Shown: piece by piece, positions 1 to 30,128 of the stretch
How the letters are laid out: every line of letters begins with the position of its first letter
Numbering within the stretch: the first letter of the stretch is position 1
DNA from: a virus
Virus record (IMG/VR): IMGVR_UViG_3300047546_000224
Span: 1-30,128 of that record
Strand: one strand, 5' to 3'
DNA length: 30,128 nt
Position numbers and translations under genes: made by a program
Notes under the pieces: model-generated
What the model saw: the letters and a program-made list of their open reading frames with translations, nothing else
Database searches by the model: none
Told to the model about the DNA's origin: nothing

Positions 1-83
1 TTTTCCAGGTCCTTCTTTTGTTCATATTGCATATATACAAACGCAAGAGTTGCTCCTAGTAATAAAAATAACACTTCTACCAT
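1..83 (-). CDS. N-terminus of a small membrane-anchored protein, cut by the left edge
   Basis: Read on the minus strand, an ATG at 83-81 opens a frame that stays open to the window edge (27 codons). The peptide starts MVEVLFLLLGATLAFVYMQ and then turns charged (YEQKKDLE), the pattern of one N-terminal membrane helix with a cytoplasmic or coiled-coil continuation. A promoter-like TTG-N20-TATATTA on the same strand (165-136) points at it. It is the only gene seen on the minus strand, so the 84-182 gap would be a divergent intergenic region. The fragment is too short to name a family, and a chance open frame is possible. Confidence 0.5.
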   Translation of the reverse strand, partial: MVEVLFLLLGATLAFVYMQYEQKKDLE

Positions 84-135
84 ACATTTATTTATTTAAG
101 TTGCCTTTCAGCCATTAATTACTTATACTTCTATA

Positions 136-165
136 TAATATACGTAATATTTATTTACGAAGCAA
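136..165 (-). promoter_or_regulatory. Bacteroidota-type promoter (minus strand)
   Basis: On the minus strand TTG (165-163) is followed by exactly 20 nt and TATATTA (142-136), with CG just before the TA. This matches three plus-strand sites in the window in spacing and in the CG-TA junction. The -33 TTG / -7 TAnnTT layout is known for the Bacteroidota housekeeping sigma factor. It would serve the left-edge gene. Confidence 0.5.
148..154 (+). promoter_or_regulatory. TATTTAT element, candidate late promoter
   Basis: TATTTAT lies 28 nt before the start of the 183 gene. The same 7-mer sits in seven other intergenic gaps here. Candidate element for the gp55-like sigma factor; assignment inferred. 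Confidence 0.35.
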
Positions 166-182
166 CTATTATATGCAAATAA

Positions 183-668
183 ATGCAAAAATTAGACCCA
201 AAAAAACTCTTTAATATATTCAATGCCTCTGATGAGGCAATATATGAGGAGCATAACATACAACACCTCTTTCAAAACCCTTACGTTTTGATGGGAATGG
301 TGGTAAGGGGGCTGGAAAACTACTCCATCATCGATGGGATGTATATGATGCGCTATAAAGAGCAGTATGAATCTGTAAGAGAGACTGTAAAAGAACAATT
401 CTACGACCGTCTTTACAATTACCTCCTTAAGATCGACTTCCAAAAGTTTGAGAACATCTACGTCATCACCGAAGAATACGATAAGATGGGCGTCTTCCAA
501 GCCCTCGACCACCTCCTTTACTACTATCAAGATAAAGAACACTATGAAAAGTGTGCCGTTATAAAATCCTTTGAAGATTTATTGAGAAATACAATGGTAC
601 CTCCTACCTACGACTATAATGTAGATAGTTTATTGGAAGAATTAAAGTTAAAACCACTACAAAATTAA
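183..668 (+). CDS. hypothetical protein, GC-richer than its neighbours
   Basis: A 161-residue soluble protein with no signal peptide or membrane segment and no family I recognise. It is rich in aromatic residues (a YYYQDKEHYEK stretch) and probably mostly helical. Codon use differs from the rest of the window: CTC, CTT, ATC, GAC and TAC are common in its middle (about 400-540), whereas later genes overwhelmingly use TTA, ATA and GAT. It is bounded by the divergent left gene and the hairpin cluster at 672-742, so it is probably its own transcription unit. A long open frame on the opposite strand is a shadow of its codon use. Confidence 0.75.
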   Translation: MQKLDPKKLFNIFNASDEAIYEEHNIQHLFQNPYVLMGMVVRGLENYSIIDGMYMMRYKEQYESVRETVKEQFYDRLYNYLLKIDFQKFENIYVITEEYDKMGVFQALDHLLYYYQDKEHYEKCAVIKSFEDLLRNTMVPPTYDYNVDSLLEELKLKPLQN

Positions 669-671
669 AAA

Positions 672-742
672 ATTTCGGGTCGAAATGCGCGCGATGCGCG
701 TGGGGCCTTCGGCCTTTATGGGGATTTCTGCTGCATTTCCCC
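672..742 (+). other. cluster of four small GC-rich stem-loops
   Basis: Four inverted repeats follow one another just after the stop of the 183 gene: ATTTCG/CGAAAT (672-677 with 681-686), CGCGC/GCGCG (688-692 with 696-700), GGCC/GGCC with a TTC loop (704-707 with 711-714) and GGGGA/TCCCC (720-724 with 738-742). The region is strikingly GC-rich for this genome. None is followed by a proper T-tract, so a classical intrinsic terminator is not supported. It may be an RNA-processing or stability element, or a small structured RNA. The rest of 743-791 shows nothing recognisable. Confidence 0.5.
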
Positions 743-791
743 TAACTCCTTCATTTTCAATCAAAATTTTCCGTGGATTCACTAAAAAAAG

Positions 792-824
792 TTGCTCGTC
801 TGGGGAAATCTTCGTATCTTAAGG
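792..824 (+). promoter_or_regulatory. Bacteroidota-type promoter
   Basis: TTG at 792-794, a 20-nt spacer, then TATCTTAAGG at 815-824. The element from CG through TATnTTAAGGTA is nearly identical to the site before the primase gene. The expected transcript start near 828 leaves a leader of about 20 nt before the ATG at 848. Confidence 0.6.
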
Positions 825-847
825 TATAATCATAATAGAAACTATAT

Positions 848-1216
848 ATGCAATTAACAATTAGAGAATTAAATGAGATCATCTATGCTTTAGGCGTGGC
901 TGAGTATAAGGGAATGTTCGTAGATAAGGATGTAAACTCGACTGTAGGTGATAAAATACGTACAGAGTTGGAGCGTCTTATTAAAGAAGAGGAATCTTCT
1001 CGTGAAAAAGCTCAACAACAGGCAGTTTCCGAAAAAATTACACAAAAGGAACCGAAAGTTATTACCCCTATTACGGATACCGGTTCAGAGGTAGCGGATT
1101 TTCTTATCGCAGTAACAGCTCAACTACCAGTACAGGAGGAAGAAACACCTTCAACAGTAAAAAAAGCTAAGTTTCCAGGTGCTAAGAAAAGTAATTTAAT
1201 GGATCCGGAAAAATAA
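848..1216 (+). CDS. hypothetical protein with acidic/polar middle and basic tail
   Basis: A 122-residue protein of unknown function. Residues 1-50 look helical and ordered (MQLTIRELNEIIYALG, then an ELERLIKEEE helix). The rest is low in hydrophobics, with runs of E, Q, T and P, and ends in a basic segment (VKKAKFPGAKK). It has its own strong promoter-like site about 50 nt upstream and is followed by an AT-only gap, so it may be monocistronic and early. No catalytic motif is visible. Confidence 0.75.
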   Translation: MQLTIRELNEIIYALGVAEYKGMFVDKDVNSTVGDKIRTELERLIKEEESSREKAQQQAVSEKITQKEPKVITPITDTGSEVADFLIAVTAQLPVQEEETPSTVKKAKFPGAKKSNLMDPEK

Positions 1217-1380
1217 TTCCTAAAAGAGTGGCTATTCTGCGTTTTTTTATATATCTTCGAAATATATAAGATATTATATAGAATATATTAATATGATATA
1301 AAATATATAAGATATTAAATATATAGATATATAAAGATATAAGTATATAATAAAGGAAACCTATAAATAAAAATCAAGTT
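1217..1380 (+). other. AT-only intergenic region with a repeated 16-mer
   Basis: After a T-run at about 1241-1247, the sequence from about 1236 to 1350 is nearly pure A/T built on ATATATAAGATATT-like units. The 16-mer at 1261-1276 recurs exactly at 1302-1317, 41 bases apart. Such DNA melts easily and could be a promoter region, a replication-start element or a simple slippage product. No convincing stem precedes the T-run, so I do not call a terminator. No ORF worth calling is present. Confidence 0.45.
1362..1369 (+). promoter_or_regulatory. TATAAATA, match to the T4 late promoter -10 box
   Basis: TATAAATA on the plus strand lies 11 nt before the HD-domain gene start. This is the exact T4 late promoter consensus recognised by gp55. 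In such AT-rich DNA an exact 8-mer can occur by chance. Confidence 0.3.
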
Positions 1381-2115
1381 ATGTTAAGTGCCGAACAAAT
1401 CCAATCAAATTGGGATAAACATATTAAGATTATCAACCATTATATTGGTGATGATCGTAAGAATCAAGTATTAACTTTAGTAGAAACATTATCCGAACAT
1501 ATGGTAATGGCTCCTGCTAGTGGTAAATCATGGTATCATAATGCTTTTCCGGGTGGTTATATTGACCACGTTAATAGAGTAGTTCAAAGTGCTATAAAAC
1601 AAAAGGAATTGTGGCAAGCTATGGGAGCTTCTATTGACTTTACCGATGAAGAGTTGGTTATGGCTGCTTTATTCCATGACTTAGGTAAGATTGGTGATGG
1701 TGAGGTAGATTGTTATGTACCTCAAACTGATAAATGGCGTCAAGATAAGTTACATGAAATGTATACCCCTAATCCGGAGATTCCTTTTATGCTTATTCCT
1801 GATCGTTCTCTTTACATCTTACAAAAGTTTGGTATTAAATTATCTCATAACGAGTATTTAGGTATTAGATTACATGATGGAGTTTTCGATAAAGCTAATG
1901 AAGCTTATTTCTTTAGCCATAATCCAGACTCTCGAATGAGAACTAACATTGTAAATATCTTACATTCAGCAGATTTTATGGCTTCTAAGGTAGAATACGA
2001 TATGTGGAAGAATAAAGGCGGTAGTACAGAGGCTAAAGTTCAAAAATCTAAAGCATCTACAGGCCGTCCAGTTAACTCGTCAGAAGGTTTATCAAATTTA
2101 ATTAAAAATTTATAA
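1381..2115 (+). CDS. HD-domain phosphohydrolase
   Basis: A 244-residue metal-dependent HD-superfamily hydrolase. Metal-ligand candidates are visible in order: H63 in GGYIDHVNRVV, H99-D100 in ALFHDLGKIG, H165 in RLHDG and D198 in HSADFMASK. The MAPASGKSWYHNAFPGG segment before the first His resembles the lead-in of the HD domain of YhaM-type 3'-5' exoribonucleases, but there is no OB-fold domain. The C-terminal 40 residues are polar and probably disordered. HD proteins of this kind are common in T4-like marine phages; the substrate (nucleotide or RNA end) is not deducible. It heads a unit with the membrane protein and the sigma factor. Confidence 0.85.
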   Translation: MLSAEQIQSNWDKHIKIINHYIGDDRKNQVLTLVETLSEHMVMAPASGKSWYHNAFPGGYIDHVNRVVQSAIKQKELWQAMGASIDFTDEELVMAALFHDLGKIGDGEVDCYVPQTDKWRQDKLHEMYTPNPEIPFMLIPDRSLYILQKFGIKLSHNEYLGIRLHDGVFDKANEAYFFSHNPDSRMRTNIVNILHSADFMASKVEYDMWKNKGGSTEAKVQKSKASTGRPVNSSEGLSNLIKNL

Positions 2116-2116
2116 T

Positions 2117-2416
2117 ATGATTTGGATCATAGGATTATTAGGACTGCTTTTAATTGTATCAATGTTTGCAATCTACAATCTACTTACTAAAGTAGAGAAG
2201 TATGAAGATGTCGTACAAGATCAAGTACAGTACCTTAATAATATTTCAGCAACTATAGCTGAAGCAAAAATGCACCTACAGAAGTTAGATGAAAGTGGAA
2301 CATTTCAATCAGACGATGAGGTCGGTTATTTCTTTAAACAATTACAAAACGTACAAGAAGAGCTAAACCGATACATGCTCCCTACTAACTATGGCAAGAA
2401 CGAAATCAAAAAGTAA
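2117..2416 (+). CDS. small N-terminally anchored coiled-coil protein
   Basis: A 99-residue protein. Residues 2-22 (WIIGLLGLLLIVSMFAIYNLL) form one membrane helix, followed by charged heptad-like sequence (VEKYEDVVQDQVQYLNNI, then MHLQKLDESG and FFKQLQNVQEELNRY). It starts one base after the HD gene stop and overlaps the sigma-factor gene by 26 bases, so all three are likely co-translated. Similar TM-plus-coil proteins occur in T4-like phages without assigned function. Whether it sits in host membrane or virion is unknown. Confidence 0.75.
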   Translation: MIWIIGLLGLLLIVSMFAIYNLLTKVEKYEDVVQDQVQYLNNISATIAEAKMHLQKLDESGTFQSDDEVGYFFKQLQNVQEELNRYMLPTNYGKNEIKK

Positions 2417-3095
2417 CTACTTTACCAAAGAGACAGAGGATTATATAGTTATTTATAACAATTCTACAGACCCAGTTCTCAGAGCTAGGGTCTTTACAGA
2501 TCATATCTATATGCCATTTTACAAACTGGCAGAGAATATAATTCATACCTTTAAGTTTTATTACACAGACGTTGAACACATTGAAGATCTCAAACATGAG
2601 ATCGTTTCTGTTTTATTAGAAGAAAAGATTATGAAGTTTGATCCTACTAATGGAGCGAAAGCATATTCATACTTCGGTACAATTGTTAAGAGGTGGTTAA
2701 TCAACTATAATAATAAAAACTACAAAAAGCTAAAACAGATAGGATCATTCTCAGATGTAGAAGAGTCTTATGAACCAGAACTAGAAGTAGATGGAAAGTT
2801 CCGGATGTCATTAGCAGCTTTTTTAGATGCATGGATAGAAGAGATGTATGAGAAGATGGAAGAGTTCTTTCCTAAAGATCAAGAAGCAAAAATAGCAGAT
2901 GCAGTATTAACTATCTTTAAGACTAGACATGATCTAGATATCTTTAAGAAAAAAGCACTTTATATTTATATTAGAGAGATGACTGACTGCGAAACTCCTC
3001 ACTTAACTAGAGTAATATCTAAGCTCAAATCAGAGTTCTATAATAAGTACTATGAGTATAGCGAGAACGGATTAGTAGTCAATATTCTCGACTAA
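2391..3095 (+). CDS. gp55: gp55-like late sigma factor
   Basis: A 234-residue protein whose residues 66-110 carry the region-2-like core of phage late sigma factors: a DLKHEIVSVLLEEKI helix followed by KFDPTNGAKAYSYFGTIVKR and WLINYNNKNYKK. The F-(D/N)-P-x-x-(G/S)-x-x-A-(Y/F)-x-(Y/F)-F pattern followed by a basic helix is typical of T4 gp55 and its cyanophage relatives. It would bind host RNA polymerase and direct it to late promoters with the sliding clamp. The C-terminal half is helical and charged. The gene directly precedes the structural block and may read the TATTTAT elements reported here. Function is inferred from motif resemblance. Confidence 0.75.
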   Translation: MARTKSKSNYFTKETEDYIVIYNNSTDPVLRARVFTDHIYMPFYKLAENIIHTFKFYYTDVEHIEDLKHEIVSVLLEEKIMKFDPTNGAKAYSYFGTIVKRWLINYNNKNYKKLKQIGSFSDVEESYEPELEVDGKFRMSLAAFLDAWIEEMYEKMEEFFPKDQEAKIADAVLTIFKTRHDLDIFKKKALYIYIREMTDCETPHLTRVISKLKSEFYNKYYEYSENGLVVNILD

Positions 3096-3097
3096 CC

Positions 3098-3104
3098 TAT
3101 TTAT
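3098..3104 (+). promoter_or_regulatory. TATTTAT element, candidate late promoter
   Basis: TATTTAT in context ACCTATTTATTA, 13 nt before the start of the baseplate-block gene at 3118. It would launch the structural operon. Confidence 0.4.
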
Positions 3105-3117
3105 TACTAAAAACAGT

Positions 3118-3468
3118 ATGAGTTTAGATAAAAAAATATTTGGAGATACTTCTCTTTCAGATTTATTTCAAGAGATACATACCAATTCTAAATCTACCCG
3201 TGCGCAAGTTACTGCTTTAATAGCTGAACTAAAACCTTTAATTGAAAGCATAGGAGATGCTACATTAGTAGTTCCTATGATAAAAGAATATATGGAGATT
3301 GGTGTTAAGAATGATGAAGCTTTAATTAAACTAGCTACTATTATTCAACGAATTGAAACAGGACAATCTAAAGGAGAAGAGTTCGACTTATCAGAATTAG
3401 CCGACTTATTACAAGAAGCTGAGACGATTAATAAAGAAGTAAACGAAGCAGACAATGGCGACCAGTAG
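3118..3468 (+). CDS. conserved-looking small helical protein at the head of the baseplate operon
   Basis: A 116-residue, almost entirely helical acidic protein (MSLDKKIFGDTSLSDLFQEI..., later VVPMIKEYMEIGVKNDEALIKLATIIQRIE). No membrane segment or catalytic motif is visible. It precedes and overlaps the spike gene by 14 bases, the arrangement expected of a baseplate or assembly factor. I recall similar proteins beside baseplate genes of marine T4-like phages, always unnamed. A role as structural component or assembly chaperone is inferred from position only. Confidence 0.75.
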   Translation: MSLDKKIFGDTSLSDLFQEIHTNSKSTRAQVTALIAELKPLIESIGDATLVVPMIKEYMEIGVKNDEALIKLATIIQRIETGQSKGEEFDLSELADLLQEAETINKEVNEADNGDQ

Positions 3469-4624
3469 AGCAGGAACAGGAGCAGGTGCAGCGAGTGGTG
3501 GAAAAGGATCCGCAAGTAATTCGGGTACTTTTTACGGCCGTGTAGTAGATATAATTTTAGACAATAGACACCCTAAGTACAAACAAATGGGTAGTGCTCT
3601 TGCTATTAACGGATGTTTCTATGTAACAGTTAGTAGTTCAGGTGACGTTGATCCAGATGAAGCTGCTGATCCCCCATTTGCTTTCCAAGGAAATGCTAGA
3701 TATAAAGACATTCCTGTCTTAGGAGAGATTATAGCTATTGAATCTAGTCCATCCGCAACTAGCGAAGCAGGTAAAGGAAATAGAAAAGCTTGGGTTCGTA
3801 TAGTTAATGTATGGAATGCTCCCGAACACAATGCTTCCCCTAATACTCTAAACCCTAACTTCCAAAAAATGTTATTTGGAAAAGGATTTAAAGAGAGTGG
3901 AAGAATAAACCCACTAATATGCTATCCAGGAGATACAGTAATACAAGGACGTCAAGGTCAATCTATTAGATTTACAGGCTCCCAGCACGTAAATAACCCG
4001 CTTGTTACAACAAAAACTGTTGGACAGCCTTTGATATTAATAGCTAACGGGCAAATTACTGCACCAAACGGCTTTGATGGTATCATAGAAGATATAAATA
4101 AGAACTTTGGTTCACTATACTTCTCAGCTTATCATCAAATACCTCTTAAACAAGCTAATACTAGACGGCTTTCTTATAATAAAATACCAGATACATCTAA
4201 TGCTTATGCTAAACCACAAGTAATCCTTAATAGTGGTCGTATATTTTTAAATGCAAAAGAAGAATCTATACTACTTTCAGCAGCTGTTTCAGTAGGGCTA
4301 AACGGAAAATCTGTAAATATAGACGCTGACGATTATGTATGTTTAGATTCTAAGAAGATATACTTAGGAGAAAAAGCAAGAACAGCAGTAGAATATAGTG
4401 CCCAACCAGTACTGTTAGGTAAAAATACTGTCGATCTACTAGAAGATTTTATAAAAGCAGTAGAGAACTTTGCTAACTTCTTAGTAACACCTTCAGGTCT
4501 TCAAGCAGCACCTGCTATTGCAGTAGCACAATTAAAGAAAGAGGGTGGTATTCTATTTGCTAGAATAAAGCCACTAAGAGCTCGATTAAATGAATTAAAA
4601 TCTAAAAAAGTATTTACAGAATAG
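3455..4624 (+). CDS. gp5-like baseplate central spike protein without lysozyme domain
   Basis: 389 residues. A flexible Gly/Ala/Ser N-terminus (1-25) leads into an OB-like region (FYGRVVDIILDN from about 27), the conserved INPLICYPGDTVIQGRQGQS IRFTGS type segment near 150, and a beta-strand-repeat region near 265-310 (ILNSGRIFLNAK, ESILLSAAVSVGL, KSVNIDADDYVCLDSKKIYLG). Its alternating V/I-x-L/I spacing resembles the gp5/VgrG beta-helix needle. A helical C-terminus follows. T4 gp5 (575 aa) carries an internal lysozyme; no lysozyme catalytic region is visible and the shorter length agrees. It would form the trimeric membrane-puncturing spike under the tail tube. Confidence 0.7.
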   Translation: MATSRAGTGAGAASGGKGSASNSGTFYGRVVDIILDNRHPKYKQMGSALAINGCFYVTVSSSGDVDPDEAADPPFAFQGNARYKDIPVLGEIIAIESSPSATSEAGKGNRKAWVRIVNVWNAPEHNASPNTLNPNFQKMLFGKGFKESGRINPLICYPGDTVIQGRQGQSIRFTGSQHVNNPLVTTKTVGQPLILIANGQITAPNGFDGIIEDINKNFGSLYFSAYHQIPLKQANTRRLSYNKIPDTSNAYAKPQVILNSGRIFLNAKEESILLSAAVSVGLNGKSVNIDADDYVCLDSKKIYLGEKARTAVEYSAQPVLLGKNTVDLLEDFIKAVENFANFLVTPSGLQAAPAIAVAQLKKEGGILFARIKPLRARLNELKSKKVFTE

Positions 4625-4625
4625 T

Positions 4626-5822
4626 ATGTCATTTATAACTATACCAGAATCTAAAGTAACTGCTTTTATAGGAAGTAAGATAGGAGGTTTGCAAGCCCAA
4701 TTACAAGATAAGGTGCAGCAGAAGATCCAATCTACAATAACTACTTTTGTTCAAGCTAATGCATGTCCTAGACAGCAGACTTTAGATAAGTTAGTTAAAT
4801 CAAAACAAACATTATCAGATCTTACAGAACGTTCTAGAAAGATTATAGATACATACAAAGCTTTACCTAAAAAATTAAAACCACCTATAGATACTTTAGA
4901 TAAGATTATTAAAGTCTTATTAGTATTACCTATACCTCAAGCAGTACCTCCTGGTATTGGTTTACCTATCTCTATCTCAAATAAATACTCAGATTTGATT
5001 AACAAATTGAGAGAGTTAGTTAAACAAACAAAAGAGACAATAGATGGAATTGAAGCTCTTGTAGATACTACATTCTTTGATAACTTAATGAATGATATTA
5101 ACTCTAAACTATCACTATTAGACGGTCCAATTGCATTCTGTAGTATAGAAAATGAACTTAAAGATAGTTTAACCCCAGAAGAATTAACAAAACTCGGATT
5201 AGTTGACGAAGATGGTAACTTTATTATTTCTAGATTAGTTCCAAGACTAGTACAAGAAACTTTAGTAAACCCGATCAAGTATGCTGATGGAGTAGACGAT
5301 GGTAATAACTACGGTAAAAACTGTTTTAGAGGTCTCTACAAACCAGGTACAATCTATATACATACAGATGAAAGGAGAGATATAGTAGAAGGGTCAGATG
5401 GAAATAAGTATATAGTAAATAATCGAGCAAAAAATGGATTAGATACTTGGCTAGATCCTTTATCTGGGTTTGATTGGGAATTATACGAACTTAATACACA
5501 AAGGTTATTAGAAGATCTTTTAAATAGGCTTTCAAATACAAGTTTAGTTGATAGAAATCTTTTAGATAATATTAAAACTAACTTAAATAACTATAAAATA
5601 CAATTAGCACCAGCTCAAACCGGCTTATATAAAGCAAGAAATGGAATCGAATTTTTAATTGAAGTACTAGATGATACAACATCTCCTTCTATAGCCAAAA
5701 GACGCTTTGCTGTAGCAAGAAACTCTCAAGGAGTTATTGTAATGAAAGGGCAACCATCTTTTGCTAGTGATATAAACGTTTTAGTTCGTGAGATTCGATT
5801 CCGTTTAGATCAACTACAATAA
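4626..5822 (+). CDS. tail/baseplate structural protein with long coiled-coil N-half
   Basis: 398 residues. The first half is dominated by amphipathic helices (QLQDKVQQKIQSTITTF, TLDKLVKSKQTLSDLTERSRK, DLINKLRELVKQTKETIDGI) with a proline-rich break near 98-115 (LPIPQAVPPGIGLPI). The second half is mixed alpha/beta and ends in a compact module (IEFLIEVLDD, RRFAVARNSQGVIVMKG, INVLVREIRFRLDQLQ). It follows the spike gene by one base and precedes gp25, so a hub or wedge role is likely. I cannot assign a specific T4 counterpart. Confidence 0.75.
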   Translation: MSFITIPESKVTAFIGSKIGGLQAQLQDKVQQKIQSTITTFVQANACPRQQTLDKLVKSKQTLSDLTERSRKIIDTYKALPKKLKPPIDTLDKIIKVLLVLPIPQAVPPGIGLPISISNKYSDLINKLRELVKQTKETIDGIEALVDTTFFDNLMNDINSKLSLLDGPIAFCSIENELKDSLTPEELTKLGLVDEDGNFIISRLVPRLVQETLVNPIKYADGVDDGNNYGKNCFRGLYKPGTIYIHTDERRDIVEGSDGNKYIVNNRAKNGLDTWLDPLSGFDWELYELNTQRLLEDLLNRLSNTSLVDRNLLDNIKTNLNNYKIQLAPAQTGLYKARNGIEFLIEVLDDTTSPSIAKRRFAVARNSQGVIVMKGQPSFASDINVLVREIRFRLDQLQ

Positions 5823-5841
5823 TAAACTTTAATATACTAAC

Positions 5842-5848
5842 TATTTAT
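5842..5848 (+). promoter_or_regulatory. TATTTAT element, candidate late promoter
   Basis: TATTTAT in context TAACTATTTATTAA, only 4 nt before the ATG at 5853. If it is a -10 box the transcript would be essentially leaderless or would serve the next gene. Confidence 0.3.
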
Positions 5849-5852
5849 TAAT

Positions 5853-6290
5853 ATGAAACTAGAAGAACTTAGGAAAGTTATACGAGAAGAAGTAGAAAAA
5901 GCATTTAAAGAACAACTTAAAGATGTATTAATCGAAGCTGTTCAAATTGCTAGTGCTCCTTCTACATTAAAAACTGAACAAAAAACAAACACTAAGCAAA
6001 TTACCAATTTCAAAGCACCTGTAGCACAACCTAAAAAGTATACACCAACCGGTAATCCGATTGAAGATATGTTGCAGATGACAAAAGCTACTATGACATC
6101 AGCTGACGCAGCTGCTATAATGGGTGAAGGAGTACATATGCCAAATATGGCTTCTACAGTAGCTCAACAGATGCATATAGGAGGTGGTAACCAACCAGGT
6201 TTAGATTTAAGCCAACTACCTTTTATTAACAAAGCAAAAACGTTATTAGAAGCGGCTAACGAAAAAGATAGACAAAGAAAAGGACTATAA
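5853..6290 (+). CDS. hypothetical virion-block protein with amphipathic N-terminal helix
   Basis: 145 residues. Residues 1-30 are one charged amphipathic helix (MKLEELRKVIREEVEKAFKE). The middle is polar and probably disordered (K, T, Q, P rich), followed by methionine-rich short helices (DMLQMTKATMTSADAAAIMG). The last base of the stop codon is the first base of the gp25 start, so it is translationally coupled to the wedge genes. Function is unknown; a small baseplate component or assembly factor is the contextual guess. The N-terminus differs from the E9 tag described in the findings. Confidence 0.7.
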   Translation: MKLEELRKVIREEVEKAFKEQLKDVLIEAVQIASAPSTLKTEQKTNTKQITNFKAPVAQPKKYTPTGNPIEDMLQMTKATMTSADAAAIMGEGVHMPNMASTVAQQMHIGGGNQPGLDLSQLPFINKAKTLLEAANEKDRQRKGL

Positions 6291-6700
6291 TGGCATTTGA
6301 TGTAAAGAAAATAAACCCGTTAGATAGACAGCCACGAAAAGCAGTAGGTGTAAACTTACCTTTTTCTGCAGGTAACGTCTTTACATCTAACTACTTAACT
6401 AAAGATGCAATTAGGAATAACCTAATAAATTATTTTCTTACAGGAAGGGGAGAAAGATATATGAATCCTTCTTTTGGAAGTGGGTTACCTTCAGAACTAT
6501 TTGAACAGATTACAGAAGAAAAATTAAATATATTAGGGCTTAAAATTAAAGATGAACTTAGAATGTATTTTCCAAAAGTTGTATCTCAAGATTTATCCCT
6601 AATAGCTGACCCAGATAAAAACTCAATTGAATTCTATTTAAAGTATAGTATCTTAGATAGTAATATTGAAGATGAAGTAATTATTAATATTCAACAATAA
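6290..6700 (+). CDS. gp25: baseplate wedge protein, gp25-like
   Basis: 136 residues, the usual size of gp25/TssE-type wedge proteins. The diagnostic segment is NLINYFLTGRGERYMNPSFG (about residues 45-64), followed by SGLPSELFEQ, matching the L-x-T-x-x-G-E-R-x-x-x-P-x-F-G pattern of the family. The C-terminal half is the expected helix plus beta strands (SIEFYLKYSILD, DEVIINIQ). gp25 joins gp6 at the wedge core that anchors the sheath and triggers contraction. Start and stop overlap its neighbours by one base each, and gp6 follows directly, as in other contractile tails. Confidence 0.9.
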   Translation: MAFDVKKINPLDRQPRKAVGVNLPFSAGNVFTSNYLTKDAIRNNLINYFLTGRGERYMNPSFGSGLPSELFEQITEEKLNILGLKIKDELRMYFPKVVSQDLSLIADPDKNSIEFYLKYSILDSNIEDEVIINIQQ

Positions 6701-8523
6701 TGGCCCAAGAAAGAGACATAAAATATATAAACAGGGATTTTAGTAAATTTAGAGAACAACTCGTAGAATTTGCTAAAAACTATTTTCCTGATACCTATAA
6801 TGATTTTTCTCCAACATCTCCAGGTATGATGTTCATCGAGATGGCATCATATGTAGGTGACGTACTTTCTTTCTACCAAGATACACAACTTCAAGAAACT
6901 TTCTTACAGCACGCTAAAGACCCTGCTAATTTATATAATTTAGCATACATGATGGGATATCGTCCTAAAACAACTAGCGTATCAGAAGTAACTATAGAAG
7001 TATCGCAAAGAGTTAACGCTGTAGCTCCTAATTATTTACCTAACTGGAATCAAGCATTAGTAGTACAACCTAATACACGTCTACGTGCAACTACTTTCGG
7101 CGATCCTAAATTTATAATAAACGATAAAATAGACTTCTCTTTTTCAAGCTCTTTAAACCCAACAGAAGTTAGAATTGATAGTATAGCAAACGGATACCCA
7201 GCTGAATATAAGCTTACTAAAAGAGTAGGAGCTATTTCAGGTGAATTAAAAACATATAACTATGATGTAGGTAATGCAGAGAAATTTTTAACTATTACTA
7301 TTGAAGATACGAACATTGTAGGTGTATTAGATATAACAGATAACGACGGTAATACGTGGTACGAAGTGCCATTTTTAGGTCAAGATACTATCTACGAAGA
7401 TCAAACTAATACTGCTACAGATAAGAATTTAGTACCGAGTATTTTAAGATTGAAGAAAGTTCCTAGACGTTTTGTTACTAGATTAACCTCTCAAGGTAAT
7501 TTACAAATACAATTCGGCGCTGGGGTAAATACAAGCGTTTCTACCGATGAAGTATTTTTACCTGACCCAACTAATGTCGGAATAGGAACTAACCAAGGAG
7601 TAAGTAGATTAGATTTTGCTTACGATCCTTCTAATTTCTTATTCTCAAAATCATACGGTATTGCTCCTTCAAACGTAACATTAACTATTAGGTATATTGT
7701 AGGCGGAGGTGTAGCATCTAACGTTCCAGCTAATACTATAAACATTGTAGAACAGGTAACTGTTTCAGCACCAGATCAAACTAAAGCTAATACTCTTACA
7801 TTTAATAACTCTACCCCAGCAGTTGGAGGTAGAGATGGAGATACAGTAGAAGAATTAAGACAGAATAGTTTAAGAGCTTATTCAGAACAAAATAGAGCTG
7901 TTACTTTACAGGATTATGCTATTAGAAGCCTATCCTTACCGCCAATGTACGGTTCTATATCAAAAGTATACGTAACACAAGACCAGGCAACTAATGCTAA
8001 TGTATTAGGTGGAGCTTATGATTCTAATCCTTTAGCTTTATCTCTTTACGTACTAGCTTACAATGCAGATAAACAAGTAGTACCTGCAACAGCTAGCTTA
8101 AAACAGAACTTAAAAACATATCTTTCACAGTACATGTTACTTACTGATGCAGTAAATATAAAAGATGCATTTATAGTAAATGTAGCTATGAAGTATGAGA
8201 TTATAACATTACCTAATTCTGTATCTAGAGATGTGCTTTTAGCATGTAATACAGCTTTAATTGATCACTTTGAGATAGCTAAATGGTCAATAAACCAACC
8301 TATTAATATATCAAGCATTTATACTTTATTAGATAGAGTAAAAGGAGTACAGAGTGTAGAGAAGATTTACTTTGAAAATAAAGTAGGAGGTAATTATTCA
8401 GAATATGCATACGATATAAAAGGAGCTACAAAAGGTAATATAATATACCCTTCATATGATCCTTGTATTTTTGAAATTAAATTTCCCGAGATAGATATTC
8501 AAGGACGAGTAACAACATTATAA
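6700..8523 (+). CDS. gp6: baseplate wedge protein, gp6-like (baseplate J family)
   Basis: 607 residues, close to T4 gp6 (660). The N-terminus has the family opening (YINRDFSKFREQLVEFAKNY, FSPTSPGMMFIEMASYVGDVLSFYQDTQ) that dimerises in the wedge. The central baseplate-J signature is visible near 375-415: GGRDGDTVEELRQN, SLRAYSEQNRAVTLQDYAI, then SISKVYV. The C-terminal domain includes LKTYLSQYMLLTDAVNIKDA and ends in beta strands. gp6 forms the inner baseplate ring with gp25 and gp7 and rearranges when the tail contracts. It follows gp25 by a one-base overlap. Confidence 0.92.
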   Translation: MAQERDIKYINRDFSKFREQLVEFAKNYFPDTYNDFSPTSPGMMFIEMASYVGDVLSFYQDTQLQETFLQHAKDPANLYNLAYMMGYRPKTTSVSEVTIEVSQRVNAVAPNYLPNWNQALVVQPNTRLRATTFGDPKFIINDKIDFSFSSSLNPTEVRIDSIANGYPAEYKLTKRVGAISGELKTYNYDVGNAEKFLTITIEDTNIVGVLDITDNDGNTWYEVPFLGQDTIYEDQTNTATDKNLVPSILRLKKVPRRFVTRLTSQGNLQIQFGAGVNTSVSTDEVFLPDPTNVGIGTNQGVSRLDFAYDPSNFLFSKSYGIAPSNVTLTIRYIVGGGVASNVPANTINIVEQVTVSAPDQTKANTLTFNNSTPAVGGRDGDTVEELRQNSLRAYSEQNRAVTLQDYAIRSLSLPPMYGSISKVYVTQDQATNANVLGGAYDSNPLALSLYVLAYNADKQVVPATASLKQNLKTYLSQYMLLTDAVNIKDAFIVNVAMKYEIITLPNSVSRDVLLACNTALIDHFEIAKWSINQPINISSIYTLLDRVKGVQSVEKIYFENKVGGNYSEYAYDIKGATKGNIIYPSYDPCIFEIKFPEIDIQGRVTTL

Positions 8524-8524
8524 A

Positions 8525-9643
8525 ATGGCAATATATAGAATCTTTCCTGAAAAGGATACATTTATTTACACCGAAGCAGTAAAAGGTAACGCAGGTTTAG
8601 ATGAGATTATCGAAATCGGTGGCTACCCTGTATCAGAAAAAGGCCAAACCTCTAGAGCATTATTAAAATTTAACTCTACTGAAGTTGCTAATGTTGTATC
8701 TAATATCATAGGAAGTAGTAATTATAGTGCTAGCATTCATTTAAGTTTAGCAACAGCATACGAAATCCCGACAGAGTATAGTATCAATGCATACCCAGTT
8801 TACGATACATGGGTTCAAGGCGTAGGTAAGTTTGGAGATTCCCCTACAGATGAATCAGGAGTAAGTTGGGCTTATAGATTAGGAAAAGATACAGAAAGAT
8901 GGACGTTAAGAGCTAATACGGTAAATATGCCAGCCGGAGTTACTGGTTCTTACAATGCTACTTATTCCGGAGGTGGTGGAAACTGGTATACTGGATCAGC
9001 AGGAATAAACTTAGAAAGTACTCAACTCCAAAGTTTAAATTCTAATCATGATATTCATATAAATGTTACTAATGGTGTTAAAGCACATAATGCCGGTACA
9101 ATCGTTAATAACGGGTTTATACTGAAACTAACAGATGATCTTGAATTTAATACATCTTCCTCTATACGGTTAAAATACTTTAGCAGCAACACTAATACCA
9201 TATACCCTCCTTATCTAGAATTTGGATGGAATGACACAGTTTATAGTAGTAACCTTACGGAATTAAATACAAGTAACGCAACAATCACTATTAAAAATAA
9301 TAAAGGAGAATATGTAGATAGCGGGAAGCAGAGATTTAGAATACATGCAAAACCTAAATACCCTACTAGAACCTTCTCAACAGGATCTGTATATTTAACT
9401 AACTACAAACTACCAGCAGCATCGTATTGGGGTTTAAGAGATGAGCATACAGAAGAAATGGTAGTAGATTTTAATACTGCTTTTACAAAAATAAGTGCTG
9501 ATAATAACGGAAGTTATTTTGATGTTTACATGGAAGGGTTGCAACCAGAAAGATATTATCGTATATTGGTTAAATCAACTCTTGATGGAAGTACAACAGT
9601 AGTAGATAATGGTAATGTTTTTAAAATAGTACGTAATGGCTAA
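8525..9643 (+). CDS. baseplate-associated beta-sandwich protein, DNRLRE-like
   Basis: 372 residues. The N-terminal about 220 follow the DNRLRE-type pattern: DTFIYTEA, a variable loop, IGGYPV, then RALLKFNSTEV, a strand pair, and YPVYDTWVQG with GVSWAYRL (paired W and D positions typical of such modules). The C-terminal part is beta-rich, with IRLKYFSSNTNTIYPPYLEFGW and a later fibronectin-like strand pattern. In bacteria DNRLRE modules are surface or carbohydrate-associated; here, between gp6 and the large baseplate protein, it is probably a wedge or periphery component. Family assignment is by eye and moderate. Confidence 0.7.
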   Translation: MAIYRIFPEKDTFIYTEAVKGNAGLDEIIEIGGYPVSEKGQTSRALLKFNSTEVANVVSNIIGSSNYSASIHLSLATAYEIPTEYSINAYPVYDTWVQGVGKFGDSPTDESGVSWAYRLGKDTERWTLRANTVNMPAGVTGSYNATYSGGGGNWYTGSAGINLESTQLQSLNSNHDIHINVTNGVKAHNAGTIVNNGFILKLTDDLEFNTSSSIRLKYFSSNTNTIYPPYLEFGWNDTVYSSNLTELNTSNATITIKNNKGEYVDSGKQRFRIHAKPKYPTRTFSTGSVYLTNYKLPAASYWGLRDEHTEEMVVDFNTAFTKISADNNGSYFDVYMEGLQPERYYRILVKSTLDGSTTVVDNGNVFKIVRNG

Positions 9644-9995
9644 TAACCCGATGCCGATTCGAAAGACGGTATTTAATAAGGAACATATTAATAAAGTTGT
9701 AAAGAGAGAATTTACAACCTTTACACAACCTGTACCTGAAGATACTCAATTAACAATAGAAGACTTCTTTGCGTTATATGAAGAACTCTTCTACGAAATA
9801 CCTATTAACGGTGAAGCCGGAACCCATGAATACTTAGTTAAAAGAAGCTCAGAATTATATAAACTAAACGACTCGACTGACGATATACAACCTCTTTTAG
9901 ATGAAATAACTAATTTAAGAGCACAGATTATAGATAACGAAACCGAGATTATTGCATTACAAGAACAAGTAGCAAATCAGAATGTCAAAAACTAA
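9636..9995 (+). CDS. small baseplate-block protein with C-terminal coiled coil
   Basis: 119 residues overlapping the previous gene by 8 bases and the next by 14. The N-terminal part is mixed ([20 protein letters not shown]...), the middle acidic and aromatic ([15 protein letters not shown]), and residues about 82-116 form a clean coiled coil ([30 protein letters not shown]). Such short linkers sit beside the large baseplate protein in contractile phages. It may trimerise with its neighbour; no family name is supported. Confidence 0.7.
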
Positions 9996-12900
9996 TTACA
10001 TAGTATCGAAGGGGTTTCCTGACGAATTAGAAATATATACTAGGAACCTAAATCCTAAAGATAAAGCCTTAGTAGATAGTTTCTACCTCAACAGTAGCTT
10101 TAAGCCTGATAAGCATACAATAGAAATGCACGTATATGGGCTTAATGATGAACGTCTGTTTTCTGTTCCTTCTTACTTCCCAGAATACTCTAATGTAACT
10201 TACACACAATATCAAGCAGGTAAAATATCTGAGATAAATATATCTCCAGAAGTTGATGCTCAACAGTTAGGGTTTAATTACGGTCAAGTTAGTATTCTAT
10301 ATAACTTCCTTAGTAATCTCTATAGCGATTCAAATTTTATATTTGAAGGAAATTTCTTCATTGAAGATATCTCTGCAGACCGTACTGAGATCTTAGCATT
10401 AAGTAATGAGCTATCTCTTACAGATTTAATACGATTTACATCAGACTTAAAAAGAAAGTTAGATACATTATCTTATTTTCAAGACTTTAGAGTAAATTTT
10501 GGAGATAATAAGTTACTACTTGGAATAAATGTAGATCTTATAGATTATAGAGGAGGTAAAGCTCTTGCTATAAAATTATACGAACCTCTTCCTGAAGAGT
10601 TTGAAATAAAAGATACCTTCAGGGTAGTAGAAATAATATCAGATTCAATTTCATTTGAAATAGATACAGAAACTATACCTGAAGAAATAGTATACCCTAA
10701 TTTAAAAGGTCCTAATTTTGATATAGAATTAGTAGAGGATAATAATAACCCTACTGGTTTCTTTAATTATAATGAATTATTTAGCTATCCAGTTACTAGT
10801 TCATACTACGAATTATATTCTTTATTTGAAGAAAGTAGTGCTCAAATTAGCATAGATCATAGTAACTATTCAGACTTTATTAATTTTTCATCAGCAGAAG
10901 AACGATTAAGAAATTTTAAGTACAAAATAGATTTAATTAAGTCTTACGAAACTTCATTACAGACATTAAGCAACACCGGATATACTAGATTCGGTATTAC
11001 AGGAAGTAGAGATTATTATGAATCGTTAATTGAAGGTATAATAAATAATTTTGATCACTACGATAGATTTTTATACTTTGAAAGCGGTTCTAATAGTTGG
11101 CCAAAATCTAATAATACAAGACCGTATACGAACCAAGCTAGTACAACAGTACAAGCTACTAACTGGTATACTAATCAACTTTCAATCGCTTCAAATTTTG
11201 ACGTAAGTAATTTAAACGCACTTACTAATACTCTACCAATCTTTTTAAGAGAAGATACAGATAATAACCCTGCTCTTATATTCATCAATATGCTAGCACA
11301 GCATTTTGATAACATATGGATATACCAGAAAGCAGTTAGTGATAAGTATGATGCAGATAACAGAATAAACTTTGGTATATCAAAAGACTTAGTTAGAACT
11401 ACCTTAGAAAACTTTGGAGTTAAACTATATAATAGTAATTTTAACTTAGAGTCTATCTTTGGAGCTTTTATAGGAGAATCTTATATATCAGGTAGTGAAC
11501 AGATAAATAACTACCAAGTAATTACATCTGGTTCTACAAACGCATATCTACAACCTATGCCGTTTGATAACTATCAAAAAGAAATCTACAAAAGAATATA
11601 CCACAACTTACCTCTACTTACAAAATCAAAAGGTACAGAGAGAGGCTTGAGAGCTTTAATTAACTCATTTGGTATACCTTCTCAGATATTAGAAATAGGA
11701 ATCGCTGGAGGTCAGAAAATAGGACCAGGTTTCTACGGACCTACTCAATTACATTATAGTTCATCTTTGAAATTAAGAACTGATAATGATGGTACTATTG
11801 TAGCAGGAGATACATTATCTGGTTATACTTCTATTGTTAGAAGAGAGTATGAATACTCAGATGATTTAAACTTTATAGAAGTAGGATTAGCTCCTTCTAA
11901 AAACATAGATAATTATATAGTTTCTCAAAGTGCTGTATTAGGTTTCTCTAACTTTAACATTGATGATTATATCGGGGACCCTAGAGATTCTTATAAATCA
12001 GAATATACATCTCTAGAGAAACATCGTAAAGTAGTATTAGGTAATTTAGATCGATACGATTTAATGGACTACATTAGATTGATTCGTTTCTTTGATAATG
12101 CTTTATTTAGAATTGTAAAAGATTTTATACCAGGTAGATCAACAGCAATTACCGGTATAATAATTAAACCGCATAAACTAGAAAGAAATAAAGCAAAGCA
12201 TGTAAGTGTTAGTACTATCTTCCAGGATTATTCTGGATCGATAGATACTGCTTTTATGGTTGGAACCCATGGAGGATCCTATACTCAGTTAGTAGAAAGA
12301 AGTACAGCATATGCAGAACGAATAGTAGTTCCTTCTGGATCTGCCATGACTTTTAGACATAACTATGAAGAACCTAAATTTAACGGAGAATTAAGCGGAA
12401 GTAGAATAAGAATATCAAATGGAGAATTAAACAGAGGTAATAAGGTTAAGAAAACATCTCAACCTGAATTAGCGTTTAATATAACATTCCTTAACGCATC
12501 TAATACTATACCTAGAGATTGTACAATTCAATTTACTGCGATACAAGTCACACCTGCACCTACCGCAGCTCCAACAGCTGCTCCAACTCCTGCACCTACC
12601 GCAGCTCCAACAGCAGCACCTACACCTGCACCAACAGCAGCTCCTGTAACTCCTAGTCCTACTGCCGCTCCTACTCCTAGTCCAACAGCTAGTCCAACTG
12701 CTGCTCCTACTACACCATCTCCTACCCCTAGTCCGACAGCAGCACCGGTAACTCCTAGTCCGACAGCATCACCAACAGCTAGTCCTACACCTAGTCCTAC
12801 ACCTGAACCTACTCCTAGTCCGACTGCTGAACCAACAGCAGCACCAGTTTCATCTCCAACAGGAGGTGGCGGTGGCGGAGGTGGCGGAGGTTGTCTACTT

Positions 12901-13374
12901 GAAGGAACCCCTATACTAATGGCAGACGGATCTACTAAAAATATTGAAGATTTAACTATTGGAGATCAAGTTAAAAACTTTAGCATAGAAGGTTTAGATA
13001 CTAATGGAGATGCTTATAAAACTTGGAATACAGGAGAAATAAACATAACACCTTCTACTTCTATAGTAACAGCTATATATCCAGATACGTTCACTAGTTA
13101 TTATAGAATCAACAACCTCTTGAATATAACATTTGAACACCCAGTATTAGTTAAACAAGGTAATGAATATAGCTTTAAAGCAGTAGCTGCACTTAGAGTA
13201 GGAGACCATTTATTAAATAAAGACGGGGAGTGGATTGAAATCTTAACTAAGGAGTTGATAACAGAAACTGTCGATGTATATAATATTAACGTAGAGAGTC
13301 AAGATACTTATTTCGCTAACGGTATATTAGTTCACAACCTAGAAAACGCTCCTAACGAAAAACAAATTACATAA
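9982..13374 (+). CDS. large baseplate protein with Pro/Thr/Ala stalk and C-terminal Hint domain
   Basis: 1130 residues in three parts. Residues 1-850 are a tail/baseplate structural protein; [20 protein letters not shown] near 417 and the [17 protein letters not shown] motif at about 550 resemble the P2 gpI-type tail protein family. Residues 857-960 are a P/T/A/S-only stalk, and 961-970 are ten glycines. Residues 971-1119 are a Hint module: Cys971 opens [20 protein letters not shown], block B has ITFEHPVLV (TxxH), and the end is [21 protein letters not shown] with His1118-Asn1119. Only 11 residues follow, starting with Leu. Self-cleavage at Gly-Cys and after Asn is plausible; extein ligation is not. 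Position after gp6 suggests a wedge or tail-periphery role. Confidence 0.85.
12550..12861 (+). repeat. Pro/Thr/Ala/Ser stalk-coding repeat
   Basis: This segment codes for PTAAPTPAP- and PTPSPTASP-type repeats and contains a perfect 26-base direct repeat (12553-12578 and 12589-12614). Alternating GCA/GCT and ACA/ACT/ACC codons elsewhere show the peptide is better conserved than the DNA. It is markedly richer in C than the genome and prone to length change by recombination. The ten-glycine codon run follows at 12862-12891. Confidence 0.85.
12892..13338 (+). other. Hint (hedgehog/intein-type) self-processing module inside the 9982 gene
   Basis: 149 codons from Cys971 to Asn1119. It has the N-terminal nucleophile Cys, the TxxH of block B and the terminal His-Asn pair, and no room for a homing endonuclease. 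The residue after Asn is Leu, not Cys, Ser or Thr, which fits a bacterial-intein-like cleaving domain rather than a splicing intein. Confidence 0.8.
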
Positions 13375-13382
13375 GATAGACA

Positions 13383-14447
13383 ATGACTGAGTTAGAATTT
13401 ATAAATACAAACCCAGGAGTATCAGGATCGAATGCTGTACTTGTAGATAACATTAACGTTTTCTATAGTAGTAGTTTAGTACGATTTCCTAACCCTACAA
13501 CTGGTGTAATGGAAGCAACTTCTATTCCAGACTTGAGACAGGAGGTAAAGATTATTGGAATGTCAATTCCGTTTAAATACCTACAAGGTAATGTTGATAT
13601 ACAACAGACTATACTACAAGCAGAAAATATAACTTTTAAATACTCAAGTGCTGGAGATGTTAATAATAATACTTACTTAACTGCCACTATTGAAGAGAGG
13701 GTACGTAGAGCTACTTACTTTTATATACGTTTAAGACCTTTGATACTAAACCCAGCAAACTATACAGTAGGTCAAGTACAGTTAGGTAATAGAAGTGTAT
13801 TCGTACCTTCTACTACTCCCGATCCGCAATTTAATACTGTAAATTACTTCCAAGTACCTTCTGAAATTATTTTCAACCCGTATATATCTACAGTCTTTAA
13901 TAATAGTTCAGATAACCCATTACTAAGTAACGCAACTGTACTACGAAAAGCTAACTATATACAGCAGGTAGATAGAAATGAAGACCCTATTGAACCAACT
14001 AACCTATCGCAGATACTACTTAATCAAGCTTCAGCAGCAGAAATACAAGACAGTAACTATACATCAGCAGGTATAATTAATGCTAGGTATCTTGGATCAA
14101 AGTTGAATTCTGGGAGTGTACCGGGTAATGATCCGGCATTGAGTTTGATTTCTTTCAGAGCGAGTTTGCATCCTTCTGGTTCTAACTTTACTAAAGTTAA
14201 AGGAATTAACTTATCAGATAGAGAGGTACAGCAGGTTTACTTTACTCCCCAAGTTACCAATAATATTGCAGGAGGAAAGACTAGAACATTCGGAGGTAAT
14301 AAATCTTTCCCGACACAGCCAAACTTACTCTATATAGAAGAAGGTAATCGATTTGTAAGGATTTCAAATAGAGATATTTACTCTATAGACGAAGATAAAA
14401 TGCATTCAACAAATAACCTAGGTACAATTATTAAAACACAAGCCTAG
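13383..14447 (+). CDS. tail/baseplate structural protein
   Basis: 354 residues, beta-rich with many N, S, T and Q and no membrane segment or catalytic motif, typical of virion structural proteins. Features include NINVFYSSSLVRFPNPTTG near the start, a long strand-rich middle (VRRATYFYIRLRPL, NYFQVPSEIIFNPYIS), SNYTSAGIINARYLGSKL and a C-terminal LLYIEEGNRFVRISNRDIYS segment. It starts 8 bases after the Hint-bearing gene and ends the operon before a 44-nt gap. I recognise it only as a structural protein of T4-like marine phages, not by T4 gene number. Confidence 0.75.
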   Translation: MTELEFINTNPGVSGSNAVLVDNINVFYSSSLVRFPNPTTGVMEATSIPDLRQEVKIIGMSIPFKYLQGNVDIQQTILQAENITFKYSSAGDVNNNTYLTATIEERVRRATYFYIRLRPLILNPANYTVGQVQLGNRSVFVPSTTPDPQFNTVNYFQVPSEIIFNPYISTVFNNSSDNPLLSNATVLRKANYIQQVDRNEDPIEPTNLSQILLNQASAAEIQDSNYTSAGIINARYLGSKLNSGSVPGNDPALSLISFRASLHPSGSNFTKVKGINLSDREVQQVYFTPQVTNNIAGGKTRTFGGNKSFPTQPNLLYIEEGNRFVRISNRDIYSIDEDKMHSTNNLGTIIKTQA

Positions 14448-14464
14448 AATATTATAATAACCGA

Positions 14465-14471
14465 TATTTAT
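14465..14471 (+). promoter_or_regulatory. TATTTAT element, candidate late promoter
   Basis: TATTTAT in the 44-nt gap after the baseplate operon, 20 nt before the ATG at 14492. The same 20-nt distance is seen before the 22482 and 24772 genes. Confidence 0.4.
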
Positions 14472-14491
14472 ATTATATAATTTAAACAAAA

Positions 14492-15148
14492 ATGGGATAC
14501 TTAGACAACTCAATCGTAACAGTAGATGCGATTTTAACTAAAAAAGGAAGAGAGCTCCTAGCAAGAGGGGACGGATCTTTCAAAATTACACAGTTTGCTC
14601 TTGCTGACGATGAGATTGATTATACTTTGTATAATCCACTACATCCTTCTGGTTCTGTATACTACGGAGAGGCTATCGAAAATATGCCTTTATTAGAAGC
14701 CTTTCCTGATGAAAATCAGATTATGAAGTATAAATTAACAACTCTACCAAGAGGTACTTCAAAACTTCCAGTATTAGATTTAGGATTCTCATCAATACGT
14801 TTAAAACAAGGAGCTTCTCTTGCGATTACTCCACAGACATTAAACTACTTAGGTGCAACTACTACTTACGAAGCAGGTGGTTATACAGCAACTATTGCAG
14901 ATATCAGAGTACTTAACTCATTCAACGGAGTAGGTATTAACTCTGAAGAAGCTATTAGATTAAATACCGGAACAACAATAGGAACTAACGTTTCTAAGAC
15001 AGTTATCGGAACATCTATTAACTTGACTGCAACCACAGTAAACACTCTATTCGGAACAAGATTAACACTTCAGACTACTATAACAGTTATCGGTCGTGAT
15101 TCAGGAGCGAGATTAACAATTCCAGTAACCATTACAAAAACTAACTAA
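14492..15148 (+). CDS. tail structural protein
   Basis: 218 residues. The conserved-looking N-terminus (MGYLDNSIVTVDAILTKKGR, then ELLARGDGSFKITQFALADDEIDYTLYNP) is one I associate with structural proteins of T4-like marine phages. The C-terminal about 90 residues are threonine-rich beta strands resembling an Ig-like domain (TTIGTNVSKTVIG..., TLQTTITVIGRDSGARLTI). It opens the second structural operon and is followed by two paralogous structural proteins after a 2-base gap. Exact position in the tail is unknown. Confidence 0.75.
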   Translation: MGYLDNSIVTVDAILTKKGRELLARGDGSFKITQFALADDEIDYTLYNPLHPSGSVYYGEAIENMPLLEAFPDENQIMKYKLTTLPRGTSKLPVLDLGFSSIRLKQGASLAITPQTLNYLGATTTYEAGGYTATIADIRVLNSFNGVGINSEEAIRLNTGTTIGTNVSKTVIGTSINLTATTVNTLFGTRLTLQTTITVIGRDSGARLTIPVTITKTN

Positions 15149-15150
15149 TT

Positions 15151-16179
15151 ATGTCGTTTAAAAGATTTGACCAAGAAGATATAGTAGTAAGTGCTGAATC
15201 GGTGACAGCTCCATTATGGACTAACAACGTAATAAACTTAACTGCTTTCTATACAAGCTCTACACAGGTATCAAGTACCTCCGGAGATTATTACTACAAT
15301 GTATTCAACACTGCATCAACAGACGCTACTGCAGCAGTACAGTTCTCGATTGCTTATGCCGATAAAGACGGAGGTGGTACATTACGCTATAATGCTGGTG
15401 TAGCAGGAAAATCTCCTTCTTCAACTATATACGGACAGTATAGAAACTTAGTATTAGGAGATGAAGAATCTGAATTTACGTTTGGAGGAGAAACATCTGA
15501 TTACTTCTACGTAATAGCAGTTGATAGAGCAAGATATAAAGAGAAATTATTACCAGGAACCTTATCGTTACATCTTAGCGGAAGTGGTAATAGAGAACTT
15601 AAATTAACAGATAATAGTAGAGTTGTAGCAACAACTACCTTTACAGATTCTGGTCGAGTATTTGAAATTGTATCTGGCTCTGCAGGAACTGTATACACAG
15701 GAGCTAACGCTAACGGATATTCAATATCAGGTTCTTATGGAAAGTTTTTACCAGATGTAGGTATCTTATTACTTAATGGTAAAGCATTAGATTTACCTTA
15801 CGGTATTGCTAATAGAGGAGGAGGAGTTGGTTTAGCTACAAACAGAACTGCTAATACTTCAGCATTAAACTTAAGAAAATTATTCTTAGCTTTAACTAAA
15901 GGAGCTAATTTTAGACTTAACTCTGAAGAAACAATTTCATCTAACTTCATATTCGTACGAGCAAGAAACGCAGAATTCAACTACTCTACTAACCCATCTT
16001 TATTATCAGGTTCAGGAGAAATCAGACACAATGTTATGATTAATACTCCTCAATCTTATATTACAGGTGTAGGTCTTTATAACGATAATAACGATCTTTT
16101 AGCAGTAGCTAAATTATCAAGACCATTGTTGAAAGACTTTACAAAAGAAGCTCTAGTTAGAATCAAGCTTGACTATTAA
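15151..16179 (+). CDS. tail/baseplate structural protein, paralogue 1 of a tandem pair
   Basis: 342 residues, beta-rich. The N-terminus (MSFKRFDQEDIVVSAESVTA PLW) and especially the last about 70 residues match the next gene: NAEFNYSTNPSLLSGSGEI..., YITGVGLYNDNNDLLAVAKL and a final VRIKLDY. The shared C-terminal block reads N-x-E-(F/M)-N-(Y/F)-x-x-N-P-S then YIT-x-VGLYND. No enzymatic motif is visible. It is probably a baseplate or fibre-attachment component present as two diverged copies. Confidence 0.75.
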   Translation: MSFKRFDQEDIVVSAESVTAPLWTNNVINLTAFYTSSTQVSSTSGDYYYNVFNTASTDATAAVQFSIAYADKDGGGTLRYNAGVAGKSPSSTIYGQYRNLVLGDEESEFTFGGETSDYFYVIAVDRARYKEKLLPGTLSLHLSGSGNRELKLTDNSRVVATTTFTDSGRVFEIVSGSAGTVYTGANANGYSISGSYGKFLPDVGILLLNGKALDLPYGIANRGGGVGLATNRTANTSALNLRKLFLALTKGANFRLNSEETISSNFIFVRARNAEFNYSTNPSLLSGSGEIRHNVMINTPQSYITGVGLYNDNNDLLAVAKLSRPLLKDFTKEALVRIKLDY

Positions 16180-16182
16180 TGA

Positions 16183-17262
16183 ATGAGTACATACAAAAAA
16201 CTAAACAGGCAAGATGTCTACGTAACAGTACACGACGCTCGTAAGCATTGGCATACAAGCGGTAGCTTGCTTCGTGGTTTTAAGTCTACAAATGAGTACT
16301 CTATAGACAGAATGATAGGTCTTTCTGGTTCAACAGAATATTTTTTGAACGAGGAAGATCTATACCAGTATGCTACTATACCCTCTCAACAGGTACAGGA
16401 GAGACATAAGCAGATAGTTTATAAAAGTATACATAATTTATACTACAGCGGTAGAGTCCAAAATTCTACATTTAGCGGTTCTTATGATAATTACCTAGAA
16501 ACTACTTTACATTTAAGTGAATCTAGAGACCTACACAACGTTCAAGAGATTAGTGTATATACTATACCGCAAGAGGTTTATGGAACCAACATAGTACCTT
16601 TCTCTTTTATATTAAAACCAAACGGCGCTAGAGATAATTATGTCGATGATGGATTCGTAACAGATGATATAGGACAGAATGATTACATTCAGACTTTTGA
16701 AACTTTATTCGGTGCTGTAAGAAAAATTGCTTGTGATTACATATTAGACGAAGGAACTTATGTACTAGAAACACCAATTGCAGGTGGAGAGTATATCGAC
16801 TCACCAGACGGACAGCATAGAGTTGAGATTGTAGATGACGGAGAAGGTAGGTTAATTATGTCAGGCTCAGGATCAGAACCATGTGCTCCAGTTAGAATTG
16901 TAGGAGATATTATTTACAGCCATGGTCAAGTTATATTAACTGATCCAGAAGTTGTGGATATATATAATAGTTTTTATCTTAGTCCAAACCTTAACTGGAA
17001 ATCTAACCACCCTATTTATACATATAATATGTACTGCAAGGTTAGAGATTCTGAAATGAATTTCACACATAACCCGAGTGCATTAACCGGATCATTTGGA
17101 GATATTTTACCTAATGTAACAGGAAGTACATTTAGCCCATACATCACAAGTGTAGGTCTATACAATGATGCAGACGAGTTAATAGCAGTAGGTAAATTAG
17201 CACAACCAACTAGAAAGTCACTATATAACGATATGACTTTCGTTGTAAAAATTGACATGTAA
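16183..17262 (+). CDS. tail/baseplate structural protein, paralogue 2 of a tandem pair
   Basis: 359 residues, starting three bases after the previous stop. The C-terminus (DSEMNFTHNPSALTGSFGDI, YITSVGLYNDADELIAVGKL, ending VVKIDM) aligns with the preceding gene, so the pair arose by duplication. The N-terminus opens similarly (YKKLNRQDVYVTVHDARKHW), while the middle has diverged, with acidic segments (IVDDGEGRLIMSGSG). Its position just before the fibre genes suggests that it lies at the fibre-attachment edge of the baseplate; this is inference. Confidence 0.75.
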   Translation: MSTYKKLNRQDVYVTVHDARKHWHTSGSLLRGFKSTNEYSIDRMIGLSGSTEYFLNEEDLYQYATIPSQQVQERHKQIVYKSIHNLYYSGRVQNSTFSGSYDNYLETTLHLSESRDLHNVQEISVYTIPQEVYGTNIVPFSFILKPNGARDNYVDDGFVTDDIGQNDYIQTFETLFGAVRKIACDYILDEGTYVLETPIAGGEYIDSPDGQHRVEIVDDGEGRLIMSGSGSEPCAPVRIVGDIIYSHGQVILTDPEVVDIYNSFYLSPNLNWKSNHPIYTYNMYCKVRDSEMNFTHNPSALTGSFGDILPNVTGSTFSPYITSVGLYNDADELIAVGKLAQPTRKSLYNDMTFVVKIDM

Positions 17263-17275
17263 ATAATAAAAGAAA

Positions 17276-18337
17276 ATGGCTATAACATTTAGAGCAAATA
17301 AAGGACAAGCATTAACCTACAGAGAAATGGATACCAACTTAGGGTCCTATTTCTATTCTAGCTCTTTAACAAAAGAATCTTGGGGAACCGGAGACGCAAC
17401 AAGAACAACTGTAAATTTTGCTACCTTGTATTACACAGGTAGTACTTTAATTCCTTGGAATCTTTCTCCCCATCAAATACCTTTACATGCAACAGGTAGT
17501 AGATCTATTAACGGTTCTGTACAGTATGCAAGTTCAAGCTTACAAGCAGGAGCACCAGACTTTTTATTTAACCCAGTTAATGGATATGTAGGTATTAAAA
17601 AAACAGCTACATCAAAAATAAATGCTCCATTAGATATTAACGGTAATGCAATTATAACTGGCTCACTAACAGTAACAGGAGATGCAGTAGTATTTGGTAG
17701 AATTACAGCTCAAGAATTCCATACAGAGTTTGTAAATGCATCAGTAGTATATGAAAGCGGATCTACAAAATGGGGTGATACTACAAATGATTTTCACGAC
17801 GTAACCGGTAGTTTAAACATTACAGGAAGTTTAACTTTACAAGGTCCGTTTGTAGTAAAAGGTGATACTAAATTTGGAGTTGATTGTAATAGTAATCATG
17901 AAATAACAGGAAGCTTAAGAGTAAATTCTAGCTGCGTTAGACAACATTATATTAGTTCCGGAAGCTTCGGTATTAATACCAAAAATCCTCAATATGATTT
18001 ACATGTTATAGGTCAAATACAAGCTTCAAGAAACATATTAGCCTTCTCTGACGCACGATTAAAAGATAATGTACAACCTATTCAAGGTAGCTTAGAAATC
18101 ATCGATGCGATAGGAGGATACACATATACACGTAATGACTGGAATGATCTACCTGGTGTAGGAACTATTGCTCAAGAAGTGAGAGCAGTTCTTCCGGACG
18201 CTGTACATAGTGACGAAGAAGGGTATTTAAGTGTCGACTATAATGCATTAACAGCTGTTCTACTCGAAGCTGTGAAAGCTCAAAATGTATTGATACAGAA
18301 TTTACAGGATAGAGTAGCACAATTAGAAAATAAATAG
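17276..18337 (+). CDS. tail fibre protein with C-terminal peptidase S74 chaperone
   Basis: 353 residues. The N-terminus (MAITFRANKGQALTYREMD) is a virion-attachment module also found in the next gene. The shaft is made of beta repeats such as GSLNITGSLTLQG. Residues 258-353 are a peptidase S74 intramolecular chaperone: SDARLKDN at 258-265 holds the Ser-Asp pair used for self-cleavage, followed by YTYTRNDWNDLPGVGTIAQE and SVDYNALTAVLLEAVKAQN, ending in a coiled coil (LIQNLQDRVAQLENK). Known S74 domains trimerise and fold the fibre, then cut themselves off. This is probably a receptor-facing fibre or spike. Confidence 0.9.
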   Translation: MAITFRANKGQALTYREMDTNLGSYFYSSSLTKESWGTGDATRTTVNFATLYYTGSTLIPWNLSPHQIPLHATGSRSINGSVQYASSSLQAGAPDFLFNPVNGYVGIKKTATSKINAPLDINGNAIITGSLTVTGDAVVFGRITAQEFHTEFVNASVVYESGSTKWGDTTNDFHDVTGSLNITGSLTLQGPFVVKGDTKFGVDCNSNHEITGSLRVNSSCVRQHYISSGSFGINTKNPQYDLHVIGQIQASRNILAFSDARLKDNVQPIQGSLEIIDAIGGYTYTRNDWNDLPGVGTIAQEVRAVLPDAVHSDEEGYLSVDYNALTAVLLEAVKAQNVLIQNLQDRVAQLENK

Positions 18338-18339
18338 AA

Positions 18340-18978
18340 ATGGCAATAACATTAAGAAGCGTAAAGGGTGGTGCTTTAACCCATACAGAAGTAGATAATA
18401 ACTTCAGGAGCTTTATCTACTCATCCTCTTTTAGCGGTCAGGTAATATCATTGTTTACTTCTGCTAGTAGTAATAATGTACAAAATATCAACATAGCTTC
18501 TGTAGGTGGTGTTGCTAACGATACACAGATTATATATAGAAGTGGATCTGTAAATATAGGTTCAAATGATTTAAAGTATGACTATAGAGCTGATAAATTT
18601 AGAATAGCAGCCAATACAGAAATTACAGGATCTTTAGTTGTTAAAGGTATTCTGCAAGCTGAACAAGTACATACAACATTTACATCTTCTTCTGTAATAT
18701 ATCAAAGTGGTTCAACTACTTTTGGAAATACATCAGACGATACACATATCTTTACTGGATCTGTGCAAGTACTAGGAGATACTTTCTTAAGAGGAGAAAC
18801 TAACTTTATAAACCAAACAGCAGGAGGAACTTCTGCTCATGTTAGAAACGGGTTTGTAATACTATCACAAGTTTCTTCTAGTCTTAACTACGCAAACGAT
18901 AATGCAGCAGCATTAAACGGCGTTCCGTTAGGAGGGTTATACAGAAATGGTAACTTTATTCAGATAAGAATTAGCTAA
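18340..18978 (+). CDS. tail fibre protein, shorter paralogue without S74 domain
   Basis: 212 residues. The start (MAITLRSVKGGALTHTEVDN) parallels the preceding fibre, and the central block (AEQVHTTFTSSSVIYQSGST, FGNTSDDTHIFTGSVQVLG) parallels AQEFHTEFVNASVVYESGST in that protein. It lacks the S74 chaperone and ends in a different module with GGLYRNGNFIQIRIS. It may be a second fibre or an adaptor folded with the help of its neighbour. Gaps of 2 bases and 1 base link it to the genes on each side. Confidence 0.8.
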   Translation: MAITLRSVKGGALTHTEVDNNFRSFIYSSSFSGQVISLFTSASSNNVQNINIASVGGVANDTQIIYRSGSVNIGSNDLKYDYRADKFRIAANTEITGSLVVKGILQAEQVHTTFTSSSVIYQSGSTTFGNTSDDTHIFTGSVQVLGDTFLRGETNFINQTAGGTSAHVRNGFVILSQVSSSLNYANDNAAALNGVPLGGLYRNGNFIQIRIS

Positions 18979-18979
18979 T

Positions 18980-19597
18980 ATGTCTCAATTATATTCTTTA
19001 CTTACAGGTTCAGTATACTTACCTGACGGATCTATCTCCGCATCCAGAGGATTTTCAGGATCTTTTTACGGTAATGGATCTGGACTAACAGGAATAACTA
19101 CAGCATCGTATGTAGAGTATACTAATGTAAAGAATAAACCTACTCTAATATCTGGTTCTATTCAAATAGACCATAACGCAACTACAAACTATTCAAGCAA
19201 CCGACATATAGACCATAGCGGTGTAACATTTTCGGGTATTGGTGGTATAATCGGAGGAGGAGATTTAACTACATCTAGAACAATTACGTTAAATGTAGGA
19301 GATAATCAATTCATAAACGGTGTAGTAGCTGCACTACCTAATGGAACTGTTTCAAGTTCCGCTCAATTATCAGGCTTCTCTGGATCATATTTTGCTCATG
19401 CAATCGGACCTGATATTACTTTACTAGAAGTAACACATAGTCTCAATAGTAGATTTCCAACTGTTCAAGCTTATCAATATGTAGAACCAGGAATCTACGA
19501 TACAGTAATACCAGCCGGTATTAGAAGTACAGGAGTTAATACTCTAAAAATAACATTTGCTGGAAGTTTTTCCGGATCAGTTGTTATTCGTACTTAA
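18980..19597 (+). CDS. tail fibre / receptor-binding protein
   Basis: 205 residues. The GFSGSFYGNGSGLTGIT segment near 24-40 and YTNVKNKPTLISGSIQID near 50 are typical phage fibre modules, followed by glycine-rich beta turns (FSGIGGIIGGGDLTTSRTITL). The C-terminal about 60 residues form a separate beta domain (DITLLEVTHSLNSRFPTVQAY..., VNTLKITFAGSFSGSVVIR) of the kind that makes distal fibre tips. As the last gene of the structural operon it is a good candidate for host-range variation. No enzymatic motif is visible. Confidence 0.8.
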   Translation: MSQLYSLLTGSVYLPDGSISASRGFSGSFYGNGSGLTGITTASYVEYTNVKNKPTLISGSIQIDHNATTNYSSNRHIDHSGVTFSGIGGIIGGGDLTTSRTITLNVGDNQFINGVVAALPNGTVSSSAQLSGFSGSYFAHAIGPDITLLEVTHSLNSRFPTVQAYQYVEPGIYDTVIPAGIRSTGVNTLKITFAGSFSGSVVIRT

Positions 19598-19612
19598 TTT
19601 TCGTACCTTAAC
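19581..19612 (+). promoter_or_regulatory. Bacteroidota-type promoter
   Basis: TTG at 19581-19583, exactly 20 nt, then TACCTTAAC at 19604-19612, preceded by TTCG as in the sites before genes 848 and 23039. The -33 box lies inside the end of the fibre gene. The expected transcript start, near 19617, leaves a leader of only about 5 nt before the ATG at 19622. Confidence 0.5.
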
Positions 19613-19621
19613 TTAATTAAA

Positions 19622-20068
19622 ATGGGAATAACTATGCCGTCATGGATATACGATGGCCGAATTGTCAATGAAATAAGTGACATGCCTGAAGGCACTTTTG
19701 GCTTTATTTACGAAGTAACACATACTCCAACAGGGAGAAAATATATAGGAAAAAAAGTTCTATATTTTAACAGAACATTACCACCTTTAGCTGGACAAAA
19801 GCGAAAGCGAAAAGTAGTAAAAGAGTCTGACTGGAAAGATTACTATGGATCACATCAAGAAATAGTAGGGTTAATAAAAGAAGGTAAACAAGAAGAATTT
19901 ACCAAGCAAATACTATGTTATGTTAAGTCTAAGAAACTTCTTACATATTATGAGACTAAATACCTATTTATTAAAGAAGTACTAGAATATAGAAACAACT
20001 ATATTAATGACAACGTACTTGGAAAATTTTATAGAAAAGACTTTTTAACACCAGATACAGATGATTAA
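19622..20068 (+). CDS. GIY-YIG endonuclease-like protein
   Basis: 148 residues. The GIY-YIG core is visible: GFIY at 27-30 (FIY in place of GIY), ten residues, then KYIG at 40-43, a basic loop (QKRKRKVVKESDWKDYYGS) and the likely metal-binding Glu111 in YYETKYLF. These features resemble Seg/homing-type nucleases of T4-like phages, in single-domain form with no separate DNA-binding module. It has its own host-type promoter after the fibre operon. It may be a free-standing homing nuclease or a DNA-processing enzyme; it overlaps the next gene by 8 bases. Confidence 0.75.
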   Translation: MGITMPSWIYDGRIVNEISDMPEGTFGFIYEVTHTPTGRKYIGKKVLYFNRTLPPLAGQKRKRKVVKESDWKDYYGSHQEIVGLIKEGKQEEFTKQILCYVKSKKLLTYYETKYLFIKEVLEYRNNYINDNVLGKFYRKDFLTPDTDD

Positions 20069-20849
20069 ATTACGTGAAATAGTAGGACTGCCAAGCTTGC
20101 AGTACCATATTGATAACGGATTAACCCTACATGAAAACGTTTATCGTTACTCTTCAGAAGCATTTGTAAAGTTATTTACAGAAGCTAGAGAAGCTTATGA
20201 GAATGGAGATATCGAATTAAACGAAGAAGACGAAGATTTAATTAGAAATACAGATATAGGTACTCATGGAGACTACAACGGGATGGTTGTACCTTTAGAC
20301 TTACCAATGGTTTCCCCTAGCTACAATCCTTTATTTGAAATTGGATGCTGGATTGATGAAATGATCGAAGATGATACTAAGATAGATGAAGCTACTTCTA
20401 TTGATGAGATGATCGACTTCGACGCTGTTAAAGAAGCAGTAGAGTCAATCGGTGCTAAGATCGATATGGATAAGTTTAGAAAAGCTGTTAAACATCAAAA
20501 CGATACGTTTGATTATAACGGATTTGAAATACTAAAAGCATCTGTAGATTATATACAAGAGGTAGAATATAAAGGAAAAAAAGTTCAATTAAATAAACCT
20601 AAGCGTGGAGGAAGTAAAAAATTCTACGTTTATGTTAAGAATCCTAAAACTGGAAATGTAAAAAAAGTATCATTCGGTGATACAGGTCTTTCAGTTAAAT
20701 TTAAACAACAAGGCGCTAGAGCATCATTTGCAGCACGTCATAAATGTGCTCAAAAGAAAGATAGAACAAAAGCAGGTTACTGGTCTTGTAATATTGGCCG
20801 ATATTGGAAGTCACTTGGAGGAAGTTCTAACTTCTCTGGATATTGGTAG
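20061..20849 (+). CDS. phage accessory protein with DUF5872-like C-terminal domain
   Basis: 262 residues. The N-terminal part (HENVYRYSSEAFVKLFTEAREAY..., IRNTDIGTHGDY..., VVPLDLPM) and the C-terminal about 75 residues (KKFYVYVKNPKTGNVKKVSFG, ARHKCAQKKDRTKAGYWSCNIGRYWKSLG) are both modules I recognise from many marine phages; the latter looks like DUF5872. The C-terminal domain is basic, with two cysteines and many aromatics, which would suit nucleic-acid binding, but no function is established. The middle is acidic (IDEMIEDDTKIDEATSIDEM). It opens the accessory run. Confidence 0.75.
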   Translation: MIKLREIVGLPSLQYHIDNGLTLHENVYRYSSEAFVKLFTEAREAYENGDIELNEEDEDLIRNTDIGTHGDYNGMVVPLDLPMVSPSYNPLFEIGCWIDEMIEDDTKIDEATSIDEMIDFDAVKEAVESIGAKIDMDKFRKAVKHQNDTFDYNGFEILKASVDYIQEVEYKGKKVQLNKPKRGGSKKFYVYVKNPKTGNVKKVSFGDTGLSVKFKQQGARASFAARHKCAQKKDRTKAGYWSCNIGRYWKSLGGSSNFSGYW

Positions 20850-20852
20850 TCT

Positions 20853-21224
20853 ATGAAACTTACAAACATTATTTTAGAGAAAGAAGAAAAAGTTGACGAA
20901 CTTAATGCCAAGCAACTATTCACAGCAGCAGGTATTGGATTAGCTACTTTAGGAGCACCTAATATGGGGAAATCTCAACAAAAAGAACCAACACCAATTT
21001 CTCAAACTACTCAACAAAAAGATACTACTATAACTGGCTTTGGTCTAGGTAAATCACCTGATCTAAGAATTGCTCGACAAATGGCAAAGATGAGAGCAAC
21101 TGCTGACTTAATGCAGAAAATGAAAGTACAGACTCTCAAAGCAGGTATAGAAGTAAAGAGTGAAAAGACTTTTGAAACAAGCAATGGATACGAAGTAGAA
21201 GTTACTGTTGCAATATCTCAATAA
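20853..21224 (+). CDS. E9-tagged small protein with LPP20-like domain
   Basis: 123 residues. It begins with the shared tag MKLTNIILE followed by K10. A short hydrophobic stretch follows at about 27-40 (LFTAAGIGLATLGA), then a polar Q/T linker. Residues about 62-123 (GFGLGKSPDLRIARQMAKMRATADLM..., ending EVEVTVAIS) look like the G-x-G-x-S-x-x-x-x-x-A-x-x-x-A-x-x-x-A pattern of LPP20-type domains, usually in lipoproteins. There is no lipobox. The gene lies 3 bases after the DUF5872-like gene. If the tag is a capsid-targeting sequence this would be an internal head protein. Confidence 0.7.
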   Translation: MKLTNIILEKEEKVDELNAKQLFTAAGIGLATLGAPNMGKSQQKEPTPISQTTQQKDTTITGFGLGKSPDLRIARQMAKMRATADLMQKMKVQTLKAGIEVKSEKTFETSNGYEVEVTVAISQ

Positions 21225-21225
21225 T

Positions 21226-21537
21226 ATGAAACTTAAAGATATATTAATAGAAGGAAAAGCATTTGATGAGTTTGCAGAAACTCGAATGAAAGGAGCAGAA
21301 AAGATAGCTGATAATGCTAAGGAGAAAGGTGGACCTTCTATGTTAACCTATCACCACTTTAAGGTAAAACTTCCTTACTACGAGAAAGCTAGTAAAGGAG
21401 ATTTTGACTTTGAAGCAGCAAAAAAAGAATTCAAAGAAACTTTAAGCAAGATATCCTTAGAAATGGACCAAACTACTTTCCAGAGAGAGGTAGGGCGTCT
21501 AGAAGTACTAGGAGAGTTAATTATCAAGAATGACTAA
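21226..21537 (+). CDS. E9-tagged small phage protein of unknown function
   Basis: I place the start at the ATG at 21226, one base after the previous stop, giving MKLKDILIE-G and a 103-residue protein. A start six codons earlier is open but would run back into the previous gene and mask the tag. The body is helical: ETRMKGAEKIADNAKEKGG, then MLTYHHFKVKLPYYEKASKG and a final FQREVGRLEVLGELIIKND. I recall similar small proteins in marine phages without function. It overlaps the next micro-ORF by 8 bases. Confidence 0.75.
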   Translation: MKLKDILIEGKAFDEFAETRMKGAEKIADNAKEKGGPSMLTYHHFKVKLPYYEKASKGDFDFEAAKKEFKETLSKISLEMDQTTFQREVGRLEVLGELIIKND

Positions 21538-21628
21538 TAGAGAAAAGAAAGAAGCTAATCGTAAAAAGATAGCCAAAGCCACTGTTAAACAGCAACAGAA
21601 AAAAGGCAACTACAAAAAGAAGACTTAG
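21530..21628 (+). CDS. 32-residue highly basic micro-protein
   Basis: ATG at 21530, overlapping the previous stop, and TAG at 21626-21628, one base before the next ATG. The peptide has 11 Lys, 2 Arg and only 2 Glu, ending QQQKKGNYKKKT. The exact fit between two genes with overlapping or abutting ends supports a real gene. Such a peptide would bind DNA or RNA non-specifically; a DNA-condensing head component is possible but unproven. Confidence 0.6.
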   Translation: MTNREKKEANRKKIAKATVKQQQKKGNYKKKT

Positions 21629-21629
21629 T

Positions 21630-21890
21630 ATGCTTCCATTTGAAGAAGAATTAAAAGAAGGTTATTACATTAGGACGTTTGATTCTAAGACTCCTGTAGA
21701 CGAATTCGTATGGCATAGAGACCAAGAAGATCGATGGATAGAACCTATTGGAGAAACTGATTGGAGATTCCAATACGATAACGAAGTTCCGATTCCTCTA
21801 CAAAAGCTATTTATTAAAGCAGGAACCTATCATAGAGTAATTAGAGGTACCGGCACATTAACCTTAAAGATTATTAAACAAAATGGCTAA
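21630..21890 (+). CDS. small cupin-like phage protein
   Basis: 86 residues. The sequence VWHRDQEDRWIEPIGETDWR, then FQYDNEVPIPLQKLFIKAGTYHRVIRG and TLTLKI, follows the beta pattern of a one-domain cupin-like fold, with histidines in WHRD and YHRV placed like metal ligands. Similar WHRDxxDR proteins occur in T4-like marine phages. No reaction can be assigned. It begins one base after the basic micro-ORF and overlaps the next one by 8 bases. Confidence 0.75.
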   Translation: MLPFEEELKEGYYIRTFDSKTPVDEFVWHRDQEDRWIEPIGETDWRFQYDNEVPIPLQKLFIKAGTYHRVIRGTGTLTLKIIKQNG

Positions 21891-22011
21891 AGCAAAATCA
21901 GCAGGAAGTTCTCAAAAAGTAAGCTTCGGTAAAAGAAGTCAAGGTAAACCTAAAAAGAGTTACGGCCCTAAAGAGGAAAAACCTAAAAAGTATAGAGGTC
22001 AAGGACGATAA
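21883..22011 (+). CDS. 42-residue basic protein, KYRGQGR tail
   Basis: ATG at 21883 overlaps the cupin-like gene, and the TAA at 22009-22011 shares its last base with the ATG of the kinase-like gene. The peptide has 11 Lys, 3 Arg and 2 Glu, with a repeated K-P-K-K-(S/Y) motif (QGKPKKSYG, EKPKKYRGQGR). I recall similar KKYRGQG-ending small proteins in T4-like phages. It is probably a nucleic-acid-binding or virion component. The tight overlaps on both sides make it a firm call despite its size. Confidence 0.7.
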   Translation: MAKAKSAGSSQKVSFGKRSQGKPKKSYGPKEEKPKKYRGQGR

Positions 22012-22442
22012 TGAAACTATCGAGAATCATATTAGAAGGTCCAATTGGATATGATCCAGAATATAATGCGATTATAGATAAGATAAAGGACAAAGGCGGT
22101 AAGTATTTAGGTGCTGGAGATTACGGTGCTGTTTATTTACTAGGAGGAAGAGCTGTTAAAGTAACAACAGATGAGATAGAGATAGAACACGCCTTAAAAC
22201 TTCTAGGAAAAAAGACAAAACACTTTGTACATATACACGACGTAAAGGAAATGAATCCTAAATTAGGAGTTATTACGATGGATATAATGGCACCTCACAG
22301 AGGAGAAGTACCAGAAGAGTTTTTAGATGCTTTAGAAAAAGAAGCTAAGAAGTTAGGAATAGATCCTGACGAACTAGATATCCGTCCAGATAACTTTATG
22401 GAAGACCCATCTACAGGTAAAATAAAGATGACGGATGTTTAA
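22011..22442 (+). CDS. E9-tagged truncated protein-kinase-like protein
   Basis: 143 residues. After the tag MKLSRIILE-G come the landmarks of a protein kinase: glycine loop GAGDYGAV at 34-41, AVKV with Lys50, a hinge-like ITMDIM near 88-93, a catalytic-loop match DIRPDN at 123-128 (cf. D-L-K-P-E-N of HRD loops) and TDV at 141-143 with Asp142 where DFG begins. The 14-residue distance from Asn128 to Asp142 is close to that of true kinases. The chain stops right there, with no activation segment or C-lobe helices. It could bind nucleotide; activity is doubtful. Confidence 0.75.
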   Translation: MKLSRIILEGPIGYDPEYNAIIDKIKDKGGKYLGAGDYGAVYLLGGRAVKVTTDEIEIEHALKLLGKKTKHFVHIHDVKEMNPKLGVITMDIMAPHRGEVPEEFLDALEKEAKKLGIDPDELDIRPDNFMEDPSTGKIKMTDV

Positions 22443-22454
22443 AAAAAGTTAAAC

Positions 22455-22461
22455 TATTTAT
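22455..22461 (+). promoter_or_regulatory. TATTTAT element, candidate late promoter
   Basis: TATTTAT in context AACTATTTATAG in the 39-nt gap before the 22482 gene, 20 nt before its ATG. Confidence 0.4.
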
Positions 22462-22481
22462 AGAATATAAACAGAACAGAA

Positions 22482-22955
22482 ATGAGTAATAATTTTGATT
22501 TAAGAAAATTCTTAACAGAGAATAAATTAACTTCTACTGCTAAAGCTATAACAGAGTGGGATGATAAATCTGTTAAAGATTACGCTGATGCAATGTCAAC
22601 CGCTTTTGGTAATAAACCTAAAGATAAAGATAAAGAAAAGTCTTCTGTAAACGAATACGAACATCACTACAGAAAAGTAGGAGGAGAGTGTCGTAAGTAT
22701 AACGACGAAGGTGATTATACAGTAGTTAGTATGCACTACTGCCAGTATAATGAAGCAGAAGAAGAAAAACAAGAAGCTCCAATCAGTGAAATGAATGGCG
22801 GATATGTTGAAGCAATGGGACCAGATTTTGACGAAGCTGTTGATTTACTAAGCCATGCTTGGAATCAATGGAAAAACGGTCCGGCAACTGAAGATGAAGA
22901 TATTGAACCTGCAAAAGCAGATATACTAGAGTATGTTAAATCTCTATTAAAGTAA
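22482..22955 (+). CDS. acidic accessory protein starting NFDLRKFLTENKLT
   Basis: 157 residues, strongly acidic. The N-terminus (MSNNFDLRKFLTENKLT) is a helical leader I recall from several marine-phage proteins; its LTE-N could be a variant cleavage site, but it is not the E9 tag. The middle holds a YEHHYRKVGGECRKYNDEGD segment with two nearby cysteines (ECRK, HYCQ). The C-terminus is helical (FDEAVDLLSHAWNQWKNGP..., ADILEYVKSLLK). No enzyme family is recognised. It ends the run before the terminator at 22984. Confidence 0.7.
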   Translation: MSNNFDLRKFLTENKLTSTAKAITEWDDKSVKDYADAMSTAFGNKPKDKDKEKSSVNEYEHHYRKVGGECRKYNDEGDYTVVSMHYCQYNEAEEEKQEAPISEMNGGYVEAMGPDFDEAVDLLSHAWNQWKNGPATEDEDIEPAKADILEYVKSLLK

Positions 22956-22983
22956 TATTTCCCGAATATTGAAATAACTAAAG

Positions 22984-23010
22984 AAAGGCTTGCTTATGTG
23001 AGCCTTTTTT
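22984..23010 (+). terminator. intrinsic terminator
   Basis: AAAGGCT (22984-22990) pairs with AGCCTTT (23001-23007) across a 10-nt loop, followed by a T-run to 23010. It is the best intrinsic terminator in the window and ends the 19622-22955 transcript. Its right arm and T-tract lie inside the spacer of the next promoter. Confidence 0.8.
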
Positions 23011-23022
23011 CGTATATTAAGG
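22990..23022 (+). promoter_or_regulatory. Bacteroidota-type promoter overlapping the terminator
   Basis: TTG at 22990-22992, 20 nt, then TATATTAAGG at 23013-23022. It shares TTGCT, the CG before the TA and TTAAGGTA with the promoter at 792. It drives the primase gene with a very short leader. Confidence 0.6.
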
Positions 23023-23038
23023 TAATAGTTACGTGTCT

Positions 23039-23965
23039 ATGGAATATACTTTTCTTTTAGGAGCAGTTGAGAACGTTTTAGGTAAGAGTTATAAAAGAGC
23101 AAAAGACAATTATGCATTTACTTGTCCGTTTTGTAATCATAGAAAACCTAAGCTGGAAATCAACTTGAATACAAACGACAAGGGTGAAAATCCTTGGGAA
23201 TGTTGGGTATGTGAAACTAAGGGACGTACAATAAGGTCTTTATTAAAGCAGCTTAAAATAAGCGGACCTCAAGCACAAGAAGTTTTACAATACATAAAGA
23301 AAGGAGAGGAAGTTGAATACCAGGTAGTAAAGACTATAGAACTACCTAAGGAATTCCAACCATTATTTTCTGCACCTACTACATCTTTCTCAGCTAATAT
23401 AGCTAGAAAGTATCTTTACGATAGAGGTATTACAGATAATGATATTATGAAATATAACATAGGTTATTGTATCGCTGGCGAATTCAACGATAGAATAATT
23501 ATTCCATCATATGATCAAAACAATCAATTAAACTTTTACGTAGCTAGGGCTTTCAATAGAAGTTATGCTAAGTATAAAAACCCTGAAGTATCAAAAGACA
23601 TTATAGTCTTTGAAAATTTAATTAACTGGAATCAACCTATAATAATCTGTGAAGGAGTATTCGATGCTATGGCTATTCGAAGAAACGCTATACCGATTTT
23701 AGGAAAAAATATATCAAAAGCTTTACTCAAGAAAATAGTTTCAAGTAAAGTAAAAGAAATTTACATAGCTTTAGATAAAGACGCTTTGAAAAAAGCTGTT
23801 AAGTTTTGTGAACAGTTTATTAGTATGGGGAAAAAGGTATACTTAGTAGATATGGAAGAGAAAGATCCAAGTGAAATGGGTTTTCAATCATTCACCAACC
23901 ACATACAAGATGCAGAAGAACTAGATCTTAGTTCTCTCTTGCAGTATAAATTAAACTTATTATGA
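23039..23965 (+). CDS. gp61: DNA primase, gp61-like
   Basis: 308 residues from the ATG at 23039; a GTG two codons earlier (23033) is a possible alternative start. The N-terminal zinc-binding domain has CPFC at 29-32 and CWVC at 55-58. A toprim domain follows: the conserved Glu in IIICEGVFDAMAI, IYIALDKDAL with the DxD-like acidic pair, and VDMEEKDPSEMG. The order matches T4 gp61 and DnaG-type primases but the protein is short, with no helicase domain. It would make RNA primers at the phage fork with a gp41-type helicase not in this window. It overlaps the nuclease gene by 4 bases. Confidence 0.88.
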   Translation: MEYTFLLGAVENVLGKSYKRAKDNYAFTCPFCNHRKPKLEINLNTNDKGENPWECWVCETKGRTIRSLLKQLKISGPQAQEVLQYIKKGEEVEYQVVKTIELPKEFQPLFSAPTTSFSANIARKYLYDRGITDNDIMKYNIGYCIAGEFNDRIIIPSYDQNNQLNFYVARAFNRSYAKYKNPEVSKDIIVFENLINWNQPIIICEGVFDAMAIRRNAIPILGKNISKALLKKIVSSKVKEIYIALDKDALKKAVKFCEQFISMGKKVYLVDMEEKDPSEMGFQSFTNHIQDAEELDLSSLLQYKLNLL

Positions 23966-24744
23966 TAAAACAAGGAGATAATCTTTTAGTAGAAAGTACT
24001 AAAAATAATCTATCCTACAATCCTGATTTAAAACAAATCAATTTTTTAGATAGAAGAGTCTATAAACGTTCAGAAGGAGTATACTACCCTTCGGTAACAA
24101 CAATACTTCAGTATTTACCTAAGAATAAGTTCTTTGAAAATTGGCTCAAAGACGTAGGACATAATGCAGAAATCATTATGCAAAAAGCAGGTAAAGAAGG
24201 TACTCAAGTTCATAAAGCTATAGAGATATTAGTAGAAGGAGGAGAAGTTAGCTGGATGGATGATTACGGTAATGCAAAATACTCTCAGATTGTATGGGAG
24301 ATGATATTAAAATTTCATGAGTTTTGGTCTACCTATAAACCTAAATTAATATCAACAGAGCAATTTGTATACTCAGATGAATATAAGTATGCAGGTACTG
24401 CTGATTTAGTTATCGAGATGGGAGGAGAGACTTGGCTATTAGATATTAAGACATCTAACGCTTTACATAAGAGTTATGATTTACAATTAGCAGCTTATGC
24501 AAAAGGATTTAAAGAATGTAAAAATGTAGATATTCAACGTACAGGAGTACTTTGGTTAAAAGCAAATACAAGAAGTGCTTCTAAAAAAGAAGGAGTATAC
24601 CAAGGTAATGGTTGGCAGATCAAAGTAGTTGACGAAATAGATTATAATTTCGATTTGTTTAAAACAGTATATAAACTTTACGAATTGGAGAACCCAACTA
24701 CCGAACCTATTTACTCAGCATACCCGACTAGTATAAAACTTTGA
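23962..24744 (+). CDS. PD-(D/E)XK nuclease, RecB/Cas4-like
   Basis: 260 residues. The RecB-like nuclease core is clear: SVTTILQYLP near 44, a GTQVHKAIE helix (His84), Glu133, GTADLVI with Asp148, LLDIKTS with Asp161 and Lys163, then QLAAYA (Gln175). These are the metal-binding and catalytic residues of PD-(D/E)XK exonucleases. No cysteine cluster for an iron-sulfur centre is visible, so it is not a complete Cas4. The ATGA overlap with the primase suggests coupled expression and a role in phage DNA replication, recombination or host DNA breakdown. Confidence 0.88.
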   Translation: MIKQGDNLLVESTKNNLSYNPDLKQINFLDRRVYKRSEGVYYPSVTTILQYLPKNKFFENWLKDVGHNAEIIMQKAGKEGTQVHKAIEILVEGGEVSWMDDYGNAKYSQIVWEMILKFHEFWSTYKPKLISTEQFVYSDEYKYAGTADLVIEMGGETWLLDIKTSNALHKSYDLQLAAYAKGFKECKNVDIQRTGVLWLKANTRSASKKEGVYQGNGWQIKVVDEIDYNFDLFKTVYKLYELENPTTEPIYSAYPTSIKL

Positions 24745-24751
24745 TATTTAT
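24745..24751 (+). promoter_or_regulatory. TATTTAT element, candidate late promoter
   Basis: TATTTAT in context GATATTTATAAG, 20 nt before the start of the P-loop kinase gene at 24772. It overlaps the stop codon region of the nuclease gene. Confidence 0.4.
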
Positions 24752-24771
24752 AAGTAAAGAACTAAACATAG

Positions 24772-25710
24772 ATGAAACTTTCACAACTTATATTAGAAGC
24801 TAAAGCTAGACCAAAAGCCGTTATTATGGCCGGAGGAGCTGGCGCCGGTAAGAGTTACCTTCTAAATCAATTAGATCTAGGAGGGTTAACTATTTACAAT
24901 CCTGATAAGTATGTAGAAGATAAAGAACATCCTTACTACGGTAATTTATCAGCTGCATCTACTCAAGTTACACAAGACGTAGAAGATGCTTCTAATAATA
25001 AAGAGAGTTTTATTTGGGATACTACAGCTTCTAATTCTAAAAAAGTACAAGAACTTTTAGGAAAAGGATATGATGTGTTTATGGTAATGGTATATACTCA
25101 CCCGTTAATTTCCTTTATTTCGAACTTCGAAAGAGAAAGACAGATACCGAAAACCGCAGTATTCTCTACTTGGAGAGATGTTTATCAGCAAATAGGGTAC
25201 TACAAAGGATTATTAAAAGATAACTTTGCATTATTTGCCAATGATAGAGGAGGTAAATACGATAAAGAAATTAAAGAATTTAACGTAGCTGCTAGAAATG
25301 GTTCAAACGGAATCTCAGACTACCTTGCTAAGTACATGGAAGATCATGGAGGAGCTGAAGGTTTTATTTCTACTTTTAGAAAACCTTACGATATTGAAGA
25401 TAAAATTGCTGCTGATGCTTATAGAAAAGAAACAGCTAACATAGATTATAATAGAGAAGATGAATCTATGGATAAGCAGTTAAAAAAATATTGGATGGGC
25501 TTCTATGAAAAAAACGGAACAGGTCCTGGTGATGATAAGATGAAAAAGAAAGTTGCTAGCATAACAAGTGTTAGACAAAAAGCTGAAGAAAAAAATAAAG
25601 AAGTATTAGATAATATTGCCGATATGATTCATAATGCTAAGTTTACAGAACAGTTAAAAGGTTCTACAGTAGCAGAAATTGATCAGAAAGTACAAAACTT
25701 TTTAGCATAA
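24772..25710 (+). CDS. E9-tagged P-loop kinase, zeta-toxin-like
   Basis: 312 residues. The tag MKLSQLILE-A is followed by a P-loop domain: AVIMAGGAGAGKSYLL with Walker A at 21-28, a YNPDKYVED segment where zeta-type kinases bind substrate, and FIWDTTASNSKKVQELLGKG (Walker-B-like D and an SN/T pair). Arg-rich FERERQIPKT and FSTWRDVYQQIGYYKGL segments could hold lid arginines. The C-terminal third is helical and charged. Zeta toxins phosphorylate UDP-sugars; other relatives phosphorylate nucleic acids, and the substrate here is not deducible. It overlaps the next gene by one base (TAATG). Confidence 0.78.
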   Translation: MKLSQLILEAKARPKAVIMAGGAGAGKSYLLNQLDLGGLTIYNPDKYVEDKEHPYYGNLSAASTQVTQDVEDASNNKESFIWDTTASNSKKVQELLGKGYDVFMVMVYTHPLISFISNFERERQIPKTAVFSTWRDVYQQIGYYKGLLKDNFALFANDRGGKYDKEIKEFNVAARNGSNGISDYLAKYMEDHGGAEGFISTFRKPYDIEDKIAADAYRKETANIDYNREDESMDKQLKKYWMGFYEKNGTGPGDDKMKKKVASITSVRQKAEEKNKEVLDNIADMIHNAKFTEQLKGSTVAEIDQKVQNFLA

Positions 25711-26939
25711 TGGCAGTAGTACTATACCCAGGAGCATTTAAACCACCACATAGAGGACATTTTGAATTAGTAAAAGCTTTACTTAAAGGTTCTGCTCAAG
25801 CTAGGGTTTATAGTTTAGATAATCAACAAGATGCTTCTGATAAGTTACTTCAAGGAAAAGGTGAAAAGATAGACCCTATTACAGGAGTAATTATATACAT
25901 TGGAAGTAGTATACGAAACGGTATAGATAAAGATGATTCAAAAGCTATTTGGGATATATACAAAAAATATCTTCCAGGTAACGTAGATATAATCGTAGCA
26001 GATGCTAACCCGATGTTAGTGGCTAGAAGTCATGCTAAAAATAGACCTACTGAAAAGTTCTATGCAGTAACAGGTTTTAGATCTTCTGAAGACTTTCAGG
26101 ATTTAAAACGTATTAGTGCATTTAAAGATCTAGATAACGTACAAGGGTTAGTGGTAAGTGGCGGAGAAAATTCAAATGTTAGAGCTACTAGTTTTAGAGA
26201 CGCAATTTTAAACGGAAGTCTTGATGATGTATTAGATTTTTTTCCTAAAGAGTTATCAAGAGAAGAAATATTAAAAATAGTAGAGATGTTAAAACAAGGT
26301 ATAATAGCCGAAATGATGGCTGAAAAAATAGAAGATGTATATTCAAGCTGGTTTGATAAAGAAACTATCACAGAAAGTTCTTCTGGGATACCTTTACAAA
26401 ATACAGGTATAGTTTCTTCTGAAGATCGTGCTGCTTTAGCAGATCAATTAGAAGCAATCAAATCTGTTATAGATGATAGATTCGAAGCTGAAATGAACGG
26501 TGATCGTATAGTTGTTAAAACGAAAGGAGAATCTCCGTATAATACTTCAGATATGCCTAATAACTACGACTACGGTAATCATTTTGCTGACCTTTTAGAG
26601 TATATGATTAGAGAAGGTTTAACAGTCCAACCATTACCTGAAGTAAAAATACGTAGAGATATAGCTGAAGCAGAAAACTTCTTCGGTAAAACAGCATACT
26701 ATAACCCAGGAGATAAAGAGATTGTTTTATACGCTGCTGGAAGACATCCTAAAGATGTTACTAGGTCTTTTGCTCATGAAATGATTCATCATATGCAAAA
26801 TCTAGAAGGTAGATTAGGTAATAGAGGAACAACAGATACTACTGCAGATAAAGAATTAGCAGCATTAGAAGAAGAAGCATACTTAAAAGGTAATATGATT
26901 TTCCGTAATTGGGAAGATTCTAAAAAAAATAAAAAATAA
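25710..26939 (+). CDS. nucleotidyltransferase fused to an HExxH metallopeptidase-like domain
   Basis: 409 residues. Residues 1-190 are a HxGH nucleotidyltransferase of the cytidylyltransferase/NMNAT type: VLYPGAFKPPHRGHFELVKA with HRGH at 14-17, an FYAVTGFRSSEDFQDLKRI core and NVRATSFRDAIL, where the ISSTxxR-like motif is expected. Residues about 290-409 contain RSFAHEMIHHMQNLEG with HEMIH at 356-360, a zincin-type metal site, and acidic residues downstream (ALEEEAYLKG) that could supply a third ligand. The linker is helical. It carries no E9 tag but lies between two tagged genes. The partner reactions of such a fusion are unknown. Confidence 0.82.
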   Translation: MAVVLYPGAFKPPHRGHFELVKALLKGSAQARVYSLDNQQDASDKLLQGKGEKIDPITGVIIYIGSSIRNGIDKDDSKAIWDIYKKYLPGNVDIIVADANPMLVARSHAKNRPTEKFYAVTGFRSSEDFQDLKRISAFKDLDNVQGLVVSGGENSNVRATSFRDAILNGSLDDVLDFFPKELSREEILKIVEMLKQGIIAEMMAEKIEDVYSSWFDKETITESSSGIPLQNTGIVSSEDRAALADQLEAIKSVIDDRFEAEMNGDRIVVKTKGESPYNTSDMPNNYDYGNHFADLLEYMIREGLTVQPLPEVKIRRDIAEAENFFGKTAYYNPGDKEIVLYAAGRHPKDVTRSFAHEMIHHMQNLEGRLGNRGTTDTTADKELAALEEEAYLKGNMIFRNWEDSKKNKK

Positions 26940-26946
26940 AGGTTAT

Positions 26947-27474
26947 ATGAAAAGTTTATTTGAGTTACTAGAAGTAGAAAAAGAAAAACCACAGTATCAA
27001 ATCTACTGTGATATGGATGGAGTATTGACAGACTTTGAAGAAAGGTTTGAACATTATTCTGGCATGAAACCAGATCAGTATGAGGCAAAACACGGTGCAG
27101 CCGGCTTCTGGGAATTAATAGATAATAAAGTAGGTGTTAAGTTTTGGGTAGGTATGGGTTGGATGAGTGGAGGTAAAGAACTTTGGAATTTTATTTCAAA
27201 GTACGACGCTAAGATATTAAGTTCTCCTTCCCGACATGATAATTCGAGATTAGGTAAAAACTTATGGGTAAAAAATAACTTATCACCAAAACCTAAGGTT
27301 ATATTTGCATATTCAGCAGATAAACAGAGATATGCAAATGCTAATTCAATTTTAATTGACGATAAAAAATCAAATATAGAACAGTGGGAAGCAGCAGGTG
27401 GTATAGCTATCAGATGTCTTCATGGAAATATAGCACCGGTTATAGCAAAATTAAAAGAACTTGGTTATGAGTGA
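26947..27474 (+). CDS. E9-tagged HAD-superfamily phosphatase (5'-nucleotidase-like)
   Basis: 175 residues. The start MKSLFELLE-V keeps Glu at position 9 of the tag. The HAD core follows: YCDMDGVLTDFEE with the nucleophile Asp22 and Asp24, ILSSPSRHD (motif II Ser region), a KPKVIF strand with lysine, and ILIDDKKSNIEQWEAAGG (motif IV acidic pair). Size and motifs resemble 5'(3')-deoxyribonucleotidases of phages, which dephosphorylate nucleotides; other small phosphate esters are possible. It starts 7 bases after the fusion gene. Confidence 0.82.
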   Translation: MKSLFELLEVEKEKPQYQIYCDMDGVLTDFEERFEHYSGMKPDQYEAKHGAAGFWELIDNKVGVKFWVGMGWMSGGKELWNFISKYDAKILSSPSRHDNSRLGKNLWVKNNLSPKPKVIFAYSADKQRYANANSILIDDKKSNIEQWEAAGGIAIRCLHGNIAPVIAKLKELGYE

Positions 27475-28045
27475 GACCTTATTAAAAAAGGAATTTAAAC
27501 AAAGCGATGTACAAAGGGTTAGGAATTTAGTAAATAAAGATTATACTGCTAAGACTAAGTCAAGTGTAGGTTATCAAAAAGAAACTAAACGGTACAAAGA
27601 AGGAGATGTTTGGGAAGAAGCAGGTAAGCAATGGACTATTAAAAACGGAATAAGACAGAATGTAACTAAGTTAGATTCTGCCAAGAAAGCTGTTAGAGTA
27701 CCGTTGAGATGTCCTAAATGTAGTGGTTCTATGGAACATCATCTACATAAAAAAATGTATAGTATTCATAAAATGTGCTTTGACTGTACAATACAATATG
27801 AAGATACATTAAAGAAGACTGGGTTATACGAAGCATATCAAAAGAGAATGATGCAAGGTAATATGCAAGCTTTTGCTATAGATATAGAAGCTTGGGTTTT
27901 AGATTCTTTAAACGATAAAGACAGTTTCGTTACTGAGCAGGGGGATATAGAAGATTGGAAGAGTAATACTTCTAAGTTTAAGAAAGAAGTTTTAGATAAG
28001 CTACAAGAGTACTTAAAACACTTGAAGAGTAATATAGATAGTTAA
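27467..28045 (+). CDS. zinc-ribbon accessory protein
   Basis: Start placed at the ATG at 27467, overlapping the previous stop by 8 bases; a TTG two codons upstream is less likely. 192 residues. A four-cysteine zinc site is visible: CPKC at 82-85 and CFDC at 104-107, separated by 18 residues (GSMEHHLHKKMYSIHKM). The N-terminal 80 residues are basic and helical with VWEEAGKQWTIKNGIRQNV; the C-terminus is acidic and helical. I recall similar CxxC-RCFDC proteins in marine phages, unnamed. Nucleic-acid binding is a reasonable but unproven guess. Confidence 0.75.
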   Translation: MSETLLKKEFKQSDVQRVRNLVNKDYTAKTKSSVGYQKETKRYKEGDVWEEAGKQWTIKNGIRQNVTKLDSAKKAVRVPLRCPKCSGSMEHHLHKKMYSIHKMCFDCTIQYEDTLKKTGLYEAYQKRMMQGNMQAFAIDIEAWVLDSLNDKDSFVTEQGDIEDWKSNTSKFKKEVLDKLQEYLKHLKSNIDS

Positions 28046-28046
28046 C

Positions 28047-28053
28047 TATTTAT
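28047..28053 (+). promoter_or_regulatory. TATTTAT element, candidate late promoter
   Basis: TATTTAT in context AACTATTTATAG, immediately after the zinc-ribbon gene and 29 nt before the ATG at 28083. Confidence 0.4.
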
Positions 28054-28082
28054 AGATAACCTTTTTTATTTAATTTTATATA

Positions 28083-28430
28083 ATGACACAAAAAGAGCTA
28101 CTAGAAGACGTATTATCAGAACTTAAGCATATAAAAACACATATGCCTAACGGTGAGTTGAAGATAATGCTCGAAGATATGAAAGATGTTAAAGACGACA
28201 TTTCAGAGCTAAAGTTTATGCTACTAAACCCAGAAGACGGTCTTGTTGTTAAGACTAATAAAAATACAGATTTCCGTCTTTCACTCCAATCTAATGAAAA
28301 AGAATATCAAGTTAAGATGCAAGAATTAGAAGAGTTAAAGAAGTGGAAAAATGGAGTAAATAAAGCCTTATGGATTTTATTTGCAGGTCTAGCAGCTTTA
28401 TTATTTGAAATGTTACAAAACCATAAATAA
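28083..28430 (+). CDS. coiled-coil protein with C-terminal membrane anchor
   Basis: 115 residues. The chain is coiled coil (ELLEDVLSELKHIKTHM, MLEDMKDVKDDISELKFML, VKMQELEELKKWKNGVNK) and ends with one membrane helix (ALWILFAGLAALLFEML, about 94-110) and a short basic tail. This coil-plus-C-terminal-TM plan resembles XhlA-type lysis accessory proteins, but no endolysin or holin is adjacent. It could also anchor a phage complex to the host membrane. It is followed by one base and the next ATG. Confidence 0.72.
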   Translation: MTQKELLEDVLSELKHIKTHMPNGELKIMLEDMKDVKDDISELKFMLLNPEDGLVVKTNKNTDFRLSLQSNEKEYQVKMQELEELKKWKNGVNKALWILFAGLAALLFEMLQNHK

Positions 28431-28431
28431 T

Positions 28432-28989
28432 ATGAAACTTATTGATATACTTTTAGAAGCCAAACAAATTCAGTATACCAAGCCTAACTTTGAAAACGAA
28501 TGGGAAGAGGCACTTAGATATCCGGAATTTGAAGACATGGGTAAAGAGAAGTGGATAGAGATAGCTAAACAAGGAAAGCCTATCGCATTCTCAAAAATAA
28601 AAGATATATTAGGAAACGTAGATTTAGATTTTGACGGGTTAGAAGAACCTAAAAAAGAGAGATTTAAACAAGCGTTTGAAAAAGGAGTTATAGAAATGTC
28701 TATCGTTGTTAAATTTGGTGAAAACGATTACGACCTAGTAGCAGGAAATACTAGACTTTCAGGATTAGTAAAAAACGGAATTGACCCTCAACTATGGGTA
28801 GTAGATATATCTCACTTAATGGAGATGTTAATGGAAGGGATAGATGATCCTGTTAAACCTGGTATACTAAAGAAAAGATTAGGTACTTTATCTTGTTCTA
28901 AAGTAAGAGCAGAGAAAGCTAAGTTAGAAGATAAAGGAACACACTTTGCGAAAGCATTACAGAGATATTTAAACTACCATTGTAAATGA
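28432..28989 (+). CDS. E9-tagged ParB-like protein
   Basis: Start chosen at the ATG at 28432, one base after the previous stop, giving MKLIDILLE-A and 185 residues; an open frame nine codons upstream would hide the tag. Residues about 85-110 (IEMSIVVKFGENDYDLVAGN TRLSGLVKNG) match the ParB/sulfiredoxin-like nucleotide-binding core, with GNTRL in place of GERRL. A separate C-terminal module (ILKKRLGTLSCSKVRAEKAK LEDKGTHFAKALQRYLNYHC) is one I recall at the end of other phage proteins. ParB-like folds bind CTP or ATP and some are nucleases; activity is unknown. Confidence 0.75.
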   Translation: MKLIDILLEAKQIQYTKPNFENEWEEALRYPEFEDMGKEKWIEIAKQGKPIAFSKIKDILGNVDLDFDGLEEPKKERFKQAFEKGVIEMSIVVKFGENDYDLVAGNTRLSGLVKNGIDPQLWVVDISHLMEMLMEGIDDPVKPGILKKRLGTLSCSKVRAEKAKLEDKGTHFAKALQRYLNYHCK

Positions 28990-29363
28990 AAAAATCAGAA
29001 TTAACCCAAGCTATACGAGAAGTGTTAAGATCTTCTAAAATTCAGAAAGAAGCTGAGGATCATGAAGTATCTATGGCTATAGGTCAGTTAGAAGATATAA
29101 TTAAGAACGCTGGAGAATTGATGTATAAGATAGGACCAGATGAAAAAGATATCCCAGGTTGGATACAAGATCATATATCTCAAGCACAGAACTTTATTAA
29201 CCAGGCTAACACTAGCTACCATGAACTTGAGAGTCAACCTGACCCTAATCAAATGGCATTAGAAGGTAAGAAAAAGAAAGGTGTAGACGGAAAAGCTTGT
29301 TGGGATGGGTATAGATATGGTGGTACGAAAGACGGTAAGGACATCTGTATAAAGGTCAAATAA
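28986..29363 (+). CDS. small phage protein with helical leader
   Basis: 125 residues overlapping the previous gene by 4 bases. The start (MKKSELTQAIREVLRSSKIQ) is a basic amphipathic helix of a type common at the start of marine-phage proteins, different from the E9 tag. A helical domain follows (IPGWIQDHISQAQNFINQAN, TSYHELE), then a small basic tail module (KKKGVDGKACWDGYRYGGTK, DGKDICIKVK) with two cysteines. Both parts look familiar from T4-like phages but have no established function. Confidence 0.72.
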   Translation: MKKSELTQAIREVLRSSKIQKEAEDHEVSMAIGQLEDIIKNAGELMYKIGPDEKDIPGWIQDHISQAQNFINQANTSYHELESQPDPNQMALEGKKKKGVDGKACWDGYRYGGTKDGKDICIKVK

Positions 29364-29373
29364 GAAACACACC

Positions 29374-29380
29374 TATTTAT
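29374..29380 (+). promoter_or_regulatory. TATTTAT element, candidate late promoter
   Basis: TATTTAT in context ACCTATTTATTT, 29 nt before the ATG at 29410, the same distance as before the 28083 gene. Confidence 0.4.
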
Positions 29381-29409
29381 TTGTATATAAAATACTTATT
29401 TCATATCTT

Positions 29410-30128
29410 ATGAAAGAAACTATTACACCGATGACTTTTGAAGAACTGAAAGCTCGTTTAGAAAAAGTACAACAAGCAATCTTATCAATTCAGGCTAACC
29501 CTAATATAGTTAAGCCAAGTCAGGTGAAAACATTAGAAAAACATTTGATTCAATTACAAGAATCTCTACAGAAAAAAATCAACCTCATATTTGAAATGGA
29601 TAAAGGAGTAATTCATACTGACGACGAAAACAAAGCTAAAGAACTAGCACAGAAAGGTGTGCAAGTACAGCTCCATAAAAAAGGAGAACCTTTAGATACT
29701 AAAAAAATTAAAGAAGCCGAAGAAGGTCTTCAATTTGATGCAAATCAAACAAAAGAAATTGCTAAAGAAGTAGCGAAAGCTGTAGCAATGGCTTTGAAAG
29801 AAGATGGTATGGAAATAGCTAGTGCTAAAATCTTACGATTAGAACCAATGGCTTTCGATACATTCTTCCAATATAAAGACGGAAAAGAAGATGAATTTGC
29901 TTTTCATATAGATCAAAATAAAAATATCGTTCTTTCTGATTTCACTTTTACTGAAATTATAGGACAAGTAGGTGTAAAAGGAGCAGGTGAACCTTTTGTA
30001 AATAAAGATGTAGTTAAAGCTAACTTATTAAAAGTATGGGCTAAGCTAGACGGAAATATGCAGGAAGGTGAAGGAGAAGAAGATTTGATGCAACAATTAG
30101 AAAAAGCATTACAGTCTCATGACTGGTA
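29410..30128 (+). CDS. accessory protein, cut by the right edge
   Basis: ATG at 29410 opens a frame that runs without a stop to the edge (239 codons seen). The first 60 residues are coiled coil (MTFEELKARLEKVQQAILSI, LEKHLIQLQESLQKKIN). A GVIHTDDENKAKELAQKGVQVQLHKKG-type stretch follows near 68-95, then an acidic/alanine helix (TKEIAKEVAKAVAMALKED) and a region with AFDTFFQYKDGKEDEFAFHI and VLSDFTFTEIIGQVG. Charged composition and position in the accessory run suggest a soluble or virion-internal protein. The family is not recognised and the C-terminus is missing. Confidence 0.75.
   Translation, partial: MKETITPMTFEELKARLEKVQQAILSIQANPNIVKPSQVKTLEKHLIQLQESLQKKINLIFEMDKGVIHTDDENKAKELAQKGVQVQLHKKGEPLDTKKIKEAEEGLQFDANQTKEIAKEVAKAVAMALKEDGMEIASAKILRLEPMAFDTFFQYKDGKEDEFAFHIDQNKNIVLSDFTFTEIIGQVGVKGAGEPFVNKDVVKANLLKVWAKLDGNMQEGEGEEDLMQQLEKALQSHDW

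What the first reader, a model, noticed from the sequence alone, without database searches (positions are those of the whole stretch)
20853..28989. Shared N-terminal nine-residue tag on at least six unrelated accessory proteins: a possible capsid-targeting and cleavage sequence
Seen: MKLTNIILE-K (20853), MKLKDILIE-G (21226), MKLSRIILE-G (22011), MKLSQLILE-A (24772), MKSLFELLE-V (26947) and MKLIDILLE-A (28432). Glu is always residue 9, preceded mostly by hydrophobics, and what follows is unrelated (LPP20-like, unknown, kinase-like, P-loop, HAD, ParB-like). Codons for the same residues differ (ATT/ATA/ATC, CTT/CTA/TTA), so the peptide rather than the DNA is conserved. Known: T4 internal proteins carry a roughly 10-residue N-terminal capsid-targeting sequence and gp21 prohead protease cuts after (L/I)-x-E. 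Inference: these are cargo proteins packed into the prohead, trimmed after Glu9 and injected to modify the host, making this stretch an injected-effector cassette.
Basis: partly seen in the sequence, partly recalled or inferred. Interest (0 to 1): 0.85.

Follow-up and report, generated by a model that had tools for sequence, protein, structure and literature searches.

The report
Capsid-loading tag on phage cargo proteins
An uncultured marine T4-like virus of bacteria, probably of Flavobacteria, puts the same 9-10-residue start peptide on many unrelated enzymes, and it matches, at every position shown to matter in phage T4, the peptide that loads proteins into the virus head and is then cut off, so these enzymes are probably packed in the particle and injected into the host.

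Summary
In detail: all six tags are at the stated coordinates with Glu at residue 9. In relatives the tag is far commoner than chance. It sits on roughly twenty unrelated protein families, including a superoxide dismutase whose body begins exactly where the tag ends. The conserved pattern is M-K-Φ-x-x-Φ-Φ-x-E. Of 185 ORFs beginning M(K/R)(L/I/F)xxΦΦ, 175 have Glu at residue 9 or 10. Conserved positions coincide with those shown by mutagenesis of the T4 IPIII capsid-targeting sequence to matter: residues 4 and 7 for targeting, 8 and 10 for cleavage. The other positions, and those just after Glu, drift freely. Close relatives encode an S77 prohead protease with T4-like capsid and scaffold sites. 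In T4-like cyanophages, enzymes found in virions by published mass spectrometry carry the same kind of N-terminus (S-CREM2: 4 of 4 strict matches in virions, p=3e-4). Kind: a new variant of the T4 capsid-targeting sequence, on a much wider enzyme cargo. The 'LPP20' and 'ParB' labels were not confirmed.

The parts
20853..20879 (+). tag MKLTNIILE of a 123-aa protein (20853-21224)
   Evidence: family untypable in Pfam/PHROGs
21226..21252 (+). tag MKLKDILIE of a 103-aa protein (21226-21537)
   Evidence: Flavobacterium phage immuto ortholog, 62% identical, begins MRLLELLRE-A
22011..22037 (+). tag MKLSRIILE of a 143-aa minimal protein-kinase-fold protein (22011-22442)
   Evidence: Glu9 invariant in 10-11 homologs; tag pLDDT below 50, body mostly above 90; kinase fold in PDB search
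22482..22520 (+). related tag class MSNNFDLRKFLTE-N of a 157-aa protein (22482-22955)
   Evidence: same class FDLxxFLxE-NKLT on three immuto proteins
24772..24798 (+). tag MKLSQLILE of a 312-aa zeta-toxin-like P-loop kinase (24772-25710)
   Evidence: Pfam Zeta_toxin 40.3 bits over 22.3 cut-off; tag in 53 of 53 distinct homologs; Glu invariant
26947..26973 (+). tag MKSLFELLE of a 175-aa HAD 5'-3' deoxyribonucleotidase (26947-27474)
   Evidence: PHROG 2643 E=1e-23; LLxE or LLE kept in most relatives
   Evidence: tag kept in 6 of 7 homologs; no Pfam/PHROG match
28986..29021 (+). possible third tag class MKKSELTQAIRE of a 125-aa protein (28986-29363); weak
   Evidence: same class MKKSxLxxxIxE in immuto
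20061..20849 (+). 262-aa protein starting MIKLREIVGLPS: targeting-like half without Glu at 9/10; candidate cargo, not counted as tagged
23033..24744 (+). untagged primase (23033-23965, used as control) and exonuclease (23962-24744) inside the tagged cluster

Best explanation
The shared peptide is a capsid-targeting and processing sequence of the T4 kind. The hydrophobic residues at -6 and -3 from the Glu dock the newly made cargo onto the scaffold core of the prohead. The S77 prohead protease then cuts after (L/I)-x-E, freeing the folded enzyme inside the head, and it leaves with the DNA at infection. Shown: the peptide, its modularity, its selection profile, the protease and capsid/scaffold sites in close relatives, and virion association of enzymes with the same kind of N-terminus in cyanophages. 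Inferred: docking, cleavage and injection in this phage, and the role of the cargo in the host.
For: Review of T4 IPIII mutagenesis: residues 4 and 7 govern targeting, 8 and 10 processing, and Asp at 10 blocks processing but not targeting (PMC9026906). T4 ipII/ipIII begin MKTYQEFIAE-A and gp24 MAKINELLRE-S, so tag positions L3, I6, I7 and E9 map to Y4, F7, I8 and E10. Selection falls on exactly those positions. Glu at 9 or 10 in 175 of 185, with P3 Leu/Ile in 172 of 175 and Asp at only 2% at position 9. Protease in 9 of 12 relative contigs with T4 H85/S140/D168 invariant. Scaffold ..AIAE-A and capsid ..IVAE-A sites. Tag is an extension: SOD body aligns from query residue 12/13 to mature SODs in the PDB; tag has low pLDDT in two models. 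Late-region location in the cultured relative: 10 of 55 versus 4 of 149, p=4e-4. Virion MS: S-CREM2 strict T4-like tags 4 of 4 in virion, p=3e-4 among non-structural ORFs; virion cytidylyltransferase/NMNAT of three phages begin MKNFSSFLTE-A, MKSFLQFLKE-A and MRFRQFIIE-A.
Against: No virion proteomics for this clade. P2 is usually bulky Leu/Phe in the 9-residue form, whereas the T4 sites seen here are mostly IAE/LTE/LRE (though T4 gp21 has LIE-9). P1' is unconstrained. In S-SCSM1 and S-SZBM1 some genes with CTS-like starts were not detected in virions. A looser regex loses specificity (p=0.06 in S-CREM2), and the p-values are not corrected for the choice among regexes. Similar amphipathic starts occur on a gene among the baseplate genes (window 5853) and on a few early genes. 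The selection figures for the core positions are partly conditioned on the search pattern.
Confidence: 0.8

Rival explanations
1. The tag is a scaffold- or virion-docking helix only: proteins are packaged (or attached elsewhere in the virion) but not cut.
For: T4 mutagenesis separates targeting from processing; the pattern looks like an amphipathic helix, predicted as helix 3-11 with low confidence.
Against: Glu is almost never replaced by Asp, though Asp would still allow targeting; Glu moves from residue 9 to 10 while keeping (L/I)-x-E; conservation drops right after Glu.
Confidence: 0.12
2. The tag is an intracellular assembly or localisation helix that makes these enzymes form a complex in the infected cell; nothing is packaged.
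For: Cargo are enzymes with plausible intracellular roles; no proteomics for this clade.
Against: Tags lie with late structural genes, not with replication or metabolism genes; in cyanophages, enzymes with such N-termini are in virions.
Confidence: 0.06
3. Shared ancestry of a short leader DNA (copied start region) or a translation-start effect explains the similarity.
For: Many tagged genes are neighbours and could have exchanged 5' ends.
Against: Synonymous differences in the tag codons are high (pS about 0.4-1.5) while the key amino acids stay; lineage-specific variants keep only the pattern.
Confidence: 0.02

Closest known systems
T4 internal proteins IPI-III and their capsid targeting sequence (CTS)
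   Same: 10-residue N-terminal peptide, same four key positions, Glu at the cut, (L/I)-x-E, attached to unrelated mature proteins
   Different: Here mostly 9 residues with Leu/Ile in place of Tyr/Phe; roughly twenty families including enzymes (SOD, nucleotidase, P-loop kinase, mini-kinase) rather than three small proteins
T4 gp24 propeptide MAKINELLRE
   Same: very similar spelling to the tag; T4 gp24 has a 10-20-residue N-terminal propeptide (PMC5694885)
   Different: gp24 is a shell vertex protein, not cargo
Virion-associated enzymes of T4-like cyanophages S-CREM2, S-SCSM1, S-SZBM1
   Same: enzymes found in virions by MS whose N-termini match the CTS pattern
   Different: the source papers are not among the held papers that mention a capsid targeting sequence; different cargo and host
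Ejection proteins of giant phages (phiKZ, SPN3US)
   Same: prohead-protease-processed cargo ejected with the DNA
   Different: propeptides mostly much longer, over 100 residues in several proteins
Flavobacterium phage vB_FspM_immuto_2-6A
   Same: nearest cultured relative: capsid protein 66% (to contig G010), primase 65%, HAD 49% identical; orthologs carry tags
   Different: tag spellings have diverged; no virion proteome found

Membership tests
T4-type capsid targeting sequence (CTS) | short N-terminal peptide (about 10 residues) shared by otherwise unrelated proteins | tested here: met
T4-type capsid targeting sequence (CTS) | hydrophobic residues at the targeting positions (T4 4 and 7) | tested here: met
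   weak for the window HAD tag (Ser3)
T4-type capsid targeting sequence (CTS) | processing motif (L/I)-x-E at the end of the peptide | tested here: met
   175 of 185 with Glu9/10, P3 Leu/Ile in 172 of 175
T4-type capsid targeting sequence (CTS) | phage encodes a gp21/S77 prohead protease | tested here: met
   in relatives, 9 of 12 contigs including the nearest (its P-loop protein is 95% identical), residues conserved; the gene is not within the 30-kb window itself
T4-type capsid targeting sequence (CTS) | capsid, scaffold and protease have the same type of cleavage site | tested here: inconclusive
   candidate AIAE-A, IVAE-A and LRE-S sites by position; cleavage itself not observed
T4-type capsid targeting sequence (CTS) | protein is found inside the virion in processed form | not testable with these tools
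   no proteome for this clade; presence (not processing) supported in cyanophages
T4-type capsid targeting sequence (CTS) | cargo is injected into the host | not testable with these tools
   needs experiment

The most novel reading that the evidence does not exclude
Marine T4-like phages use a small set of interchangeable N-terminal loading tags (MKLxxIILE, FDLxxFLxENKL, MKKSxLxxxIxE, and a scaffold-mimic EQFRRMQKLAGIITE that repeats the scaffold's own C-terminal end) as a general code by which any enzyme, including host-type ones such as superoxide dismutase, becomes injected cargo; tags can also act as internal cut sites in fused cargo.
Probability: 0.35. Interest if true: 0.85.

Novelty: new variant of a known kind. 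Interest (0 to 1): 0.74.

Why it matters
It would turn a hard question - which proteins a T4-like phage injects - into a sequence search in environmental phages that have no cultured host. It would also show that the T4 targeting peptide is a general plug-in signal used with enzymes (SOD, nucleotidase, kinases), not a peculiarity of three small T4 proteins. It offers testable cargo in a cultured relative, and short tags that might be used for packaging proteins into other phage heads.

Tried and rejected
T4 late-promoter TATAAATA is not enriched in the window (10 sites, 8.1 expected) and sigma-70-like sites are fewer than in shuffles, so promoter evidence gives nothing. The broad regex [LIVMF]xE within 14 residues is nearly at background in most genomes and only marginally associated with virion proteins; it was dropped for position-specific patterns. 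An automatic start-picker missed several true tagged starts, so later counts considered every ATG near an ORF start. The exonuclease, meant as a control, also has an (L/I/V)xE near its start in 44 of 58 homologs, so it is not a clean control; the primase (0 of 53) and the 27461 protein (0 of 47) are. BLAST of window proteins against the cyanophage genomes with MS data found no homologs of tagged proteins, so the virion evidence concerns the tag type and gene neighbourhood, not the same proteins. A single-family reading (paralogs) was rejected: bodies fall into many clusters with unrelated folds.
Full report
What the window is. The 30,128-base window is an uncultured virus record. It carries T4-like baseplate, tail and fibre genes followed by an accessory stretch with primase, exonuclease, an NMNAT/metallopeptidase-like protein and small proteins. 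The nearest cultured phage is Flavobacterium phage vB_FspM_immuto_2-6A. Its primase matches the window's at 65%, and its capsid protein matches that of G010, a relative whose P-loop protein is 95% identical to the window's, at 66%. Next come Microcystis phage Mel-JY01 and Rhodothermus phage RM378. So the window is a marine, probably Bacteroidetes-infecting, distant T4 relative; the host is an inference.

The observation. The MKL form was not seen at any of 2,257 internal methionines, and shuffled N-termini predict 0.01 in the window. Across about 1.1 Mb of partly redundant relatives the pattern occurs at the start of ORFs in 28 body clusters, a few of them weak. When only the first seven residues M[KR][LIF]xxΦΦ are required, 146 of 185 ORFs have Glu at residue 9 and a further 29 at residue 10. 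In 172 of these 175 residue P3 is Leu or Ile. The ten exceptions include five that look like spurious or membrane ORFs, and four whose Asp9 is followed by another (V/L)-(I/L)-E shortly downstream. Glu is 79% at position 9; Asp is 2%.

A module added to finished proteins. A tagged superoxide dismutase (L126 18179-18826) aligns to mature SODs of the PDB from its residue 12/13, which equals residue 2 of bacterial SODs: the tag is a pure extension. All 53 distinct P-loop homologs carry it directly before the P-loop domain, with Glu invariant while the next residues vary. Predicted structures of the P-loop protein and the kinase have the tag at low confidence (mean pLDDT 40 and 32 in the first ten residues) next to well-predicted bodies. 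One relative fuses two cargo proteins and keeps a second tag, MKMSDILLE-A, inside the chain directly before the SOD domain.

What is conserved. In the P-loop family the ratio of nonsynonymous to synonymous differences is 0.25 at the hydrophobic positions -6, -3 and -2; 0 at Glu; 1.28 at the two x positions; and 0.94 just after Glu. These core positions are also the ones the search pattern demanded, but the independent looser count of 53 of 53 homologs argues against a selection artefact. A review of the T4 work reports that in the IPIII targeting sequence residues 4 and 7 set targeting and residues 8 and 10 set processing, and that Asp at 10 stops processing but not targeting (PMC9026906). T4 ipII and ipIII begin MKTYQEFIAE-A and gp24 begins MAKINELLRE-S. 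Counted back from Glu, the constrained positions of the window's tag are those four positions. The near-absence of Asp, and the shift of Glu between residues 9 and 10 with (L/I)-x-E kept, argue for cutting as well as targeting.

The machinery. An S77 prohead protease was found in 9 of 12 relative contigs, including the nearest, with T4 residues H85, S140 and D168 invariant (that these form the catalytic triad is from my own knowledge). In G010 and immuto the scaffold begins M(A/S)NKDLxKQAIAE-A and the capsid protein has a candidate site IV(A/S)E-A near its mature start. G010 encodes a tagged protein, MKLATIILE, directly between protease and scaffold genes. In immuto, pattern-matching starts are in 10 of 55 late-region and 4 of 149 early-region ORFs (p=4e-4). 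In the 191-kb relative all five MKL tags lie between 73 and 99 kb, the region that also holds the protease.

Virion evidence from T4-like cyanophages. Published mass spectrometry of S-CREM2 virions lists a SAM hydrolase, an APH-like kinase, a Cas9-like nuclease, a cytidylyltransferase and unknown proteins (PMC10665884). Their starts are MKDFDSFLEE, (V)KRFDAFLTE-E..RFASFMAE-A, MKNFSSFLTE-A, plus MKDLHSFLTE-Q and MQTFSMFFSE-D among the unknowns. A T4-derived pattern finds four proteins in 217 ORFs, and all four are in the virion (p=3e-4 among non-structural ORFs). Several regexes were tried and looser ones give p between 0.001 and 0.06, so this p-value is not corrected for that choice. The NMNAT of S-SCSM1 begins MKSFLQFLKE-A (PMC9602691). 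The only enzyme reported in the S-SZBM1 virion, again a cytidylyltransferase, begins MRFRQFIIE-A (PMC9146016), which has the same nine-residue register as the window's tags. Some genes with such starts were not detected in S-SCSM1 and S-SZBM1. The authors caution that such enzymes might be contaminants of purification; the shared tag is an argument that they are not. Fifteen papers in the library hold the phrase 'capsid targeting sequence', and none of them is about cyanophages or flavophages judging by their titles.

What the cargo may do. Supported identities are a zeta-toxin-like P-loop kinase (Pfam above cut-off; weak fold matches to zeta toxin, PezT and polynucleotide kinase), a 5'-3' deoxyribonucleotidase, a minimal protein-kinase fold and, in relatives, SOD. 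Plausible roles are early control of the host, nucleotide supply and protection against oxidative damage. These roles are inference.

Verdict. It is a variant of the T4 capsid-targeting and processing sequence with a broader, enzyme-rich cargo. Packaging, cutting and injection in this clade remain to be measured.

Noticed in passing
L099 17253-18314 (scaffold C-terminus); L144 11675-12139 and L146 25061-25456: Scaffold proteins of the clade end in RRMQKLAGII(K); two immuto proteins begin MKKQILSEQF(R/K)RMQ(K/F)LAGIITE-S, i.e. with the scaffold's end followed by a cut-like site: a possible scaffold-mimic loading tag.
   Followed up: partly
L037 9924-10976: In-frame fusion of two tagged cargo proteins; the second tag MKMSDILLE-A is kept inside the chain before the SOD domain (in L039 its Met is Ile).
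   Followed up: partly
window 20061-20849: Family starts MIKLxxIIG(Y/L)PSLQYH..LxE-(N/H)VYRY: looks like the targeting half of the tag with a candidate (L)-x-E site near residue 24-25.
   Followed up: no
window 22482-22955; L101 10682; L144 3806, 17631, 18632: Second N-terminal tag class FDLxxFLxE-NKLT on several unrelated proteins.
   Followed up: partly
L129 82-1131 (Melnitz-2 phage): RimK-like ATP-grasp protein starts MTQKFSQFITE-E (TTG start), a CTS-like N-terminus, suggesting an injected host-modifying enzyme.
   Followed up: no
L115 10253-13362: Four paralogs in a row beginning MIKL(I/L)D(I/L)LE-NKILVPRRS in G001, outside the tail/head cluster.
   Followed up: no
L137 7704-10313 (S-CREM2): A Cas9-like protein detected in the virion carries RFASFMAE-A about 20 residues in, so its annotated start may be too far upstream or the propeptide longer.
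   Followed up: no
window 9982-13374: 1130-aa tail-region protein with long APTPAPT repeats followed by [14 protein letters not shown]...VHN, which reads like an intein/Hint domain (by eye only).
   Followed up: no

What the first reader, a model, noticed from the sequence alone, without database searches (positions are those of the whole stretch)
22011..22442. Protein-kinase-like gene that stops at the DFG aspartate
Glycine loop, Lys50, D-I-R-P-D-N catalytic loop (123-128) and Asp142 are all present with kinase-like spacing, yet the chain ends one residue after that Asp, lacking activation segment and C-lobe. It carries the E9 tag. It could be a minimal nucleotide-binding fold, one half of a split kinase, or a decoy. 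T7 gp0.7 and T4 Alt are precedents for phage enzymes that modify host proteins early in infection; Alt is delivered from the capsid.
Basis: partly seen in the sequence, partly recalled or inferred. Interest (0 to 1): 0.62.

Follow-up and report, generated by a model that had tools for sequence, protein, structure and literature searches.

The report
Tiny phage kinase with packaging tag
A marine T4-like phage family carries a 143-residue protein with just the ATP-binding half of a protein kinase, ending one residue after a key catalytic aspartate, and with a front-end tag of the kind T4 uses to load proteins into its head; it may be a very small kinase injected into the host with the DNA.

Summary
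ORF 22011-22442 (143 aa) has the glycine loop, K50, D-I-R-P-D-N (123-128) and D142, and stops one residue later. This is not a truncated copy: all 70 distinct full-length relatives (IMG/VR, including Flavobacterium phage Immuto) end ...D(V/I)-stop, K50/E57/N128/D142 are invariant, and dN/dS is 0.008-0.026 against close relatives. AlphaFold2 (pLDDT 85; 88 for the Immuto form) gives a kinase N-lobe, alphaE, catalytic loop and beta7-beta8; every listed Foldseek PDB match is a protein or pseudo-kinase. By profile comparison it is related to T7 gp0.7 kinases, whose conserved kinase region ends at the same place. About a quarter of relatives (Immuto clade) lack the catalytic Asp123. The 'E9 tag' fits a T4-type capsid-targeting propeptide: (L/I)-x-E at residue 9/10 in 70/70, similar tags on a dozen or more unrelated protein families, and a gp21-type prohead protease in Immuto. 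No adjacent C-lobe gene was found. Best reading: a very small phage kinase-fold protein, packaged and injected, that modifies or binds host proteins. Fold is strongly supported, packaging is inferred, catalysis is open. New variant of a known kind.

The parts
22011..22442 (+). minimal kinase-fold protein, 143 aa
   Evidence: ORF; fold; family of 70 full-length relatives
22011..22037 (+). N-terminal capsid-targeting-like propeptide MKLSRIILE, predicted cut after E9 (I-L-E)
   Evidence: (L/I)-x-E at residue 9/10 in 70/70 relatives; pLDDT under 50 for residues 1-13; T4 gp21 rule L/I-X-E (PMC9026906)
22107..22136 (+). glycine-rich loop LGAGDYGAVY (33-42), beta1-beta2
   Evidence: G36, D37, G39 70/70; strands 31-35 and 39-44
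22158..22160 (+). K50, beta3 lysine
   Evidence: 70/70; also in T7 and Cd1 kinases
22179..22181 (+). E57, candidate alphaC glutamate
   Evidence: 70/70; lies in helix 55-64; the salt bridge to K50 is inferred
22377..22394 (+). catalytic loop D123-I-R-P-D-N128
   Evidence: N128 70/70, D123 51/70
22434..22442 (+). D142 (DFG-Asp equivalent), V143, stop
   Evidence: D142 70/70 with the same C-terminus; the model's last residue 143 aligns to CDK2 residue 146
22482..22955 (+). next gene: tagged (MSNNFDLRKFLTENKL) protein whose C-terminal half is homologous to the protein next to the Immuto prohead protease
   Evidence: 64% over 61 aa, E 1e-26; not a C-lobe
20853..21224 (+). another protein with the tag MKLTNIILE
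   Evidence: tag clusters
21226..21537 (+). another protein with the tag MKLKDILIE (internal Met start)
   Evidence: tag clusters
24772..25710 (+). Zeta-toxin-like P-loop protein with the tag MKLSQLILE
   Evidence: PF06414 E 3e-10; tag clusters
26947..27474 (+). 5'-nucleotidase-like protein with a related N-terminus MKSLFELLE
   Evidence: phrog_2643 E 1e-23
28432..28989 (+). another protein with the tag MKLIDILLE (internal Met start)
   Evidence: tag clusters

Best explanation
A very small protein-kinase-fold protein of the T7 gp0.7 lineage that the phage loads into its head and injects. Late in infection it is made with a 9-residue capsid-targeting propeptide (MKLSRIILE), joins the prohead core and is cut after E9 by a gp21-type prohead protease (inferred from motif, modularity, a protease in Immuto and the T4 precedent). 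The mature ~134-residue protein is ejected with the DNA. It binds Mg-ATP with the glycine loop, K50, E57, N128 and D142 (fold shown by prediction, binding inferred) and, in clades that keep D123, phosphorylates host proteins without its own activation segment or C-lobe, as T7-type kinases are thought to do to disarm defences or redirect the host (inferred).
For: Fold: AF2 pLDDT 85.3/pTM 0.79 and 88.1/0.81 for the Immuto form, five models agreeing; all listed PDB Foldseek hits are kinases or pseudokinases, E about 1e-5 to 4e-4; VIA Z up to 10.3, end of model = CDK2 residue 146. Homology: phrog_15752 (T7 kinase) E 2.8e-4 for the window protein and matched by 19/37 relatives; hhalign with T7-type kinases about 96%, P 1e-9 to 1e-8, over residues 12-142, against 0.0-0.3% for reversed or shuffled controls. 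Selection: dN/dS 0.008-0.026, identical C-terminus 70/70. Tag: (L/I)-x-E at 9/10 in 70/70 over 28 tag variants; MKLxxI(I/L)xE found 85 times against 0.2 expected, on 12 unrelated clusters; Immuto carries Peptidase_S77 and Gp23; T4 rules. T7-type kinase JSS1_004 phosphorylates defence proteins (PMC12345140).
Against: No virion proteomics or biochemistry exists for these phages here. The Immuto clade has lost Asp123 while keeping the gene. The effector kinase SteC loses activity when cut shortly after its DGD motif, although a crystal of such a fragment holds ATP (PMC13395416). T7-type kinases have extra N-terminal and insert sequence, and at least 12 residues after the Asp, which this family lacks. 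The window contig itself does not include head genes.
Confidence: 0.5

Rival explanations
1. Packaged, injected pseudokinase: it binds ATP but does not transfer phosphate; it works as a decoy or allosteric binder of a host protein.
For: Asp123 is lost in 19/70 relatives while K50, E57, N128 and D142 never change; no substrate platform; a SteC fragment ending near its DGD motif is inactive yet co-crystallised with ATP; the Immuto form keeps the fold.
Against: 51/70 keep the catalytic Asp, as do all T7-type kinases compared.
Confidence: 0.3
2. Non-protein or non-phosphoryl transferase with a kinase fold: nucleic-acid kinase (the archaeal kinase ArkI is a compact structural match) or an AMP transferase of SelO type in the Immuto clade.
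For: TkArkI 7vnx gives the longest alignment (130 residues, Z 8.0) of the Immuto model; loss of the HRD Asp with K, N and D kept recalls SelO (own knowledge).
Against: 7vnx is tied with many protein kinases; profile homology is to T7 protein kinases.
Confidence: 0.08
3. Kinase-fold protein that is not packaged; the N-terminal tag serves another purpose (for example docking to a shared phage partner).
For: No virion data; tags are present on many genes outside the head cluster.
Against: (L/I)-x-E rule, length 9-10, modularity, S77 protease, and a tagged protein homologous to one beside the protease.
Confidence: 0.1
4. One half of a split kinase whose C-lobe is encoded next door.
For: The chain ends exactly before the activation segment.
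Against: The downstream gene is a DnaG-like primase in most loci or varying tagged proteins in others; no constant partner.
Confidence: 0.02

Closest known systems
T7 gp0.7 / JSS1_004 protein kinases (phrog_15752)
   Same: Kinase motifs in the same order and detectable profile homology; conserved kinase region ends at ITDP, the DFG equivalent; in Cd1 the whole protein ends 12 residues later, in SFPH2 22.
   Different: T7-type proteins add N-terminal sequence, inserts and mostly a shutoff domain, are expressed early, and T7's own N-terminus lacks the (L/I)-x-E tag at 9/10; this family stops one residue after the Asp and lies behind tail genes.
T4 internal proteins IPI-III and Alt (capsid-targeted, gp21-processed)
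   Same: N-terminal propeptide of about 10 residues ending (L/I)-x-E in a T4-like phage lineage with a gp21-type protease.
   Different: Cargo is a kinase fold; packaging not shown experimentally.
Minimal effector kinases OspG and SteC
   Same: Reduced C-lobe kinases delivered into a host cell (PMC13395416).
   Different: SteC keeps part of the C-lobe (alphaF); this family keeps none after the DFG Asp; no sequence relationship tested.
Canonical Hanks-type kinases (CDK2, PKR, Stk1)
   Same: N-lobe, alphaE, catalytic loop, beta7-beta8 superpose, Z about 9-10.
   Different: No activation segment, no APE, no alphaF-alphaI.

Membership tests
Protein kinase fold (N-lobe and catalytic loop) | beta1-beta3, alphaC, beta4-beta5, alphaE, catalytic loop, beta7-beta8 | tested here: met
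   AF2 and Foldseek/VIA
Protein kinase fold (N-lobe and catalytic loop) | Lys, alphaC Glu, Asn and DFG-Asp of the ATP/Mg site | tested here: met
   K50, E57, N128, D142 in 70/70
Canonical Hanks-type protein kinase | catalytic HRD Asp | tested here: inconclusive
   present in the window protein and 51/70, absent in the Immuto clade
Canonical Hanks-type protein kinase | activation segment, APE, alphaF-alphaI C-lobe | tested here: not met
   chain ends one residue after D142 in all 70; no neighbour supplies it
T7 gp0.7 kinase family | profile similarity over the kinase domain | tested here: met
   phrog_15752 in 19/37; hhalign about 96% with clean controls; Immuto clade alone aligns over only 40 N-lobe columns (71.6%)
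T7 gp0.7 kinase family | C-terminal basic shutoff domain | tested here: not met
   absent; also absent in Cd1 and SFPH2
T7 gp0.7 kinase family | demonstrated protein phosphorylation | not testable with these tools
   needs an assay
T4-type capsid-targeted internal protein | N-terminal propeptide of about 10 aa ending (L/I)-x-E | tested here: met
   70/70; T4 rule from PMC9026906
T4-type capsid-targeted internal protein | phage encodes a gp21-type prohead protease | tested here: met
   in the relative Immuto: PF03420 E 8.9e-35; the window fragment does not reach its own head genes
T4-type capsid-targeted internal protein | present and cleaved in mature virions | not testable with these tools
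   no proteomics found

The most novel reading that the evidence does not exclude
A widespread family of virion-delivered, catalytically active protein kinases reduced to about 134 residues, with nothing beyond the DFG aspartate, showing that phosphotransfer to protein needs no activation segment or C-lobe, and with a sister lineage turned into an ATP-binding pseudokinase.
Probability: 0.3. Interest if true: 0.8.

Novelty: new variant of a known kind. Interest (0 to 1): 0.58.

Why it matters
The C-lobe is generally considered necessary for a protein kinase to hold its substrate. A family under strong selection that consistently ends one residue after the DFG aspartate makes the question 'how little kinase is enough' directly testable. 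A recent paper calls the T7-type kinase almost exclusive to Autographiviridae (PMC12345140), and this extends a relative of it to T4-like phages. If packaged, it would be a kinase acting from the first moment of infection, before any phage gene is expressed, parallel to T4 Alt. The tag also offers a way to read the injected protein set of a large uncharacterised phage group from sequence alone.

Tried and rejected
Single-protein searches of Pfam and PDB sequences found no kinase (best hit is an unrelated adenovirus core protein below cut-off); members of the family gave only weak Pkinase hits (best E 0.064). The genome-contig scan found no relative in bacterial genomes, so no host or prophage origin is shown. 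No T7 gp0.7 structure was found in the PDB by sequence. A search of viral contigs with the Cd1 kinase gave nothing. Tag enrichment by the simple motif alone in the whole Immuto proteome was modest (26 against 15 +/- 3.7); the stronger evidence is modularity and conservation. Truncation by assembly error or frameshift: rejected, 70 relatives end alike. Split kinase: rejected. The Nature Microbiology 2024 and T7 autophosphorylation papers are not held.

Full report
OBSERVATION. The ORF at 22011-22442 is real: 143 aa, ATG start, TAA stop, on the same strand as its neighbours. It lies behind tail/baseplate genes and before a DnaG-like primase, in the same order as in Flavobacterium phage Immuto, so the window is a fragment of a distant Immuto-like T4-type myovirus.

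FAMILY. Scans of IMG/VR gave over 100 loci and 72 distinct proteins, 70 of them full length, down to about 50% identity. K50, E57, N128, M130 and D142 are invariant in the 70; D123 is kept in 51 and is Ser, Arg or Leu in the Immuto clade. Every full-length member ends with D(V/I) and stop, one residue after D142. dN/dS between the window gene and its close relatives is 0.008-0.026. The stop is therefore a conserved feature.

FOLD. AlphaFold2 on four sequences gave pLDDT 85.3, pTM 0.79 (the five models ranged from 48 to 85), with residues 1-13 disordered and the order helix, beta1-beta3, alphaC, beta4-beta5, alphaE, beta7, beta8, end. The Immuto form with 37 sequences gave 88.1 and five agreeing models. 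All listed Foldseek PDB matches of both are protein kinases or pseudokinases. VIA-align gives Z up to 10.3, above the 7-8 typical of models without a clear match, and puts the last residue at CDK2 residue 146, which is the F of DFG, so D142 corresponds to D145 (CDK2 numbering is own knowledge). In BFVD the hits are a family member, then T7-type phage kinases and several 168-199 aa phage proteins.

RELATION TO T7 gp0.7. phrog_15752, the T7 kinase family, matches the window protein (E 2.8e-4) and 19 of 37 relatives. Profile-profile comparison with nine T7-type kinases gives about 96% over residues 12-142, against 0.0-0.3% for reversed or column-shuffled controls. The Immuto clade alone aligns only over 40 N-lobe columns (71.6%). 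In these kinases the conserved kinase region also ends at the DFG-equivalent (ITDP): Caulobacter phage Cd1 has 12 residues after that Asp and Shigella phage SFPH2 has 22, the others a shutoff or other domain. So a kinase that stops near this point is not unique; this family is the shortest version seen here. The T7-type kinase JSS1_004 phosphorylates Ser/Thr/Tyr of many host and defence proteins (PMC12345140).

TAG. T4's gp21 protease cuts after L/I-X-E, and the first 10 residues of IPIII are what is needed to direct a protein into the head (PMC9026906; PMC10229621). In all 70 members an L/I-x-E triplet ends at residue 9 or 10, across 28 different tag sequences. MKLxxI(I/L)xE occurs on 12 unrelated protein clusters and M(E/S)NNFDLKKFL(V/T)ENKL on 14; the first pattern is found 85 times against 0.2 expected after shuffling, though homologues are counted repeatedly. 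Immuto encodes a Peptidase_S77 prohead protease and Gp23, and the tagged gene right after the kinase is homologous to the Immuto protein beside that protease. Packaging is thus a well-founded inference, not a demonstration.

MECHANISM. Shown: fold by prediction, invariant ATP/Mg residues, conserved end, tag pattern. Inferred: prohead packaging, cleavage after E9, injection, ATP binding, phosphotransfer, host target. Against catalysis: the effector kinase SteC is inactive when cut shortly after its DGD motif, although such a fragment was crystallised with ATP (PMC13395416), and one clade here has lost the catalytic Asp. For catalysis: most members keep it, and the T7-type relatives are active kinases. 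I weigh an active injected kinase at about 0.5 and an ATP-binding pseudokinase effector at about 0.3.

SPLIT KINASE. The gene downstream is a DnaG-like primase in most loci, or one of several unrelated tagged proteins. No constant C-lobe candidate exists next to the gene.

VERDICT. A sound observation. A new, very small variant of the T7-type phage kinase fold, in a new phage lineage and very likely a head-packaged protein.

Noticed in passing
window 20853-28989 and L001-L123, L131-L134: Two N-terminal tags (MKLxxI(I/L)xE and M(E/S)NNFDLKKFL(V/T)ENKL) are shared by at least 26 otherwise unrelated protein clusters, suggesting a large set of head-packaged proteins in Immuto-like phages.
   Followed up: partly
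window 24772-25710: Zeta-toxin-like P-loop protein (PF06414) carrying the same tag, MKLSQLILE; possibly another injected phosphotransferase.
   Followed up: partly
window 22442-23033 and the equivalent spot in relatives: Variable insertion spot between kinase and primase genes: empty in many loci, holding different tagged proteins of about 92-400 aa in others.
   Followed up: partly
window 9982-13374: Large tail protein with a [10 protein letters not shown] repeat and a C-terminal intein/Hedgehog-like (Hint) stretch beginning [13 protein letters not shown] and ending VHN.
   Followed up: no
window 25710-26939: Nucleotidyltransferase-like start joined to a metallopeptidase-like part (weak Pfam DUF6782); the Immuto counterpart is a 907-aa protein with a weak Peptidase_M91 match.
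   Followed up: no
window 17276-18337: C-terminal SDARLKDNVQPI...GTIAQEV stretch resembling a self-cleaving S74 chaperone of tail proteins.
   Followed up: no
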